A stretch of DNA of 64,000 bases from an uncultured Spirochaetales bacterium (GTDB lineage: Bacteria > Spirochaetota > Spirochaetia > Sphaerochaetales > Sphaerochaetaceae). This document shows, one piece after another, positions 1-64,000 of this stretch. Under the pieces are notes generated by a model. It searched no databases and was not told the DNA's origin. It worked only from the letters and a program-made list of their open reading frames with translations. The stretch spans positions 1-64,000 of the forward strand of contig CASDPA010000013.1 of NCBI GenBank assembly GCA_949282255.1, given 5' to 3'. The position numbers and the translations under genes were made by a program. Every line of letters starts with the position of its first letter. Within the stretch, counting starts at the first letter, position 1.

Positions 1-108
1 TTTTTCATGGTTACATTCTTTTTTATTACAAAACTATTTGCAAGTACTTTTGATTTTATTTTCTCTTGCATAACAGCCATCTTTCTGTTAAAGTCATAAT
101 GCAGTTAC

Positions 109-183
109 GGAGTCGTACCCAAGTGGCCTAAGGGGACGGTCTGCAAAACCGTTTTTTCATCGGTTCGAATCCGATCGACTCCT
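109..183 (+). tRNA. tRNA-Cys (anticodon GCA)
   Basis: The sequence folds as a full cloverleaf. The acceptor arms GGAGTCG (109-115) and CGACTCC (176-182) pair perfectly. The anticodon stem ACGGT/ACCGT encloses the loop CTGCAAA, which gives anticodon GCA, and a TTCGAAT T-loop is present. The discriminator base is T, the identity base expected for tRNA-Cys. The 3' CCA is not encoded. A strong terminator follows directly, so it looks like a single-tRNA transcript. Confidence 0.95.
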
Positions 184-185
184 TT

Positions 186-211
186 ATCCTTACTTCGGTA
201 AGGATTTTTTT
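186..211 (+). terminator. Rho-independent terminator of tRNA-Cys
   Basis: An 8-bp perfect stem, ATCCTTAC (186-193) and GTAAGGAT (198-205), closes a TTCG tetraloop and is followed by six T. It begins three bases after the tRNA. Confidence 0.92.
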
Positions 212-332
212 GTCCCATTTTCCTTATTTGTCCTGCAATTTCTATGTATTTGAACATATTTTAGTCAGCTTGAATATAAATATTAATTATAATATTCTTA
301 ATTCGGAATATTATTTTATCTTAATTATATTC

Positions 333-1029
333 TTATGGCGTTTCAGCAAAAGTTGCATGGAATGTTGGTATGTTCATATCATGCAGAAAACCTTCACCGT
401 TTGTATCCTCATAGATTCCTTTTAGAATAAACCCCGCATCGATCTGGGCATGTATGTTTTCATCTACGCCATGCCTGAATTGTACGCCTTCTTTGTCTTT
501 AAGCTCCTTTTCAAGCATTTGCAGGTCTTTTAGCGGGTTATGCGGCAGGGGATGTGCGATATGGCTTCCGTTTTCTTTGTCCACTATGAAGTTTATTCCA
601 TTGTCCAATCCGCTTAAAAGCCTTCCACCTCTTTTCAAAACCCTGAAGCATTCTTTCCAGATTCCGCTCATGTGCTCGACATAAACATTCGCAACGGGAT
701 GGAATATGCGATCGAAAAAACCATCCTCAAAAGGAAGTTTTTCAGTCATGTCCGCCTGCACAAGGTTTATTCTTATACTTTCCCTTTTTGCAACTGCATG
801 GTCTTTTTCAAGCTGGGCCGGCGTCATGTCGAGCACCGTAATATCTGCACCGAGCGCGGCAAAGACCGGTCCCTGCTGTCCCTCCGGAGGCAAGTGCAAG
901 CACCTTTTTTCCCGCAACGTTTCCGATCCAATCTGCTGGCACAGCTTTTACGGGGTCAAGAAGAGCTTGTAAACTCCTTTTTGTGCCGATAAGAATTCCT
1001 AATGGCTTATCTCCCTGCTCCAAATTCAT
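333..1029 (-). pseudogene. Class I SAM-dependent methyltransferase, frameshifted
   Basis: The N-terminal part (1029 to about 885) reads MNLEQGDKPLGILIGTKRSL and runs to VLALASGG, the SAM-binding motif I. The continuation GQQGPVFAALGADITVLD and the rest of the Rossmann domain, including DRIFHPVANVYVEHMSG, lies in another frame down to 333. The switch falls at GGAGGGACAG near 885: one base too many, or two too few, separates the frames. Everything else looks intact, so this is a recent frameshift or a sequence error. A GAGG sequence precedes the ATG at 1029. A hairpin-forming CCATTT-GG-AAATGG sequence (1041-1054) lies just upstream. The substrate cannot be told. Confidence 0.75.
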
Positions 1030-1188
1030 CCGTCCTCAACCCATTTGGAAATGGTTTCAATATTGATTTTCTTATAATCCATATATACAAGTATAAGATT
1101 GAGATTGAAAAGTTAGGCTCAAAGCAATGCATTTTTTGTGCTTGACAGCCCGTGGCTGTTGGTATTAGAGAAAAGGAAAGGAGGAAGG

Positions 1189-2553
1189 ATGGAAAAATTC
1201 AGCAGGATGAGTTTATTTGAGACAATGCCGATACCTCAGGCTGTTGCGCGTCTGGCAGTGCCGACCATTCTCTCTTCCCTTGTTATGGTGCTTTATAATC
1301 TTGCCGACACCTATTTTGTTGGGATGCTCAACAACAGTGTGCAGAATGCGGCCGTAACTCTTGCAGCTCCAGTCCTTTTGGCATTCAATGCGGTCAACAA
1401 CCTTTTCGGAGTCGGCTCGTCCAGCATGATGAGCCGGGCGCTGGGAAGGAAGGATTATCCGACCGTATATAAAAGCAGCGCTTTCGGATTTTATTGTTCC
1501 ATCTTTTTTGGAGTGGTGTTTTCCCTTCTTTGCCTTATTTTTCATGACGGTTTGCTTGTTGTTTTGGGGGCAGATGAGAGGACATGGGAAGCCACAGCCG
1601 CATATTTGAAGTGGACTGTCATTTTCGGAGCCACTCCCGCGATACTCAATGTGGTGATGGCTTACATGGTCAGGGCAGAGGGAGCTGCGATGCATGCTTC
1701 GATAGGGACGATGAGCGGATGCCTGCTGAACATTGCCCTCGACCCATTTTTCGTACTGCCACAGTTTTTGAACATGGGGGCGGAAGGAGCGGGGCTGGCC
1801 ACGTTCATAAGCAACTGCGTTGCATGCCTCTATTTCTTCATTCTGATAGCCTGCAAGAAAGGAAAGACATACGTATCCATAGACATAAGGAAATTCAACC
1901 TGCAGAAGGCTATTGTTCTTGGCGTATGTGCTGTCGGAATACCAGCATCAATCCAAAACCTTTTGAATGTCACAGGCATGACGATCCTTAATAATTTCAC
2001 TTCTGCATATGGCCCGGATGCTGTGGCGGCGATGGGGATAACAAGCCGGGTGAACATGGTTCCGATGAATATCGCGATGGGGTTCAGTCAGGGGATAATG
2101 CCGCTGATAAGCTATAATTTCTCAAGCGGGGATACGAGGAGGATGAAAGAGACGATCTTTTTTGCGGCAAAGCTGATAATAATCGGTATAGTTCTTGTAA
2201 GCGCCTCCTATTACATCTTTGCTCCATTCTTCATAAGTCTGTTCATGAAAAACGAAGTGATAGTGGCCTATGGAACAAGATTCTTGCGTGGATTCTGTCT
2301 CGGACTTCCATTTCTTGCCATCGATTTTCTCGGAGTTGGTATTTTCCAAGCAGTCGGGATGGGGCGAAACTCATTTGTGTTTGCAATACTCAGAAAGATT
2401 GTTTTGGAGATTCCGGCCCTCTGCATATTGAATATGCTCTTTCCTCTCTATGGACTGGCTTATGCGCAGCTTACTGCCGAGGTCGTTTTGTCCGTGGCTG
2501 CAGTGGTTGTCGTTCTCAGGATGCTCAAAAGGCTTGAGAATAAGAAGGTCTGA
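1189..2553 (+). CDS. MATE family multidrug/drug-sodium antiporter
   Basis: A twelve-helix inner-membrane exporter of the MATE family, which extrudes cationic or aromatic compounds against a Na+ or H+ gradient. The protein starts MEKFSRMSLFETMPIPQAVA and continues with the typical first helix (VLYNLADTYFVGML) and the loop GVGSSSMMSRALG. About 454 residues is normal for the family. I chose the ATG at 1189 because AAAGGAGG lies just upstream; an earlier in-frame start at 1138 lacks a ribosome site and family-like residues. A TTGACA at 1142-1147 may be part of its promoter. It is not visibly cotranscribed with its neighbours. The substrate is unknown. Confidence 0.93.
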   Translation: MEKFSRMSLFETMPIPQAVARLAVPTILSSLVMVLYNLADTYFVGMLNNSVQNAAVTLAAPVLLAFNAVNNLFGVGSSSMMSRALGRKDYPTVYKSSAFGFYCSIFFGVVFSLLCLIFHDGLLVVLGADERTWEATAAYLKWTVIFGATPAILNVVMAYMVRAEGAAMHASIGTMSGCLLNIALDPFFVLPQFLNMGAEGAGLATFISNCVACLYFFILIACKKGKTYVSIDIRKFNLQKAIVLGVCAVGIPASIQNLLNVTGMTILNNFTSAYGPDAVAAMGITSRVNMVPMNIAMGFSQGIMPLISYNFSSGDTRRMKETIFFAAKLIIIGIVLVSASYYIFAPFFISLFMKNEVIVAYGTRFLRGFCLGLPFLAIDFLGVGIFQAVGMGRNSFVFAILRKIVLEIPALCILNMLFPLYGLAYAQLTAEVVLSVAAVVVVLRMLKRLENKKV

Positions 2554-2644
2554 GCCTGCTGTCCGTTTTTTTCATATTTGCATTTGAAATCGTTATTTCT
2601 CGTGTTAAAATATTGAAAGACCCTATGTTTAAACTGTAGAGAAG

Positions 2645-2678
2645 GTTGGTAATAATTACTAACTAATATGGTAATTAC
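2645..2678 (+). promoter_or_regulatory. Palindromic operator candidates upstream of malic enzyme
   Basis: GTTGGTAAT (2645-2653) and ATTACTAAC (2655-2663) form an inverted repeat matching at 8 of 9 positions around one central A. The 8-bp palindrome GTAATTAC follows at 2671-2678. Both share the core GGTAAT...ATTAC and lie 38-70 bp before the malic enzyme start, a usual place for a regulator. No regulator gene is adjacent. Confidence 0.4.
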
Positions 2679-2715
2679 TTACTTTAAAAAGAATTATATA
2701 AACAGGAGAATACAT

Positions 2716-3999
2716 ATGGATGATTTAGAGAAGAGAGCGTTGGAATATCACTGTCTTGGTGGTAGGGCTGGAAAATTAAGCGTTGAAGCCACCAAGCCCT
2801 GCAAAACAGCAGATGACCTGTCCCTGGCTTACACTCCCGGAGTGGCTAAACCGGTGTTGAGAATAGAAAAGGATGCGGAGGATGCATACCGTTATACCAA
2901 CAAAGGGAATCTGGTGGCTGTTATATCCAACGGAACTGCCATTTTAGGCCTTGGAGACAGGGGAGCCTTGGCTTCAAAACCTGTTATGGAAGGCAAGGGT
3001 GTTCTTTTCAAAAGATTTGCAGATATAGATGTATTCGACATCGAGATCAACGAGAAGGATCCTGACAAGCTTGTAGACATCATAGCTTCCTTGGAGCCGA
3101 CCTTCGGAGGTATCAATCTTGAGGATATCAAAGGACCCGAATGTTTCAAGGTGGAAAGGGAGCTGATAAAAAGATGCTCGATTCCGGTCTTTCATGACGA
3201 CCAGCACGGTACGGCCATAATCGCTACTGCGGGACTTATGAACGCAGCGGAGATTGTCGGTAAGGACTTGGGAAAGATGAAGGTTGTTGTCAACGGAGCA
3301 GGTGCGGCAGGAATATCCTGCTCGAAGATGTTCCTTTCCGCCGGAGTGAGGAAGGAGAATCTCATATTATGCGACAGCAAAGGAGTTATCTATGAAGGAC
3401 GTCAGGGGCTTACGGAGGAAAAGGCGGCATTCGCAGCAAAAACGGACATGAGGACCCTTGCGGAGGCTATGAGAGGGGCGGATGTGTTCATGGGTCTCTC
3501 TGTAAAGGATTGCGTGAGCGCAGATATGCTGCTTTCGATGAACAAGGACCCTGTGGTGTTCGCAATGGCCAATCCCGACCCGGAAATCACTTATGAACTT
3601 GCAATGTCGACAAGAACTGATGTGATCATGGCTACAGGCAGAAGCGATTATCCCAACCAGATAAACAATGTGTTGGGGTTCCCGTTCATATTCCGCGGCG
3701 CACTTGATGTGAGGGCCTCCAGGATAACGGAGAATATGAAGATGGCTGCGGCCAAGGCTCTTGCCGCTTTGGCTAAGGAGCCGGTGCCGGAAGAGGTGCG
3801 CAGGGCTTATGGCGGCGCCGATTTCTCTTTTGGAAGGAACTATATCGTCCCCAAGCCCTTCGATCCAAGGGTGATAGAATATGAGGCGCTGGCTGTTGCC
3901 AAAGCGGCTTGCGAGGATAAGGTAGCAGCTGATCAGATAACAGATTGGGATAGCTACAGGAACAGCCTGGTAAAACGCATGCAAAAGTATTGGTTGTGA
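2716..3999 (+). CDS. NAD(P)-dependent malic enzyme
   Basis: Oxidative decarboxylation of malate to pyruvate. About 427 residues: the short bacterial form without a C-terminal phosphotransacetylase domain. Visible family features are SLAYTPGVA with the catalytic Tyr, [25 protein letters not shown] with the catalytic Lys, the metal ligands in [11 protein letters not shown] and [12 protein letters not shown], and the dinucleotide motif [11 protein letters not shown]. The start at 2716 follows AGGAGA at proper spacing. Palindromic sites upstream suggest control at transcription. The next gene starts three bases after the stop, so the two are probably cotranscribed. It would link C4 acids to pyruvate and NAD(P)H in fermentation. 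Confidence 0.95.
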
Positions 4000-4002
4000 G
4001 CA

Positions 4003-5175
4003 ATGAAGGTCGTTGTAGTCTCAATTGATGCCCTGATTTATGAGGATTTGGAATATTTGGCAGTCATGAACAATATGAAAGGCTATCTTTCTGAAGCTCA
4101 CGTCTGTAAGAAGGTTGTTCCAATATATCCAACATTCACCTATCCGTGTCATGTGTCTATCATGACCGGATGCTATGCTGATAAAACAGGGGTGTATCAT
4201 AATTGCAGCTTTCCGGAGAGGAGATGGTTATGGGAGAATTCGTTTGTGAAGGTTCCCACCATATTTGATGTTGCAAAAAAGGCCGGGCTTGGGACAGCTG
4301 CTGTCTGCTGGCCGGTCACCGGTGGTGCAGATATTGATTTTCTGGTCCCTGAAGCCTGGGGAGAGACAGAATCAGACGATCCGGATCCGGTTTTCAAAAG
4401 GCTTTGTTCTGAAAAGGGTTATAAATATTTCTCCCGTCATAAAGGCCAGTTGGATTGGATGCGCACTCCTGGTATGGATCTGTTTGCTTCCGCCTGCTTT
4501 TGCGACATCATGAGGGAAAATGATGTTGATCTCGCTTTTGTGCATTTCTCTTATCTCGATCATCAAAGGCATAAGAATGGATATGAAAGCAAGAATAATC
4601 TTGAGGCATTGAAGTTCATAGACGAGAGGATGGGGGAGGTATTCTCCGTTTTAAATGAGGATACGGAGGTCATGATCCTTGGAGACCATGGCCAAAGGGA
4701 TTTCTCATCTTTTTTCTGCTTGCAGAATGCGGTGGATGGGTTGGGGTTTTGCGATTCCATCAAAATCCATCCGGCGTCCTTTTCCGCCCAGGTGTATCTT
4801 GATGGTATCGGTGAAGAAGATGCCCTGGGTGTGCTGATGCGGATCAAGGCTGACTATCCAGGAGTGATCGAACACATATTCCCTAAAGCCGAGGCTGCTG
4901 GAAAATATCATCTTGAAGGTGGTTTTTCCTTTGTTGTGGAAGCTTGTGATGGGGTAAACTTCACCGACGACAGCTCTTTGGGCCTGTTCCATCCTTCTGG
5001 GAGCTCCCATGCCGCCCATGGATACCTGCCGGAGAAAGGGCCGTTTCCCCCTCTTTGCATGAAACATAAAAGGCTCATCGATCCATGGTGCCGGTCTGTT
5101 GATATAGCGCCGACGGTGATGAGCCTTTTCAGCTTGCCGATGTGTTGCGACGGCAGGGCTCTTGAGATGGCTTAA
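4003..5175 (+). CDS. Alkaline phosphatase superfamily, nucleotide pyrophosphatase/phosphodiesterase type
   Basis: A metal-dependent phosphodiesterase or pyrophosphatase of the NPP/AP superfamily. The metal ligands and nucleophile can be followed: VVSIDAL (Asp9), PTFTYPCHVSIMTG (nucleophile probably Thr46), HFSYLDHQRH, ILGDHGQRD, and the late histidine in SHAAHGYLPEKGP. About 390 residues is typical. I see no signal peptide, so it is probably cytoplasmic. It starts three bases after the malic enzyme stop, consistent with translational coupling. Its stop codon overlaps the stop of the convergent gene on the other strand. The natural substrate cannot be read from sequence. Confidence 0.88.
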   Translation: MKVVVVSIDALIYEDLEYLAVMNNMKGYLSEAHVCKKVVPIYPTFTYPCHVSIMTGCYADKTGVYHNCSFPERRWLWENSFVKVPTIFDVAKKAGLGTAAVCWPVTGGADIDFLVPEAWGETESDDPDPVFKRLCSEKGYKYFSRHKGQLDWMRTPGMDLFASACFCDIMRENDVDLAFVHFSYLDHQRHKNGYESKNNLEALKFIDERMGEVFSVLNEDTEVMILGDHGQRDFSSFFCLQNAVDGLGFCDSIKIHPASFSAQVYLDGIGEEDALGVLMRIKADYPGVIEHIFPKAEAAGKYHLEGGFSFVVEACDGVNFTDDSSLGLFHPSGSSHAAHGYLPEKGPFPPLCMKHKRLIDPWCRSVDIAPTVMSLFSLPMCCDGRALEMA

Positions 5176-5747
5176 AATGCCTTCTCAAGATCCTTTTTCG
5201 CTTTCTCCAGAGTCTCATTGTACTGTTTGTCGAACTGTTCCAGATTGCTGTTTATGATTTGGAGGGCTTCCTTGTCATCCTCGATGCGGAGATCCACATT
5301 ACGCCCATATTGCTCGGCAATCTGCGCCTGCTTCTGCTTAAGCATGGGTTCAAGCTGCTGCTTAAGCCTTTCCACAAGCTGTTTCTTATGTTCCGGATAC
5401 TGTTTCAGAAAGTCCAGCAGTTTATCATAAAGCATGACTGCCTCGGAATTGTCGAGCACCGTTGATGCAAGTGTTGCCAGACGCTCCATCCTGTCATCGA
5501 CCACTTCTGCTCCGGGCAGGGACAGGGAGCTCATCAAGACAGGCTTCAATGCTTCTTTGACATCCTTTTTGTCGTAAGACAGAAGCTGTCCGAGTATCTC
5601 ATCGTCTTTCTTATCTGCAGAAAGGTATGCTCCTGCGATCCTCTTGATTTTCTCAAGCGTCGCCCCGCGCCTGATCTTTTCCTCATCGATTTCTATGCTC
5701 TGGGTCCTCTCAAGGGCGATTTCCCAGGCGCTTCTGATTTTTCCCAT
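5172..5747 (-). CDS. Conserved spirochaete-type protein of unknown function (possibly DUF6657)
   Basis: A 191-residue, charged, mostly helical protein without signal or membrane segment. The C-terminal third (KKQLVERLKQQLEPMLKQK, then NSNLEQFDKQYNETLEKAKKDLE) looks like coiled coil. I associate this kind of protein with treponemes and relatives and tentatively with DUF6657; that family name is from memory. The function is unknown. Its own promoter is excellent: TTGACA, 17 bp, AATAAT, then six bases to the ATG and no ribosome-binding site, so the mRNA is probably leaderless. The stop codon overlaps that of the convergent phosphodiesterase gene. Confidence 0.7.
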   Translation of the reverse strand: MGKIRSAWEIALERTQSIEIDEEKIRRGATLEKIKRIAGAYLSADKKDDEILGQLLSYDKKDVKEALKPVLMSSLSLPGAEVVDDRMERLATLASTVLDNSEAVMLYDKLLDFLKQYPEHKKQLVERLKQQLEPMLKQKQAQIAEQYGRNVDLRIEDDKEALQIINSNLEQFDKQYNETLEKAKKDLEKAF

Positions 5748-5753
5748 GGCAAA

Positions 5754-5782
5754 ATTATTTTTCTTTTGCCCTTGTCTGTCAA
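5754..5782 (-). promoter_or_regulatory. Promoter of the 5172-5747 gene, leaderless layout
   Basis: On the minus strand, TTGACA (5777-5782, perfect consensus), a 17-bp spacer, AATAAT (5754-5759), then six bases to the ATG at 5747. Transcription should begin at or within a base of the start codon. Confidence 0.72.
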
Positions 5783-5813
5783 CAGAGTGGGTTTCATCAC
5801 GGTAATCTCTTTA

Positions 5814-5842
5814 TTGTATTAAATCTTTCTTTTGTGTAGTCT
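5814..5842 (+). promoter_or_regulatory. Promoter of the TRIC-family gene, leaderless layout
   Basis: TTGTAT (5814-5819), a 17-bp spacer, TAGTCT (5837-5842), then six bases to the ATG at 5849. The -10 box is weak, but the geometry equals that of the divergent gene's promoter. Confidence 0.45.
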
Positions 5843-5848
5843 AGGGCC

Positions 5849-6472
5849 ATGAACGGAAACATTGTATTGTTCTTCGACCTTTTCGGTACGATGATTTTTG
5901 CAATTACCGGCGCTGTGAAGGGGATCAGGAACCGTCTGGATTTTTTAGGAGTTGTTTTTTTCGCCATAACCGTAGGTTGTGGGGGAGGAATGCTCCGTGA
6001 CATGCTCATAGGCAGCACTCCTGTTGCCGCGTTCAACAACCCATCGTATTTTATCGTCTGCATAGTCTCTGGAACGGTGGTTTTCATAATATCCCCCAAG
6101 ATTGTGGGACGCTGGCCCGCAATAGTTTATTTTGATGCAATAGGCCTCGGAGTTTTCACTGCCCTTGGGGTTGCAAAGGCTGCAAGTCTTGGTGTGGGCG
6201 TTGTGGGAATGATCATGAGCGGAATGTTTGCAGCCGTAGGAGGCGGCATATTGAGGGATGTGTTCTCAAAGGAGATACCGATGGTCTTCACATCGGATTT
6301 TTATGCTTCAGCCTCCATTCTTGGTGCGGTGCTGTATGTTGTTTTAGCTAGTTTCACTTCTTTGGATGATAATGCGGTTTTGATAATAACCGCAGTCTGC
6401 ACAACTCTTTTGAGGGTGATCGGTTATGAGTGTCATTTCCGCTTGCCCGTGGCAAAAATGCATGGAGAATGA
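5849..6472 (+). CDS. TRIC-like cation channel family protein (UPF0126/YicG)
   Basis: A membrane protein of 207 residues with two repeats of three helices, the plan of prokaryotic TRIC-type trimeric cation channels. The duplicated signature is visible as GGGMLRDMLIG near residue 47 and GGGILRDVFSKEIP near residue 131. The physiological ion and role are uncertain. No ribosome-binding site at a usable distance precedes the ATG; a -10-like box ends seven bases before it. The stop codon overlaps a possible ATG of the next gene, so it is cotranscribed with the Ala-tRNA editing protein and the VTT protein. Confidence 0.88.
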   Translation: MNGNIVLFFDLFGTMIFAITGAVKGIRNRLDFLGVVFFAITVGCGGGMLRDMLIGSTPVAAFNNPSYFIVCIVSGTVVFIISPKIVGRWPAIVYFDAIGLGVFTALGVAKAASLGVGVVGMIMSGMFAAVGGGILRDVFSKEIPMVFTSDFYASASILGAVLYVVLASFTSLDDNAVLIITAVCTTLLRVIGYECHFRLPVAKMHGE

Positions 6473-6474
6473 GT

Positions 6475-7602
6475 ATGGAAGAAAAACTTTATTATGTTGA
6501 TCCATATTTAAAAAGTACGGAGGCTGAAATAACCGCAATTTGCGGCAACGAGGTTTATTTTGACAGGACTGTATTCTACCCCGAAGCGGGAGGCCAGCCT
6601 GGGGATAAGGGCGCTTTTAGTGGTTATGACATTGTCGATACAAAAAAGACTTCATATGGGGTTGCTCATATCTTTGATAACGTTTCAGGCCTTGCTGTAG
6701 GCATGAAAGGTACTCTTTGCCTGGATTGGGAGCATCGTTATGCTTTTATGGAAAAGCATAGTGCCCAGCATCTCATATCCTCACTTTTTTACAGTCTGCT
6801 TAAAATCGGTACAGTCGCAGTGCATCTGTCCGACGAATATGTCTCGATAGAACTTGATGGGGAGGTTCCCTCCAATGAGGATTTATATAAAATCGAGGAT
6901 GCCGTGGAGCATGCCGTAAGAAAAGGGGCTGGAATATATTCTAAGAGCCTTTGCAGGAAAGAGGTGGAGGACATGCATCTCAGGCGTAGCATCAAGGTCG
7001 GAGGCGACGACATCCGTGTCGTGTTCATCGACGGCTTTGATGCGGTTCCCTGTGGCGGTGTGCATCTTTCCTCCACTTCCGAGATAGGTGAGGTCTCCTA
7101 CTTTTCAAGTGAGACCATCCGCGGGCATGTACGGACTTTTTGGCTGGTGGGAAATAGCGCAAAGGAAGAAAGAAGAAGGAACAGGGAGAGCTGCAGGAAG
7201 CTTTCCGCTCTTCTGTCTGAAAAACCATGGGATGTCGTTCCCGCAGTGGAGAGGAAGCTTGAGGAAATGGAAAACCTCAAGACCACATTGAGGCACTCTT
7301 ATGAAAAGCTTGCAGCATCTGAAATTGCCTCCATTCCACCTTCCTGCAGGTTTTATAGAACCTCCACTCCTTTGGAATTCTTCAGAACGCCGCTGTCAAA
7401 GCAAGGTTTTGAAGATATTTTACTGCTTGGTGATGGCGATAGGAAGGAATTTTTGTATATTGGAAATGAGCAGGCCTTTAAAAGCCTGAAAGAAAAACTC
7501 CTTTTGCGTGGAGGTGGCAGAGGCGGTATGTACCAAGGCTCATACTGCATCCCCGCCGACGAGGTTGAAAAGGAATTCTTGAGGATGATTTATGGAAAAT
7601 GA
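6475..7602 (+). CDS. Alanyl-tRNA editing protein, AlaX-like with extended C-terminus
   Basis: A free-standing editing enzyme that hydrolyses Ser or Gly mischarged onto tRNA-Ala. The zinc site is intact: HSAQH (His95, His99) and CGGVH (Cys193, His197). FYPEAGGQPGDKG is the typical N-terminal editing-domain signature. At about 375 residues it is the long form, with a C-terminal part resembling the AlaRS C-terminal region. I chose 6475 because GGAG lies seven bases upstream; the ATG at 6469, overlapping the previous stop, has no room for a ribosome site. It overlaps the next gene by 11 bp. Confidence 0.92.
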   Translation: MEEKLYYVDPYLKSTEAEITAICGNEVYFDRTVFYPEAGGQPGDKGAFSGYDIVDTKKTSYGVAHIFDNVSGLAVGMKGTLCLDWEHRYAFMEKHSAQHLISSLFYSLLKIGTVAVHLSDEYVSIELDGEVPSNEDLYKIEDAVEHAVRKGAGIYSKSLCRKEVEDMHLRRSIKVGGDDIRVVFIDGFDAVPCGGVHLSSTSEIGEVSYFSSETIRGHVRTFWLVGNSAKEERRRNRESCRKLSALLSEKPWDVVPAVERKLEEMENLKTTLRHSYEKLAASEIASIPPSCRFYRTSTPLEFFRTPLSKQGFEDILLLGDGDRKEFLYIGNEQAFKSLKEKLLLRGGGRGGMYQGSYCIPADEVEKEFLRMIYGK

Positions 7603-8179
7603 TGGTGGAACGGAGCATAAGCATAAGCCTCATATCGGGCGTTATGCGATTTTGGGCTTCATTCCGATAATTTTAGCCTTTGTTGCGTTCTTTGTGGTTG
7701 TGCAGCAGCTTGGAAGAAACAATTATCAGGCCATGATAGAATACATAACAGGTCATTTCAATTTCTTCCAGATGTGCCTTTATATCTGGATGACCGATAC
7801 TTTCGTGCTTCCCCTTTCCCCGATGTTCGTATTTCCGATGGTCATACAGTTTCCATGGTATTTTGCAATACCCATAACAGGTCTGGCCTCCGCGGCAGGT
7901 GGGGTGAGCGCATATTTCATCGGACGGCTTCTTGTGAAGGTGCCTATTGTGAACAGAGGGGCGGTGAAGGCGCATGCCAAATGGGGGGCCACAATTGAGA
8001 AATACGGAGTGGCTTTTGTTCTCATTGCAAGCATACTGCCCCTTCCTTTCAGCGCAGTATGCATGGCTGCTGGAGTCATGAAGCTGGATTTATTGAAAGT
8101 ATCCCTGTGCTGCACGACAAGGATACTGCGTATGGCCATCTATTATTTCGTTTTTGTCCTGGGCCTTGTGGCTCTTTGA
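7592..8179 (+). CDS. VTT-domain (DedA/TVP38-like) membrane protein
   Basis: About 195 residues with an N-terminal hydrophobic helix (FIPIILAFVAFFVVV) and a VTT-type core. It contains the proline-rich re-entrant region TFVLPLSPMFVFPMVIQF, GLASAAGGVSAYFIGRLL and the second re-entrant segment IASILPLPFSAVCMAAGVM. VTT proteins are implicated in lipid scrambling and membrane homeostasis; the exact role here is inferred only at family level. It begins inside the end of the alanyl editing gene. Its 3' end overlaps the convergent purB by about 37 bp. Confidence 0.85.
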   Translation: MENDGGTEHKHKPHIGRYAILGFIPIILAFVAFFVVVQQLGRNNYQAMIEYITGHFNFFQMCLYIWMTDTFVLPLSPMFVFPMVIQFPWYFAIPITGLASAAGGVSAYFIGRLLVKVPIVNRGAVKAHAKWGATIEKYGVAFVLIASILPLPFSAVCMAAGVMKLDLLKVSLCCTTRILRMAIYYFVFVLGLVAL

Positions 8180-9552
8180 CATACCTGCTCGGTCCTTTCC
8201 TCAGCTTCCCCTATGTAGGAGGCGGCATCGAGCAGATCGGCTATTTCTTTTTCTGTGAGATAGGAGCGGACCTTCCCATCCTCCTCCAACTTCTTTTCAA
8301 GAGGATTTTCATGCCCTTCCTGCACCTCCTGCCAGGAGGCGAGGGAATGCTTTCTTATTATCTCATGCATCTCTTGCCTGTCGGCTCCTCTTCTTCCCAA
8401 TTCCATCAGAAGACGCTCGGTGGCGCTGAATATGGAATAATTGTCCATAAGCCGTTTGGTACCCATGCTGTGGATGTTCATGCCTTTGACGATCCGTATT
8501 TCTGTGATCAGCATCTCGTCTATTGCAAGGAATGTCTCTGGAATGAATATCCTGCGGTTGGCACTGTCATCCAGGCTGCGCTCCAAAATTGTCTGTGAAG
8601 CGTTCTGCCAGCAAGAGGAGTAGGAGGAGGAGACAAGACGTGCCAGCGAGTCGATTTTTTCGCTGTTGATCGGATTGCGCTTGAAGGGCATCGCGGAAGA
8701 CCCCACTTGGAATTTCCCGAAAGGCTCGCTGAATTCACCTATCGGCGGGGTTTGCAGGATTCTGAAATCAAGGCTGAACTTATGCAGTGAGCAGGCGATG
8801 TTGGAAAGTATTTCAATCATCTTCAGGTCCTGCTTCCTCGTATATGTCTGGCAGCTTGCCGTAAAGGCTTCAAGTCCAAGCTCGTCAAGAGCCAGTTTTT
8901 CCATCTCGCAGGCCTTCATTCCAGTTCCTTTCAAAAGTTCCGTGTAGCTTGCAAGAGTTCCTACGGCCCCTTTGAATCCCTTTGCCCTGATGTTTGATAA
9001 GAACCTTTCAAGATCGTCCCTGTCATCATCCAGGTCCTGTATGGTTTGGGCGAGGCGGTAGCCTATTGTGGTTATCTCCGCAGGCTGGATATGTGTGAAC
9101 GCCATTGTTGGAACCGCCTTGTATTCCATTGCTTTCTTGACAAGCTCTTCAATAAGCTCGTCAAGTCTGAGGCTTACTATGGAAAGGGCTTCCTTGAAGC
9201 GTATGATATCGGCATTGTCCAATGCGTCCATGCTGGTTGCTCCGAGATGGATTATCCCTCCTGCTGTGGGACATTGTTCGGCATAGGTCCTTATTTCAGC
9301 CATCAGGTCGTGGTGTATGAGGTTTTCTATTTCCTCGGCCCTTTGTATATCTATGTCCTCAATGTGTTCTTCAAGCTCTTTTATCTGAAAGTCCTTGACA
9401 ATCCCCGCTTTAGCCTGGGCCTTGGCAAGAGCGACCCAAACCCTTCTTAAAAGCTTTCTCTTGTGGCTCTCGCTGAAAACAGCCCTCATTTCCCCAGATC
9501 CGTAGCGCCAGGTATATGGGCTTATGTACGTATCATGATCAAATCCCTGCAT
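8143..9552 (-). CDS. purB: Adenylosuccinate lyase
   Basis: Cleaves adenylosuccinate to AMP and fumarate, and SAICAR to AICAR, in purine synthesis. It belongs to the fumarase/aspartase superfamily; the signature SSAMPFKRNP is present near residue 290. TAGGIIHLGATSMDALDNAD and AFTHIQPAEITTIGYR carry other active-site segments. About 469 residues is normal. A good AAGGAGG precedes the ATG at 9552. It follows lacZ by about ten bases, so the two are probably in one transcript. Its partner enzyme PurA is encoded 5 kb away in a salvage operon. The tail overlaps the convergent VTT gene. Confidence 0.95.
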   Translation of the reverse strand: MQGFDHDTYISPYTWRYGSGEMRAVFSESHKRKLLRRVWVALAKAQAKAGIVKDFQIKELEEHIEDIDIQRAEEIENLIHHDLMAEIRTYAEQCPTAGGIIHLGATSMDALDNADIIRFKEALSIVSLRLDELIEELVKKAMEYKAVPTMAFTHIQPAEITTIGYRLAQTIQDLDDDRDDLERFLSNIRAKGFKGAVGTLASYTELLKGTGMKACEMEKLALDELGLEAFTASCQTYTRKQDLKMIEILSNIACSLHKFSLDFRILQTPPIGEFSEPFGKFQVGSSAMPFKRNPINSEKIDSLARLVSSSYSSCWQNASQTILERSLDDSANRRIFIPETFLAIDEMLITEIRIVKGMNIHSMGTKRLMDNYSIFSATERLLMELGRRGADRQEMHEIIRKHSLASWQEVQEGHENPLEKKLEEDGKVRSYLTEKEIADLLDAASYIGEAEERTEQVCQRATRPRTKTK

Positions 9553-9562
9553 CCTTTCCTCC

Positions 9563-12442
<2,880 letters not shown>

Positions 12443-12464
12443 CAGCAGGGGCCTTTTTGTATTT

Positions 12465-13364
12465 TCAGTTTGAAAGAAAGAAGTCTATTATTTTTGAATT
12501 TGCTTCCCTTGATTCCTTCTTATCCGGCTCTGCCACATTGAATACATGGTTGCAGTCTTTATAGGTCTTGTCGAAGAAAAGGCTTTCATAGCTTGTTCCG
12601 TTTTTGTCGAGGCATTCCATCATCCTCTTGGAATTGCTGTAGAACACATCAGCTTCCGAAGAAAGGATGAATAGGGGAGGAAATTCCATATGAGGAGAAT
12701 AGTTCTCGAAACTTATCAGGCCCTCCAGTTCCTTTTCATCGGACTCTGTCGGCATCATCATTTTTTTAATTTCCTCAGTGAGCTTTATGCTGAGCTTTTC
12801 GGATTTGAAGCCGTTGATGTTGTCAAGCATGCATACCGGGCTTGTAAGCGCCATTGCAGAAGGCTCGAAGATCATATCCGGCACTCTCAAGGCTTTTTTC
12901 AACACCGGATCTTGCGTTGTTGCAAAAGCAAGCGTTATGAGGTGGGCTCCACAGCTGTCTCCCGTCAGCTTGACCTTTTTCCCTGAAAACCCATATTCCC
13001 TGGAAAGAGTGTATATGCTGTTCATTCCGTTTATCACGGATTGCATCTGCCCCCTGATGTCGACTTCCGGCAGCAGGCTGTAGCCAAGAGAGGCGGTAAG
13101 AAACCCTTGCCGTGCAAATACGGCACAATATGTGCTGTTTAAATCCTGATCGCCATATATCCATGCACCCCCATGGATATCTATCAGCAGACCGTTTTCA
13201 GCAGACGGGCCATCATCTCTCATATAGAAGTTGGCATATCCTCCGGGAGTGCATATGCCCTTTTCAATTTTGACGCCGTCGGTGCCGCCTTTGCGGGCCA
13301 TCTTGTCTCCGGCTTTCTTCATTTCGTTATAGGCCTTTACCAACAGCCTTATCATCTTATCCAT
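12465..13364 (-). CDS. Alpha/beta-hydrolase, HSL-like (GDXG) esterase/lipase
   Basis: A serine esterase of about 299 residues. The oxyanion motif is IDIHGGAWIYGD (HGGG-like), the nucleophile elbow is TGDSCGAH, and the late DHxF-type region is SSEADVFYSNS...NHVFNV, with the histidine in CNHVFNV. The ATG at 13364 is preceded by TATACT seven bases upstream and TTGCCC 17 bp further, so I take it as the true start of a leaderless mRNA. A TTG at 13400 would lengthen the protein by 12 residues without a ribosome site. It may remove acyl groups from sugars, given the adjacent lacZ; that is inference. Confidence 0.85.
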   Translation of the reverse strand: MDKMIRLLVKAYNEMKKAGDKMARKGGTDGVKIEKGICTPGGYANFYMRDDGPSAENGLLIDIHGGAWIYGDQDLNSTYCAVFARQGFLTASLGYSLLPEVDIRGQMQSVINGMNSIYTLSREYGFSGKKVKLTGDSCGAHLITLAFATTQDPVLKKALRVPDMIFEPSAMALTSPVCMLDNINGFKSEKLSIKLTEEIKKMMMPTESDEKELEGLISFENYSPHMEFPPLFILSSEADVFYSNSKRMMECLDKNGTSYESLFFDKTYKDCNHVFNVAEPDKKESREANSKIIDFFLSN

Positions 13365-13371
13365 TAACAAT

Positions 13372-13400
13372 AGTATAAGATAAAGCTCTTTGCTGGGCAA
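13372..13400 (-). promoter_or_regulatory. Promoter of the esterase gene, leaderless layout
   Basis: Minus strand: TTGCCC (13395-13400), 17-bp spacer, TATACT (13372-13377), seven bases, ATG at 13364. It begins within two bases of the end of the upstream gene. Confidence 0.6.
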
Positions 13401-13401
13401 A

Positions 13402-14319
13402 TCATCTGGCCAACGATTGCGCCATTCTGTGCCAGGTATGCCTTATACCGCGGATTGCGACCGAGTAGGCCATGATGTTTTCAGCAAGGGCCATGCCAAG
13501 ATATCCGCTGTCTCCCAGGTGGTGGACATCTGTTCCAGCCATCTTGCCTTCTAAAGCTATGCGCTTGATCGTATCCGTATCCGAGCCCTCCTGGCTGGTT
13601 CCGACTGAAGTTATTGTAAGCTTTTCCCTTTTATGCGCATGGCTGACCAGCTCTCTTATGTAGTCGGTTGTGATACCAGGGACTGTACCCGGTGCAGGGA
13701 GCAATATCATGTCCGCCCCGCTGTCTATGAACAGGTCCATATCCTCTTTTGTGATTATTTTTTCCCCGCTTTCTGACAGGACGCCGGAAGCATGCATTTT
13801 TCCTGCTACAAGAAGCATCCTGTTTTCTGTGGCCTTGGATATCTCCTTAAGCGATGATGCGATTGCCGCGTTGGAAACTCCGTTGCCGGGGTTACCTGTA
13901 AGGACTATGAAATCAACTCCCATATCCATGGCGAGGCATGCGTTTTCAGCGCTTGCACACCGTCCCTTGCTCATTTTCCATATCCCATCATCCTTGAGCT
14001 TATCCATATCCACAGGTTCAAGGTTTATCCCTATCGGTCGACCCGTAAGCTTTTTCAAAATCTTTATGGTGTCCTTTTTGTCACATTCAGGAAGTGCGTT
14101 TATCTTGGGTTCCTGTACATCGAACAGGTTCAGTATGAGGATATCTGCGCCCATTGCTGCTGCAAGTTCTGCGTTTGTGATGTCCGTGAGCACAGGTTGT
14201 GTGATTCCTATGGTCTCTGCGGCCATGACACGTCCTTCGCTCAATGCTATCGCTTCTAAAAGCTCCTTTTTGTCAAGCCTTATCAATTGTTGGGGGGTAA
14301 GGTCCAATATCCTTTTCAT
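13402..14319 (-). CDS. Predicted TIM-barrel protein, DUF7916-like
   Basis: About 305 residues beginning MKRILDLTPQQL. The pattern of short beta-alpha units, with ISNAELAAAMGADILILNLFDVQ-type segments, GKMHASGVLSESG and DMILLPAPGTVPG, suggests a (beta-alpha)8 barrel. Related proteins have been labelled, probably wrongly, as haloacid dehalogenase-like; I believe the current family name is DUF7916, from memory. The reaction is unknown. Relatives often sit beside sugar uptake genes; here it lies with an esterase and lacZ, so a sugar role is plausible. The start follows AAGGAG well placed at 14319; longer in-frame starts have no ribosome site. Confidence 0.75.
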   Translation of the reverse strand: MKRILDLTPQQLIRLDKKELLEAIALSEGRVMAAETIGITQPVLTDITNAELAAAMGADILILNLFDVQEPKINALPECDKKDTIKILKKLTGRPIGINLEPVDMDKLKDDGIWKMSKGRCASAENACLAMDMGVDFIVLTGNPGNGVSNAAIASSLKEISKATENRMLLVAGKMHASGVLSESGEKIITKEDMDLFIDSGADMILLPAPGTVPGITTDYIRELVSHAHKREKLTITSVGTSQEGSDTDTIKRIALEGKMAGTDVHHLGDSGYLGMALAENIMAYSVAIRGIRHTWHRMAQSLAR

Positions 14320-14444
14320 TTTTTTTTCTCCTTGAGACAGTCTATCATGAATGAAAGCCGCAATGAAAAAAAAGGTATAAATCTGGTTGGAAAAAAATGA
14401 CAAAAGGACGGCGATAACCTTGGAATGCTTTTCCTTTATAAATG

Positions 14445-14470
14445 AAAAGGGGACTGATAGCAGTCCCCCG
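14445..14470 (-). terminator. Rho-independent terminator of purA operon
   Basis: GGGGACTG (14449-14456) and CAGTCCCC (14461-14468) make a perfect 8-bp stem with a four-base loop. On the minus strand it is followed by CTTTTCATTTAT, a short U-rich tail, about 20 bases after the purA stop. Confidence 0.75.
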
Positions 14471-14489
14471 GGCTTTTTCAGAAATTTTT

Positions 14490-15767
14490 TTATCTTACTA
14501 TGAGCTGATCCCTTTCCGGGCCCACCGAGATATATGTCACCTTGGTATTAAGGGCCTTCTCGATTGCAAGGATGTATTTGCGGGCGTTTTCCGGAAGTTC
14601 CTCCCAGCTTCGTGCATTGCTGGTTGAACACATCCAGCCATCAAATTCCTCATAAATCGGTTTTGCCTTTTCCTGAAGTCTTGTTTCTGGAAGATTTGTG
14701 TAGTATTCCCCATCGATGTTGTAGCCGGTGCAGACCTTGATTTTCTTGAAGGTATCGAGCACGTCGAGTTTGGTAAGTGCCAGATCGGTTACGCCGTTCA
14801 TGTAGCAGGCATAATCGGCAGCAACAAGATCAAGCCATCCGCAACGGCGCGGACGTCCTGTCGTCACCCCGTATTCGCCCCCGATCTTCCTAAGCTTCTC
14901 TCCGTCCTGGTCGAACAGCTCTGTCATGTACGGGCCTCCACCTACGGAGGTTGAGTAGGCCTTGATCACCCCAAAAACGCGGTTTATGGCTTTTGCCGGG
15001 ATTCCCGCTCCGTTGCATGCCCCAGCCACTGTCGGGTTGCTGCTCGTGGTGTAGGGGTAAATGCCCCAATCGTTATCACGCATGATTCCAAGCTGCCCTT
15101 CAAGCAGAACCTTCTTCCCGCTCTCGATTGCATCGCGGACCACAGGCACCGTATCGATTATGTAATTTCCAAATTCAAGCTTCCATTCGCGGCATTTGTC
15201 CATCAGCTCCTTGAGGGTGAAGGTCCTGAGACCGTAATATTCAAGATCCCTGTTTTTTTTGGGAAGGAGCATCGAAAGCCTTTTCTCAAGCCTTTCCTCA
15301 TCCAAAAGATCGCATGCCCTGATTCCGATCCTGGCCGCTTTGTCTGTGTAGCATGGACCGACTCCGCGCTTGGTTGTACCTATCTTCTGGCTTGCATCCC
15401 TTTTTCCTTCCTCTGCACCGTCCAAAAGGCAGTGGTAGGGCATTATGATGTGGGCACGCTCGTCAATGAACACATTGTCGATCTCTATTCCGCTACGTGT
15501 CTTTATGTCTTCAATTTCCTTATGCATGGTATCGAAATTGACGACAGTACCTGCCGATACGATATTCATCGTCTCACTGTTGAATATTCCACTGGGCAGG
15601 ATATGGAGGCCGAATTTGCCTTTTTCATTGATGACGGTATGCCCTGCATTGTCCCCGCCTTGGAAGCGGATAACGATTTCCGCGTCACGAGCCAGGTAAT
15701 CGACGATTCTTCCTTTTCCCTCGTCTCCCCACTGGATTCCTACTACGGCATTGACATTGCTTGTCAT
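14490..15767 (-). CDS. purA: Adenylosuccinate synthetase
   Basis: GTP-dependent ligation of IMP and aspartate to adenylosuccinate, the first committed step to AMP. The 425-residue protein has the signature QWGDEGKGRIVDYLA near the N-terminus, GGDNAGHTV, the IMP-site region QKIGTTKRGVGPCYTDKAAR and GRPRRCGWLDLVAA. It is the last gene of an operon: the ATG at 15767 overlaps the stop of the phosphoribosyltransferase gene by four bases. Together with hpt it converts salvaged hypoxanthine to adenine nucleotides; PurB is encoded 5 kb away. Confidence 0.97.
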   Translation of the reverse strand: MTSNVNAVVGIQWGDEGKGRIVDYLARDAEIVIRFQGGDNAGHTVINEKGKFGLHILPSGIFNSETMNIVSAGTVVNFDTMHKEIEDIKTRSGIEIDNVFIDERAHIIMPYHCLLDGAEEGKRDASQKIGTTKRGVGPCYTDKAARIGIRACDLLDEERLEKRLSMLLPKKNRDLEYYGLRTFTLKELMDKCREWKLEFGNYIIDTVPVVRDAIESGKKVLLEGQLGIMRDNDWGIYPYTTSSNPTVAGACNGAGIPAKAINRVFGVIKAYSTSVGGGPYMTELFDQDGEKLRKIGGEYGVTTGRPRRCGWLDLVAADYACYMNGVTDLALTKLDVLDTFKKIKVCTGYNIDGEYYTNLPETRLQEKAKPIYEEFDGWMCSTSNARSWEELPENARKYILAIEKALNTKVTYISVGPERDQLIVR

Positions 15768-16324
15768 ATGAAAAGCTCCTTACCATCCTTTTTCATGCGC
15801 TCCAACATCTCCTTTTCCAATCTTTCATGCTCGTCGATGTCTTCTGCATCCCAAGGATATTTGATCCAAATGTCCTCAATCTCCATCGCCGGATAGTATC
15901 TTTTGATTTCAGGAGGGAATTCCACATCCTTCTGTTTGAGCTTGTTGTGCAGGATAAGAACCGCTATCTCTTCCGGCTGGTAGCTCAGAAGCTCACCGAC
16001 ACAGTATGCGAGGGTGGCCCTCGTATCATCCACCTCATCGATCAGAAGCACCTTTTTGCCTTTGAGTTGTTCCTGCACCTCATCGATCCACTGTATCTTC
16101 GTAGGATGTTCCCTGTGCTTGTGGTCTATTCCGTAATAAGAGATTCCGACTGCATAGATCGGACGGTTTATGAATGTCTTCAAAATACGTGCAGGGATGA
16201 AACCGCCGCTGCCGATTGCGACGATCACATCCGGATCGAAGCCTGATTCGAGGATTTTTCCTGCCAGCTTTTTAATGAGTTTATGAACTGTGTTGTAGCT
16301 CACATATAGTTTTTCTTCTGCCAT
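15764..16324 (-). CDS. Purine-type phosphoribosyltransferase
   Basis: A type I phosphoribosyltransferase of 186 residues. The PRPP loop is KKVLLIDEVDDTRATLAYCV and the pyrophosphate loop is AIGSGGFIPARIL. KYPWDAED near the end resembles hypoxanthine/xanthine phosphoribosyltransferases of the Xpt/YgfT-like kind. The substrate is inferred as a purine base from the operon, which encodes Hpt before it and PurA after it. AGGAAAAAAG precedes the ATG at 16324. The stop overlaps the purA start as ATGA. Confidence 0.88.
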   Translation of the reverse strand: MAEEKLYVSYNTVHKLIKKLAGKILESGFDPDVIVAIGSGGFIPARILKTFINRPIYAVGISYYGIDHKHREHPTKIQWIDEVQEQLKGKKVLLIDEVDDTRATLAYCVGELLSYQPEEIAVLILHNKLKQKDVEFPPEIKRYYPAMEIEDIWIKYPWDAEDIDEHERLEKEMLERMKKDGKELFI

Positions 16325-16337
16325 TTCTTTTTTCCTT

Positions 16338-16901
16338 TCATTTCTGTGGAATCATTTCAGCGATATAAGGGAGGGTCCTGTATTTTTCCTTATAATCCAA
16401 ACCATAGCCCACAACCCATACGTCAGGGATATCGAAACCGATGTATTGCACGTCTATGTCGACTTCGTGCCGTTCCTTCTTGTCAAGGAAGACTGCGGTC
16501 TCGATGCTTTTGGTGCCTCTGCTTGAGAAGGTCTTTATAAGATATGACAGGGTGTTCCCGCTATCGAGTATGTCTTCGACGATGAGAACGTTTCTCTGTG
16601 CGATGTTTTCCCTGGTATCCATCAGAAGCCTCACTTCGCCTCTGCGGTCACCCTGCTGTCCATAGGATGAGATTGCGATGAAGTCTACGACATGTGGGAT
16701 TGTAAGCCTTCTGCACAGATCGGAGAGAAAAATAAAAGAACCTTTAAGTACGCCGACGAGAATAAGCGGCTCCTCAAGGTCCTTATATTTTTCATCGATC
16801 TTATGCGCAAGCTCGTCAACCCTTCTTGAGATGGTATCGGCATCGATGAGAACTCTTGCCAGATCCTTGGTCAAAGGTGGAATTGAAAGAGATTGTGTCA
16901 T
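16338..16901 (-). CDS. hpt: Hypoxanthine phosphoribosyltransferase
   Basis: Converts hypoxanthine (and usually guanine) plus PRPP to IMP (GMP). At 187 residues it has GVLKGSFIFLSDLCRRL, the PRPP motif VLIVEDILDSGNTLSYL and the base-binding tail DVWVVGYGLDYKEKYR, all typical of Hpt. The start at 16901 is preceded by AGGGAG. First gene of a three-gene purine salvage operon with a second phosphoribosyltransferase and purA. Confidence 0.96.
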   Translation of the reverse strand: MTQSLSIPPLTKDLARVLIDADTISRRVDELAHKIDEKYKDLEEPLILVGVLKGSFIFLSDLCRRLTIPHVVDFIAISSYGQQGDRRGEVRLLMDTRENIAQRNVLIVEDILDSGNTLSYLIKTFSSRGTKSIETAVFLDKKERHEVDIDVQYIGFDIPDVWVVGYGLDYKEKYRTLPYIAEMIPQK

Positions 16902-17183
16902 TTTAGCTCCCTAAAGAAAAATTACTTTTAAAGTGTATAGCAAACGGATGAAAAAGAAAAGGTATGCAAGAGGATTGGACGGTTATGATTGATGTTCTGC
17001 TCCTGTCCACTTTAAATGAATTTTCTTCTTTTTTTTGCAGATTGATCCATTGGATTCCCTGTTCTTTTATTGTTCATATCAGGTTTTGGTAATTTTGTTT
17101 CGGCTATATTTTTTCTTAAGAGATGCAAATTTTTTTCAAAATCGGGTTTTAACTGTTATAATCGCTTAAAAGGGGAGGGTAAA

Positions 17184-17684
17184 ATGAAAAAGATCGATTA
17201 TACCCGTTTGGAGCTCAATCCGTTTTCTTCCATAGGAGAAGACGATTTTCTCCTAACCAGCGGTAATAAGGACAGCTGGAATACGATGACCGCCGGCTGG
17301 GGAGGCTTCGGTTATATATGGAACCATCCTGCAGTCTTCGTGTTTGTCCGTGAAAGCCGTTATACGATGGAATTCTTGGATAGGAACGATTTTTTTTCCC
17401 TGTCTTTCTTTCCTCCGGAGGAGAAATACAGGCATGTGCTGAGTACAGCCGGCACCAAAAGCGGAAAGACTTTTGATAAGATGAACCTTCTGGGGCTGAC
17501 GCCTGTTGAAGCCGATGGCACAATCGTATTCGAACAGGCCAATTTGATGCTTACTTGCAAAAAAGCCGCCAAGATACCTATTGGAAAGGAAACTTTTATT
17601 GACAGCGGCATAATGAATAACTATCCTCAAGGTGATTGGCATTACTGTTTCGTGGGGTTCATAGAATCCATCTTTGTCAACTGA
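17184..17684 (+). CDS. Flavin reductase-like domain protein
   Basis: A 166-residue protein resembling the FMN-binding flavin reductase-like split-barrel family. WNTMTAGWGGFGYIWNHPAVFVFVRESRYT is the flavin-binding N-terminal part, followed by FFSLSFFPPEEK. The electron donor and acceptor are unknown; in anaerobes such proteins often serve in redox or stress reactions. The ATG at 17184 has a strong AGGGGAGGG upstream. Longer in-frame starts lie in AT-rich leader. It ends just before the E1 dehydrogenase gene, so the two may be cotranscribed. The roughly 280 bp upstream (16902-17183) is AT-rich, with no other gene seen. Confidence 0.85.
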   Translation: MKKIDYTRLELNPFSSIGEDDFLLTSGNKDSWNTMTAGWGGFGYIWNHPAVFVFVRESRYTMEFLDRNDFFSLSFFPPEEKYRHVLSTAGTKSGKTFDKMNLLGLTPVEADGTIVFEQANLMLTCKKAAKIPIGKETFIDSGIMNNYPQGDWHYCFVGFIESIFVN

Positions 17685-17715
17685 GCTTAATTGGACTGGA
17701 GATCCTTGGACGTTT

Positions 17716-19671
17716 ATGTTGGAAGAAATATCTATATACCGCACCATGCTCCTTTCAAGGTATTTCGAGGAGAAGGTCGCATCTCTGTTTTCCCAGGGGG
17801 TGTTTTATGGCACCACCCATCTCAATATCGGACAGGAGGCGAGTCATGTAGGACTTGTCGCCGGGCTTGAAAAGAAAGACTGGCTTGTCCCGACACATCG
17901 CTGCCATGGTTTCAATGTTGCGCGCGGTACCTCTCTGTATAAGATGTTTTCTGAGCTTTTTGGTTCACGTCATGGTGTATGCCGTGGTCTTGGCGGATCC
18001 ATGCATATGAGCGAGAGTGCGACATGCAACGCCGGGTCATCTGCTATTGTCGGATCCGGAGTGCCGATTGCAATGGGCATGGCCTTTGCATTCAAGCGCC
18101 GATGTCAGAATCAGATTGCGGTTGCGATTTTCGGGGATGGCGCTACAAGCCGCGGAGCGGTTCATGAGAGCATGAATCTTGCATCCGTATGGAATATTCC
18201 GGTCCTTTTTTATTTGGAAAACAATCATTATGGCATGAGCGCTCCTGCCGAAAGGGTGATAAGCTGCAAGGATTTCGCCCTTCGTGCTGCCTCGTATGGA
18301 ATAGAGTATATGAAGGTGGACGGCAACGATGTGCTTGCTGTGAGAAATGCCGCGAAAAAAGCCAGGGAAACCATAATCTGTACAGGAAAGCCGTTTTTGT
18401 TGGAAGCTGATACTTACCGCATGTGCGGGCATAGCAAGTCCGATGCCAGGGTATATAGAAGCAGACAGGAGGAAGAGGCCTGGGAAAAGAAGGATCCGAT
18501 TGCCCGGATGGAGGCCTTTCTGCTTGAAAAAGGGCTTGCTTGCAAGAATGATATCGAGGGTATTAAGACTGAAGTGCGGGCGGAGGTGGATGAGGCCTAT
18601 GCCAAGGCGGAAAGCAGGAAAGACGATGTTCTTTCCATAAGAGAGCTTGATTCTTATCTTTTTGCGCCTTCTTCAGTGCAGCGGCATGAAAGCGGGAAGC
18701 TTCATAGGACCACTTATCGGCATGCTATTTATGAGGCCCTCGATGAAATTCTTTTTGAGGATGGCAATGCCTTCTTGCTCGGAGAGGATATCGGTCTTTA
18801 TGGAGGTTGCTTCGGAGTTACCGGAGACCTTTTTAAAAAGCATGAAGGAAAGGTGATCGAGACTCCTGTGAGCGAAGAGGCGTTTACAGAGCTTGCCGTC
18901 GGTGCCTCCATGATGGGAAGCCATCCCATTGTTGAGATAATGTATGCGGATTTTTCCACCTTGGCCTCCGATGCTATCATAAATCATGCCGCAAAGACAT
19001 ATTTCATGTCCGCCGGACAGCTTCATTGTCCGATGATCTACCGTGCTCCGATCGGAAGCGGCACCGGGCATGGCAGCCAGCATACCGGCAATATCGAGAC
19101 GATGTTCTTGAACACTCCCGGAATAATAGTAGTTGCCCCTTCTGATGCCTATACGGCGAAAGCGCTTTTAAAGAGCGCCAACCGCGAACAGAATCCTGTC
19201 CTTTTCTTCGAACACAAGGGACTGTACAGCGAAGAAGGTGATGTGGGGGATTCCAACTCCTTCCTTCCACTTAAAAAGGCCTTCGTCCATGGTTGCGGTG
19301 ATAAGCTTCTCATCATCTCTTATTCTCATGCCTTCTCGACCGTCATGAAAGCGACAAAGGATCTTGAGGAATATATCACATACATCGATCTTGCAACGAT
19401 AAACCCATTGGATGAACTTACAATCGTAGGAGAAGCAAAAAGGGTTGGAAGGGTGCTTGTTGTGCAGGATACACCGCTTAACGGGAGCGTAGGGGATTCC
19501 GTATTGTCGATTCTTGCCCAAAATGCCATGCAGGATCTCAAGGTTCCTATGGAGATAATTGCCGCGAAAGCCCTTCCCATACCGTTCTCCCGCAATTTGG
19601 AGCGTGCTGTAATTCCAACAGTGGAAGAGGTGCGGGCAAAGGTTTTGGCGCTCCTGGAGTCTGGAAGTTGA
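17716..19671 (+). CDS. Thiamine-dependent 2-oxoacid dehydrogenase E1, fused alpha and beta subunits
   Basis: About 651 residues. Residues 1-310 are the alpha subunit: IYRTMLLSRYFEEKV, THLNIGQEASHVG, RGLGGSMHM and the thiamine-diphosphate motif GDGATSRGAVHESMNLASVWNIPVLFYLENN. Residues about 325-650 are the beta subunit: TYRHAIYEALDEIL, LGEDIGLYGG, ETPVSEEAFTELAVGA. Similar enzymes act on pyruvate, acetoin or branched-chain 2-oxoacids with an E2 and E3; neither is adjacent, so the substrate and partners are unknown. I took the ATG at 17716, matching the family N-terminus; a TTG at 17674 would overlap the previous gene. Confidence 0.9.
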   Translation: MLEEISIYRTMLLSRYFEEKVASLFSQGVFYGTTHLNIGQEASHVGLVAGLEKKDWLVPTHRCHGFNVARGTSLYKMFSELFGSRHGVCRGLGGSMHMSESATCNAGSSAIVGSGVPIAMGMAFAFKRRCQNQIAVAIFGDGATSRGAVHESMNLASVWNIPVLFYLENNHYGMSAPAERVISCKDFALRAASYGIEYMKVDGNDVLAVRNAAKKARETIICTGKPFLLEADTYRMCGHSKSDARVYRSRQEEEAWEKKDPIARMEAFLLEKGLACKNDIEGIKTEVRAEVDEAYAKAESRKDDVLSIRELDSYLFAPSSVQRHESGKLHRTTYRHAIYEALDEILFEDGNAFLLGEDIGLYGGCFGVTGDLFKKHEGKVIETPVSEEAFTELAVGASMMGSHPIVEIMYADFSTLASDAIINHAAKTYFMSAGQLHCPMIYRAPIGSGTGHGSQHTGNIETMFLNTPGIIVVAPSDAYTAKALLKSANREQNPVLFFEHKGLYSEEGDVGDSNSFLPLKKAFVHGCGDKLLIISYSHAFSTVMKATKDLEEYITYIDLATINPLDELTIVGEAKRVGRVLVVQDTPLNGSVGDSVLSILAQNAMQDLKVPMEIIAAKALPIPFSRNLERAVIPTVEEVRAKVLALLESGS

Positions 19672-19784
19672 AACCAGTCTGTCATAACCATATTTTGTCC
19701 AGTGACAATTCAAGGTTTTTTCAGACATGTATTTGGGAAAGAAAAAAATACTCAGTCCTTCATCGTGCAGGCCATGCAAAAGGG

Positions 19785-19813
19785 TTTAACTTTTTCCCTA
19801 GTTTTCCTATAAT
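19785..19813 (+). promoter_or_regulatory. Promoter of pheST
   Basis: TTTAAC (19785-19790), 17-bp spacer, perfect TATAAT (19808-19813), 35 bp before the pheS ATG. TAGGAGC serves as ribosome site. I see no T-box or leader-peptide structure in the short leader. Confidence 0.6.
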
Positions 19814-19848
19814 CCCATTAATTAACAGCATTTTAGGAGCAAGAATAT

Positions 19849-21390
19849 ATGGATATCGATGTAAAGAAGCTGCATCCGCTGGAAGTGAAGCTTCTCAGGC
19901 ATGTCAGCCTTGGGGAGAAGATCGACCATGCCAGGATCATCTTTGAACTCGGCTACAAGGTGGGTCAGTGCAACCAAGCCTTTTCCTGGCTTCAGGCAAA
20001 AGGGCTGCTTAAGGAAACGGAAAGAAGCAGCAGAATCGTTTACGAGCTAACAGATTTCGGGCGTGAGCTGGAAAAGAACGGCATGCCCGCCGAGCGCATC
20101 TTTACATTCTTAAAGGATAACGGGCCGCATACCCTTCCTGAAATCGCCGAAGCTCTCGGCCTTGAAAAGAGTGATGTTGGGTCGGCTTTTGGACAGCTTT
20201 CTTCAAAGAAGACAGCTCAGCTCAATGCCGAAAGGAAGGCTGAAATCATATCGGATTCTCTTCCTGATGAGGTTGTCATGCAGCGCACGCTTCTTGCAAG
20301 TGCTCTCAAAGATGGGGAACTTGATGAAGCTTCCCTTTCCGATGCTCAGAAAAAGGTGATTTCCCAGATGGCGAAAAAGCGTGGTGCTTCATCTTCCCCA
20401 TTCAAATATGTCGAGAAGGAAGAAATCATCTACTATCTCACAGAAGAAGGGGATGAAGTCAAGAAGGAGCTTGAGAGGGCGAATATTACGGGTGAGGAAT
20501 TTGGACTTCTCACACCGCAGATGCTTCAGAGCGGATCCTGGAAAAATGGATCTTTCCGCCCTTATGGAGTCGATGCTCCCACCAGCAGGCTTATTCCTGG
20601 CCGTCATAATGCTTATGGCAATTATCTTCAGTGGGTGAAGGATAAGCTTACAGCCCTTGGCTTTGAAGAATTCGACGGTCCGCTTGTTGAAAACGAGTTC
20701 TGGAACGGAGATGCCCTTTTCATGCCGCAGTTCCATTCCGCCCGCGACATACATGATGTTTATTATGTCAAGGAGCCAAGACACGCGAAATTCATCGAGG
20801 AGCCGTGGCTCAGCCAGGTTGCCAAAACCCATGAGGATGGCTGGAATACAGGCAGCCGCGGTTGGGGATATACATTCGACCATGAATTCACACGCCGTCA
20901 GGTGCTCAGAAGCCAGGGAACGGTTTTGTCCGCTCATCAGCTCACCAAGGCCAAGGTGCCCGGAAAGTATTTCGGTGTTGTACGCTGCTTCCGCTATGAC
21001 CAGGTGGATGCCACCCATGGAGCTGATTTCTATCAGACGGAAGGAATCGTTCTTGGAGAGGATGTGAATCTCAGGAATCTTCTCGGGCTTCTGAAGATGT
21101 TCGCCGAGGAGATCGCGGGTGCGGAGGAAGTCAAATATGTTCCCGGGTATTTCCCGTTCACAGAACCCAGCATCGAGGTTCACATCAAGCATCCGGTGCT
21201 TGGCTGGTTCGAGCTCGGCGGATCGGGAATCTTCCGACCTGAGGTAACAAAGGCTCTCGGGATAGATGTTCCGGTTCTGGCTTGGGGACTTGGGATCGAC
21301 AGGATGGCTCTCATGCATCTTGGTCTCAACGACCTCAGGGAGCTTTTCACACCCGATATCGAATCTGTGAGAATGAGGAGAGGTAACTGA
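19849..21390 (+). CDS. pheS: Phenylalanyl-tRNA synthetase alpha subunit, archaeal/eukaryotic-like
   Basis: Charges tRNA-Phe with phenylalanine together with PheT. At 513 residues it is longer than typical bacterial PheS (about 330-350). It has N-terminal winged-helix-like segments (residues about 1-110 and beyond), then the class II catalytic core with motif 2 region KYFGVVRCFRYDQVDATHGADFYQTEG and motif 3 WGLGIDRMALMHLG. This architecture is that of archaeal and eukaryotic enzymes, known also in spirochaetes. TAGGAGC precedes the ATG. pheT starts two bases after the stop. Confidence 0.95.
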   Translation: MDIDVKKLHPLEVKLLRHVSLGEKIDHARIIFELGYKVGQCNQAFSWLQAKGLLKETERSSRIVYELTDFGRELEKNGMPAERIFTFLKDNGPHTLPEIAEALGLEKSDVGSAFGQLSSKKTAQLNAERKAEIISDSLPDEVVMQRTLLASALKDGELDEASLSDAQKKVISQMAKKRGASSSPFKYVEKEEIIYYLTEEGDEVKKELERANITGEEFGLLTPQMLQSGSWKNGSFRPYGVDAPTSRLIPGRHNAYGNYLQWVKDKLTALGFEEFDGPLVENEFWNGDALFMPQFHSARDIHDVYYVKEPRHAKFIEEPWLSQVAKTHEDGWNTGSRGWGYTFDHEFTRRQVLRSQGTVLSAHQLTKAKVPGKYFGVVRCFRYDQVDATHGADFYQTEGIVLGEDVNLRNLLGLLKMFAEEIAGAEEVKYVPGYFPFTEPSIEVHIKHPVLGWFELGGSGIFRPEVTKALGIDVPVLAWGLGIDRMALMHLGLNDLRELFTPDIESVRMRRGN

Positions 21391-21391
21391 A

Positions 21392-23089
21392 ATGCCAAAG
21401 ATCGAAGCACCTGAAAATATTTTCTATTCCCTTCTGGGAAAAAAGATGAGCGATGACGAGCTTGTCGACATTTTCCCTGTAGCGAAGGCGGAACTCGATG
21501 GGCATGATACAGATGCCCATGTCATCAAGATAGAGCTTAACGATACGAACCGCCCCGACCTTTGGTCCGCAGCCGGTGTCGCACGTGCCCTCAAGACTTA
21601 TGAAACAGGAAAAATTCCTTCCTACGGCTTTTTCAGCAATGCCAAGAAACAGCTTCCAAGCGATGAGAGGATGGTTGTGGACGATGCTTCCGCAATAGGC
21701 ATCCGCGATTATTCCATCGGTTTTGCAGCAAGGGGCAGAAAGGTTGATGAGGAGCTTCTGGTCAATCTGATACAGAGCCAGGAGAAGCTTTGCTTCAATT
21801 TTGGAAGAAAGAGAAGGACAATCGCTCTAGGCATCTATCGCTCGGATCTGATCAAGTATCCTGTGCATTACGCCGCAGTCGATCCTGATAAAACCAAATT
21901 CGTACCCCTAGGGATGACCGAGGAGCTTTCGCTCAGGGAAATCTGCGAGAAGCACCCGAAGGGCAGGGAGTATGGGTACATCGTTTCCGACAAGCCACGT
22001 TTCCCGTACCTTTATGACGATAATAATGAGACACTGTCGTTCCCTCCTGTCATCAACAGCGCCCGCATCGGAGCTGTCGAGGTTGGGGATGAGAATCTTT
22101 TTGTCGAGCTTTCAGGTCCGATTCTTGACGATCTTCTGCTTACTGCGAACATCCTCTGCTGCGATATGGCAGACATGGGTTATGAGATCCTTCCTGTGAA
22201 GGTCGAGTTTGCGACGGATACCAAGTACGGCAGATCGATTACGGTTCCGTATTATTTCCAGGGTGAGGCTCAATGCAGCATCGCCGCTGTGGAAAAGAAG
22301 CTCGGGCTCAAGCTTTCTGAAAAGGAATGCATCAAGGCCCTTGCAAGGATGGGTGTCGAGGCAAAGGCGGAAAAGGGTGTGATAACTGCAACCTGTCCCG
22401 CATACAGAAACGACTTCTTGCATGAGGTCGATATCATCGAGGATATAATGATCGGGCATGGGCTTATGAACTTTGCTCCTGTCATGCCTTCGGATTTCAC
22501 TGTAGGCAGGCTAAGCAGGGCTGAGGAATTTTCACGCAAGATCAAGGATGTCATGGTCGGCCTCGGGTTCCAGGAGATGATGTACAACTATCTCGGTTCC
22601 AAGAAGGAGTATATCGACAGGATGCATATCGACGGATCTGATTGCGTATTCATCGCCAACCCGATGAGTGAGAATTATGAGGTTGTCAGGCCTTCTGTGA
22701 TACCTTCGCTTCTTGAAAGCGAATCGGTAAGCGGGCATGCCGTTTATCCGCACAACATCTTTGAAATCGGCAAGATCTGCAAAAAGGATGAAAAGGACGT
22801 GAGCGGCACGGTCACCGTGAACAGCCTGGGCTTCCTTTCTGCCAACAACCAGGTCGGTTATAACGAGGCCTCTTCTCTTGTTAATACTCTGATGTATTTC
22901 ATCAGGAAGGAGTATTCTTTAAAAGCTGTTGAAGACGATCCGAGATTCATTCCCGGCCGATGTGCATCCATCGTCGTTGATGGCAATGAGGTCGGCGTGT
23001 TTGGAGAAATCCATCCACAGGTTCTTGAATCCTGGGGTTGCACGATGCCTGCGATCGCATGTGAAATCAATGTCGATGCTCTGCTTTGA
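21392..23089 (+). CDS. pheT: Phenylalanyl-tRNA synthetase beta subunit, archaeal-like
   Basis: 565 residues, much shorter than the roughly 800 of ordinary bacterial PheT. The N-terminal tRNA-binding EMAP-like domain and the C-terminal anticodon-binding domain are missing, as in archaeal enzymes and those of spirochaetes. Recognisable parts are the B3/4 editing-type region (IRDYSIGFAARG, FGRKRRTIALGIYRSD), the B5 region (LGLKLSEKECIKALARMGVEA) and HEVDIIEDIMIGHG. It follows pheS by two bases and is closed by a terminator. Confidence 0.95.
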   Translation: MPKIEAPENIFYSLLGKKMSDDELVDIFPVAKAELDGHDTDAHVIKIELNDTNRPDLWSAAGVARALKTYETGKIPSYGFFSNAKKQLPSDERMVVDDASAIGIRDYSIGFAARGRKVDEELLVNLIQSQEKLCFNFGRKRRTIALGIYRSDLIKYPVHYAAVDPDKTKFVPLGMTEELSLREICEKHPKGREYGYIVSDKPRFPYLYDDNNETLSFPPVINSARIGAVEVGDENLFVELSGPILDDLLLTANILCCDMADMGYEILPVKVEFATDTKYGRSITVPYYFQGEAQCSIAAVEKKLGLKLSEKECIKALARMGVEAKAEKGVITATCPAYRNDFLHEVDIIEDIMIGHGLMNFAPVMPSDFTVGRLSRAEEFSRKIKDVMVGLGFQEMMYNYLGSKKEYIDRMHIDGSDCVFIANPMSENYEVVRPSVIPSLLESESVSGHAVYPHNIFEIGKICKKDEKDVSGTVTVNSLGFLSANNQVGYNEASSLVNTLMYFIRKEYSLKAVEDDPRFIPGRCASIVVDGNEVGVFGEIHPQVLESWGCTMPAIACEINVDALL

Positions 23090-23100
23090 ATGAAAAAACA

Positions 23101-23135
23101 GGACTATCCTCGATGGTTTGGGGATGGTCCTTTTT
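23101..23135 (+). terminator. Rho-independent terminator of pheST
   Basis: GGACTATCC (23101-23109) pairs with GGATGGTCC (23122-23130) with one wobble position, and is followed by TTTTT, 12 bases after the pheT stop. Confidence 0.85.
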
Positions 23136-23296
23136 AAGGACCCAACGGGTATAGGTGGAAGGGAAGAAGAACGACCGATATCCGTTGTTTTTTTCAAACC
23201 GGATTTGCTTTGTTATGTTCCCGGCCGCAGTAGGATTCTTCACAGGACTTCCTGTCATGCCGCATTTATCCGGTTTCATCTGGCGGCAGATAAGTT

Positions 23297-23578
23297 TTGG
23301 GGGGCGGTGACATAAGGGTTGCTTCTGAAGTGGAAATCCCTATCGAAAGCACCATCAAAATGAATGCACAGATCGATTTTGATAAATCGGAAATAGTGAG
23401 CTACAAATGGGAGATGCAGGGAGAAGACAGCGATTGCGTCTATGTTTTTCCCATGGGAGACTGCTGTTTGATTTATGCAAGGTATAAGATAACAGAGGAA
23501 GCCAGGATCCGCTTGGTTGCGACGCGAAGCAATGGAACGGCGGAATATAGCGAATGGTGCGAGCTCAAAACGAAATAA
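23297..23578 (+). CDS. Small protein resembling an immunoglobulin/PKD-like domain, possibly a gene remnant
   Basis: About 93 codons, rich in beta-prone residues: NAQIDFDKSEIVSYKWEMQG, then ARIRLVATRSNGTAEYSEW. This pattern resembles one immunoglobulin- or PKD-type repeat of a surface protein. The reading frame opens straight after a stop codon, begins only with a TTG and has no ribosome site, and no signal peptide is left. It may therefore be the C-terminal remnant of a larger gene. The stretch 23136-23296 before it holds no gene that I can support. Confidence 0.35.
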   Translation: MGGGDIRVASEVEIPIESTIKMNAQIDFDKSEIVSYKWEMQGEDSDCVYVFPMGDCCLIYARYKITEEARIRLVATRSNGTAEYSEWCELKTK

Positions 23579-23602
23579 GAAAACCTGGGGGCTTTGCCCC
23601 CA
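23575..23602 (-). terminator. Terminator of the HIT-lipoprotein operon
   Basis: TGGGGGC (23586-23592) and GCCCCCA (23596-23602) form a 7-bp GC-rich stem with a three-base loop. On the minus strand it is followed by GGTTTTCTTATTT. It lies two bases after the lipoprotein stop. Confidence 0.7.
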
Positions 23603-23604
23603 CA

Positions 23605-24627
23605 TCATGGCATCATGACTTCTGCGTAAATTGCTTTGGAATCCATTCCCGCTACATTGAAAACCGAGCTTTCCACCGGTACGAGGTCTTTTGCATATAA
23701 GAAGTCCATCCTCTCGTAAACATCTCCGTTCATCCTGGTTATGCCCGGGTCGGCTTCCGCGCTGAAATGGGTCTGCCTGTATACATCGTCGAAACCGTAG
23801 TTCCTTATCATTTCCGCATTTTTGAAAACATAATCCCTCCTGTAAGGATAGTATGTGAAGATGTTCCAGTCTTCTCCATCCGGTTCGGAGGATGAGAAGG
23901 CGAAGAGGATCTCGTCATCGGCCAATTTGAGCTTTGAAAGCTTTGCCTCGTCCCCTGTACGGCTTAAGATCCATTTATCCATTTCCTCTGCCGAGGAGGG
24001 GAGTCCCTGATAGGTGTCGAGCATGCCGACCTGGATGTCCTTGTTGTCGTCCAAGGTGAAAATGGCATAATCCTTTTCCATCCTCTTGAGCCTCGTGTTA
24101 TAAAGCACGGCGCCGTCTTCGAGGACCACTGTATCTTTTCCCATCAGCTTAGAAAGCTCCACCCGCTGCTCCAGGCTGCCGGTGATGAATGTGAAATCCA
24201 CCTCGAGATCCCTCACACTCGATGCAACCTTCTCAAGATCAGCCCCACTGTCCAAGGGAAGGAAGAGAATGCGCAGCGGTTTTTTTTCCGTATCGAGCGA
24301 CAGATGGGTTCTCTGTGGTCTGTAGTTGTGCGGGATGACAAGCTCGCTGATATCCTCAGGATATTCGTAGACCGCATTCTCCAGATATATCCTGAGCGCT
24401 TCAGCCTCCGCTTCGGCTTTCTGCCTGGCCTCTTCGGCCTTTCTTTCCTCTTCGGCTATCCTTTCAGCTTCCGCTTGGGCTTTCCTTTCGTTTATGATTC
24501 TCAGCCTGGTTTCCGGTTCGCTGACCTTTTGGGGAGGATTTATGTTCGCCTTTCCTTCTCCAATCGTATAGATTGCGCAGGAGGAGAGCATGAGAAAAAG
24601 GCAGATGGTCGTCAAAATTTTTTTCAT
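23605..24627 (-). CDS. Lipoprotein with coiled coil and degenerate EEP-nuclease-like domain
   Basis: Signal peptide MKKILTTICLFLMLSSCAIY with a clear lipobox, LSSC. Residues about 45-85 are a highly charged Glu/Ala/Arg helix (coiled coil). The globular part starts PLRILFLPLDSG and ends RMDFLYAKDLVPVESSVFNVAGMDSKAIYAEV. That end looks like the last strands of an endonuclease/exonuclease/phosphatase domain, but the usual SDH is DSK, so catalysis is doubtful. This assignment is inference. The ATG at 24627 overlaps the stop of the HIT gene as ATGA, so the two are coupled. Function unknown; probably membrane-anchored on the periplasmic side or outer membrane. Confidence 0.75.
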   Translation of the reverse strand: MKKILTTICLFLMLSSCAIYTIGEGKANINPPQKVSEPETRLRIINERKAQAEAERIAEEERKAEEARQKAEAEAEALRIYLENAVYEYPEDISELVIPHNYRPQRTHLSLDTEKKPLRILFLPLDSGADLEKVASSVRDLEVDFTFITGSLEQRVELSKLMGKDTVVLEDGAVLYNTRLKRMEKDYAIFTLDDNKDIQVGMLDTYQGLPSSAEEMDKWILSRTGDEAKLSKLKLADDEILFAFSSSEPDGEDWNIFTYYPYRRDYVFKNAEMIRNYGFDDVYRQTHFSAEADPGITRMNGDVYERMDFLYAKDLVPVESSVFNVAGMDSKAIYAEVMMP

Positions 24628-25025
24628 ATGCAAAGCTGTTCCCCGAACCGGGTCATTTCGCCTTCCTCATATTTGACGCTTGGAGGAAAGAATGAAAGGC
24701 CATCCCCATCATATCTTGGAATGATGTGTATGTGCAGATGCGGGACTTCCTGGCCGCTTGCAGGACTGTTGTTGATGAAGACATTCGTCCCGTCGGCTTT
24801 CAGGGCGGACCTCATTTTCCCATCGATTTTTTTCACGATTGAAAACATGTGTGCAACCACTTCATCCGGAGCATCGGAGATGGTCGGATAAACCTTTTTG
24901 CTTATGACAAGGGTATGCCCCTTCGCCTTTGGTGCGATGTCGAGTATGGCGATGCATACATCATCCTCATAAAGCTTCACAGAGGGGATTTCCCCTGCTA
25001 TTATCATTTCAAAGACAGTGCTCAT
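24624..25025 (-). CDS. HIT family nucleotide-binding hydrolase
   Basis: 133 residues with the complete family order: a short N-terminal segment MSTVFEMIIAGEIPSVKLYEDDVCIAILDIAPKA, with GHTLVISKK, NNSPASGQEVPHLHIHIIPR and the histidine triad HLHIH. Members hydrolyse dinucleoside polyphosphates or nucleoside phosphoramidates; the zinc-binding cysteines of some HIT proteins are absent. There is no Shine-Dalgarno sequence before the ATG; TATACT ends seven bases upstream with a TGA extension, suggesting a leaderless mRNA. Coupled to the downstream lipoprotein gene. Confidence 0.92.
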   Translation of the reverse strand: MSTVFEMIIAGEIPSVKLYEDDVCIAILDIAPKAKGHTLVISKKVYPTISDAPDEVVAHMFSIVKKIDGKMRSALKADGTNVFINNSPASGQEVPHLHIHIIPRYDGDGLSFFPPSVKYEEGEMTRFGEQLCI

Positions 25026-25031
25026 GGATAA

Positions 25032-25040
25032 AGTATATCA
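25032..25040 (-). promoter_or_regulatory. Extended -10 promoter of the HIT gene, leaderless layout
   Basis: Minus strand TGA-TATACT, with the -10 at 25032-25037, then six bases to the ATG at 25025. Confidence 0.6.
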
Positions 25041-25148
25041 TTTTTGACTGCAAGAAAAAAGAATCAGAATACTTGAACAAATACCCTAAAATCTATATCA
25101 TGCATTTTTGGTGACTTTTTAAGCCGCTATTTCATTGTGTGAATTGAT

Positions 25149-25167
25149 TTAGGAAAGCGATTCCTAA
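25149..25167 (+). promoter_or_regulatory. Perfect inverted repeat upstream of EF-G
   Basis: TTAGGAA (25149-25155), five bases AGCGA, then TTCCTAA (25161-25167): 7-bp perfect arms. It lies 35 bp before the EF-G start, between a TTGATT and a TATACG box. Operator candidate; the regulator is unknown. Confidence 0.45.
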
Positions 25168-25201
25168 TTTGTATACGAGATATTGTTTGAGAGGTTTAAG
25201 C

Positions 25202-27316
25202 ATGATCAACGACCTGCAGGGCATGAGAAACATCGGTATCAGCGCCCATATCGACAGTGGCAAGACCACTTTGTCAGAACGCATTCTGTACTATTGCAAC
25301 AAGATTCATGCCATCCATGAAGTTAGAGGAAAGGATGGCGTTGGAGCCACCATGGACTCGATGGAGCTTGAGAGGGAGAGAGGAATCACCATCGCAAGCG
25401 CTGCAACAAACGTAAACTGGAAAGGACACGAGATCAACATCATCGATACTCCGGGCCACGTTGACTTCACAATTGAGGTTGAGAGATCGCTCAGGGTTCT
25501 CGATGGGGCTATTCTCGTACTTTGTTCTGTAGGTGGTGTACAGTCCCAGTCGATTACCGTTGACCGCCAGATGAAGAGGTATCATGTACCCCGCATCGCA
25601 TTTGTGAACAAGTGCGACAGAACCGGTGCAAACCCCTACAGGGTCAAGCAGCAGCTGATCGACAAGCTTGGACTCAATGCTGTTTTAATGCAGATTCCAA
25701 TCGGGCTTGAGGACCGCCTGCAGGGTGTTGTCGACCTTGTTGAGATGAAGGCCATCTATTTCGATGCCGGCCCCAACCAGGATCAGGCAAGATATGAGGA
25801 GATTCCCGAGGAGCTCAGGGCTGAAGCCGAAGCAAAGAGGGAAGAGATGCTCGACACTGTTTCCATGTGTTCAGATGAGCTTATGGAAGCTATGCTCGAG
25901 GATGCTGTCACCCCGGAGCTTATCAAGGCTGCAGTGAGAAAGGGCACTATCGGTCTCGAGCTCTGCCCCGTGTTCATGGGCTCCGCATATAAGAACAAGG
26001 GCATCCAGCCGCTTTTGGATGGAGTCATCGATTATCTTCCGAATCCGACAGAGGTTGAGAACAAGGCTCTCGATCTCGATGACAACGAGAAGGAGATCAT
26101 TCTTGAATCCAATCCCGACAAGCCTGCTGTAATCCTTGCATTCAAGCTCGAGGACGGACAGTTCGGACAGCTTACATACATCCGTGTCTATCAGGGAAAG
26201 ATAAAGAAGGGCGATACCCTCTACAATACAAGAACGAGAAAGAAGTTCAACGTTGGACGTCTCATCAAGATGCATGCCAGCGAAATGGAGGATATCAGCG
26301 AATGCGGATGCGGTGAGATTGCGGCTCTCTTCGGCATCGACTGCGCCAGCGGCGATACGTTCTGCGATCCTTCGCTTAATTATTCCATGACCAGCATGTA
26401 TGTCCCCAATCCTGTAATCTCCCTTGCCATCGAGCCTGTGGATAAGAAGGCTGCAGACAATATGGCAAAGGCTCTCAACAGGTTCACCAAGGAGGACCCG
26501 ACCTTCCAGACCTATGTCGACCCGGAGTCAAACCAGACGATCATCAAGGGTATGGGAGAGCTCCATCTTGATGTATACATCGAAAGGATGAAGAGGGAAT
26601 ACAAGGCCGAGGTGAGGGTTGGAAAGCCGGAGGTAGCTTACAGGGAAGCCATCACGCAGAGGGCTGATTTCAACTACACCCATAAGAAGCAGACAGGTGG
26701 AAGCGGACAGTATGCCCGTGTTGCCGGCTACATCGAACCGATCGAGCAGGTCGTGGGCGAGGAGACTCCAAAGGATTACGAGTTCATCGATGAGATCAAG
26801 GGAGGAGCTATTCCCAACGAATACATCCCGTCCTGTGACAAGGGCTTCCAGGCTGCAATGAAGAAAGGTTCCCAGATCGGATTCCCCGTCATCGGTGTAA
26901 GGGTCTGCATCAACGATGGTGCCTGGCACCCGGTCGACTCTTCCGATATGGCTTTCCAGACTGCGGCAATCGGAGCATTCAGGGAAGCTTATGAGAAGGC
27001 AAGGCCTGCAATCCTCGAGCCGATCATGAAGGTTGAGGTTGAAGGTCCCAGCGAATTCCAGGGCAACATCTTCGGTTCCATCAACCAGAGAAGGGGTATC
27101 ATCGTATCCAGCACCGAAGACAACAATCAGTGCCAGGTGATTGCAGAGGTCCCGCTTTCGGAGATGTTCGGTTATTCGACAGTCCTGCGCTCCCTCACCC
27201 AGGGAAAAGCCGAATTCACGATGGAAGTCGCGAAGTACGGAAAGGTTCCACAGGGTGTTTCCGAAGAGCTCAAGAAGGCTTACCAGGAAAAGAGGAAGAA
27301 GGAAGCCGGAAAATAA
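25202..27316 (+). CDS. fusA: Elongation factor G, spirochaete/mitochondrial EF-G1 type
   Basis: The ribosomal translocase GTPase, about 704 residues. G1 is [10 protein letters not shown]2 [11 protein letters not shown]3 DTPGHVDF, G4 NKCD; domains II-V follow, with the domain IV region [16 protein letters not shown]. The stretch [22 protein letters not shown] and [25 protein letters not shown] resembles mitochondrial EF-G1 and its spirochaete relatives, where a second EF-G takes over ribosome recycling; that paralogue is not in this window. GAGAGG precedes the ATG at 25202. A terminator follows. Single-gene transcript. Confidence 0.95.
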
Positions 27317-27342
27317 CCGTTTTTACGGATTCCATATATACG

Positions 27343-27369
27343 GTCCGCCGCGCATGTGGCGGACTTTTT
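27343..27369 (+). terminator. Rho-independent terminator of EF-G
   Basis: GTCCGCC (27343-27349) pairs perfectly with GGCGGAC (27358-27364) around an 8-base loop, then TTTTTC. Confidence 0.9.
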
Positions 27370-27498
27370 CTTTTCCATTGTGCTCAATTCCAAGCACTGT
27401 AAAGGGTTGTCTATCCAAACAGAAATGTTGAAATTTCCTTTGTTTTTTATACTGTGGCAATGTTATAATTTGTAAAAGAAAAACAGGAGGAAAATAAA

Positions 27499-28206
27499 TT
27501 GGACATTAAGGAACTCAACAGCGTAAGCCCACTTCGTGTTTTCGAGGATGCAATCAACGGTGGATTGGGTAGAGGTAATCTCGGTGTGATTGTATCCCGT
27601 CATGGCGTTGGAAAGACGGCATGTCTAGTCCACCTGGCAACAGACAAGCTTTTCAAAGGTGAGAACGTTATCCACGTCTCCTTTTCTGGAAATGTGGAAC
27701 ATGTCATAAATTGGTACAAGGAAGTTTTCAAGGAAATCACGGAACTTCAGAGTCTCGATGATGCGACTATGGTTTACAATTCAATTCTCGCAAACCGTGT
27801 CGTGATGAATTTCAGCCAGGAGCAGATTCCGATTGAAAAAGTCATATCTTCTCTTGAAAGCCTCATCTCCCAGGGCTCCTTCAAGGCCGATGCGATCCTG
27901 TTCGACGGCTACAAGCTCACAACCGCCGATGAAGAGGATATCGTCAAGATCAAGGAGTTTGCGAAGAAGATGAACCTCGAGGTGTGGTTCAGCGTCTCTC
28001 CTGTACGTCCGGATGTAGTGTATGACGAATATGGTGTGCCAAATACGCTGTTGAAGTATTACGACCTCATCGACGTCCTCGTGGCTCTGCGCTATGATGA
28101 TAAGATTGACAAGGTTGTCCTGACCGTCGTCAGAGCCCATCATCAGAATGTTCCCAAGCCGATGGGTGTCAATCTCGACCCGAAAACAATGCTTATCTCT
28201 AAGTAG
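27499..28206 (+). CDS. RecA/KaiC-like P-loop ATPase of unknown function
   Basis: 235 residues. Walker A is SRHGVGKTAC near residue 34; the Walker B-like strand is ADAILFDGYKL near residue 134. The plan resembles single-domain KaiC/Rad55-like ATPases, and I associate similar proteins with spirochaetes. A role in signalling, DNA handling or surface organelles cannot be chosen. The start is a TTG at 27499, supported by AGGAGGAAAA at good spacing and by the sequence MDIKELNSVSPLRVFEDAI. Monocistronic: a terminator lies behind EF-G and another behind this gene. Confidence 0.8.
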   Translation: MDIKELNSVSPLRVFEDAINGGLGRGNLGVIVSRHGVGKTACLVHLATDKLFKGENVIHVSFSGNVEHVINWYKEVFKEITELQSLDDATMVYNSILANRVVMNFSQEQIPIEKVISSLESLISQGSFKADAILFDGYKLTTADEEDIVKIKEFAKKMNLEVWFSVSPVRPDVVYDEYGVPNTLLKYYDLIDVLVALRYDDKIDKVVLTVVRAHHQNVPKPMGVNLDPKTMLISK

Positions 28207-28227
28207 GTTTTCAGGGCCTTACCGGTT

Positions 28228-28259
28228 ACAGCCTGCCATCCGGCAGGCTGTTGTTTTTT
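28228..28259 (+). terminator. Rho-independent terminator after the KaiC-like gene
   Basis: A 10-bp perfect stem, ACAGCCTGCC (28228-28237) and GGCAGGCTGT (28242-28251), closes an ATCC loop and is followed by TGTTTTTT. It sits between convergent genes. Confidence 0.92.
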
Positions 28260-28260
28260 A

Positions 28261-30006
28261 TCAGGCCTTCCATTTACCGCTCTTTTCCTGAAGCTCGACC
28301 ATATTGAAGAACGCGCCTTTTTTTTCAAGCAGGGCATCGGGTGCTCCCATTTCCCGGATCCGGCCTTTTTCAAGGACTATGATCTTGTCCGCATTGCGTA
28401 CCGTTCTCATGCGGTGTGCGATTATAAGCACTGTCTTATCCTTGATCAGATGGGATAGGGCCTGCTGGACATGCGTCTCGTTCTCCACATCCAAGCTTGC
28501 AGTCGCCTCGTCCAAAAGAATTACCGGGGCGTTTTTCAAAATCGCGCGGGCGATGCTTATCCTCTGTCTTTCTCCACCCGAGAGCGTGGAGCCGTTCTCT
28601 CCGATCACTGTATCATAGCCGTTGGGAAGTTTTGTTACGAACTCCTCGCAGTTGGCCATCCTTGCCGCCTCGTACACCTCCTCGTCCGATGCTCCCTTTT
28701 TGCCCAGACGTATGTTCTCCTTTATCGTATCGGAAAATAGGACCACATCCTGAAATACGATGGAATAATAAGACAGGAGCTTTTCCGGATCGCACTTGGC
28801 TATGTCCATGCCGCCAAGCGTTATCTTGCCCGCATCGATATCCCAGAATCTTGAGGCCAGGCGGCATGCGGTGCTTTTTCCTCCTCCTGACGGACCTACA
28901 AGTGCCGTTACTTCTCCTTGTTTCGCAGTGAAGCTGACATCCTCCAGCACATCGCGGTCCTCCTCGTAGGAGAAGGACACGTTATTGAATTCCATGTCAT
29001 ATCCATCGGGGCATAGATCCTCCCGGCCCTCCTGCCTTTCCGCTTCAATGATGGTCCTCATTCTCTCTATCTGAAGCCTCGTGCTGAAGACTGCCGCAAT
29101 ATTCTGTAAGACCGTTGCGATCGGATTGTATATCATCGATGCCGCAAAAAGGAAGCCGATGAAATAAACCAGATCCAGAGTCCCGTTGGAAAGCAGCTTC
29201 AGGCCTGTTATGATCGTGGTTGCTATTCCAAGCTTCAAAAGCGCCTGAGCGCCTGTCACGAATATTCCTGTGGCCAGTTCGGATTTGATCGCCGCCTTCT
29301 CCTGCTCGATCAGCTTGTTGTCATAGGCGGCCAATTCCGTATCCTGCATTCTTGCGGATTTAATCTCCTTCACCGTCTCTATCATCTGCTGTATGTGCTC
29401 CGTGACAGCTCGTTTTTTCTCTATGCTTCCCGATCCGTACCTATCCTGTATCCTTTTGGAGCCTGTGGTGATTATGAGCGTGACTGGAACTATCCATAGC
29501 ACTGCGGCCGCCATTTTCCAGTTTATCAGGAACATCATGACCGCGAGCAATGTGGTTGATAATACCGAGCCATACAGCTGTGGTACGTAATGGCTGAACA
29601 TCTGATCCAGATTCGAGCAGTCGTTTATCATTGTCGCGCTGAGGTCGCTCAGATCCTTTTTGCTGAAAAAAGACAGGGGAAGCTTTCTTAGGGTCTCCGC
29701 AAGAGAGATTCTTCTGTTAGCACTTTCCTTGTACACGGCAATATATAAAAACGCATATTGCAGATAGTGGAACAGGAAAAGCAGCACAATGGATATCACG
29801 GAGAATGATATCACTGGAAATATGTTCTCCAAGACGGGAGAGCCTGTTTGCAGTGCGTCCAACATATGTCTGACTGCGAACATCGTCGATGAGACGGGAA
29901 GCATGAGACTTATATTGCAGATGAAGCACCATGATACGGCTTTTATCAGATCCTTGGCCCCTTTTTCGGTAAGGGCGAACGTATGCATCAAACGCCTTGT
30001 CATCAT
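28261..30006 (-). CDS. ABC exporter half-transporter (membrane and ATPase domains), second gene
   Basis: 581 residues: six N-terminal helices (about 1-310) fused to an ATPase domain. Walker A is VGPSGGGKSTACRLA, the signature LSGGERQRISIARAIL, Walker B VILLDEATASLD and the H-loop IIAHRMRTV. Type IV exporter fold. With the preceding gene it makes a probable heterodimer; the ATG at 30006 overlaps the partner's stop by four bases. Exporter pairs of this kind controlled by AraC-type proteins are often linked to metal, siderophore or drug handling, but the substrate cannot be told. Under control of the palindrome at 31800-31820. Confidence 0.92.
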   Translation of the reverse strand: MMTRRLMHTFALTEKGAKDLIKAVSWCFICNISLMLPVSSTMFAVRHMLDALQTGSPVLENIFPVISFSVISIVLLFLFHYLQYAFLYIAVYKESANRRISLAETLRKLPLSFFSKKDLSDLSATMINDCSNLDQMFSHYVPQLYGSVLSTTLLAVMMFLINWKMAAAVLWIVPVTLIITTGSKRIQDRYGSGSIEKKRAVTEHIQQMIETVKEIKSARMQDTELAAYDNKLIEQEKAAIKSELATGIFVTGAQALLKLGIATTIITGLKLLSNGTLDLVYFIGFLFAASMIYNPIATVLQNIAAVFSTRLQIERMRTIIEAERQEGREDLCPDGYDMEFNNVSFSYEEDRDVLEDVSFTAKQGEVTALVGPSGGGKSTACRLASRFWDIDAGKITLGGMDIAKCDPEKLLSYYSIVFQDVVLFSDTIKENIRLGKKGASDEEVYEAARMANCEEFVTKLPNGYDTVIGENGSTLSGGERQRISIARAILKNAPVILLDEATASLDVENETHVQQALSHLIKDKTVLIIAHRMRTVRNADKIIVLEKGRIREMGAPDALLEKKGAFFNMVELQEKSGKWKA

Positions 30007-31784
30007 TTTTCCTCCTTTTTTATCTTCCAGCTTGCGGAAGCTTCATATTCATCCCGCATCCTTTTGTAGGCTCCGTTTTTTTCGAGCAGCTCGGAGGCTG
30101 TTCCCTCTTCGATCTTTCTTCCTTCGGATATTACGATGATCTTGTCCGCATCCTCGACGCTGGAAAGACGATGCGCGATCATCAATACCGTTTTTCCCTT
30201 CATAAGGTTCGTGAAGGCTTTCTGTATCAGGTATTCATTTTCCGGATCGGTGAAGGCTGTGGCCTCGTCGAGTATGACGATCGGTGCGTCCTTGAGGATG
30301 GCGCGGGCTATCGCTATTCTCTGCTTCTGTCCTCCGGAAAGGTAGGTGCCTTTTGTCCCGATCACGGTATCAAGCCCTCTTGGAAGGGTGTTTATGAATT
30401 CAAGTGCCTGCGCCTTTTTTGCCGCTTCCATAACTTCGGCCCGGCTTGCATCAGGCTTTGCGGATCTGATGTTGTCAAAGATGCTTTTTTTAAATAGGCA
30501 GGGATCCTGGAAAACAAACGAAATGTTTTTCATCAGACACTCCTCGGTATAGGATCGCACATCATCTCCTCCGATTCTTATTTCTCCCTTTTTTATGTCG
30601 AAGAAACGTGGAACAAGGCTTGCCACGGTTGTTTTTCCTCCTCCGGAAGGGCCGATCAGAGCCACGGTGGTTCCTTGCTCGATGGAAAAGGAAACTCCGT
30701 CCACCGCCGCCGGAGCATCCTCCGAATAGGAGAAGACGACATTGTCGAATTCGATTCCGTAAGCGTCCATCCGATCCTTTTTCCCGAATTCCATCAAAGG
30801 CTCCGAGAAAATCTCATCAAGCCTGAATACCGCCTCGTTTGCCTTCATCACGGATTCCGAGGCGTACATGACCCTGTTTATCGAGGCTCCGCAGGCCGGG
30901 GCGAAAATGGAGTAGAAGATGAAGTTTGCAATTACCTGCCACCCGTTTCCACCTGCTGCTAAAAACAGCGCGGCAGGAATCAGCAGGAAAAACGCTCCGT
31001 TTATGCACACCAGAAATATGGTCTGACCCGTCCTGCAGCTCATCGCATACTTTCCTGCCAGGTCGCTGTAGCTCATTATCGCCCTGTAAAAGGCCTTGAA
31101 CGACCATATCGTCTGCTGGAAGGTTTTCACAACCGGAATCCCCCTGACATATTCAACCGCCTCCGCACTCATTTTCTCGATCTCCCTTTGATAGCGGTGG
31201 AAAAAGCCGGCGTTCTTTCCACTCATCATCCCCGCCATTGCCGCAATGGATGCAGCCATTGTAAAAAGGCAGATCGCTCCCATTATCGGATCGAAGACGA
31301 ACAGCACGAAGATCGAGACGATCGGGGTGACTACGGCTCCAGTGAGATCGGGGAATTTATGCGCGATCAGATCCTCTGTCAGGCCGGCGTTGTCATCTAT
31401 GATCTTTCGAAGCCGTCCGCTCATGTTCTTTGAGAAAAATCCCATCGGAAGGGCTATCGCATGGCAGAGCGCGGCCTTTCTCATGTTCCTTGCGGTCCTG
31501 AAGGCTGCGATATGAGTGCACATCAGGGCTGCAAAATAAAGGACCACGTTCAAAAGCGCGGCATAAAGTGCATACCAACCCCATTTCGCAAGCTGTTCCA
31601 CATTTGAAAACATGGGATATGAGGCAAGCGCATCACGTGCTGTGAAATAAATGAATATGTAGGGCAGCAGACCCACAGCCGATGCGAACCCGCTCAGGGT
31701 GCATCCGAGGACAATAAGTTTCTTGTAACCTCCGCTGAACGACAGCAACCGCTTCCAGCATGAAGGTTTTTTTTCCTTTTTCAT
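30003..31784 (-). CDS. ABC exporter half-transporter (membrane and ATPase domains), first gene
   Basis: 593 residues: six transmembrane helices and a C-terminal ATPase with Walker A IGPSGGGKTTVASLV, signature YLSGGQKQRIAIARAIL, Walker B IVILDEATAFTD and H-loop IAHRLSSV. In Walker B the residues after the catalytic Glu are ATAFTD instead of ATASLD, and the partner has the standard form. AGGAG precedes the ATG at 31784. A palindrome 16 bp before the start codon is shared with the AraC-type gene upstream, so the operon is probably regulated by that protein. Confidence 0.92.
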   Translation of the reverse strand: MKKEKKPSCWKRLLSFSGGYKKLIVLGCTLSGFASAVGLLPYIFIYFTARDALASYPMFSNVEQLAKWGWYALYAALLNVVLYFAALMCTHIAAFRTARNMRKAALCHAIALPMGFFSKNMSGRLRKIIDDNAGLTEDLIAHKFPDLTGAVVTPIVSIFVLFVFDPIMGAICLFTMAASIAAMAGMMSGKNAGFFHRYQREIEKMSAEAVEYVRGIPVVKTFQQTIWSFKAFYRAIMSYSDLAGKYAMSCRTGQTIFLVCINGAFFLLIPAALFLAAGGNGWQVIANFIFYSIFAPACGASINRVMYASESVMKANEAVFRLDEIFSEPLMEFGKKDRMDAYGIEFDNVVFSYSEDAPAAVDGVSFSIEQGTTVALIGPSGGGKTTVASLVPRFFDIKKGEIRIGGDDVRSYTEECLMKNISFVFQDPCLFKKSIFDNIRSAKPDASRAEVMEAAKKAQALEFINTLPRGLDTVIGTKGTYLSGGQKQRIAIARAILKDAPIVILDEATAFTDPENEYLIQKAFTNLMKGKTVLMIAHRLSSVEDADKIIVISEGRKIEEGTASELLEKNGAYKRMRDEYEASASWKIKKEEK

Positions 31785-31799
31785 GGCAGGCTCCTATAG

Positions 31800-31820
31800 T
31801 TTGTTAGAATGAACTAACTA
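31800..31820 (-). promoter_or_regulatory. Operator of the ABC exporter operon (GTTAG-N6-CTAAC)
   Basis: GTTAG (31803-31807), six bases AATGAA, CTAAC (31814-31818). With flanks it matches the site before the AraC gene at 19 of 21 positions when one is inverted. It begins 16 bp upstream of the ATG. On the minus strand a TATAGT -10 box lies at 31823-31828, so the site covers the transcription start region. Confidence 0.65.
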
Positions 31821-31869
31821 TTACTATAAAATCCTTCCATATTCTTTTCTACGACCAAGCTGCTATATG

Positions 31870-32880
31870 TCAATCCGATTCATCATCGATTTTGTCATTG
31901 CAGAATTTCGATCTGTAAAGGGCGGGGGAGGAGCCCATTATCGCTTTGAAAGCGGATGCGAACTTGCTTTGGTTCTCATATCCGCACATGGCGGCCGCGT
32001 CCGATATCTGCATCAGAGGGTTTTGCTCGAGAAGGCTAGCCGCGTATTTTATCCTCAGATTCTTTTTGAACGCCCCCATGGGTTGTCCGTAGATGTTCTT
32101 GAAGCATTCCCTTAGGCTGGTTTCCGCAAGATTGTATTTTTCAGCGAGACTTTTTGATGTGGTTTTCAGCGTCGGATTCTTCACCAGGAAGGAATAACAT
32201 CTTCTTGTGCGTTCGACGACGGTGCGGGAAAACTGCGGGATGAAATCCTCCTTTTCGAACATCCTGTTGTCAAGAAGGACAAGCAGCTCGACGATCTTGA
32301 GCGGAAGATAATTGTTCTTCAACGATTCCTCGGCTTTATCGACTTCGTAGAAAATATGGTTTATTTCGCTTCTTGAGCGCAAAAAGAATATGTTCTTATC
32401 CGAAAAAAGTTTTTGTTTCAAGTTTTCCAGATTGATATCGGCAAAGGAAAAATGCTTGTCCAGCTCCTTTTGGGCGACCTTTGTTTCTATTATTATGGTA
32501 AGTCCCTCATATCGTCCGGAGGGGACCCTGCTCGCGGTGATCCTGTTTTTTTCGGGAAGTGTCATGCATAGATCGCCTTCGGAGAGGAAGCATATCTGAT
32601 TGTCGTTCATCACTACCTCGTAGCTTCCCTTCCTGCAGTAGTTTATCTGTATGTAGCCGAGAGGAGCAGAGGCCTTTTGGAAACAGGAGTCGCAGTCCAA
32701 TGTGTCATAGCTTATATCGATGCCCGGAATTATTTCGGCACATTTCATTACAGCACAGCCCGAGCCTCCGTATCCGGGCAGGACATAGGTTGTATATGCG
32801 CCATCCGTGCTTATTCTTTCAAACCTGTAGCCGGACATGTATGGCCACCCAGGTTTTCTTTGATCCAGCTTGGTATCCAT
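31870..32880 (-). CDS. AraC-family transcriptional regulator
   Basis: 336 residues. The N-terminal effector part includes YIQINYCRKGSYEVVMNDNQICFLSEGDL, a cupin-like sensing stretch. The C-terminal double helix-turn-helix reads KSLAEKYNLAETSLRECFKNIYGQPMGAFKKNLRIKYAASLL and then ISDAAAMCGYENQSKFASAFKAIMGSSPALYRS, complete for the family. AGGAA precedes the ATG at 32880. It lies directly before the ABC exporter operon on the same strand and shares its palindromic operator, so it probably controls both itself and the exporter. The ligand is unknown. Similar regulator-exporter sets include the YbtA/YbtPQ type, but that comparison is loose. Confidence 0.9.
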   Translation of the reverse strand: MDTKLDQRKPGWPYMSGYRFERISTDGAYTTYVLPGYGGSGCAVMKCAEIIPGIDISYDTLDCDSCFQKASAPLGYIQINYCRKGSYEVVMNDNQICFLSEGDLCMTLPEKNRITASRVPSGRYEGLTIIIETKVAQKELDKHFSFADINLENLKQKLFSDKNIFFLRSRSEINHIFYEVDKAEESLKNNYLPLKIVELLVLLDNRMFEKEDFIPQFSRTVVERTRRCYSFLVKNPTLKTTSKSLAEKYNLAETSLRECFKNIYGQPMGAFKKNLRIKYAASLLEQNPLMQISDAAAMCGYENQSKFASAFKAIMGSSPALYRSKFCNDKIDDESD

Positions 32881-32895
32881 ATTATGATTCCTACT

Positions 32896-32934
32896 TAGTT
32901 AGCTAATTCTAACAAAAGCAGGTGAAAATGTCAT
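32896..32934 (-). promoter_or_regulatory. Promoter and operator of the AraC-type gene
   Basis: GTTAG (32898-32902), CTAATT, CTAAC (32909-32913), the same palindrome as at the exporter operon and again beginning 16 bp before the ATG. On the minus strand ATGACA (32929-32934), a 17-bp spacer and TAGAAT (32906-32911, with TGT before it) form a promoter whose -10 box lies inside the palindrome. Binding would block it, so autorepression is likely. Confidence 0.65.
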
Positions 32935-33018
32935 TACCGATTCATATTTTTTGTATGGACCAATCTTGTTTTCTGTTTTTATAAACTGGAAGGTATCGCC
33001 GGAGTGTGGAAAATGTCG

Positions 33019-33354
33019 CTATTCCTTTTTATGAACCTCCCCCCATTCGCTCATTGCATCGAGGATCGGGATGAAGGATTTCCCTTTCTCCGTGAGACTG
33101 TACTCGACTTTCGGCGGGATCTGTGAGTATTCCTTGCGACTCACAAGTCCGTCCGCCTCCATCTCCTTAAGTACCGTGCTGAGGGTGCGGTATGATATTT
33201 CTCCGATGAATTTCTTCATCTCGTTGAAGCGTACGGTGCCGAATTCCATGAGTGTGTAGAGTATGGGCATTTTAAATCTGCCGTTTATCAAGGATAATGT
33301 ATAGCCGAAGCCTGTCTGCCTCATTTCGCAGTCTTTTATCTTTTCTATGCTCAT
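33019..33354 (-). CDS. HxlR-family transcriptional regulator
   Basis: 111 residues of a single winged helix: GFGYTLSLINGRFKMPILYTLMEFGTVRFNEMKKFIGEISYRTLSTVLKEMEADGLVSRKEY, then EYSLTEKGKSFIPILDAMSEWG. This is the HxlR pattern, but the usual N-terminal sensing cysteine before the first helix is present only as C9 (KDCEMRQTGFG). AGGAAG precedes the ATG; a TGC-TATACT extended -10 lies upstream. It stands between butyrate kinase and the AraC gene. Target unknown; HxlR proteins often respond to electrophiles. Confidence 0.9.
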   Translation of the reverse strand: MSIEKIKDCEMRQTGFGYTLSLINGRFKMPILYTLMEFGTVRFNEMKKFIGEISYRTLSTVLKEMEADGLVSRKEYSQIPPKVEYSLTEKGKSFIPILDAMSEWGEVHKKE

Positions 33355-33423
33355 ATCATGCTTCCTTTTTTATAGTATAGCATTTTTAATCAAAAGTTTT
33401 CCCATTCCGGTGTTTTTTTATTT

Positions 33424-34533
33424 TCATTGCTCCTCTTTTCCATCCCATGAATAGCCTTGGAACACGGGCTTTCCCGTATATATGTGCGCCTTTTCCTTTT
33501 TAGTGATAACCTCCATGACCGCTTCACACATGGCCTGTTGCTCCATTTCACCGGGGTAAGTATATACAGGGGCTATCCAGGAGCATTTCTCCTTTATGCC
33601 CGATACAATATCATCGAAGCGCACAAGCCCTCCGGTGAGAAGTATCGCATCGACCTTTCCTTCAAGGACCGCCGCCATCGCTCCGATCTCCTTGCAGATC
33701 TGGTATGTCATCGTCTTCCAGACAAGAGTGGCATGCTCGTCCTTGGCCTCGACCATTTTGTGTATCCTGTCTGAATCGGATGTGCCGAAATGGCTGACAA
33801 AGCCGCCGGAACGCGAACACATGGCCTCAAGCTCCTTTGCCGAATGCCTTTCGACAAATTTCGCAGTCTCCATTATCGGAATGCTTCCAAGCCGGGTAGG
33901 GGTGAACGGCCCGTCGCCTCCCGCCCCCTCGGTTCCGTCGATCATCCTGCCGTTTCTATGCGCCGCAATCGTTATTCCTCCGTCTATATGGCATACTATG
34001 AACGAGCATTCCTCGTATCTCCTGCCCATCCGTCCGGCATGAAACGCTGCGACCGCTTTCTGGTTCAGAACATGGGACTGCGCTCTTCTGTAGACCCCCT
34101 TGAGTCCTGTTATCCTCGCCTCGTCGCAAAGCTCGTCCACATTCGTGGGGTTCACGGTATACATGGGTTTATGATGTTCGCATCCGAATTCATAGGCCAT
34201 CATCACCCCGAGCTTCGCAGGATGGTCGCTTCCTCCCTTGTCGTTTTTCGTATCTTCGAATAGCCTTTTATCGATGATCATGACACCGGACGGTTGCGAA
34301 TATGCACAGCCTCCGCGACCGACAAAAACATCGATGTCCACGATATCCATGCCGTGTTCTGCCAAAAAATCGAGCACGACCTTCTTTCTCATTCCAATCT
34401 GGTCGTTGGTGGTCCTGAACTGCAATAGCTCGGGCGCGTCATGGAAGATGCTTTTTGTAAATAGTTCATCATAATCTTCAAATACGCTCATTTTCGTCGA
34501 TGTGGATCCGGGATTGATAATCAACAATTTCAT
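33424..34533 (-). CDS. buk: Butyrate kinase
   Basis: Interconverts butyryl phosphate plus ADP and butyrate plus ATP. About 369 residues of the ASKHA fold: MKLLIINPGSTSTKMSVFED at the N-terminus, GRGGCAYSQPSGV, HIDGGITIAAHRNGRMIDGTEGAGGDGPFTPTRLG and LTGGLVRFDDIV. No phosphotransbutyrylase gene is adjacent, so use with a distant partner, or with branched-chain acids, is possible. I chose the ATG at 34533, which matches the family N-terminus: TATCAT ends seven bases before it and TTGCAA lies 16 bp further, with no ribosome site. An ATG at 34557 is the alternative. Confidence 0.92.
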   Translation of the reverse strand: MKLLIINPGSTSTKMSVFEDYDELFTKSIFHDAPELLQFRTTNDQIGMRKKVVLDFLAEHGMDIVDIDVFVGRGGCAYSQPSGVMIIDKRLFEDTKNDKGGSDHPAKLGVMMAYEFGCEHHKPMYTVNPTNVDELCDEARITGLKGVYRRAQSHVLNQKAVAAFHAGRMGRRYEECSFIVCHIDGGITIAAHRNGRMIDGTEGAGGDGPFTPTRLGSIPIMETAKFVERHSAKELEAMCSRSGGFVSHFGTSDSDRIHKMVEAKDEHATLVWKTMTYQICKEIGAMAAVLEGKVDAILLTGGLVRFDDIVSGIKEKCSWIAPVYTYPGEMEQQAMCEAVMEVITKKEKAHIYTGKPVFQGYSWDGKEEQ

Positions 34534-34539
34534 ATCATA

Positions 34540-34567
34540 ATGATAACTTGGTTTCATGAATTTGCAA
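34540..34567 (-). promoter_or_regulatory. Promoter of buk, leaderless layout
   Basis: Minus strand: TTGCAA (34562-34567), 16-bp spacer, TATCAT (34540-34545), six bases, ATG at 34533. Confidence 0.6.
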
Positions 34568-34599
34568 AAAACCGGGATGAAGGGAAGGAAAAACTAATA

Positions 34600-34628
34600 T
34601 TGACAATAAGTTAGATTAAGCTTACTTT
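34600..34628 (+). promoter_or_regulatory. Promoter with degenerate copy of the GTTAG-N6-CTAAC operator
   Basis: TTGACA (34600-34605), 17-bp spacer, TACTTT (34623-34628). The spacer and the first part of the -10 contain GTTAG (34610-34614), ATTAAG, CTTAC (34621-34625), which is the exporter operator with one changed base. Wider symmetry, AAGTTAG...CTTACTT, extends around it. Confidence 0.5.
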
Positions 34629-34637
34629 TATTGTAGG

Positions 34638-34666
34638 GATATCCCATCCCGGATGGGGGAGATATC
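34638..34666 (+). other. Leader hairpin before the small ORF
   Basis: GATAT and ATATC (34638-34642 and 34662-34666) form an outer stem, and CCCAT and ATGGG (34643-34647 and 34653-34657) an inner stem, with a GGGA bulge on the 3' side. The hairpin ends one base before the AAGGAGG ribosome site, so folding could affect initiation. Confidence 0.45.
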
Positions 34667-34678
34667 AAGGAGGATGTA

Positions 34679-34765
34679 ATGGGGAGATGGCGCGTGCTTT
34701 TAAGGAAAAGGATTACGATCGCCGCCATTGCCGCAGTCCTTGTTTTTTCTTTGATGTGCCGGTAA
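34679..34765 (+). CDS. Small 28-residue membrane peptide or leader ORF
   Basis: MGRWRVLLRKRI followed by TIAAIAAVLVFSLMCR: a positively charged start and one hydrophobic helix. A strong AAGGAGG lies five bases before the ATG, and a TTGACA promoter and a structured leader precede it. It ends about 80 bp before the substrate-binding protein gene, which has its own promoter and ribosome site. It may be a small membrane protein or a leader peptide. The charged and hydrophobic layout also resembles a bare signal sequence, so a truncated gene is possible. The rest of 34566-34846 holds only these regulatory elements. Confidence 0.4.
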   Translation: MGRWRVLLRKRITIAAIAAVLVFSLMCR

Positions 34766-34846
34766 TCTGAAAAGTTATGTTTCTTTTGAAAGCAACTTTA
34801 CATTTCCGCATGTTTCGTTGTATAGTAACGCATGTCGGAGGATACT

Positions 34847-35851
34847 ATGAAAAGAATCATAATTCCTGTTTTCATTATTTTATCGGCTGTTTTGGCTTTT
34901 ACTGTTTTCGCTCAAGGAACAAAAGAGACTGCTCCCACCGCTTTTGATACCGATGAGGAGATTGTCAAAATTGGAATTTCCAAACTGATGCCACATCCGG
35001 CCCTCGATGCGATAGAGCAGGGGATAAAGGATTATCTCGCAACCACTGGAAGGAATATAAGCTATGATGTTCAGAATGCGAACGGGGAGATTGCGGCCGC
35101 AAGCCAGATAGCACAGCTTTTTAAAAATGAGAAAACCGATATCAACATCGCGATCGCCACTCCGACGGCGCAGGCCATAGCCAATACCGATTTGTCCGTG
35201 CCTCTTGTTTTCTCCTCGGTCACAGATCCTGTTTCCGCAGGTCTTTTGGGAGAGGGGATGGAGAATGTTTGCGGTGTATCTGATATGGTTCCTGTCAGGG
35301 CTCACCTTGATCTGATATCTTCTATCAAGGAGATAAAAACACTAGGGATGATCTATACGATGGGGGAGGCTAACGGCGTGGTACTGATGGAGGAAATGAA
35401 AAAGGCCTGCGAGGAAAAAGGAATAGGCTTTGTTTCCGCTTCCGTGGTCAACTCAAGCGAGGTCAGAATGGCCGCCGAGTCTATAATAGACCGTGTGGAT
35501 GCCGTATATGTGGCAACGGACAACACAGTCATTTCCGCCATAACAGCCCTTTCCGATGTGTGCATGGCCCACAAGATCCCGCTTTTCAGCGCCGATACCA
35601 CGAGCAGCTACGATACGGAGGTCCTTCTTGCGGGAGGCTTTGATTATTATGCCTCCGGCGTGTTGACAGGAAGGATTGTGGAGAAAGTCCTTTCCGGAAA
35701 GAAGCCTGAGGAGATAGGCACCGAATACCTCGATGCCTCATCGTTGGAGATTTATGTGAACCTGGATGTCGCCAGAAAGCTCGGCCTCGATATCCCCGAG
35801 GATATCATCAATGATGCAAAAACCGTAATAAAGGATGGCCGTCAGGTATGA
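34847..35851 (+). CDS. ABC transporter substrate-binding protein, TrpX/pfam04392 type
   Basis: About 334 residues with an N-terminal signal peptide (MKRIIIPVFIILSAVLAFTVFAQG) and a periplasmic two-lobed binding domain: IGISKLMPHPALDAIEQGIKDYL, ATPTAQAIANTDLSVPLVFSSVTDPVSAGL, DAVYVATDNTV and the GGFDYYASG segment. Family members bind tryptophan, tyrosine or other small solutes; the ligand here is unknown. The permease and ATPase genes that usually follow are absent; the next gene is convergent. The ATG at 34847 has GGAGG. TTTACA and TATAGT boxes lie upstream, the latter five bases before an alternative in-frame ATG at 34832. Confidence 0.88.
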   Translation: MKRIIIPVFIILSAVLAFTVFAQGTKETAPTAFDTDEEIVKIGISKLMPHPALDAIEQGIKDYLATTGRNISYDVQNANGEIAAASQIAQLFKNEKTDINIAIATPTAQAIANTDLSVPLVFSSVTDPVSAGLLGEGMENVCGVSDMVPVRAHLDLISSIKEIKTLGMIYTMGEANGVVLMEEMKKACEEKGIGFVSASVVNSSEVRMAAESIIDRVDAVYVATDNTVISAITALSDVCMAHKIPLFSADTTSSYDTEVLLAGGFDYYASGVLTGRIVEKVLSGKKPEEIGTEYLDASSLEIYVNLDVARKLGLDIPEDIINDAKTVIKDGRQV

Positions 35852-36753
35852 TTGCTTATGAAAAAGAGGACCTTTTTGCAGTATTCTTCCTGATATACGG
35901 TAAGCGAGAGCGCATGTGCGACATCTTTTGTAAGCCATAGCTCCTTTTCACTTTTGCAGGCATCAAAAAGCTCATGTACCATTTTGGTCGGAACAAAATC
36001 GTCCGCATCCCCATGTATGAACAGGATCGGTAGCTTGGTCTTTCCCACCGCCCTTATGGCATCCACCTGCTTGAATGAAAGGCCGATGCGCAGATGCGAC
36101 CAGAATGAGATCAGGTCGAGGATGGGGAAGGCCGGCCGATGGTACATCGCTTTCAGCTGTGTCGAGAATTCGCCGTACAGCGTCGAGTATCCGCAGTCGG
36201 AAACGACGGCCTTCACATTCTCCGGATTCTCCCCTGTTGCAAGCAGTACCGTGGTCGAGCCCATCGACACTCCGTGCCAGATTATCTTTGCCTCGGGATC
36301 GAGTGTCCTGACATAGTCGGTCCAGCAAAGGAGATCCTTGCTTTCCATCTTTCCCATGGTTATCCATCTGCCTCCGCTTTCCCCGTGGGCTCTTTGGTCA
36401 ACAACGAGCGTGTTGATTCCGGTCTCATGCAGAAAGCGCGCCAAGGGCGTGTTGTTTGTGGCAAAGCCATGGTAGCCGTGCATGGTTATCAGGTATATGT
36501 GACTCTTTGCCCTCTTAAGATATCCATGCAGCTGAAGAGCATCGGTGCTCCTTATGAAAACATCTTCGGAGCTTTCAAGGAACAACAGGCTCCGCTCCTT
36601 CTCCTCGGCCCTCTGCCTTATTGTGTCCTCGTCCAGATTCGAGGTGTCCACCTCGTCCTTCCCCGGGGAAAGTGCGAAACGCAGGAAATACTCGCAGCCT
36701 GCCATAAGCAGGATGGCGATGATGACAAGTATTATCAGAATAATCTCGAGCAT
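35842..36753 (-). CDS. Membrane-anchored alpha/beta-hydrolase
   Basis: About 303 residues. One N-terminal transmembrane helix (MLEIILIILVIIAILLMAG) is followed by a hydrolase domain: ITMHGYHGFATNNTPLARFLHETGINTLVVDQRAHGESGG, nucleophile elbow HGVSMGSTT, acid in FIHGDADDFVP, histidine in DVAHALS. Family members are serine esterases, lipases or peptidases of unknown substrate. I chose the ATG at 36753 because TTGCCT, 17 bp and TATCAT precede it with six bases between, a leaderless layout. Longer starts at 36771 and 36810 exist. Its end overlaps the convergent substrate-binding protein gene by ten bases. Confidence 0.85.
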   Translation of the reverse strand: MLEIILIILVIIAILLMAGCEYFLRFALSPGKDEVDTSNLDEDTIRQRAEEKERSLLFLESSEDVFIRSTDALQLHGYLKRAKSHIYLITMHGYHGFATNNTPLARFLHETGINTLVVDQRAHGESGGRWITMGKMESKDLLCWTDYVRTLDPEAKIIWHGVSMGSTTVLLATGENPENVKAVVSDCGYSTLYGEFSTQLKAMYHRPAFPILDLISFWSHLRIGLSFKQVDAIRAVGKTKLPILFIHGDADDFVPTKMVHELFDACKSEKELWLTKDVAHALSLTVYQEEYCKKVLFFISNHT

Positions 36754-36759
36754 GAGCAA

Positions 36760-36788
36760 ATGATAATGCATATATCCCGTGTAGGCAA
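36760..36788 (-). promoter_or_regulatory. Promoter of the alpha/beta-hydrolase gene, leaderless layout
   Basis: Minus strand: TTGCCT (36783-36788), 17-bp spacer, TATCAT (36760-36765), six bases, ATG at 36753. Confidence 0.6.
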
Positions 36789-36865
36789 AGGATGATGGGA
36801 GGAAATCCATCTTCTTCCTGAATGGACCTGCTGATGCTGCTCCGCAGATCGGGCTGTCCTTATGT

Positions 36866-36900
36866 AAAAACGGCCTGCCTCAAGAAAATGGAGACAGGCC
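36866..36900 (-). terminator. Terminator of the GLUG lipoprotein gene
   Basis: GGCCTG-CTC and GAG-CAGGCC arms (36872-36880 and 36891-36900, one mismatch) with a short loop, followed on the minus strand by GTTTTTA. It lies about 30 bases after the gene's stop. Confidence 0.8.
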
Positions 36901-36929
36901 ATGGGTTGTTCCAAGCTCATCGGTTGAAT

Positions 36930-38364
36930 TCAGTTAGATGACTTTACGATGACAAGCGGCATCGTTTCCTTTGTTGTCGAATCATCGTTTTCCTTATAGA
37001 TATACTCGGATTCACTCAATACATTGTTCCTGCCTTCTTTTGCATTATCCCATGTGGCGCCGTTTTCTCCGACCTGTGTTGTGGAGCCTGATCCTTGATT
37101 ATCGCCTATGCCGGTTATGGATGATCCTTCAGGTACGCTCCAGTAACAAGCTGTGATTGTCCCATAATTTGCTCCAACGATGCCACCGACGACAGAATCT
37201 GCATTTGTTCCTGAAGCTTCTCCTGTGTTGTAACAAGCTGTGATTTTTCCCCCATAGTTGTATCCTGCAATGCCGCCGACAGAATCTGCATTTGTTCCTG
37301 AAACTTCTCCTGTGTTGTAACAAGCTGTGATTTTTCCCCCATAGTTGTATCCTACGATACCGCCGACATCGTCTGATCCTGAAACGCTTCCGGATACGCT
37401 GCAGTTTTCGATTGTCCTATAATTGTATCCGGCGATGCCGCCTACATTCGTTGTTCCTGAAACTTTTCCTGTGTTGTAACAAGCTGTGATTGTCCCATAA
37501 TTTGCTCCAACGATGCCACCGACATCGAGTGTTCCTGAAATGCTTCCGGATACGTTGCAGTTTTCTATTGTCCCATAATTGTATCCAGCAATGCCGCCGA
37601 TGTATTCAGATACAGATATTATTTTTACGTCGCTTAATGTAAGGTTTTTTACTACGCCGTCAGTTGCAATATCTCCGAACAACCCTGAATCAATATTATA
37701 ATACTGATTGATAAACAGGTTGCTGATTGTGTGTCCGCCACCATCGAATGTGCCGGCATAATAATACTCTGCCTCTGCGTCATAGTCGTAATATCCCACC
37801 GGAGTCCAGCTTATGGCTTCCAATGAGATATCAGCCATCAGTTTGGCGCTTGTATCAAGATTAGGATATTCCGGGGTATCTGTTGTGCCAGTGTACGTCG
37901 TGACATATGCATTCCAGGCAAGAAGACCTGTTACATTCCAGATGTAATAGGTGTTTTCTGTTTCATTAAAATAAAAACCGGGGTCTACTCCTTTATAAAA
38001 CACGAAGGTATCAGAAGCCTTTTTGCCTCCGGCTTCAGCCGTTATGGTGGCATTGCCTACGTCTTTGATTGTGACTGTCCCATCATCGGAAACAGTAGCC
38101 ACAGTTTCATCAGAGGATGACCAGACAACAGTCTTGTCTGTCGCATTGCCTGGCTGGATGTCCGCCGTGAGCTTGAATGTCTTTCCTGCTTCAAATCCAA
38201 TGGCATTGGTTTCCAATCCGCTTATCGTTATGCTGCTGACTGCAACCGGGCCTTTGTCAGGCTGCTCACAGCCTGTGGCGGCAAGCGCAATAACAAGAAG
38301 GGCAAAGCCTAACAGTAGGGTCTTACCCCCCCCCCATAAGAATCGAACGTCTGATTTTCTCCAT
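36930..38364 (-). CDS. Surface lipoprotein with BIG2 and six GLUG repeats; phase-variable, OFF as sequenced
   Basis: From the ATG at 38364 (preceded by AGGAGG) the gene reads MEKIRRSILMGGG and hits a TAA right after a run of ten G (38326-38335). With nine or twelve G it would continue as KTLLLGFALLVIALAATGC, a complete lipoprotein signal with lipobox, and run uninterrupted to 36930. After the cysteine come a BIG2-like immunoglobulin fold (SSITISGLETNAIGFEAGKT, VVWSSSDETVATVSDDGTVT), a linker, and six GLUG repeats of the type VGGIAGYNYGTIENCSVSGSVSG. Such repeats occur on adhesins and other surface proteins. The open frame without a signal begins only at a TTG at 38216. Probably exported and lipid-anchored when ON. 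A terminator follows. Confidence 0.85.
37191..37364. repeat. Two tandem 87-bp repeats inside the GLUG region
   Basis: Copies at 37191-37277 and 37278-37364 differ at about four of 87 positions. Each encodes one 29-residue GLUG unit with the variant GGKITACYNTGE. The near identity at DNA level points to recent duplication and allows recombination that would change repeat number in frame. Confidence 0.8.
38326..38335 (-). repeat. Homopolymer run of ten G, putative phase-variation tract
   Basis: Ten C on the plus strand are ten G in the coding strand, at codons 10-13 of the lipoprotein gene. Runs of this length slip readily during replication. Ten and eleven G lead to early stops; nine or twelve restore the frame. 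Confidence 0.85.
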
Positions 38365-38512
38365 AGTTTCCTCCTCTTTTTTTATCGGCCGGAGGCGTGA
38401 ACAATTGATCGATAGGAATAAGATAACACAGGATAGCAGATAAATGTTTATTTTTTGATTTCGTATATTAATATAAGGTCAAGGCCATGCAATCGGCATC
38501 GTTTGACGGCAT

Positions 38513-38543
38513 AAAAAACAGGCCGGGAATTAATCCAAGCCTG
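38513..38543 (-). terminator. Terminator of tRNA-Val
   Basis: CAGGC and GCCTG arms (38519-38523 and 38539-38543 on the plus strand), with a further GGA/TCC inner pairing, followed on the minus strand by TTTTTT. It lies seven bases after the tRNA. Confidence 0.75.
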
Positions 38544-38549
38544 CGTTTA

Positions 38550-38621
38550 TGGGCACGATTGGGTTCGAACCAACGACTTCCACCGTGTGAAGGTGACACT
38601 CTCCCACTGAGTTACGTGCCC
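38550..38621 (-). tRNA. tRNA-Val (anticodon CAC)
   Basis: Minus-strand cloverleaf: acceptor GGGCACG/CGTGCCC pairs perfectly, the D arm is ACTC-AGTGGGA-GAGT, the anticodon stem TCACC/GGTGG holds the loop TTCACAC (anticodon CAC, reading GUG), and the T arm is GTTGG-TTCGAAC-CCAAT. Discriminator A; no encoded CCA. It has its own promoter and terminator. Confidence 0.95.
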
Positions 38622-38632
38622 GATGTGACAAG

Positions 38633-38660
38633 ATTACATCAATATCCGCCTTTTTGTAAA
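38633..38660 (-). promoter_or_regulatory. Promoter of tRNA-Val
   Basis: Minus strand: TTTACA (38655-38660), 16-bp spacer, TGTAAT (38633-38638); the tRNA 5' end lies 12 bases downstream of the -10. Confidence 0.65.
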
Positions 38661-38765
38661 GCCTAAAAACCAAAACGCCACGTTTTAATGTTTTTGGAAA
38701 ATGAGCTCATATATATTGTTATCTTTCCAAGATCCTCAATGAGCCCTCATGCTTTTTGTAAAATA

Positions 38766-38796
38766 TGACATTCTTGTCAGCTTTATCTGCTAAAAT
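38766..38796 (+). promoter_or_regulatory. Operator palindrome and extended -10 of the YafY-like regulator gene
   Basis: TGACA-TTCT-TGTCA (38766-38779) is a perfect inverted repeat over the -35 region. TGC-TAAAAT (38788-38796) is an extended -10 box, with seven bases to the ATG at 38804. This suggests autoregulation of a leaderless gene. Confidence 0.5.
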
Positions 38797-38803
38797 CAAT
38801 GGT

Positions 38804-39292
38804 ATGGACAGCCAAAGACTTTTCCGCATCACCCATTATCTTTTAAACCATGGAAAAACAAGCGCATCGGAGCTGGCTAGCATCTTCGAAGTGTCCGTAC
38901 GTACCATCTACAGGGATATCGACGCGCTTTCTGCTGCGGGGATTCCCGTGTACTCGGCTGCAGGACGGAACGGAGGGGTGGGGATTCTGGATGACTATGT
39001 TGTCGAACGGACCTTGCTTGACAGGCAGGAGAAGGAGGGCCTGCTGATGGCTCTGAAGAGTCTCGAGGCTTCCGACAACCTCAAGCTGGATCCGGTGAGA
39101 AAAAAGCTTGATGCCGTGTTCCGGCAGTCGGCTGACGATTGGCTTGAGATCGGCTGGACACGGTGGGGTCCTGCGGACCAGGATGAAGTGAAATTCGAAA
39201 CAATCAAGAAGGCGGTGCGCAGGTGCGAGGAAACTAAATTGCGGACGGTTCTGAGACATCCTGTGAGAAGAAAAAAGGAGGGTTGTTTATGA
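38804..39292 (+). pseudogene. YafY-like DeoR-type regulator truncated before its WYL domain
   Basis: About 162 residues. The N-terminal winged helix is complete (LFRITHYLLNHGKTSASELASIFEVSVRTIYRDIDALSAAGIPVYS) and the linker GGVGILDDYVVERTLLDRQEKEGLLMALKSLE is typical. Full-length members have about 300 residues with a ligand-sensing WYL domain. Here the sequence stops after VKFETIKKAVRRCEETKLR, where the WYL domain should begin, and only some 20 unrelated residues follow. It may still bind DNA, but it looks like a deletion product. The next gene starts inside its last codons. Confidence 0.65.
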
Positions 39293-39833
39293 AGAGTCTC
39301 AGGGATATTCCGAACATTGGAAAGGCCACGGAGAAAACACTGTTGAAGATGGGATATGCGAGTGCGGAAGATTTGAAGAAAAAGAGCGCAGAGGAGCTCT
39401 ATGCGGAGGAGTGCCGGATGAAGGGTTTCTTGTCGACCGCTGCCAGCTTTATCTTTACAGGGCGGTGCTCTATTATCTGAATACGGAGAATCCGGACGAG
39501 GAGAAGTGCAGGTGGTGGTATTGGAAGGATGAGAACCTGTCTTTAAGCCCCTGTGGAATAATCTGCCTTACCGAGTGCCCGTATTTTCCCTCATCCTGCA
39601 AGGGATGCCGGAGCATAAGGGGGAGGGTGTTCTGGAGCCGGTATGTGAATTCCGATGTCTGCGGCATCTACGATTGCTGTGTGAACGAAAAAGGATATAA
39701 GGGCTGCGGCTCCTGTCAATCCATACCCTGTAGGCATTGGGAGCTCAAGGATCCCACGATGAGCAATGAGGAGATTGAAAAGAGCCTTGAGCTGCGCTTG
39801 AAAAGGCTGAAGAAGGATTTATCCGAAGATTGA
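39289..39833 (+). pseudogene. Helix-hairpin-helix (Cdd1-like) plus DUF3795-type cysteine-rich protein, frameshifted
   Basis: A strong AAAGGAGGG precedes the ATG at 39289. The first part, MKSLRDIPNIGKATEKTLLKMGYASAEDL, is the helix-hairpin-helix of Cdd1-like 'pathogenicity locus' proteins and runs to EECRMKGF. The rest, VDRCQLYLYRAVLYYLNTE and a cysteine-rich DUF3795-like region (CGIICLTECPYFPSSCKGC, GYKGCGSCQSIPC), is in another frame, reached near 39430 by supplying one missing base in GGGTTT. The 12 or so cysteines suggest metal binding. The gene is broken or carries a sequence error. Its position behind a regulator is a frequent pairing for this family. Confidence 0.65.
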
Positions 39834-39837
39834 ATGA

Positions 39838-40302
39838 TCAGTTGTTATCTAAAAGAACGACGGCATAGGCCTCCACCGCTTCACCTCGTCCGGTTGCATC
39901 GCATTTTTCCTTGGTCTTTGCTTTGACGCTGATTCTCGACGGTTCGATGTCGAGGATATGGGAAAGGCTGTTGACGATCTCGTCGATATGATTTCTCAGC
40001 TTCGGGCGTTCGATGATGATGGTCGTATCGAGGTTTATTATCCTTGCTCCGGTCTCCTTCATCACCTGGTAAAGCAGCATTCTTGAATCGGCGTTCTTGT
40101 ATTTCTCATCGCTTGGGGGAAAATGCAATCCTATATCCCCCTTTGAAAGAGCTCCGAGTATGCTGTCGATTATCGCATGGATCAGCACATCCCCGTCGCT
40201 ATGGGCCTCTTCCCCCTTTTCGTAGGGGATTTCCACGCCTCCAAGCATAAGACGTCTTTCTTCGATGAGACGGTGTATGTCATATCCCTGGCCGATCCTC
40301 AT
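39838..40302 (-). CDS. ispF: 2-C-methyl-D-erythritol 2,4-cyclodiphosphate synthase
   Basis: Fifth enzyme of the MEP pathway to isoprenoids. 154 residues. Metal ligands are in GQGYDIHRL and AHSDGDVLIHAIIDSILGA; DIGLHFPPSD and the C-terminal KAKTKEKCDATGRGEAVEAYAVVLL are typical. The start overlaps the ispD stop by four bases. Third gene of the carD-ispD-ispF operon; ends four bases from the convergent frameshifted gene. Confidence 0.97.
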   Translation of the reverse strand: MRIGQGYDIHRLIEERRLMLGGVEIPYEKGEEAHSDGDVLIHAIIDSILGALSKGDIGLHFPPSDEKYKNADSRMLLYQVMKETGARIINLDTTIIIERPKLRNHIDEIVNSLSHILDIEPSRISVKAKTKEKCDATGRGEAVEAYAVVLLDNN

Positions 40303-41096
40303 TCTTCACTCCCTTTCATCATCAGTTCTCTCATACGTCGCACTGCAGCGGCGCTTTTCCTGCCTTCCTCGCGCTTTTTGACGTACTCCTCGATCTGGGC
40401 CTCCGCATCAGGTATGTCTGAAAGGTATGTTATCTTCCTGTTCTCCTCGCTTCCTTGGACGACGGTGCATCTGAAGCCGGCATTTATATACAGTTCTATG
40501 TCGTCAAAAGCCCCGTCCACAGCAGCATCCTTATGGGCCTTTAAAATGTCCTTGAAACGGAATACCTGCGGGGTCTGGACCCTGATGAGCTCGCTTCTGT
40601 CGACATTTTCATATATGAAGCCGTCCTTTCCCAGCTTTTTGACACTGTCGGTTATCCTGATTGCGGGAGCCGCGGCCCCGCACACGGTGGCGGTGGCAAG
40701 CGTTGAGATTGCAAGATCGGGGGTGAGGTAGGGCCGCGCCCCATCCTGGATTGCAACATATTCTATATCCAAAGAAAGGCTGTCAAGCTTTTCAAGTGCG
40801 GTTCTTACGCTCTCTTGGCGCGTTTTTCCTCCTGGGATTATCAAAAACGGTATGGTGTTGACATCCGTAAGGTCCTCAAGTGCGATGAATGTCTCATCCT
40901 CGCACCCTTCGGGGCAGGTTATGCATACCGCGGCAAGCCCCGGAATCTCGAAAAAAGGCTCGCAGGCGCGGTATAGCACCGTATGACCGTCGATTGAGAG
41001 GTATTCTTTTTTGACCTGATGGGTGCTGTTTTTATTGAAACGTTCTGATTTGCCTGCAGCTGTGACCACCGCGACAAAGAGTGGAAATCTGTTCAC
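40299..41096 (-). CDS. ispD: 2-C-methyl-D-erythritol 4-phosphate cytidylyltransferase
   Basis: Transfers CMP from CTP to methylerythritol phosphate. 265 residues; the nucleotide-binding loop is VVTAAGKSERFN, followed by KKEYLSIDGHTVLYRA, IQDGARPYLTPD and VQTPQVFRFKDI. The protein is slightly longer than usual (about 230) because of a charged C-terminal tail of some 30 residues. It overlaps carD and ispF by four bases on each side, so translation is coupled. Confidence 0.95.
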   Translation of the reverse strand: MNRFPLFVAVVTAAGKSERFNKNSTHQVKKEYLSIDGHTVLYRACEPFFEIPGLAAVCITCPEGCEDETFIALEDLTDVNTIPFLIIPGGKTRQESVRTALEKLDSLSLDIEYVAIQDGARPYLTPDLAISTLATATVCGAAAPAIRITDSVKKLGKDGFIYENVDRSELIRVQTPQVFRFKDILKAHKDAAVDGAFDDIELYINAGFRCTVVQGSEENRKITYLSDIPDAEAQIEEYVKKREEGRKSAAAVRRMRELMMKGSEE

Positions 41097-41602
41097 TGTT
41101 GGATCCTTTCCAATCTGCTGAAGATTTTTCTGCGCGCCGTCTCTGCATCCATTCCAAGCACATAGCTTGTCTCGTCCACAAGATGGGTGAGCGCATTTTC
41201 AAAAAGACGTCTTTCCTGCACCGGCAGATCCCTTGTTTTTTGCCTGTTGTACAGAAGATTCACGACTGCGGCCACGTTTGAGATCAGGCCTGTCTTGAGC
41301 ATCGACATCTGTATGGTCTGGCGAGCCTTCCAATCGTTTGTTTTCAGTTCTTTCCGTTCGGAGAGGGAGGAAAGTGCGGCTTCGGTGTCTTTTTTCGTGC
41401 TCAGCCGTCTCAGGCCGAGCTCCTCCGCATTTGATACAGGAAGAAGGATGTTCATGTCAAGACTGGGGATTGTGATCACATAATACCTTGTCACAGTCCC
41501 TGAAACATTTTTGTCCGTGATATCGTTTATGACACCGACGCCATGCGTCGGATAGACAACCCTTTCGCCTATCAGGAAACCGCTGTTTGGTTTATCTCCC
41601 AT
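41093..41602 (-). CDS. carD: CarD-family transcription regulator
   Basis: 169 residues with the N-terminal RNA-polymerase-interacting Tudor-like domain (FLIGERVVYPTHGVGVINDI, then YYVITIPSLDMNILLPVSNAEELGLRRL) and a helical DNA-binding C-terminus. CarD proteins stabilise open promoter complexes. First gene of an operon with ispD and ispF. No ribosome site is seen; TTTACA, 16 bp and TAAAAT precede the ATG by nine bases, so the leader is at most a few bases. Confidence 0.92.
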   Translation of the reverse strand: MGDKPNSGFLIGERVVYPTHGVGVINDITDKNVSGTVTRYYVITIPSLDMNILLPVSNAEELGLRRLSTKKDTEAALSSLSERKELKTNDWKARQTIQMSMLKTGLISNVAAVVNLLYNRQKTRDLPVQERRLFENALTHLVDETSYVLGMDAETARRKIFSRLERIQQ

Positions 41603-41611
41603 AGTGATTTC

Positions 41612-41639
41612 ATTTTACCACAAAAGGTTTAAATGTAAA
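41612..41639 (-). promoter_or_regulatory. Promoter of carD-ispD-ispF
   Basis: Minus strand: TTTACA (41634-41639), 16-bp spacer, TAAAAT (41612-41617), nine bases, ATG at 41602. Leaderless or nearly so. Confidence 0.55.
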
Positions 41640-41661
41640 TCAAAAATATGACATCCCCGGT

Positions 41662-41690
41662 TTGCCTTTCGGCCTTTTTGATTTTATACT
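41662..41690 (+). promoter_or_regulatory. Promoter of malQ, leaderless layout
   Basis: TTGCCT (41662-41667), 17-bp spacer, TATACT (41685-41690), six bases, ATG at 41697. No Shine-Dalgarno sequence. Confidence 0.65.
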
Positions 41691-41696
41691 GACTGC

Positions 41697-43205
41697 ATGA
41701 GTAAAGACAGGTTTACAGGAATATTGATACATCCTACAAGTTTTCCGTCGCCGTATCCTGTAGGGGATATCGGACAGACGGCTAGGGATTTTCTCGATAA
41801 GGCCGCAGAAAACAAGGTGAGGATCTGGCAGATTCTTCCTCTCGGACCGACCGGATATGGGGACAGCCCGTATGCATCCCGTTCCACATTCGCAGGCAAC
41901 GAGCTCTTGATAGACGTGCGCCAGCTTTATCTTGATGGCTATCTCGAGATAGAGGATGTGCTTACGGGAGGCGATGTGCCCGGACGTGTGGATTACGGAC
42001 TAGCTAGGGAGATCAAGATGCCTCTCTTAAGAAAGGCCGCAAAGGCGTTTTTGAAGAGCGGTGCGGAAAAGAAGGAGTATGAGCAGTTCGTATCGAACGA
42101 GGCCTGGTGGCTTGACGATTATGCGCTTTATCAGGTGCTCTGCGAAAAATATGGCGATTCCAGGTGGTTCTTGGTTTGGGATCGCGATTTGAGGGTCTGC
42201 AAGCCTGAAGCTATCGATAATGTGAAAAAGGAATACAGTGAAGAGATCGAGCTGTGGCGCATCATGCAGTATTTCTTCCGCAAGCAGTGGTTTGCACTGA
42301 AATCTTATGCCAACGGGCTTGGAATAAGGATTGTGGGGGATGTCCCGATCTTTGTCGCCCCCGACAGCGTCGATGCTTGGACCAATACGAAACTTCTCAA
42401 GATAGACGAGGATGGCATGCAGGAAGCTTCTTCGGGGGTGCCGCCAGATGCGTTCAGCGCCACCGGCCAGCTTTGGGGAAATCCCCTTTACCGCTGGAGC
42501 GAGCATGAGAAGACCGGGTTTGCATGGTGGATTTCCCGCATGAAGGAAGCTCTAAAGCTGTGCGATATCGTAAGAATCGATCATTTCAGGGGCTTTGAGG
42601 CATGTTGGGAAATACCCAGGGGGGAGGAGACCGCGGTCAATGGCAAATGGGTGAAGAGCCCGGGCAGGCAGCTGCTCAAGGCCCTAAAGGATGCACTTGG
42701 CAACGACCTTCCCCTCATTGCCGAGGATCTCGGCGTGATCACTGCGGAGGTTGAGGCGCTTCGCGATGAGAACAGTCTTCCTGGAATGAAGATACTGCAG
42801 TTTGCCTTCGGCTTTGACAGCGAAGGGAAATTCGATGCCGACAATGCATATCTTCCGCATAATATCGGAAGGAATTCCGTGGCCTATACAGGAACCCACG
42901 ACAACAACACCACGGTCGGCTGGTATGACAGCCTTGGCGATGCCTCAAGAGATCTTGTCAGAAGATATCTCGAGTGCCCCGATGACCAGGTTGCATGGCA
43001 GATGATACGCCATCTTTTGATGAGCAACGCCGAGTATGCCATCATTCCCATGCAGGATCTTCTGATGCTCGGTGCCGATGCCAGGATGAACGTGCCTGCC
43101 ACCTGCGGAGGGAGCAACTGGTCTTGGAGAATGGAAAGAAGCGCGCTTGAGAGCGACAACTGGCACCGTCTGCATTATATGATCAAGCTGTATGGAAGGG
43201 CTTAA
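41697..43205 (+). CDS. malQ: 4-alpha-glucanotransferase (amylomaltase, GH77)
   Basis: Transfers alpha-1,4-glucans between chains in maltodextrin and glycogen metabolism. 502 residues. LIHPTSFPSPYPVGDIG and LPLGPTGYGDSPYAS mark the N-terminus. The catalytic region is IVRIDHFRGFEACWEIP (nucleophile Asp), PLIAEDLGVIT (acid/base Glu) and YTGTHDNNTTVGW. Cytoplasmic. The mRNA is probably leaderless. The next gene, rsmE, begins directly at the stop with a GTG. Confidence 0.96.
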   Translation: MSKDRFTGILIHPTSFPSPYPVGDIGQTARDFLDKAAENKVRIWQILPLGPTGYGDSPYASRSTFAGNELLIDVRQLYLDGYLEIEDVLTGGDVPGRVDYGLAREIKMPLLRKAAKAFLKSGAEKKEYEQFVSNEAWWLDDYALYQVLCEKYGDSRWFLVWDRDLRVCKPEAIDNVKKEYSEEIELWRIMQYFFRKQWFALKSYANGLGIRIVGDVPIFVAPDSVDAWTNTKLLKIDEDGMQEASSGVPPDAFSATGQLWGNPLYRWSEHEKTGFAWWISRMKEALKLCDIVRIDHFRGFEACWEIPRGEETAVNGKWVKSPGRQLLKALKDALGNDLPLIAEDLGVITAEVEALRDENSLPGMKILQFAFGFDSEGKFDADNAYLPHNIGRNSVAYTGTHDNNTTVGWYDSLGDASRDLVRRYLECPDDQVAWQMIRHLLMSNAEYAIIPMQDLLMLGADARMNVPATCGGSNWSWRMERSALESDNWHRLHYMIKLYGRA

Positions 43206-43913
43206 GTGAATGTGATCCTTTTAAACGAAGGGCAATCCTTCATCCCCTTTGGTGATAAGAGGGCGGAGCATATGCTCAAGGTCCTTCATCTTAAAAAGGG
43301 GGATTACTTCAAGGGAGGAATCAGGAATTCCTGTTTTTTGACCTGCAAGGTTGAAAATATAGATGAAAAGGGTATAACCTTCTCATCTGAAAAGAAAGAG
43401 GATGGGTCCCATCTTTTTCCCCTTACGATGATCCTTGCCCAGGTCAGGCCGATATGCATGCGCAGGATGCTCAGGGAGCTTGCAAGCATGGGGCTTTCGC
43501 GCCTTGTCCTCACATCTTCCGACCTGGGGGAAAAGAGCTATGCCCAAGCAGGTCTTTATACAGAAGGGCTTTGGCGGGATATAGTGGATGACGGGGTCAT
43601 GCAGTCCGGTTTCACAGGGGTGATGGAGGTATCTTTCGTCTCTTCCGTCGCGGATGCGGTCTTGTGCTGCAAGGGGGATAATCTTCTGCTGTTTGACAAT
43701 GTTGTCGGAAGCAGGAGTATCTTTGCCGGGGAGCCCATTTCCGGTTCGTCTGTTGTTGCGATCGGACCGGAACGCGGTTGGAGCGATAGGGAACGCAGGA
43801 TTTTTCTCGATTCAGGCTTTTCCCCGGTCCTGCTTGGCAGGCGCATTCTCAGGACCGAGACTGCGGCGGTGGCCGCTTCTGCGGCCGTGCTTGGAAAAAT
43901 GAAATTGATTTAG
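43206..43913 (+). CDS. rsmE: 16S rRNA (uracil-1498-N3)-methyltransferase
   Basis: SPOUT-fold methyltransferase of 235 residues. The N-terminal PUA-like part is followed by the knot region with VVAIGPERGWSDRERRIFLDSGFSPVLLGRRILRTETAAVAA, the RsmE signature. It starts with GTG immediately after the malQ stop, with GGAAGGG upstream, and is part of a malQ-rsmE-thyX transcript. Confidence 0.93.
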   Translation: MNVILLNEGQSFIPFGDKRAEHMLKVLHLKKGDYFKGGIRNSCFLTCKVENIDEKGITFSSEKKEDGSHLFPLTMILAQVRPICMRRMLRELASMGLSRLVLTSSDLGEKSYAQAGLYTEGLWRDIVDDGVMQSGFTGVMEVSFVSSVADAVLCCKGDNLLLFDNVVGSRSIFAGEPISGSSVVAIGPERGWSDRERRIFLDSGFSPVLLGRRILRTETAAVAASAAVLGKMKLI

Positions 43914-43922
43914 GAGATGTTT

Positions 43923-44741
43923 ATGCATTGTGTAGTTGAAGAAGCTGAAAAGATTCTTGATAAGGAATATCCGGTGCTCGACCATGGTTTCGTGCGCCTC
44001 GTCGATTATCTGGGCTCTGACCAGAGGATAGTGCAGAGCGCACGCGTTAGCTACGGGGAAGGGACGAAGACCTACCGCCAGGACAAGGGGCTCATCAACT
44101 ACCTTCTCAGGAACGACCATACTTCGCCTTTTGAACAGGTGGTGTTCACCTTCCATCTCAAGATGCCGATTTTCGTCGCACGCCAATGGGTGAGGCACAG
44201 GACCGGAAGGATGAACGAGATCAGCGGAAGGTATTCGGTGATGAAGGACGAGTGCTATATCCCCGAGGCTTCCAAGATAGCGCTGCAGAGTGAGGATAAC
44301 AAGCAGGGCAGGAAGAACGAGGCGGTGGACGAGGAGACCGCGCTGAAGGTTCAGGAGCTGATGAAAAAGGACCATGAGGCGGTGTTTAAGACCTACCATG
44401 AGCTTTTGGACATGGGCATTGCCCGCGAGATTTCCAGAATAGACCTCCCTCTCGGCCTTTATACCGAATTCTATTGGCAGATGGATCTTCACAACCTCTT
44501 CCATTTTCTGAATCTCCGCCTGGACAATCATGCCCAGTACGAGATCAGGGAGTATGCCAAGACGATACTCGAACTGGTCAGGACCGTATGCCCGATCGCA
44601 ACCGAGGCCTTTGAGAACCACAGGATGAACGGAATCTCCCTTTCCGGAAAGGAGAAGGAGGCTGTTAAGGCGGTTTTGGAGGGCAGGGAAAATCCGCTTA
44701 CCGGCAGGGATCTGGAAATCTTTTTGGATAAGCTTGTTTAA
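43923..44741 (+). CDS. thyX: Flavin-dependent thymidylate synthase
   Basis: Makes dTMP from dUMP with methylenetetrahydrofolate, FAD and NADPH. About 272 residues. The ThyX motif appears as RQWVRHRTGRMNEISGRYS; SPFEQVVFTFHLKMPIFV and REISRIDLPLGLYTEFYW are also typical. I chose 43923 because TAGGAG lies six bases before it; the ATG at 43917 touches that ribosome site. Follows rsmE closely. The stop overlaps that of the convergent SPL-like gene. Confidence 0.96.
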   Translation: MHCVVEEAEKILDKEYPVLDHGFVRLVDYLGSDQRIVQSARVSYGEGTKTYRQDKGLINYLLRNDHTSPFEQVVFTFHLKMPIFVARQWVRHRTGRMNEISGRYSVMKDECYIPEASKIALQSEDNKQGRKNEAVDEETALKVQELMKKDHEAVFKTYHELLDMGIAREISRIDLPLGLYTEFYWQMDLHNLFHFLNLRLDNHAQYEIREYAKTILELVRTVCPIATEAFENHRMNGISLSGKEKEAVKAVLEGRENPLTGRDLEIFLDKLV

Positions 44742-45979
44742 GCTTTTTCACAGAGGGCGGCCTTTGAAAGGTACGCCCTTTTCATATCCTCTTCAAAATC
44801 CTTGTCGCAGGCATATTCCCTACCAAGAGCATCTTTCCATAGAGATGGATCTTCGAGACATAGGTAGGTGAACACGTTTTTCCTGTAGTCTTCTGGAAAA
44901 TGGGAAAAGAGGGTGGTGTACATCCTTTTCCTTATCTCAAGCGGATAGGAATATTTTCCGGCCGCGGGGGAAAGCTCCATCTCAAGGACCCTGGACGTGG
45001 CTCCTTTTTCCCTCAATGTCTTGAGGACCTGCTTGGTGAACACGAGCGTGCCCGAGCTTATCATGCATATCTCGTCGGGTGAGAAGTTTTTTGTTATCTG
45101 CTCCACCACAAACGCGTACTCCTCCTGCCAGCCCTTGAAATACACCATGGGATGGATGTGGAAACCCACAAGGTTTCCGCTGTCGGCGCATTTTCTTGCG
45201 CTGATGAGCCTGTCCTCCAAGCTTGCTGCAAGATGTTCCTCTTTTTCTATGATGGTCGGTGCGTTCAGACTCCAGGTGAATATCATGTTGGACGGCCATT
45301 TCCTGATTCCTATATCGCTTTTTGCCTTGCTTTTGAGCTCTATGATGATATTGGGATGCTTTTTTGCAAAAAGGGCGAGTGCGGAAACCGTACCGTACCG
45401 GTCATCGAAAAGAAGCGAATCCGAGGCCTGTCCGGTTCCTATATGCCATATGCTTTCATCCACACAAAGCGCATCCAGCTTTTTCTCCAGATCCCCGATT
45501 ATCTCTATCCTGTCGTTGCAGTAGAACGACTGCACCGAGCAGTATGAGCATGAGAAGGCGCACTGCGTCACAACATCCAGCGTGGTCAGCTTGCAGCATC
45601 TCGTCTTTTCCCCATCGACCGGACATGGACAGCGTCCGAAGCCAAGATTTTTATCCGTGTTTTTCCCGATTTCCTTTTTCCTTACCTGCACCTTGGGTTC
45701 AAAGGATGAATAATCCGTTTCGCTTTGTCTAAGCTTTTCCACATATTCCCTCATCACTTTTATGAAGTATTTTTTCCTGAACCCCGGGTCGAGCGCTTCA
45801 ATCTGTCTCTTATCGATGACCTTTGTCAGGCTGTCTTCCTGCCACTGCCTCAGATCCGCCTCGTTTTTCACAGTCTCCAGCCTCTGGCTTTCTGTAAGAT
45901 GGCATATGTCCATCAATTCAGAGAGCCCTTTTTGTGTTTCTTCGTCAAAGCTCATCAAAAGTTTTTCTGTTGCATCCAT
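44738..45979 (-). CDS. Spore photoproduct lyase-like radical SAM protein
   Basis: About 413 residues with a radical SAM cluster motif CAFSCSYCSVQSFYC (CxxxCxxC), preceded by the cysteine-rich stretch GRCPCPVDGEKTRCC. The order resembles the SplB-like family found in non-sporulating bacteria. In spore formers the enzyme repairs thymine photoproducts; here a DNA-repair role is supported by the divergent uvrC gene but not proven. TAAAAT ends eight bases before the ATG at 45979 and TATACA lies 17 bp further; no ribosome site, so probably leaderless. A longer frame upstream lies within uvrC and is rejected. Confidence 0.85.
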   Translation of the reverse strand: MDATEKLLMSFDEETQKGLSELMDICHLTESQRLETVKNEADLRQWQEDSLTKVIDKRQIEALDPGFRKKYFIKVMREYVEKLRQSETDYSSFEPKVQVRKKEIGKNTDKNLGFGRCPCPVDGEKTRCCKLTTLDVVTQCAFSCSYCSVQSFYCNDRIEIIGDLEKKLDALCVDESIWHIGTGQASDSLLFDDRYGTVSALALFAKKHPNIIIELKSKAKSDIGIRKWPSNMIFTWSLNAPTIIEKEEHLAASLEDRLISARKCADSGNLVGFHIHPMVYFKGWQEEYAFVVEQITKNFSPDEICMISSGTLVFTKQVLKTLREKGATSRVLEMELSPAAGKYSYPLEIRKRMYTTLFSHFPEDYRKNVFTYLCLEDPSLWKDALGREYACDKDFEEDMKRAYLSKAALCEKA

Positions 45980-45986
45980 AATCCGG

Positions 45987-46015
45987 ATTTTATCTTCCGC
46001 TTCAGTTTTTGTATA
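45987..46015 (-). promoter_or_regulatory. Promoter of the SPL-like gene, leaderless layout
   Basis: Minus strand: TATACA (46010-46015), 17-bp spacer, TAAAAT (45987-45992), seven bases, ATG at 45979. Confidence 0.5.
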
Positions 46016-46025
46016 CTCGGCCTTA

Positions 46026-46054
46026 TTGCAAAATGGGCGCAGGAAAGATATTTT
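46026..46054 (+). promoter_or_regulatory. Promoter of uvrC, leaderless layout
   Basis: TTGCAA (46026-46031), 17-bp spacer, TATTTT (46049-46054), six bases, ATG at 46061. It is back-to-back with the SPL-like gene's promoter in an 81-bp interval. Confidence 0.5.
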
Positions 46055-46060
46055 ATTTTT

Positions 46061-47842
46061 ATGGCGGATGCTAGGCAACAGGCTAAAGCGCTTCCGGAGA
46101 ATCCCGGATGCTATCTTATGAAGGATGAATCGGACAAGGTGATCTATGTCGGCAAGGCGAAGAATCTTCGCCGTCGCGTGACATCCTATTTTCTTCCAAA
46201 CCGTGATATGAAGACCACCTGCCTTGTGGAGAAGATAGACCACATAGACTACATAATAACCGGCAATGACTACGAGGCCCTGATCCTTGAGAACAACCTG
46301 ATAAAGAAATACAACCCCCATTACAACATACTGCTCAAGGACGGTAAGAGCTATCCGATGATCAAGATCACAAACGAGCGCTTTCCAAGGATTTACAAGA
46401 CAAGGAGGATACTCGATGACGGGGCGGAGTATTTTGGACCGTATGCCAATGCAAGGGATCTCAATGGATACCTCGATCTTGTGGCCAAGTCATTTCCGCT
46501 ACGCCTCTGCTCTGGCCCCCTTTCGGAAAAGAAGAAGGCATGCCTTTACTATCATATGGGGCGCTGCAGTGCTCCCTGCATAGACAAGGTGACTCCCGAG
46601 GAGTATTCGGTGTATGTGAAAGCCGTAAAGGGTTTCCTCTCCGGAGATGATTCGTCGATGATCCGCCAGGTCGAGAAGGAGATGAAGGATGCCGCATCCT
46701 GTTTGGATTTCGAGACTGCCGCAAAAAAGAGGGATGTTTTGGAGCTTCTTAAAAGCATGCGGGTCAACCAGATGGTGGAGGACCATGGGGATAAGGAGAG
46801 CAGGGATTATGTTGCGATCGAGATGAGAAGCTATCTTGTGACGGTTTCCATAATGCAGTTCCGCTCGGGCTGCCTCATCGGAAAGGCCCTTTACCGCTCG
46901 GAAAGCCTCGGTAGCGAGGATGAGACGCTCTTTTCTTTTCTCGTGCAGTACTATGGGGATAAGAAGGCGCTTCCAAGGGAGATCTATGTTTCCCATGAAA
47001 TCGATTATGAGATGTTCAAAAAGTATTTCAGATCCGAGCTTGGCTGGGATGTGGATATCGACCTGCCCCGGGATGGAAAACACTACAGGATACTCCGCAT
47101 GGCCCAGGAGAATGCAAGCCGTGACGTGGATAAGAGGCTCAAGGAAACAGATAACACCCCTGCCTTGGAGATATTGAAAAAGGAGCTTTCCCTCGATCGG
47201 CTTCCCAGGCATATTGAGGGCTTTGATATTGCCCAGCTGGATGGCAAATACACTGTCGCATCCCTTATCGTATTCCGTGATGGAAATCCGTCCGTGAAGG
47301 AATACAGGCATTTTTCCATTAAGAGCCTTGAAGGGAAGATCGATGATTTCGAGTCGATGAGGGAGGCTGCTGCAAGGCGTTATTCACGTCTTTTGGCAGA
47401 AGGTGCCGAATTGCCGGAACTGCTGATGATAGATGGTGGAAAAGGGCAGGTGAACGCCGTCTACGGCATTTTGCAGACCCTCGGCATAGAGGATAAGATC
47501 CGCATAATCGGGCTTGCAAAGGAGAACGAAGAGCTCGTTCCTCCTTTGGACGGGGAGACAATAAGGCTTGACAGATCCGACGAGGGGCTCAGGGTCCTCA
47601 TCGCTGTCAGGGATGAATGCCACCGCTTTGCCACGTCGTTCAACCAGAGGATGAGAAGCAAGGAAGCTTCGTTTTCCCTGCTGGAATCGATTGATGGCAT
47701 GGGCAAGAAAAGAAGCGAGAAGCTGATGAAAGAATATGGATCGATAGAAGCGATTCTTTCTTTAAGCCCGAAGGAGCTGGCAAAGGGTGCGGGCATTCCG
47801 CTCAGCGTGGCCGAAAGGATCCTTCACAAGCTTAATTTCTGA
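46061..47842 (+). CDS. uvrC: UvrABC system protein C
   Basis: Dual-incision nuclease of nucleotide excision repair. About 593 residues: GIY-YIG domain (PENPGCYLMKDESDKVIYVGKAKNLRRRVTSYF), cysteine-containing region (CLYYHMGRCSAPC), UvrBC helical motif near residue 200-235, RNase H-like C-terminal nuclease (GFDIAQLDGKYTVASLIVF, LLMIDGGKGQ) and helix-hairpin-helix tail (IDGMGKKRSEKLMKEYGS). The catalytic Asp of the usual FDISH motif is kept as FDIAQ. The ATG at 46061 fits the family N-terminus. The 3' end overlaps convergent holA by 11 bp. Confidence 0.96.
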   Translation: MADARQQAKALPENPGCYLMKDESDKVIYVGKAKNLRRRVTSYFLPNRDMKTTCLVEKIDHIDYIITGNDYEALILENNLIKKYNPHYNILLKDGKSYPMIKITNERFPRIYKTRRILDDGAEYFGPYANARDLNGYLDLVAKSFPLRLCSGPLSEKKKACLYYHMGRCSAPCIDKVTPEEYSVYVKAVKGFLSGDDSSMIRQVEKEMKDAASCLDFETAAKKRDVLELLKSMRVNQMVEDHGDKESRDYVAIEMRSYLVTVSIMQFRSGCLIGKALYRSESLGSEDETLFSFLVQYYGDKKALPREIYVSHEIDYEMFKKYFRSELGWDVDIDLPRDGKHYRILRMAQENASRDVDKRLKETDNTPALEILKKELSLDRLPRHIEGFDIAQLDGKYTVASLIVFRDGNPSVKEYRHFSIKSLEGKIDDFESMREAAARRYSRLLAEGAELPELLMIDGGKGQVNAVYGILQTLGIEDKIRIIGLAKENEELVPPLDGETIRLDRSDEGLRVLIAVRDECHRFATSFNQRMRSKEASFSLLESIDGMGKKRSEKLMKEYGSIEAILSLSPKELAKGAGIPLSVAERILHKLNF

Positions 47843-48884
47843 TCTTTGTTTCCAACGGGGTATAAAGCGCGTTTTCTGTTTCCTTGCCGTTGTTTATTAT
47901 TATGTTGTACACGATATCCTCGAAAAACCCCTGCATGTCCTGTCCTGCACTTTTTAATGCTGTATCGTTTTTCAGAAGATAGCGGATTATCGCACCTGCA
48001 TCATCCAGACTGTAGTTTTTCATCGCATTCTCAAAGGCCTGCCTCTTTCTGAAGGGAATGCCTTTGGGCGTGACAAAGCTTGTGCCGAGTGATGTCGCAC
48101 TTTCGAATATCTCCTTGAGAGGCATCCTTTTTTCCCTCTTCTCCAGACAGTTTTCGAGCATGCGGAAATCCGAGGTGAGCATCATCAGAGCCCCTACGAG
48201 GCGGCTCTGGTCCTGGAGGGCTATCGCATCGATTATCATAAGCGAGCCCTCGAGATCCCGTTTGGCGATGAACGAGAAAAGGGATGAACCCGTTTCCCCT
48301 TTCTGCCTTGTCGTGACAGAAGACACATCCTCATCGTCGATGACCCTTTTCTCCGGCTCCTTTTGTCTGTAGTATGAGGCGATCGTGGTTATCAGATTCC
48401 TCATTTCAGCCTTGTTGTTCTCCACGGAGGATAGGATTTCCTCGACTGCCGTGTCGGTGGATGAGAATCCGTTCTTTGAAAATTCCTTTTTTATCCAGGA
48501 TATCTTGTTCGATTCGAATTCCTCCCAGAATATCACGCTTTCAAGGTTTTTCTGGTTTTTTGCAAACGGACTGGAGTTGTCGCTGGAAAGCATTATCATA
48601 TAGCAGCCATCCTCGGGGGATGAAAGGTATGAGGAAAGTAGGCTGATAAGGCTTCCGTTCTTTTTCGCATTCTCAAGGTATTTGATTACAACAAGCCTTG
48701 TGGAAGAAAACAGCGAGGGCTGTGTCAGCGCCGTGGCCACCTGTTCGGTTATCTCCTCTGTGGCATAGAAATTCTGTATCTCGATATCGGGATATTCCTT
48801 TATAAGGGCTCTCTTTTCCTCTTCAAGCCGGTCGTTCTTATCTCCTTCCTCGCTGCCCAGCAGCAGCAGATTCCTTTCCTTCAC
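47832..48884 (-). CDS. holA: DNA polymerase III delta subunit
   Basis: Clamp-loader subunit that opens the beta clamp. 350 residues with weak but recognisable family features: IQNFYATEEITEQVATALTQPSLFSSTRLVVIKYLENA near the N-terminus, the SSDNSSPFAKNQKNLESVIFWEEF region, and a helical C-terminal collar domain (DLEGSLMIIDAIALQDQSRLVGALMMLTSDFRML). Its start overlaps the lexA-like gene by four bases. Last gene of the hprK-ptsH-lexA-like-holA cluster. Confidence 0.82.
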   Translation of the reverse strand: MKERNLLLLGSEEGDKNDRLEEEKRALIKEYPDIEIQNFYATEEITEQVATALTQPSLFSSTRLVVIKYLENAKKNGSLISLLSSYLSSPEDGCYMIMLSSDNSSPFAKNQKNLESVIFWEEFESNKISWIKKEFSKNGFSSTDTAVEEILSSVENNKAEMRNLITTIASYYRQKEPEKRVIDDEDVSSVTTRQKGETGSSLFSFIAKRDLEGSLMIIDAIALQDQSRLVGALMMLTSDFRMLENCLEKREKRMPLKEIFESATSLGTSFVTPKGIPFRKRQAFENAMKNYSLDDAGAIIRYLLKNDTALKSAGQDMQGFFEDIVYNIIINNGKETENALYTPLETKIRN

Positions 48885-49447
48885 TTGTATCTCCTAATGC
48901 TTTTGACCAAAACCGCAAGCACCTCTGCCTGGGCCGTGACCAGCTTTCCCATGGTATCGTTTTCCGGTATCAGTTCGGTTATTCCGTCCGATCTTCTATA
49001 ATACCGTCTTAAGAGGATCTCGTCCCCGCAGCGGGCCAAAACTATTGAGCCGTTCTCGGCCTTGTCGGCTTTTTTAAGCACAGCGGTATCGGATGGAAGT
49101 ATGCCTGCATTCTTCATGTCCTCTGAATGTACTACCAGCGCAAAGAATTCTCCTCTCCCGATATCCGTTTCCGCAATATTCCTTATAACCCTTCCGGGGT
49201 AGGGGTCGAACAGTGGGATGATTTTTGGCTCGTAGATCAGTCTGAGCTTTTCTGACAAGGCGATCCTTCCGTTTGTGCATTCGAGCATCCCCTTGCCCTC
49301 CAACGCTTTTACCATGTCGAATACCGCTTTTGTCGAGCATGAAAAATGCCTTGCAATCTCGGCTTGTGTCGGATATGTGCCCTTGTCCTCCCTCTCTTTC
49401 AGCATGAAGGAAAGATATTCCTCCTGCCTTTTTGTAAGCCCTCTCAT
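48881..49447 (-). CDS. LexA-like S24-family regulator with altered catalytic dyad
   Basis: 188 residues: an N-terminal winged helix like LexA (LTKRQEEYLSFMLKEREDKGTYPTQAEIARHFSCSTKAVFDMVKALEGKGML) and a C-terminal S24 peptidase-like domain. The catalytic Ser is present (VVHSEDMKNAGILPSD). The position of the catalytic Lys is Arg (GDEILLRRYYR), and no Ala-Gly cleavage site is visible (IPLFDPYPGRVIRNIAE). It may therefore not self-cleave and might answer another signal. The start overlaps ptsH and the stop overlaps holA, each by four bases. Confidence 0.8.
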   Translation of the reverse strand: MRGLTKRQEEYLSFMLKEREDKGTYPTQAEIARHFSCSTKAVFDMVKALEGKGMLECTNGRIALSEKLRLIYEPKIIPLFDPYPGRVIRNIAETDIGRGEFFALVVHSEDMKNAGILPSDTAVLKKADKAENGSIVLARCGDEILLRRYYRRSDGITELIPENDTMGKLVTAQAEVLAVLVKSIRRYK

Positions 49448-49707
49448 TCCTCGAACCTGTTCTTGAATAGTTTTTCTATTTCTGAAGCGGCCTCTTCTTC
49501 ATCCTCCCCCGAGACCAAGAGTATGAGTTTTGTCCTGAAGGTCGCCCCGAGGGTGATCACACCCATGATGGATTTTGCATTTATGCACATGTTCTCCTTC
49601 TTGAGTGTGATGTCGGATTTGTATTTCGATGCGGTCTGGGAAATCATCGACGCCGGGCGGGCATGGATGCCGGCCCTTGTGGGCACTTCAAGCTCCTTTT
49701 CAATCAT
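49444..49707 (-). CDS. ptsH: Phosphocarrier protein HPr
   Basis: 87 residues. The active-site His is in TRAGIHARPAS, and the regulatory Ser region is NAKSIMGVITLGA, the target of HPr kinase. It follows hprK with a TGATG overlap, with GGAGGAG as ribosome site. Enzyme I and EII genes are not in the window, so HPr may serve mainly in regulation. Confidence 0.95.
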   Translation of the reverse strand: MIEKELEVPTRAGIHARPASMISQTASKYKSDITLKKENMCINAKSIMGVITLGATFRTKLILLVSGEDEEEAASEIEKLFKNRFEE

Positions 49708-50693
49708 CACTCCTCCTCGAGGCTGTCTGTGTTGTAGTACAGCCTCCGTGCAGCCTGGCTTTCAAGCCACTTGAGAACCGATTGGTCGAATTCCTTTGCC
49801 GAATAATAACCAAGCTTCTTGAGCCTTTCGTTCCTTGCCGCGGTTTCTATCAGTGAAGGGATGTTCCTTCCGGGAGAGACGGGGAAAACAACCTCGGGAA
49901 TCGTTATTCCCATTATGGTTGTTGTGGTCTGGTCCCCGAGACGGTCGTAGTCCTTCTTCTCATCCCACTTTTCAAGCTTCACCGACAGCTGCACCTGTTT
50001 CTTCTCCCTGATTGCGCCCACTCCGAAGAGTGTCTGCAGGTTTATGATTCCTATTCCCCTTATTTCCATGTGATGCGCAAGCATCGGGTTTTCTCCCGAG
50101 CCCACGAGGTAGTTGTCGGAGAGCTTTTTGAGTTTTACCGTATCATCGCTTATCAGACGGTGCCCGCGTTCTATCAGCTCGAGCGCGGTCTCGCTCTTGC
50201 CGATCCCGCTGTCCCCCGTTATAAGGATTCCGATTCCGTACACCTCGACAAGCACGCCATGGATCGTCTCAGTTTTTGCGAACACCTCGTCCAAAAGCGC
50301 ATAAACCCTTCTGGAGAACACTGCCGAATCGAGCGGGGTGGAAAGGATAGCGGTCGCATTCTTTTCGGCTATGTCCATGAAATGCTCGCTCGGGGCCGCT
50401 CCTCCTATGAAAATCACGCATGGCAGGTTGTAGCTGAAGAGCTTTTCAATGTTCTTCCAGTCGTTGTCCTTTTCCAACACGCTCAGATAGGATTGTTCAC
50501 CACGCCCGAAAAGCTGGATGCTGTCCCATGAGAAATCGGTGAAATAGCCGGCAAGCGCCAGGCCCGGACGGCTTATCTTGTCGTTCGGTATGACCTTCGA
50601 AAGCCCGCTTCGCCCCGCTATGCATGTAAGCTGCAGATGATTGTGCTGCTTGAGATCCAGATCAAGCAGATCCAGAACTGTAAATTCGCTCAT
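49707..50693 (-). CDS. hprK: HPr kinase/phosphorylase
   Basis: ATP- or PPi-dependent kinase and phosphorylase of Ser-HPr, central to carbon control in Firmicutes and also present in spirochaetes. About 328 residues: N-terminal domain MSEFTVLDLLDLDLKQHNHLQLTCIAGRSGLSK, Walker A LITGDSGIGKSETALELIERGHRLISDDTV and the signature MEIRGIGIINLQTLFGVGA. I chose the ATG at 50693: TATACT with a TGT extension ends seven bases before it, and there is no ribosome site. Longer frames extend into the divergent asparaginase-like gene and are rejected. Confidence 0.95.
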   Translation of the reverse strand: MSEFTVLDLLDLDLKQHNHLQLTCIAGRSGLSKVIPNDKISRPGLALAGYFTDFSWDSIQLFGRGEQSYLSVLEKDNDWKNIEKLFSYNLPCVIFIGGAAPSEHFMDIAEKNATAILSTPLDSAVFSRRVYALLDEVFAKTETIHGVLVEVYGIGILITGDSGIGKSETALELIERGHRLISDDTVKLKKLSDNYLVGSGENPMLAHHMEIRGIGIINLQTLFGVGAIREKKQVQLSVKLEKWDEKKDYDRLGDQTTTTIMGITIPEVVFPVSPGRNIPSLIETAARNERLKKLGYYSAKEFDQSVLKWLESQAARRLYYNTDSLEEE

Positions 50694-50699
50694 ATTTGG

Positions 50700-50708
50700 A
50701 GTATAACA
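50700..50708 (-). promoter_or_regulatory. Extended -10 promoter of hprK, leaderless layout
   Basis: Minus strand TGT-TATACT, with the -10 at 50700-50705, six bases, ATG at 50693. The same segment read on the plus strand gives TATAAC (50702-50707), a possible -10 for the divergent gene in a 30-bp interval. Confidence 0.55.
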
Positions 50709-50723
50709 TAAACGGAGGCTCTT

Positions 50724-51221
50724 ATGAACGATTTGAGAATAATCACTACAGGCGGTACTTTCGACAAGCGCTATGATGCCATAAAAGGGGAGCTCACATT
50801 CCGTGAAAGCCAGTTGCCGCGCATATTGCAGCAGTCGAGATTGACGCTTTCCGTCTGCCTTGAAGGTCCGCTTGCGGTCGACAGCCTCTACATGTCCGAA
50901 GAGGAGAGGGAGAACATAGTCAAGTATATAGAGAACAGCGAAGAAAAGCGCATTGTCGTGATACACGGCACCGATACGATGGTCAATACGGCGCGCCTTG
51001 CAGCATCAAGCGGCAAAATCGAAGGAAAGACCGTTGTCTTCACCGGTGCCATGATCCCTTATTCCTTGGAAAACAGCGATGCGGAATTCAATCTCGGATT
51101 CGCTGTCGCATCGGCGCAGCTTCTTCCCAGCGGAGTGTACATAGCCATGGGCGGGCGGGTTTATAACTGGAACGAGGTCAGGAAGAACAGGGAAAAAGGG
51201 ATTTTCGAGAAGATTTCATGA
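50724..51221 (+). CDS. Asparaginase N-terminal-domain protein (short form)
   Basis: 165 residues, matching only the N-terminal domain of type I/II asparaginases (full length about 330). The first catalytic Thr is in ITTGGTFDKRYD and the second in VVIHGTDTMVNTARL; FTGAMIPYS follows. Short stand-alone proteins of this kind are known, but their activity is uncertain. GGAGG lies six bases before the ATG at 50724. Transcribed away from hprK. Confidence 0.85.
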   Translation: MNDLRIITTGGTFDKRYDAIKGELTFRESQLPRILQQSRLTLSVCLEGPLAVDSLYMSEEERENIVKYIENSEEKRIVVIHGTDTMVNTARLAASSGKIEGKTVVFTGAMIPYSLENSDAEFNLGFAVASAQLLPSGVYIAMGGRVYNWNEVRKNREKGIFEKIS

Positions 51222-51244
51222 ACCAGTGTTTTGCTGCAGATTCA

Positions 51245-52726
51245 TCAATAAGCGAAAATAAGGCAGAGAGTTGATGAAAGCAATGTATAAAATATGAAGA
51301 TCGGGAATACGGGTTTAACTTTTCCATAGTTCATCTCTTCTGTAACGGAAGATGCTAATATCAAATTCTGAGGACAGATTATTTTCCCTATGCTTGCGCC
51401 AAGCGCATTGAAAGAAGCGAGAAAGCCTGCGGAAACTGACAAATCAATAGCCGCCTGTGCCTGTATAGGGCCGAATAATATGTTTGCAGAGGTATTCGTC
51501 CCCGTAATGAATGATCCGATGGTGCCGATGAATGGTGCCACGAAAGGGAAAGCTCTTCCTGTCATGCCTATTAGCTCATTTGCTATTTCTGCAGTCATTC
51601 CGGAATAATTCATGAGTTTTGAGATGGCTAATACCAGGCACATGTTTGCCATAGGTTTCCAATTATGAATAATCGTGCTTATGGCTGCAGAAGAAATCTC
51701 TCCTATTTTCTTTTTGATTATGATGCACCCTGTTAATGTACCGATTAGTATCAGCATTCCAGGGGTGTTTATCAGTTGGAAAGTAACTTGCTGCGGCGTG
51801 TTTCCAGAAAAAAACGTTGCTGTTATGTGTGCTTTGCCTATCATTTTCCCGAGAGGAGGGCAAAAAGAAGGAATGCATAGGAAAATCAACGAGGAGATAA
51901 TTGGAATGAAGCTTCTAATATCAGAAAAAGAAATCGCTCTAATGGATTTTTTTCCCATGCCATTTCTCCTGTATATGAATATTGTTATGGATAAACCTCC
52001 CATGATTGCAGGAAATGCTTGTCCCATGAAAAAGCCAGCCGCCGTATAAGAAGCAAGATACAATATCGATATTATGGCTATGTCGGCTATGATTGTTCTT
52101 CTTATGGCAAATGTGCCGTTATAGGCGAAGACCGTCAGGACTGGCAAAAACAGTATCAGCACTGCCCCAAAGGCCAATGTTGGCTTAAGAATCCCGTCCA
52201 TAGGCATCCCGATTGCCGAGGATAGGCTTGTCATTGGGATTCCCATTGAGCCGAATGTGGTAGGTATTGAGATGGCGGCAAGTATGGCCCTTGTGCTTTT
52301 TAAAGCATCGTGTCCTGATGAGATCATCAAGGACAATGGGATTATAGTGGAAATTCCGAAGCCGGCCAAGCCTTCAAGCATTGAACCTATGCCGAGCACG
52401 ATCATGAGCATCGTAAGTTCATCATTCTTGCCGCTGGAAAAATAATGCTGCAATAAATCCCTCTCTTTTTCTCCGACTGCAATGTTGAAGAGCAGGAGGG
52501 CGGAAAATATAAGGATGCATATGGGCCATAGGGCGCATAATAAGCCTTCATAGGATGCTGTAATGATTTCCATCGGGGAAAGGAGGGAGAACATAAGCAA
52601 TATTATGATTAAAGTTGAAAATGTTAAGAGATACGATGTTATAGGTTTTAATTTAAATATGCTCAAGGTCAAAATGATGAGAATAATTGGAGATAGGGCG
52701 ATTATGATCATTTTATTTTTTCCCAT
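51245..52726 (-). CDS. L-lactate permease family transporter
   Basis: 493 residues, 12 or more helices. Family signatures of LctP/LldP: GIGSMLEGLAGFGISTIIPL, PFIGTIGSFITGTNTSANILFGPIQ and SFNALGASIGKIICPQNLILASS. Probably takes up lactate or glycolate with protons; the direction of use is not certain in a fermenter. The ATG at 52726 lies inside the end of the LysR gene, so the two are translated together. Codon use is AT-rich compared with the genes before 51 kb. Confidence 0.88.
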   Translation of the reverse strand: MGKNKMIIIALSPIILIILTLSIFKLKPITSYLLTFSTLIIILLMFSLLSPMEIITASYEGLLCALWPICILIFSALLLFNIAVGEKERDLLQHYFSSGKNDELTMLMIVLGIGSMLEGLAGFGISTIIPLSLMISSGHDALKSTRAILAAISIPTTFGSMGIPMTSLSSAIGMPMDGILKPTLAFGAVLILFLPVLTVFAYNGTFAIRRTIIADIAIISILYLASYTAAGFFMGQAFPAIMGGLSITIFIYRRNGMGKKSIRAISFSDIRSFIPIISSLIFLCIPSFCPPLGKMIGKAHITATFFSGNTPQQVTFQLINTPGMLILIGTLTGCIIIKKKIGEISSAAISTIIHNWKPMANMCLVLAISKLMNYSGMTAEIANELIGMTGRAFPFVAPFIGTIGSFITGTNTSANILFGPIQAQAAIDLSVSAGFLASFNALGASIGKIICPQNLILASSVTEEMNYGKVKPVFPIFIFYTLLSSTLCLIFAY

Positions 52727-53597
52727 TATGTATTAACTCAATGAATCTTTCGCTTATGTGGCTTAACTGTTTGGTTTTGTTATAGCAGAGTACAAAATTC
52801 CTTTTTGGCAATGTCTCCTTAATAGCGAGTTTCATTATATCTCTTGTTTGGATAGCTTCTTGGATGAAGATATCAGCCACAATCCCTAGCCCAAGGTTGT
52901 GCCTTACCAATGGTACGATGAGATCGGATGTCTGAACCTCTATGGAAGGGGTGATTTCAACCGAATTCTTAACGCAAAGCTGGTCAAACCATTTTCTGCC
53001 TGCTGTACCTTGAGAGAGTGAAATGAATGGATATTTGCTAAGATCTGATAATGAGAGCTCTTTTCCTTCAAGAAACTTATATTTTTGTCCTCCAATCAGT
53101 ACGTTGTTGATGCTCATCAGATTGATGATTTCCAGATCACGGTTGATTTCTATTGGATCGGGAACTATTGCGACATCGATCAACCCTCCCATAAGTTTAT
53201 CTATGATCTGCAGCGATGAACTTGTCTGGATCGATAGGTTCACATTAGGGTATTGCAATTCGAATTGCTGCAGAAGAGGCGGCAAGAAAGATTTTATTGT
53301 GAGCTGGCTCGCTCCAAGAATTAAATTGTTTTCCTTTTCATCTGTTTTTGTTATTTCCATCTCCCCTTTTTTTATCCAGTTAAGACCTTTTGCCACATAA
53401 TCGAAAAGGATCTGGCCATCCTGGGTGAGTTTCACTCCTTTTTTCGACCTTATGAAAAGGGTTTTATCCAATTCGAATTCTAATAAAGCAATGGCTCTGC
53501 TTATTGAAGGTTGAGATATATTAAGCTTTTTCGAAGCTAAAGTTATATTTTGCAATATTGCAACATGATAGAATACGCTGTAATAGTTCAGATTCAT
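52713..53597 (-). CDS. LysR-family transcriptional regulator
   Basis: 294 residues: an N-terminal winged helix (YYSVFYHVAILQNITLASKKLNISQPSISRAIALLEFELDKTLFIR) and a C-terminal periplasmic-binding-like effector domain. It is cotranscribed with the lactate permease and divergent from the glycerophosphodiester operon, so it could control either. TAAAAT lies six bases before the ATG and TAGACA 18 bp further; a palindrome overlies the -35. No true ribosome site. Confidence 0.93.
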   Translation of the reverse strand: MNLNYYSVFYHVAILQNITLASKKLNISQPSISRAIALLEFELDKTLFIRSKKGVKLTQDGQILFDYVAKGLNWIKKGEMEITKTDEKENNLILGASQLTIKSFLPPLLQQFELQYPNVNLSIQTSSSLQIIDKLMGGLIDVAIVPDPIEINRDLEIINLMSINNVLIGGQKYKFLEGKELSLSDLSKYPFISLSQGTAGRKWFDQLCVKNSVEITPSIEVQTSDLIVPLVRHNLGLGIVADIFIQEAIQTRDIMKLAIKETLPKRNFVLCYNKTKQLSHISERFIELIHNGKK

Positions 53598-53603
53598 AAT
53601 TCC

Positions 53604-53636
53604 ATTTTAATAACTATCCATAGAATTTGTCTATGG
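53604..53636 (-). promoter_or_regulatory. LysR promoter with CCATAG-N7-CTATGG operator
   Basis: CCATAG (53618-53623) and CTATGG (53631-53636) form a perfect inverted repeat. On the minus strand TAGACA (53628-53633), inside it, is a -35 box and TAAAAT (53604-53609) the -10. The repeat lies in the interval shared with the divergent operon, the usual position of a LysR site. Confidence 0.6.
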
Positions 53637-53739
53637 TTCATACAAAAAAATAATATTTTGAATTTATAGTTATGTAAATTATCCTTATTTTTAAGGGTAG
53701 CTATTTTGAGTGCCAGAAAGAATTGGGAGGAGGTTTTAG

Positions 53740-54453
53740 GTGATTTTAATTGCACATAGGGCTGGAACGGACCGTTACCCTGAACAATCATTGGATTCCG
53801 CTAGTTTCTCTTTATCAGAAGGTGCGGATTTTGTAGAGTTGGATGTTAGATACACTCAAGATAAAAGTATTCCTGTCATATGCCATGATGCTAATGCATT
53901 GCGTGTTTTTGGCATTGATAAGGAAATTGAAATGATGAGCCTTCCCGAATTTCTTGGGTTAAGACATCTTTCTTCCCCTTCGACTGGAGTTTATACATTG
54001 GAAGATCTGTTGCGGGAGGATATGCATCCATTGCTGTTGCATATAAAAAGTAGTCTTGATTTATATGGACCGATATTGGATTTGATCCATAAATATTCCG
54101 TCGAAGATGAAGTTGTCCTGGGAGTTCAGGAAATAAATGGCGTTTATGCTGTAAAAGACGATGATGAGGCGATACGTGTTCTCTCTTTCATGCATGCTGA
54201 ATCCGATTTTGATGAATATCTTGATTCGCCATGCGAATATATACGTCTTTGGGAAAACTGGGTTGTACAAGAAAAAATAGATAAGGCCCATTCTTTTGGC
54301 AAAAAGGTATGGGTGATGAGCGGGACCGCCAAGACAGTAGGACGAACTGAATGGTGCAATTTGAAAAAATGGGAATCCATGGGTGTCGATGGCGTTTTGA
54401 TTGATGAGTTTCTCAAAGCACGGAAATTTATTGGAGATGATAATGGACGGTAA
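53740..54453 (+). CDS. Glycerophosphodiester phosphodiesterase family protein (first copy)
   Basis: 237 residues of the GDPD TIM-barrel family. The catalytic set is present: AHRAG (His6-Arg7), ELD (Glu33, Asp35) and CHD (His49). The common HRG is HRA and ENT is EQS, so it is a divergent member. It starts with GTG at 53740, preceded by GGAGGAGG. First gene of an operon with an ABC importer, a second GDPD and an esterase. No signal peptide: it acts on imported substrate. Confidence 0.88.
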   Translation: MILIAHRAGTDRYPEQSLDSASFSLSEGADFVELDVRYTQDKSIPVICHDANALRVFGIDKEIEMMSLPEFLGLRHLSSPSTGVYTLEDLLREDMHPLLLHIKSSLDLYGPILDLIHKYSVEDEVVLGVQEINGVYAVKDDDEAIRVLSFMHAESDFDEYLDSPCEYIRLWENWVVQEKIDKAHSFGKKVWVMSGTAKTVGRTEWCNLKKWESMGVDGVLIDEFLKARKFIGDDNGR

Positions 54454-55330
54454 GAGAATGAAGCTGTTAAAGGGTGAGGTTGTAGGAATTGCGTTTGTTC
54501 TTCCGGCTCTTATTCCTCTTTTGATATTCATAATCTATCCGGTTCTCAGATCGCTGGTATTGAGTTTTTTTTCCTATAATATGGTGACCCCGATGAAGTT
54601 TATAGGATTAAAAAACTATTCCAAGCTGTTCAGATCGAAAGAAATCTGGGATACGATATTAAGAAGCATCAAGTATGTAGCCGTTATTCTTCCTGTCACG
54701 TTGCTTGGCGGTTTTCTGCTTAGCGTGCTGTTAGCGGAACGCAGGAAGAGCAGCGTGTTTTTCCGTACTCTATATTTTGCTCCTCATGTGACATCAATGG
54801 TTGCAATGTCTTCTGTTTGGCTTTTTATTTTCCATCCTCAATACGGAGCTCTCAATATGGCGCTGGAATTGGTGGGTATCACGCCTGTGAGATGGCTTAA
54901 CCAGACAAGCACCGCATTCTGGTGCATATGCGGGGTTACTATATGGCGTATGCTTGGTTATGATACCTTGGTCTTTATTGGAGGCATCCAGAATATATCG
55001 GATGAAGTTCTTGAAGCAGCGACAATAGACGGTGCGTCTTATTTTCAAAAAATAAGGCATATAACTTTCCCTCTTGTCTCGCCAACGACGTTCATGCTTT
55101 TTATTCTCAATACGATTACGGTGATGAAAATGTTTACTGTGATCAATATGCTTACGGACGGAGGTCCTGCCAATTCTACCCAGAACCTTGTAATAATGCT
55201 GCAGGATTATGCATTCAACAGATTCCAGATAGGATATGCTTCAGCCATTTCGAATATATTATTCGTATTGATTCTTGTAATTCATGTTTTTCAAAGAATC
55301 CTTGAGAAGAAGGTGCAATATGATCAATAA
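54443..55330 (+). CDS. ABC sugar/glycerophosphodiester permease, UgpA/MalF type
   Basis: About 295 residues, six helices. The EAA loop that contacts the ATPase is EVLEAATIDGASYFQKIRHITFPLV. The first helix is FVLPALIPLLIFIIYPVL. I chose the ATG at 54443 with TTGGAG six bases before it. It overlaps the GDPD gene before it and the second permease after it. No ATPase gene lies in the operon, so a shared MsiK/UgpC-like ATPase encoded elsewhere is expected. Confidence 0.92.
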   Translation: MDGKRMKLLKGEVVGIAFVLPALIPLLIFIIYPVLRSLVLSFFSYNMVTPMKFIGLKNYSKLFRSKEIWDTILRSIKYVAVILPVTLLGGFLLSVLLAERRKSSVFFRTLYFAPHVTSMVAMSSVWLFIFHPQYGALNMALELVGITPVRWLNQTSTAFWCICGVTIWRMLGYDTLVFIGGIQNISDEVLEAATIDGASYFQKIRHITFPLVSPTTFMLFILNTITVMKMFTVINMLTDGGPANSTQNLVIMLQDYAFNRFQIGYASAISNILFVLILVIHVFQRILEKKVQYDQ

Positions 55331-56153
55331 GAAAAACTACAAGATTTTATTTAACTTTGTCCGGTATTTTATTTTGATTGTTGTGGCATTCTTCATCGCA
55401 GTGCCATACGTATGGATGATTTTATCTTCATTCAGGGAAGGTGAGAACATTTTCATAAAAGGATCGTGGATTCCTGATGTCTGGAGGTGGCAAAACTATC
55501 CTGAGGCTATGGAGATGGCTCCTTTCGGGCGATTTTTCATAAATAGCATTATAACTTCCATTTTAACAGTAGCAGCCCAGCTGATAACATGTCCTCTTGC
55601 CGCATTTGCTTTTGCCAAGCTGGAATTTAAGAGTAAAAAGGCATTGTTCAATATATTTCTCTGTACAATGATGGTCCCTACGGAAAGCACTATCATTGCA
55701 AACTATCTGACAATAGCATCCTTGCATATGACGGATACTTATTTTGCAATCATTGCTCCATCTTTAACAAGCATGTTTGCTATCTTTTTGCTCCGTCAGT
55801 TCTTTAAGACGATTCCAGATGCTTTGATGGATGCTGCGAAAATAGATGGCGCCAACGTCATACAGTCCTTTTTGATGGTTATTCTTCCTCTGGCAAAAAG
55901 TGCGTTGGCTACAATCGTTATATTTGGATTCGTCAGTAGTTGGAATGCTTATCTCTGGCCTACACTTGTTACAAGTGCAACGGATATGAGGACGGTCCAG
56001 ACTGGATTGCGGTATATGGTTGATCCTGATATAGGAAGCCAATGGCCTAAGATATTGGCGGCATCAACCGTGATCATCCTTCCTGTCATGGCTCTTTTTG
56101 TCAGCCTTCAAAAATATTTTGTACAGGGAATAACTAAAGTTGGAATTAAATAA
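55320..56153 (+). CDS. ABC sugar/glycerophosphodiester permease, UgpE/MalG type
   Basis: About 277 residues, six helices, with the EAA loop IPDALMDAAKIDGANVIQSFLMVILPLAK and the start YFILIVVAFFIAVPYVWMILSSFR, typical of the second permease of CUT1 importers. The ATG at 55320 lies within the end of the first permease gene, with AAGGTG upstream. Pairs with that gene and the binding protein that follows. Confidence 0.93.
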   Translation: MINKKNYKILFNFVRYFILIVVAFFIAVPYVWMILSSFREGENIFIKGSWIPDVWRWQNYPEAMEMAPFGRFFINSIITSILTVAAQLITCPLAAFAFAKLEFKSKKALFNIFLCTMMVPTESTIIANYLTIASLHMTDTYFAIIAPSLTSMFAIFLLRQFFKTIPDALMDAAKIDGANVIQSFLMVILPLAKSALATIVIFGFVSSWNAYLWPTLVTSATDMRTVQTGLRYMVDPDIGSQWPKILAASTVIILPVMALFVSLQKYFVQGITKVGIK

Positions 56154-56173
56154 TTACCTAAAGGAGGAATTAT

Positions 56174-57439
56174 ATGAGAAAAAAGGTTTTAGTAGCACTC
56201 ATGGTATGCTTATCGGTTCTTACCTGCATGTATGCGGGTGGAAGTGGAGAGAAAAAGGCTGCCGCCGAAGGCAAGATCGAACTGACTTTCTACACACGCA
56301 TCAACGATACATTTACAGAGGAGATTGCAGCTTTTGAAACAGCTTATCCTAATGTCAAAGTCAATAGGGTAGGAATCGGATCCGATTATGACGATCTGAC
56401 TACAAAGTATATCGCTTCTTCTGTTTCCGGCGAACTTCCACACGTCGGTTTGGTGAGCCAGAGATACGGAATTCCACAATTATATGATGCTGGAGTTATT
56501 GTTCCCATGGATGATCTCATGACGCAGGAGGAAAAGGATGATATTCTAGATGTTTATTGGGGAAGATACACGTATAAGGGAACAAAAGTGGCGTTGCCTT
56601 ACCAGGTTTCCATGCCTGTGCTTTATGTCAATCTAGACTTGTTCGAGGAATATGGTGTGGATATTCCGAAGACTTGGGATGAGGTTATTGATGCCGCGAA
56701 GAAACTTACAATAGATGCTAATGGAGATGGTATTACCGATATTTATGGATTTAATATGCCTTCAGATGCTCCATGGTATATCAACGGATTGATCAAAGCG
56801 GCCGGAGCTGACGTAGTGACAGGCGAAAAGTCTGTTAACATCAACCAGCCTGAAGTTATAGCATTTTTTGAATCGATACAGGATCTTGCAGCAAACGGCG
56901 CCATGCCGTCAAACCAGCATAGCACTGCAAAAGACGACTTCAATAACGGTTCCCTTGCAATGCTTCTTAATTCTTGTGCTGGCAATGGGTCAGTGTCGAA
57001 GGGTGTGAATGGCAAATTCAATTATGCCATGGTTACATTCCCGTCTATTAATGGAGAGATTTGTGCACCGCTTGGCGGTAATGGACTCGCTGTTTTCAAA
57101 TCTACGCCAGAGATGGAGGCCTTGGCGTGGGATTTTGTCAAATTCATGACATCAACCGAATCTTATTCAGGATTCTCCATGAATAAGGGCTACATGCCTA
57201 TAACAAAATCCTCGATGGAGGACGATGTTGTCAAAGCCAGGCTTGCAGACCCGTTCTGGAAAGAAACATACGATCAGGTGGATCATCTTTATGGCCAGCC
57301 TATCAATCCTGTCGATGCAACCATATGGAATAACATCAACAGCATACTATCTATCATAGAGGAAGATTCATCTGCTGATGTTTCCGCGCTTGTTCTCGAC
57401 ATGCAGAATCAGATTGATGATTTCTTGGAAGAATATTAA
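56174..57439 (+). CDS. Extracellular solute-binding protein, family 1 (UgpB-like)
   Basis: 421 residues. The signal region MRKKVLVALMVCLSVLTCMYAGGSGEKK has a possible atypical lipobox (LTC) or a cleavage before GG. The mature part has the family 1 fold: ELTFYTRINDTFTEEIAAFETAYPNVKV, PYQVSMPVLYVNLDLFEEYGVDIPKTWDEV, ALAWDFVKFMTSTESYSGF. Two GDPD genes in the operon suggest glycerophosphodiesters or glycerol-3-phosphate as ligand; this is inferred from context. A strong AAAGGAGG precedes the ATG. A stable hairpin follows the stop. Confidence 0.92.
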   Translation: MRKKVLVALMVCLSVLTCMYAGGSGEKKAAAEGKIELTFYTRINDTFTEEIAAFETAYPNVKVNRVGIGSDYDDLTTKYIASSVSGELPHVGLVSQRYGIPQLYDAGVIVPMDDLMTQEEKDDILDVYWGRYTYKGTKVALPYQVSMPVLYVNLDLFEEYGVDIPKTWDEVIDAAKKLTIDANGDGITDIYGFNMPSDAPWYINGLIKAAGADVVTGEKSVNINQPEVIAFFESIQDLAANGAMPSNQHSTAKDDFNNGSLAMLLNSCAGNGSVSKGVNGKFNYAMVTFPSINGEICAPLGGNGLAVFKSTPEMEALAWDFVKFMTSTESYSGFSMNKGYMPITKSSMEDDVVKARLADPFWKETYDQVDHLYGQPINPVDATIWNNINSILSIIEEDSSADVSALVLDMQNQIDDFLEEY

Positions 57440-57449
57440 TAGTTCCATG

Positions 57450-57473
57450 TTAGTGCAGGTCCGCCTGCACTAA
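57450..57473 (+). other. Intercistronic hairpin after the binding-protein gene
   Basis: TTAGTGCAGG (57450-57459) and CCTGCACTAA (57464-57473) make a perfect 10-bp stem with loop TCCG and no T run. It lies between the binding-protein gene and the second GDPD. A 3'-end mRNA stabiliser or partial terminator, favouring high binding-protein expression, is the likely role. Confidence 0.75.
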
Positions 57474-57498
57474 GAAGTAAAATTTATAAGGATTACAT

Positions 57499-58212
57499 AT
57501 GATTAATTTTGCTCACAGGGGCGCTAGCCAGTATGCCCCTGAGAATACCATGGTTTCATTTAGGATGGGAATACAGATGGGAGCCAATGGTATTGAGACC
57601 GATGTACAAAAATCCAAGGATGGAGTTTTGGTCCTCTTCCATGATGAATCAATGAAACGCGTTTTATCGATGGATGGTAAGATATGCGATTACACATGGG
57701 ATGAATTAAAAGATCTCGATGCAGGTTCTTTCAAGGATGAAAAATATAAAGGTGAAAAACTTGTACGGTTAGAAGATTTCCTTATTGAGTTTGGTTCTTC
57801 TGGCATAAAGCTTGCAATTGAAATCAAGCAGAGAGGAGTGGAAGAGGAGACTCTTGCAATGCTGAGGCATTATGCAGAGGATGAAGATTTTACTATTACA
57901 TCATTCATTTTCGATAGTATTTCATCTTTAGCAAGTGATAAACATGCGCCGCAGCTGGGCTTTCTGTCTAAATCATACTCTGACGAATTAATCAGCCAGC
58001 TTAAAGACATGGGGATTGTCGAGTATTGTCCGGAAGCAGCATTTGTTTCTGAAGAGATTGTCAGGAAGGTAAAAAACGCAGGTTTGAGAGTAAGGCCTTG
58101 GGGAATAAAAGATGTCGGATTGATGAATAAGATGGTCGATTTGGATGTTTATGGTATGACCGTTAATTTCCCCGATTTGCTTTCTAAGAGGCTTGCAGAT
58201 TTATATGCTTGA
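57499..58212 (+). CDS. Glycerophosphodiester phosphodiesterase (second copy)
   Basis: 237 residues. Canonical GDPD: NFAHRGASQYAPENTMVSF (His6, Arg7), GIETDVQKSKDGVLVLFHDE (Glu33, Asp35, His48), LAIEIKQ and the C-terminal GMTVNFPDLL. It splits glycerophosphodiesters to glycerol-3-phosphate and an alcohol. AAGGA precedes the ATG at 57499. No signal peptide. It differs from the first copy by keeping the full HRG and ENT motifs, so the two may divide substrates. Confidence 0.93.
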   Translation: MINFAHRGASQYAPENTMVSFRMGIQMGANGIETDVQKSKDGVLVLFHDESMKRVLSMDGKICDYTWDELKDLDAGSFKDEKYKGEKLVRLEDFLIEFGSSGIKLAIEIKQRGVEEETLAMLRHYAEDEDFTITSFIFDSISSLASDKHAPQLGFLSKSYSDELISQLKDMGIVEYCPEAAFVSEEIVRKVKNAGLRVRPWGIKDVGLMNKMVDLDVYGMTVNFPDLLSKRLADLYA

Positions 58213-59191
58213 AGGGTTTCTTTCATCACAATGTAGCATAAAGCCAGAGTGTGCCGTGAGTGGATATTTAGACAATGGATTATCTTTCGATGTTTGGAAA
58301 AGCCGGATACGGCAAAAGATATTTGAAAGGCTGGGGTTTGGCTGCGACTGGCCATATGAACTTGTTTCAGAAGATCCAGAAGAGGATAAAGGACCGTACT
58401 CATTGCAGAAAATTCATTTTTCAATCTCAGAGAATTTGGTCTGCCCTTGTTATGTCTTGATTCCAAAAGGGAAGATCAAAGGTTTGGTCCTTACTCTTCA
58501 TGGCCATGGTTACGGAGCTCGAGATATTGTCGGGCTCATTGGAGAAAGCACTTATGAGAAACAGTTTGCTGTCAGCTTGGCAGAACAGGGATTTGTGACT
58601 TTTTCTCCGGAACTTGTCGGCTTTGGAGAAATGCGGCTTAAAGAAGATATCGAATGCGGTGATTGGAAAAAAAGCAGTTGCCATAGGTTGTCTGCTAATC
58701 TACTAGCAGCAGGAAAGACTCTCCTGGGATTGCGGGTATATGAAGCTTATGCTGCTATCGGGCTTATGCATTCCCGTTTCCCGATGCTCAAGGCAGGTGT
58801 CATGGGAATTTCTGGAGGAGGAACTGTTGCTACGTTCCTTTCTGTTGTAGATGATCGCATATCAGCATGTGTTATCAGTGGATATGCAAATTTTTTCAAT
58901 TCTAGCATTTTAGCGATGAATCATTGCATATGCAATTACCTTCCTGGAATGCTCGAGTCTTTTGAAATGCCTGATATACTTTCGGCAATCGCACCAATGC
59001 CGATGCTTTGGGAGTCTGGAGATCTAGATCCGATTTATCCGCAAGAGTCAACGCGGAAGGCGGAAAAGATTGTCAGGCGGTGTTATGCCTCTTTAGATGC
59101 AGATGAGAATTTTATTTGCGATTATTTTTCTGGAATGCATGAGATACATGGGAAACTTGAGGGCAGATTCTTTTCTGATTTTCTTAATTGA
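58205..59191 (+). CDS. Alpha/beta-hydrolase, acetyl xylan esterase/dienelactone hydrolase-like
   Basis: About 328 residues. LVLTLHGHGYGARDIVG marks the oxyanion region, VMGISGGGTVATFL the nucleophile elbow (Ser), WESGDLDPIYP the acid and GMHEIHGK the histidine. The family includes esterases for acetylated sugars and related acyl esters. In this operon it may remove acyl chains from glycerophospholipid-derived or sugar substrates; that is inference. The ATG at 58205 overlaps the GDPD stop; a TTG at 58193 is an alternative. Confidence 0.83.
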   Translation: MLEGFLSSQCSIKPECAVSGYLDNGLSFDVWKSRIRQKIFERLGFGCDWPYELVSEDPEEDKGPYSLQKIHFSISENLVCPCYVLIPKGKIKGLVLTLHGHGYGARDIVGLIGESTYEKQFAVSLAEQGFVTFSPELVGFGEMRLKEDIECGDWKKSSCHRLSANLLAAGKTLLGLRVYEAYAAIGLMHSRFPMLKAGVMGISGGGTVATFLSVVDDRISACVISGYANFFNSSILAMNHCICNYLPGMLESFEMPDILSAIAPMPMLWESGDLDPIYPQESTRKAEKIVRRCYASLDADENFICDYFSGMHEIHGKLEGRFFSDFLN

Positions 59192-59207
59192 ATTTTGCAG
59201 GCAGATG

Positions 59208-59232
59208 GAAAAGCCCCGCTCGAAGCGGGGCT
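59208..59232 (-). terminator. Terminator at the convergent end of hpf and the esterase gene
   Basis: AGCCCCGCT (59212-59220) and AGCGGGGCT (59224-59232) form a perfect 9-bp stem with loop CGA. On the minus strand TTTTCC follows, so it terminates hpf; it may also slow transcription from the other side. Confidence 0.8.
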
Positions 59233-59240
59233 GGTGTTCT

Positions 59241-59537
59241 TCAGAGACCCATGGTCTTTTCTTTTTCTTTCTTCGCCGCGCTTTGGATCTTGTCGGCTAT
59301 CAGTTCTATACCTTCATATAATTCATAGCAGTCCTGGCTGACGATCTTTTCCTTTTTCCAGGTGAAGTGCATTATTGCATCGATATGGTATCCGATCCCT
59401 TTTGATTCCCTCTTGATGTTGATGTCCAGATCGTGCAGATAGTCTTCGGCAAAGGAGAGCTTCTTTAGCTTCTTGTCAATGAAATCCTTTGTTTCATCAC
59501 TTGGCAAGTAGTTTACACCTTTAACGGTCAGATTCAT
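59241..59537 (-). CDS. hpf: Ribosome hibernation promoting factor, short form
   Basis: 98 residues: MNLTVKGVNYLPSDETKDFIDKKLKKL and the basic/aromatic pattern of the HPF/YfiA fold, which binds the small subunit in stationary cells. The C-terminal dimerisation domain of long HPF is absent. AGGAGG precedes the ATG. It lies 77 bp behind rpoN, a pairing also seen in Proteobacteria. Confidence 0.9.
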   Translation of the reverse strand: MNLTVKGVNYLPSDETKDFIDKKLKKLSFAEDYLHDLDINIKRESKGIGYHIDAIMHFTWKKEKIVSQDCYELYEGIELIADKIQSAAKKEKEKTMGL

Positions 59538-59613
59538 ACATTCTCCTCCTTCTTAGGTTGTATTTATTTAACTTGATTGTATCATGTGATAGGAAACAAA
59601 GAAAGAGAAATTG

Positions 59614-60963
59614 TCAGCTTTCCCGTGTATATGATGTGTCGATTTCAAGTTCTTTCCTGTACTTGGCAACAGTCCTTCTGGCGCATTTTATACCCATTTC
59701 CTCAAGCTTGTCTGAAATCTTCTGGTCGCTTAAGGCCTTACCGCTGTCGTTGTTGTTTATTATTTCCTTGATCTTCTCCTTCACGGCATTCTTGCTTAAC
59801 GCGTTCTCATCGTCCTTTGCAAAGCCCGATGATGAGGAGAAAAAGAAGCTGAAGGGGAACACTCCCCAGTCGGTGGATACATATTTGTTTGAGCAGATCC
59901 TGCTGATTGTGGAGATGCTCAGGTCCAGCTTTGACGCCACCGATGATTGCGTGTCCGGCACCAGCTTGGAAGGCCCTTCGTCGAAGAACGCCCTTTGTTT
60001 TTCTGCAAGATAGAGCCCAAGACGGTGCAGTGTGGCTTTACGGAGGTTCACCGCGTCTATTATATCCTCCGCTTTCTGCCTGTACTCCTTAAGGTATGAC
60101 AGTGCCTCTTTGTTCTTGGGATCCTTTGCAGCCTTCACATCCTCTTCGAACTTGAGGTATTCGGGATCAAGCGAGACGGAAGGAAGGTTTTCCGAAGCGT
60201 CGCTGATCTCCAAAAGCCCTTCGGCGTTCTTTTTTATCGTGAGCTCGGGATTTACATAGCTGTCCCAGTTTGTATTGAATTTTTCCCCGGGGTAGGGGGT
60301 GAGGCTCTTGAGGATCGAATAGAGCATGTCCGCCTCTTCCTGGTCCATCCTGAGGGCCTTGGCAACCAGAGCGGTCTTCCCGTTTTTAAGCATCCCGAGG
60401 TTGTCTATCATGAAGGAGATGTTCTCCTCGTCCTCTTTCGCCAGATGGAGCTCTTTGAGCTGGAGCTTCAGACTCTCTTCGACGCTTGAGGCCCCGATTC
60501 CCGTGGGATCCAGGGTTTTTATCAGCTCGAGTGCTTTTGGAAGGTCTTTCATCTCCTCTGGTCTGAACAGGCTTTCCACATCGCGGGGAAGAAAACCGTT
60601 CTCATCGAGGCTGGAAGAAAGTCTGAAGAGGGCGTTCTTCACCCCCTCGTCCACATCAAGCAGCTCTATCTGCTTATCCACGTGGGCATTAAGGCTTTCC
60701 CTTTCCCCGATGGCCCTTTCAAGCCAATTGGCCTTTCCCGCATCATCGTCGTCGACATATTCGATGGAGCTGTCAAGGCTGGTATGTGTGCTGTCGAAGC
60801 TGTAGGAGGAGTAGCTGACATCCAAGAAGGGATTCTTCTCCTCTTCCTTGCGGATCTCCATATCAAGATCCTGGGAGCTGAGGGCGAGCATTTCAAGTTT
60901 CTGTATCTGGGCCTGGGTGAGCTTCAATTGCTGTTTGAGCCCCATTTGAAGGTTGTTTTCCAT
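59614..60963 (-). CDS. rpoN: RNA polymerase sigma-54 factor
   Basis: About 449 residues. Region I is MENNLQMGLKQQLKLTQAQIQKLEMLALSSQDL, which contacts activators; an acidic region II with many Asp and Glu follows; the core-binding and HTH parts are SSVASKLDLSISTISRICSNKYVST; the RpoN box is ARRTVAKYR near the C-terminus. GGAGG precedes the ATG at 60963. Just behind lptB, as in many bacteria. No enhancer-binding protein is in the window. Confidence 0.96.
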   Translation of the reverse strand: MENNLQMGLKQQLKLTQAQIQKLEMLALSSQDLDMEIRKEEEKNPFLDVSYSSYSFDSTHTSLDSSIEYVDDDDAGKANWLERAIGERESLNAHVDKQIELLDVDEGVKNALFRLSSSLDENGFLPRDVESLFRPEEMKDLPKALELIKTLDPTGIGASSVEESLKLQLKELHLAKEDEENISFMIDNLGMLKNGKTALVAKALRMDQEEADMLYSILKSLTPYPGEKFNTNWDSYVNPELTIKKNAEGLLEISDASENLPSVSLDPEYLKFEEDVKAAKDPKNKEALSYLKEYRQKAEDIIDAVNLRKATLHRLGLYLAEKQRAFFDEGPSKLVPDTQSSVASKLDLSISTISRICSNKYVSTDWGVFPFSFFFSSSSGFAKDDENALSKNAVKEKIKEIINNNDSGKALSDQKISDKLEEMGIKCARRTVAKYRKELEIDTSYTRES

Positions 60964-60964
60964 G

Positions 60965-61693
60965 CTAGCCTCCGAATGCATCGCCGAAATAGATCTTTTT
61001 AGCCATCTCGTTTTCCAGAAGCTCCTCCTTGGAGCCCGAGACGATTATGAGACCGTCCGAGATTATGTGGGCATCCGTGGTTATCTCCAACGTGTCGCGC
61101 ACGTTGTGGTCCGTAAGCAATATCCCGATCCCGTCGTTTGACAATTGGCGGATTATCTGCTTTATTTCGTACACTGCTTTCGGGTCTATGCCTGCAAACG
61201 GTTCGTCCAAGAGCAGGAATCTGGGACTGGTGGCAAGAGCCCTTGCTATTTCCGTCCTTCTTCTTTCGCCGCCGCTGAGGGTATAGCCGTACTGCTTTCT
61301 CACCTTGTCGATGCCGAAGCGTGCGATGAGCCTTTCAAGCTTTTCTTCCTTATCTGCCTTGCTGAGGTTTTTCTGGGCCTCGAGGATCACCTTGATGTTA
61401 TCTTCGACCGAGAGTTTCCTGAAGATCGATGCCTCCTGCGGCAGATAGGCAAGTCCAAGCCGCGATCGCTCGTGCATGGGACGGTATGTGACATCCTCTC
61501 CGTTTAGAAGGATTTTCCCGCCGTTTGCCTTGATGAATCCCACGATCATGTAAAAAGAGGTGGTCTTGCCGGCTCCGTTTGGCCCGAGCAGGCCGGTTAT
61601 GTCGCCGCTTTTCATATTGAAGCTGACATCCTTGACAACATGCTTCTTTCCATAAAACTTCGAAAGATGTTCTATTTGAAGGGTATCAGCCAT
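60965..61693 (-). CDS. lptB: Lipopolysaccharide-type export ATPase LptB
   Basis: 242 residues. Walker A GLLGPNGAGKTTSFYMI, Q-loop YLPQEASIFRKLSVEDN, signature YTLSGGERRRTEIARAL, Walker B FLLLDEPFAGIDP, H-loop LLTDHNVRDTLE; these match the LptB subgroup. It powers movement of an outer-membrane glycolipid through LptFG and the LptC-LptA bridge. The start overlaps the lptA end. Many spirochaetes lack classical LPS, so the cargo may be another glycolipid. Confidence 0.95.
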   Translation of the reverse strand: MADTLQIEHLSKFYGKKHVVKDVSFNMKSGDITGLLGPNGAGKTTSFYMIVGFIKANGGKILLNGEDVTYRPMHERSRLGLAYLPQEASIFRKLSVEDNIKVILEAQKNLSKADKEEKLERLIARFGIDKVRKQYGYTLSGGERRRTEIARALATSPRFLLLDEPFAGIDPKAVYEIKQIIRQLSNDGIGILLTDHNVRDTLEITTDAHIISDGLIIVSGSKEELLENEMAKKIYFGDAFGG

Positions 61694-62306
61694 TTATGAC
61701 TCCTCCGATCTTGCTTTCAAGCTCGATCGTATCGTTTTCAAGGTCCAGGCTTATCATCTGCGCGTTGTATGAATTGCCTTTCCAGGTTACGCTTGCATTG
61801 GCTCTGAGTGTCAGCATCCCGTTTTCCCTGTCGTACTCCATCGATTCGGCCTGCGCCCTTATGATCTCATCATCCTCGATCTTGTTCAGCCTGACCTGTC
61901 CACTCAGCCTGAGGATCTCGTTGTCCATATCGAATTCCATCTGTGCTCCGGATGCGAATAGGCCGTTCTTTCTGTCTTCCAGTTCGAAATATGAGGATAA
62001 AAGCAGCCTTTGGCTGTTGCGGTCGAAATATATTGTGCTTGTTTTTATGTTTATCTCCCGTGCCTTATCTTCGACCGTAACAAAGCCCGAGCATGAGATT
62101 TCCGTCCAATCTGTGCCAGAAAGCTTCATGTTGTCCGCTTCTATGTGCAGATCCCCGTCGTCCACGCTTGCGCCTCCCGTAAGCTCGACGCTTTCCCTTC
62201 CTTCCTTGAGGACGATCTTGCTTTGGGCGCCGGAAAAGCTTATCTGACTGGAAAATAGCAAGAAGGGTAGAAGCATTATGAAAACGAATAATGATGCCTT
62301 TCTCAT
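61686..62306 (-). CDS. lptA: LptA/OstA-like periplasmic bridge protein
   Basis: 206 residues. Signal peptide MRKASLFVFIMLLPFLLFSSQ, then repeated short beta strands of the OstA/LptA jellyroll: GGASVDDGDLHIEADNMKLSGTDWTEISCSGFVTVEDKAREI and further YFDRNSQRLLLS. Forms the periplasmic bridge between LptC and LptD. Overlaps lptC by four bases and lptB by eight. Confidence 0.85.
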   Translation of the reverse strand: MRKASLFVFIMLLPFLLFSSQISFSGAQSKIVLKEGRESVELTGGASVDDGDLHIEADNMKLSGTDWTEISCSGFVTVEDKAREINIKTSTIYFDRNSQRLLLSSYFELEDRKNGLFASGAQMEFDMDNEILRLSGQVRLNKIEDDEIIRAQAESMEYDRENGMLTLRANASVTWKGNSYNAQMISLDLENDTIELESKIGGVING

Positions 62307-62812
62307 AGACCAAACACCCCTCTTGTTATTTTTTCAAAGCTGTAGCTTTCCGTTTTCAGATCACCGTAGAAGCCTTCGCCCAGAAACTCCCCATCCTCGG
62401 ATTTTACCATGACTTGGCCTTGCGTTGTAACCACCTGGTTTTTTGAATCGAATACGATCCCCTCGCTTCCTCTTATCTCAAGCTTTTCCGACGGCTTTAT
62501 GATGACCGCCTCTTCCTTCAGGGTGAGTATTTCGTTCTTTGTATCCAGCTCCGCTTCTTCTGCGCTTCCCTCAAGCCCGTCCTCTTGGAAAAACGATATT
62601 CCTTTGATCAATGCCAGATTCTCCCTTTGATACAAAGCAAGGCTGTCTGCCTTGATCCTGATCGGGTTTTCGCCTTCGCGTCCGAGCACGAGCTCGGTAT
62701 CCTCAAGCGTCATGTCGGCCAGGGCAAGATCCCTGTGGCTTATGCTTTCCCGTTCCGGTATCGAACAGGATGAAAGGATGAGGAGCAGAAGGAGGATGAG
62801 GATTCTGTTCAC
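62303..62812 (-). CDS. lptC: LptC-like lipoprotein
   Basis: 169 residues. N-terminal MNRILILLLLLILSSCSIP has a lipobox (LSSC), so this version is a lipoprotein and not helix-anchored as in E. coli. The rest is the beta-jellyroll of LptC: ENPIRIKADSLALYQRENLALIKGISFFQEDG, EIRGSEGIVFDSKNQVVTTQGQVMVKSEDGEF. Overlaps rseC and lptA by four bases each. Confidence 0.85.
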   Translation of the reverse strand: MNRILILLLLLILSSCSIPERESISHRDLALADMTLEDTELVLGREGENPIRIKADSLALYQRENLALIKGISFFQEDGLEGSAEEAELDTKNEILTLKEEAVIIKPSEKLEIRGSEGIVFDSKNQVVTTQGQVMVKSEDGEFLGEGFYGDLKTESYSFEKITRGVFGL

Positions 62813-63207
62813 ACTTTCTTCTCCAGTATTTCAGGTTTGTATATGCGTTTTCTGATCTTGAAATATAGGCCGGCGATCAAAAAGCCCAGAGCAACTCCGC
62901 AGAGTGCGGAAAGGAACGAGGCTGCTTCCGAGGAAAAAATAGCGTTTCCGATATAGTATCCGGGAATGAAAAGGATCAATGGCAGGCCGAAGGATAAGAA
63001 GACAGAAAAAACAGTCTTTTTGGAATCCATTTCCAAAACAACCTTGTCTCCGCTTTTCAGCTTTAAATCCTTGTTGTTTTCCACCACGAAAGAGGTGTTT
63101 TTCGCCGTACAGAAGAAGGAACCTTGGCAGCCTTCGCAGGAGGAGCTGTCGCAACCGAGTCTTATCTGCTTGCCGTTCACTTCTATGACGGTCACTTCCT
63201 TCTTCAT
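62809..63207 (-). CDS. RseC/MucC-like (SoxR-reducing) membrane protein
   Basis: 132 residues. The N-terminal cysteine cluster CDSSSCEGCQGSFFC matches RseC; two transmembrane helices follow (VFSVFLSFGLPLILFIPGYYIGNAIF and FLSALCGVALGFLIAGLYF). Family members act in redox sensing or with the Rnf complex. It is coupled to ymdB before it and lptC after it by four-base overlaps. Confidence 0.85.
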   Translation of the reverse strand: MKKEVTVIEVNGKQIRLGCDSSSCEGCQGSFFCTAKNTSFVVENNKDLKLKSGDKVVLEMDSKKTVFSVFLSFGLPLILFIPGYYIGNAIFSSEAASFLSALCGVALGFLIAGLYFKIRKRIYKPEILEKKV

Positions 63208-64000
63208 TTCTTTTCCTCCGGACGCTCGATCTCGACCTTTTCCAGTATTGTTTTACAATCTACTGCTTTTCCGGTCTCTTCATCGATGCTTACTAAAAAT
63301 CCTTGGATCATCCCATCTGTCCAGCATTCGTGGCTTCTTAAGGGTATGCCTCCTTTTATCTTTTTGATTTCGGTCTCCGGATCAAAGCCTCCGACTGAAG
63401 AAAAGGATCCGACCCTGCCGTTGTCGGTGATGTATGCCGTACCGTTTTCGCTGACCGAGCCGTCTGCGGTTATGACCTTCGTATGGGTTCCAACCACCGC
63501 GGCGGCCTTGCCGTCGAGGAAATGGAACATCGTGTTTTTTTCTGCACTCGTGGAGGCATGGAAGATCAAGATAAGGGTGGCGTTCTCCTCCTCGGCCTTC
63601 TTAAGGAGGCTTTCCGCGCTCAAAAAGGCGTTCTGAACCGCGATTTTCGGGAAATCCGCATTGCCCAAAAGGTTTGCAATAAGATATTTCCTTCCCTTGA
63701 GTTCTACAAATTTCATACCCCGTCCAGGACATTGAGGGGGAAAGTTGTAGCCGCGGAGCATGAAGCCCGCCTTTGGCAGGAATTCGACCATGTCTATCTT
63801 GTAAAAGAGTTTTTCTCCCCCTGTTGCAAGATCGATGCCGAGCTTTCCAAGCTGCTGGCTATGCAGCTTTCCTATTCCAAAGCCGTTGGTCATCCCTTCG
63901 GCGTTTATTATCGTATAATCCACCTGGTGTTTCTTTTTCAGTTCCCCAATGCCGTTTTTCAGCGCTTGGATACCGGGCCTTCCCACTAGTTCACCAAGAA
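63204..64000 (-). CDS. YmdB-like metallophosphoesterase, partial at window end
   Basis: At least 265 residues. The frame is open through the end of the window (LGELVGRPGIQALKNG matches the family's GDIVGRPG segment), so the N-terminus with the first metal ligands is outside. Visible are DYTIINAEGMTNGFGIG, ENATLILIFHASTSAEKNTMFHFLDGKAAAVVGTHTKVITADG and YITDNGRVGSFSSVGG. The family hydrolyses 2',3'-cyclic nucleotides or related diesters. The usual TGGNH-like segment reads LATGGEKLF and the usual DxHAE-type segment reads FHASTSAE, so metal binding may be altered. First visible gene of the rseC-lpt-rpoN cluster. Confidence 0.88.
   Translation of the reverse strand, partial: LGELVGRPGIQALKNGIGELKKKHQVDYTIINAEGMTNGFGIGKLHSQQLGKLGIDLATGGEKLFYKIDMVEFLPKAGFMLRGYNFPPQCPGRGMKFVELKGRKYLIANLLGNADFPKIAVQNAFLSAESLLKKAEEENATLILIFHASTSAEKNTMFHFLDGKAAAVVGTHTKVITADGSVSENGTAYITDNGRVGSFSSVGGFDPETEIKKIKGGIPLRSHECWTDGMIQGFLVSIDEETGKAVDCKTILEKVEIERPEEKK

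Follow-up and report, generated by a model that had tools for sequence, protein, structure and literature searches.

KdpF, MgtR, AcrZ and CydX are small membrane proteins that tune transporters. In E. coli, the small-protein gene mntS belongs to the metal regulon of MntR, a DtxR-family repressor whose operator lies at the mntS promoter (PMC4361602, PMC9806134). The product, MntS, has 42 residues and is related to manganese (PMC4361602). Among spirochaetes, TroR of Treponema denticola and T. pallidum is a DtxR-family repressor that responds to both manganese and iron, and its operator, 18 bases long with dyad symmetry, lies at a promoter and controls the troABCD transporter (PMC2628430).

Here we describe a locus of an uncultured spirochaete in which a short reading frame follows an operator-bearing promoter. 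The window, meaning the whole stretch of 64,000 nucleotides that was analysed, contains this locus at 34598-34765, which we are inclined to regard, with moderate confidence, as a short transcription unit belonging to a regulon for iron starvation. On the best reading the module, which is limited to one lineage, has an iron-repressed promoter giving rise to a short mRNA for a membrane peptide. It would offer a testable example of a small-protein gene that arose recently and came under metal control.

The locus and its promoter-operator block

From left to right the locus consists of the divergent buk gene, a promoter-operator block, a leader, the ribosome-binding site AAGGAGG, a 28-codon reading frame, a second promoter and a PF04392 gene. 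These features and two operators of the same class further to the left are as follows.

28261-30006 and 30003-31784, minus strand, with operator at 31803-31818 (no strand assigned): ABC pair preceded by an operator of the same class (motif score 18.2; ABC domains)
32898-32913, no strand assigned: operator of the same class before an AraC-type gene (31870-32880, minus strand; motif score 26.9)
33424-34533, minus strand: butyrate kinase gene buk, divergent neighbour (NCBIfam TIGR02707, 364.5 bits, exceeding the cut-off of 289.1)
34598-34629, plus strand: promoter-operator block (identity across 3/3 species having the block; motif score 22.7)
34638-34666, plus strand: imperfect inverted repeat of the leader, drawn earlier as a hairpin, an unsupported feature (shuffles; relatives)
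34667-34673, plus strand: ribosome-binding site AAGGAGG (sequence)
34679-34765, plus strand: 28-codon reading frame MGRWRVLLRKRITIAAIAAVLVFSLMCR, its product predicted to span the membrane once (the sole open frame common to the three species)
34797-34826, plus strand: the binding-protein gene's own promoter, TTTACA-18-TATAGT (promoter scan; same layout in relatives)
34847-35851, plus strand: PF04392 ABC substrate-binding protein, TrpX-like (Pfam; NCBIfam; GGAGG just upstream of the start)

The first-pass annotation of this DNA had read the locus, which lies between buk and an orphan binding protein, as a small regulated gene or a leader, and this description fits. The operator and the reading frame are both kept in three species, the NCBIfam profile confirms buk as the neighbour, and no permease or ATPase lies beside the PF04392 gene within the window. 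The promoter is likewise present as described, with TTGACA (34600-34605), a 17-base spacer and TACTTT (34623-34628) enclosing an operator one base from the one called the exporter operator. This site, GTTAGATTAAGCTTAC (34610-34625, GTTAG-N6-CTTAC), differs by a single base from the perfect palindromes at 31803 and 32898. The -10 element is weak, TACTTT agreeing with TATAAT at only 3 of 6 positions, and TTGACA-17-TACTTT was not listed by the promoter scan.

The 32-base block is unchanged among the three species of the genus in which it occurs, and the bases just outside it differ. Because the 40-base upstream flank diverges, being 70% identical between the window and genome G003 and 90% between the window and G034, the 32/32 identity exceeds expectation, although the three species compared are related and do not count as independent samples. 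A 29-mer was found with up to three mismatches in 3 of 48 genomes of the genus, a scan of genome contigs with TTGACANNNNGTTAGNTTAAGCTTAC matched two records, and the combination of small reading frame and operator is absent from all other genomes among the 48. Similarly, a motif scan placed the operator beside the binding-protein gene in only 3 of 30 loci, those of this genome, G034 and G003. The promoter and operator are real, and the operator class is identified at good confidence.

The nearness of buk, which starts 65 bases to the left on the opposite strand, raises the reading that the operator controls this gene. We consider that highly improbable, as the conserved block reads as a plus-strand promoter and, among 30 buk loci scanned, the site stands beside buk in only the three that have the small reading frame.

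The genus motif, its predicted regulon and the candidate regulator

With up to one mismatch allowed, the plain pattern has 6 matches in the window against 2.71 expected, a number reached by 9 of 100 shuffles. This count gives no decision on the sites; the genus motif does. The motif derives from 49 sites, all of them on other contigs or in other genomes, this contig being left out, and prefers an inner C/G (GTTAGC-N4-GCTAAC). The three window sites rank first, second and third of the 64 kb with scores of 26.9, 22.7 and 18.2 (the site at 34610-34625 is second, and the next score is 7.0), and the best score in 30 random 64-kb sequences was 13.5, although there is a circularity in that the training sites were gathered through the GTTAG core, itself suggested by the window sites. 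Independent checks on the motif come from the genes behind the sites and from imperfect sites at feo. The weak fourth match, GGTAATAATTACTAAC at 2648-2663 (score 7.0), lies just before a reading frame at 2668-3999. This genome has GTTAGN6CTWAC at 12 places, including 7 on contig C12. Raw counts of the pattern in each of the 48 genomes were set aside as evidence because a reversed control pattern often gave numbers just as high.

In this genome the sites stand before ABC pairs (one beside a TetR gene), a peroxiredoxin, a glycyl-radical enzyme, a histidine phosphatase, a region with HMA_2 and a P-type ATPase, DUF3793 and methyltransferases. In relatives they precede pyruvate:ferredoxin oxidoreductase, DUF3793 with flavodoxin, feoA and DtxR-family genes. 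Twenty further loci, chosen from a cut-off list of genus pattern matches, contain 29 exact sites. Of these, 6 lie near feoA-type genes (at L138 and L143 feoA starts about 240 bases from the site and another gene is nearer), 6 at DUF3793-type genes, 6 at ABC pairs, 4 at peroxiredoxin, 2 at DtxR genes and 5 at other genes or none. Some of these genes were labelled by the similarity of their first 60 residues; when nine such pieces were tested, FeoA (4/4), DtxR (2/2) and one peroxiredoxin were confirmed, a DUF3793 piece fell just under the cut-off, and a glycyl-radical piece had no match. The feoA operons of this genome, G034 and G003 carry imperfect motif sites that were outside the training set. 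What was earlier named the exporter operator is better described as a genus-wide, DtxR-type iron-regulon operator.

Pyruvate:ferredoxin oxidoreductase has an operator upstream at L084 (6050-6065, family assigned by NCBIfam profile) and L086 (5983-5998, by start sequence), an arrangement by which this switch would also govern a central iron-sulfur enzyme. Seven operator sites, three ABC pairs, a peroxiredoxin, a glycyl-radical enzyme and a P-type ATPase are gathered in one stretch of this genome (L063 and L064; contig C12, 1-36000). The stretch is a mosaic: 5.6 kb of it are 96% identical to G019 and 2.5 kb are 95% identical to G021, although both are species of the genus distant from this one. 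It is either a metal island that was exchanged not long ago or a contig assigned to the wrong bin. A limited literature search found no description of the regulon, including DUF3793 paired with flavodoxin. What appeared as a stray operator-like palindrome leads in this way to the prediction that an uncultured spirochaete genus has an iron regulon. With its feo, flavodoxin, peroxiredoxin and pyruvate:ferredoxin oxidoreductase genes and its ABC pairs, this regulon may turn out to be more useful than the peptide.

The motif behaves as would the operator of a DtxR-family, iron-type regulon. Sites lie right upstream of DtxR-family genes in 9 loci, all of a second DtxR type. Among 30 DtxR-type loci scanned, out of 50 places listed, 7 have a tandem operator pair upstream of the DtxR gene, 20 bases apart and with one or two core mismatches (L112, L115, L116, L118, L121, L122 and L125), and single exact sites precede the DtxR genes at L127 and L128. 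The tandem operators before the second-type gene suggest cooperative autoregulation. The DtxR homologue of this genome (contig C3, 12806-13183; PF01325, 33.6 bits, and PF02742, 55.4 bits, both over the cut-off) has no site upstream of its gene, and its type has a site in 0 of 14 loci; most of the helix stretch KPSV.RAM is common to both types. The best structure matches of the homologue are to MntR, and it is under the MntR cut-offs of NCBIfam. It has a cysteine in DAC.IEH, which we take to be the iron-type ligand of DtxR, a position held by glutamate in MntR. We infer iron rather than manganese because of this cysteine and the gene content.

Two Fur homologues are also present in this genome. 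Since Fur homologues occur in 48/48 genomes of the genus and a DtxR homologue (E up to 1e-8) in 44/48, and since G006 and G012 have sites and no DtxR match at that threshold, another regulator (Fur, a CRP/FNR-type protein or the TetR/AraC-type proteins encoded close to some sites) stays a rival for the operator. TetR genes stand beside several ABC-pair sites, and the 5-6-5 layout also fits CRP-type sites. Nevertheless we judge this rival unlikely: the operator sequence differs from the Fur box, the sites before DtxR-family genes point elsewhere, and the combination of feo, flavodoxin and peroxiredoxin argues for a global metal regulator and not a local TetR/AraC-type one.

In the mechanism we favor, a DtxR-family repressor loaded with Fe2+ would bind GTTAG-N6-CTTAC between the -35 and -10 elements and block RNA polymerase. 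When iron falls the repressor would leave and a short mRNA would be made, on which the strong ribosome site would start a peptide of 28-30 residues. Its N-terminus is basic, and its single hydrophobic helix is predicted to cross the inner membrane in the N-in orientation. The transcript would probably also run into the PF04392 gene, because no terminator is listed between the reading frame and that gene, and would add an iron-starvation output to the gene's own promoter.

The short reading frame and the binding-protein gene

The first-pass annotation had placed a leader hairpin ending at AAGGAGG, followed by a 28-codon reading frame with a charged start and one hydrophobic helix. The hairpin did not hold up. 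It can be drawn at 34638-34666, but its energy is that of shuffles (z 0.40, 0.35 and -1.14), its arms are missing in both relatives, G034 and G003, and no Rfam family came near threshold for the leader (best E 0.78). A structured regulatory leader was rejected on the shuffle z-scores together with the lack of conservation in the two relatives.

The ribosome site and reading frame are present, the helix being predicted, and the frame, whose conservation in relatives had been named as a check, is kept in 3/3 species having it. It runs from the ATG at 34679 to 34765, behind AAGGAGG in the window and G034 and a weaker GGGGG in G003. This is the sole frame open in all three species (MGRWRVLLRKRITIAAIAAVLVFSLMCR, MNRWRMLLKKKITIAAILATVLLYSFTRCF and MNRWRILLKKKITIAAIFATVLFYFFTR), with the same ATG, a stop at 28-30 codons and a closed frame beyond. 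The peptides retain a basic start, an ITIAAI core and a hydrophobic stretch, the hydrophobic 15-mers averaging 2.25-2.66 on the Kyte-Doolittle scale; the stop position and the second half of the frame vary between species. A 40-base patch at the end of the frame (34726-34765) is 48% identical to G034 in ungapped alignment against about 90% around it, and may be either a local replacement or a relaxed stretch.

In substitution-shuffling on exchange scores, the window compared with each relative gave P values of 0.05-0.06 when a one-codon gap was allowed and 0.004-0.013 when it was left out; G034 compared with G003 gave 0.016-0.06. Identical-residue counts were weaker (P 0.01-0.28, and 0.02-0.28 when the complete frame was used). 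Differences at the three codon positions number 2, 1 and 7 between G034 and G003 and 8, 7 and 8 between the window and G034, with no third-position excess in the latter comparison. Selection on the peptide is supported no more than marginally, translation of the frame is likely, and the frame is probably a small gene.

The peptide belongs to no Pfam family. A search of the 48 genomes gave matches at E up to 1 in 16, with only the three known loci below 1e-4; the others lie in other frames, most of them long, the best (E 0.0011) in one of 399 residues. Such weak similarity to the beginnings or segments of long frames, and the differing stop position, are what might be seen if the frame were a relic of a longer membrane-protein gene whose first part had stayed behind with its promoter. 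This is quite doubtful, given that a relic should have lost both frame and operator, and that the absence of a Pfam family, the shared ATG and the closed frame after 28-30 codons also speak against it.

The downstream PF04392 protein is found in 49 of 60 related genomes, most of which carry two such genes, and 30 of the loci were retrieved. Its identity is 98% in G034 and 92% in G003, and its gene most likely starts at 34847. With 237.3 bits it stays below the cut-off of 390 of NF041285, the NCBIfam profile for the tryptophan-binding protein TrpX; the protein is a PF04392 member. Its paralogue on contig C24 differs in having a permease or ATPase beside it.

The stop of the short frame is 75-82 bases from the binding-protein ATG in all three species. 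This spacing, with the lack of a listed terminator and the variable second half and stop, would suit a promoter that serves to make the binding-protein gene iron-responsive, the short frame being a translated leader or functionless. We hold this to be a less probable account, though one to be taken seriously, as the binding-protein gene keeps its own promoter right upstream and the short frame keeps its start, frame and ITIAAI core. A GTAAC...G(T/A)TAC inverted repeat occurs at the gene's own promoter in 20 of 30 binding-protein loci, overlapping the region from the -10 to the ribosome site of the PF04392 gene (34818-34849; L004-L025). In most loci its spacing is 3-6; L004 and L006 have 9, and the window, whose copy is wider and imperfect, has 11. 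The repeat is possibly a second operator or an RNA element. We hypothesize that the PF04392 gene of this clade has retained a promoter of its own, in which the repeat is weakened, and has acquired an additional, iron-type promoter ahead of it.

Comparison with known metal regulons and small proteins

The resemblance to TroR is that of a spirochaete DtxR-family repressor with a dyad-symmetric operator at a promoter. The Treponema tro operator was rejected as the same motif, its mutated form, as printed, not resembling GTTAG-N6-CTAAC (PMC2628430). With DtxR/IdeR-type iron regulons the predicted regulon shares genes for ferrous iron uptake and DtxR-type regulators with palindromic operators. GTTAGC-N4-GCTAAC differs from the 19-base DtxR box, and binding here is predicted; a limited literature search found no description of GTTAGC-N4-GCTAAC as a DtxR-type operator.

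The likeness of the peptide to KdpF, MgtR, AcrZ and CydX is one of size class and of a predicted single hydrophobic helix. Tentatively, and with more doubt than belief, we suggest that a lineage-specific membrane peptide induced by iron starvation acts on a transporter, either the nearby ABC pair or the orphan PF04392 protein, and is an iron counterpart of MntS that arose in one spirochaete clade under a DtxR-type operator. The likeness to mntS is one of arrangement: a small-protein gene under a metal-loaded DtxR-family repressor with its operator at the promoter. Unlike MntS, the peptide here has 28-30 residues, is hydrophobic and falls in a predicted regulon with iron genes. The peptide gene would work like mntS, but by anything compared here it is no member of the mntS family.
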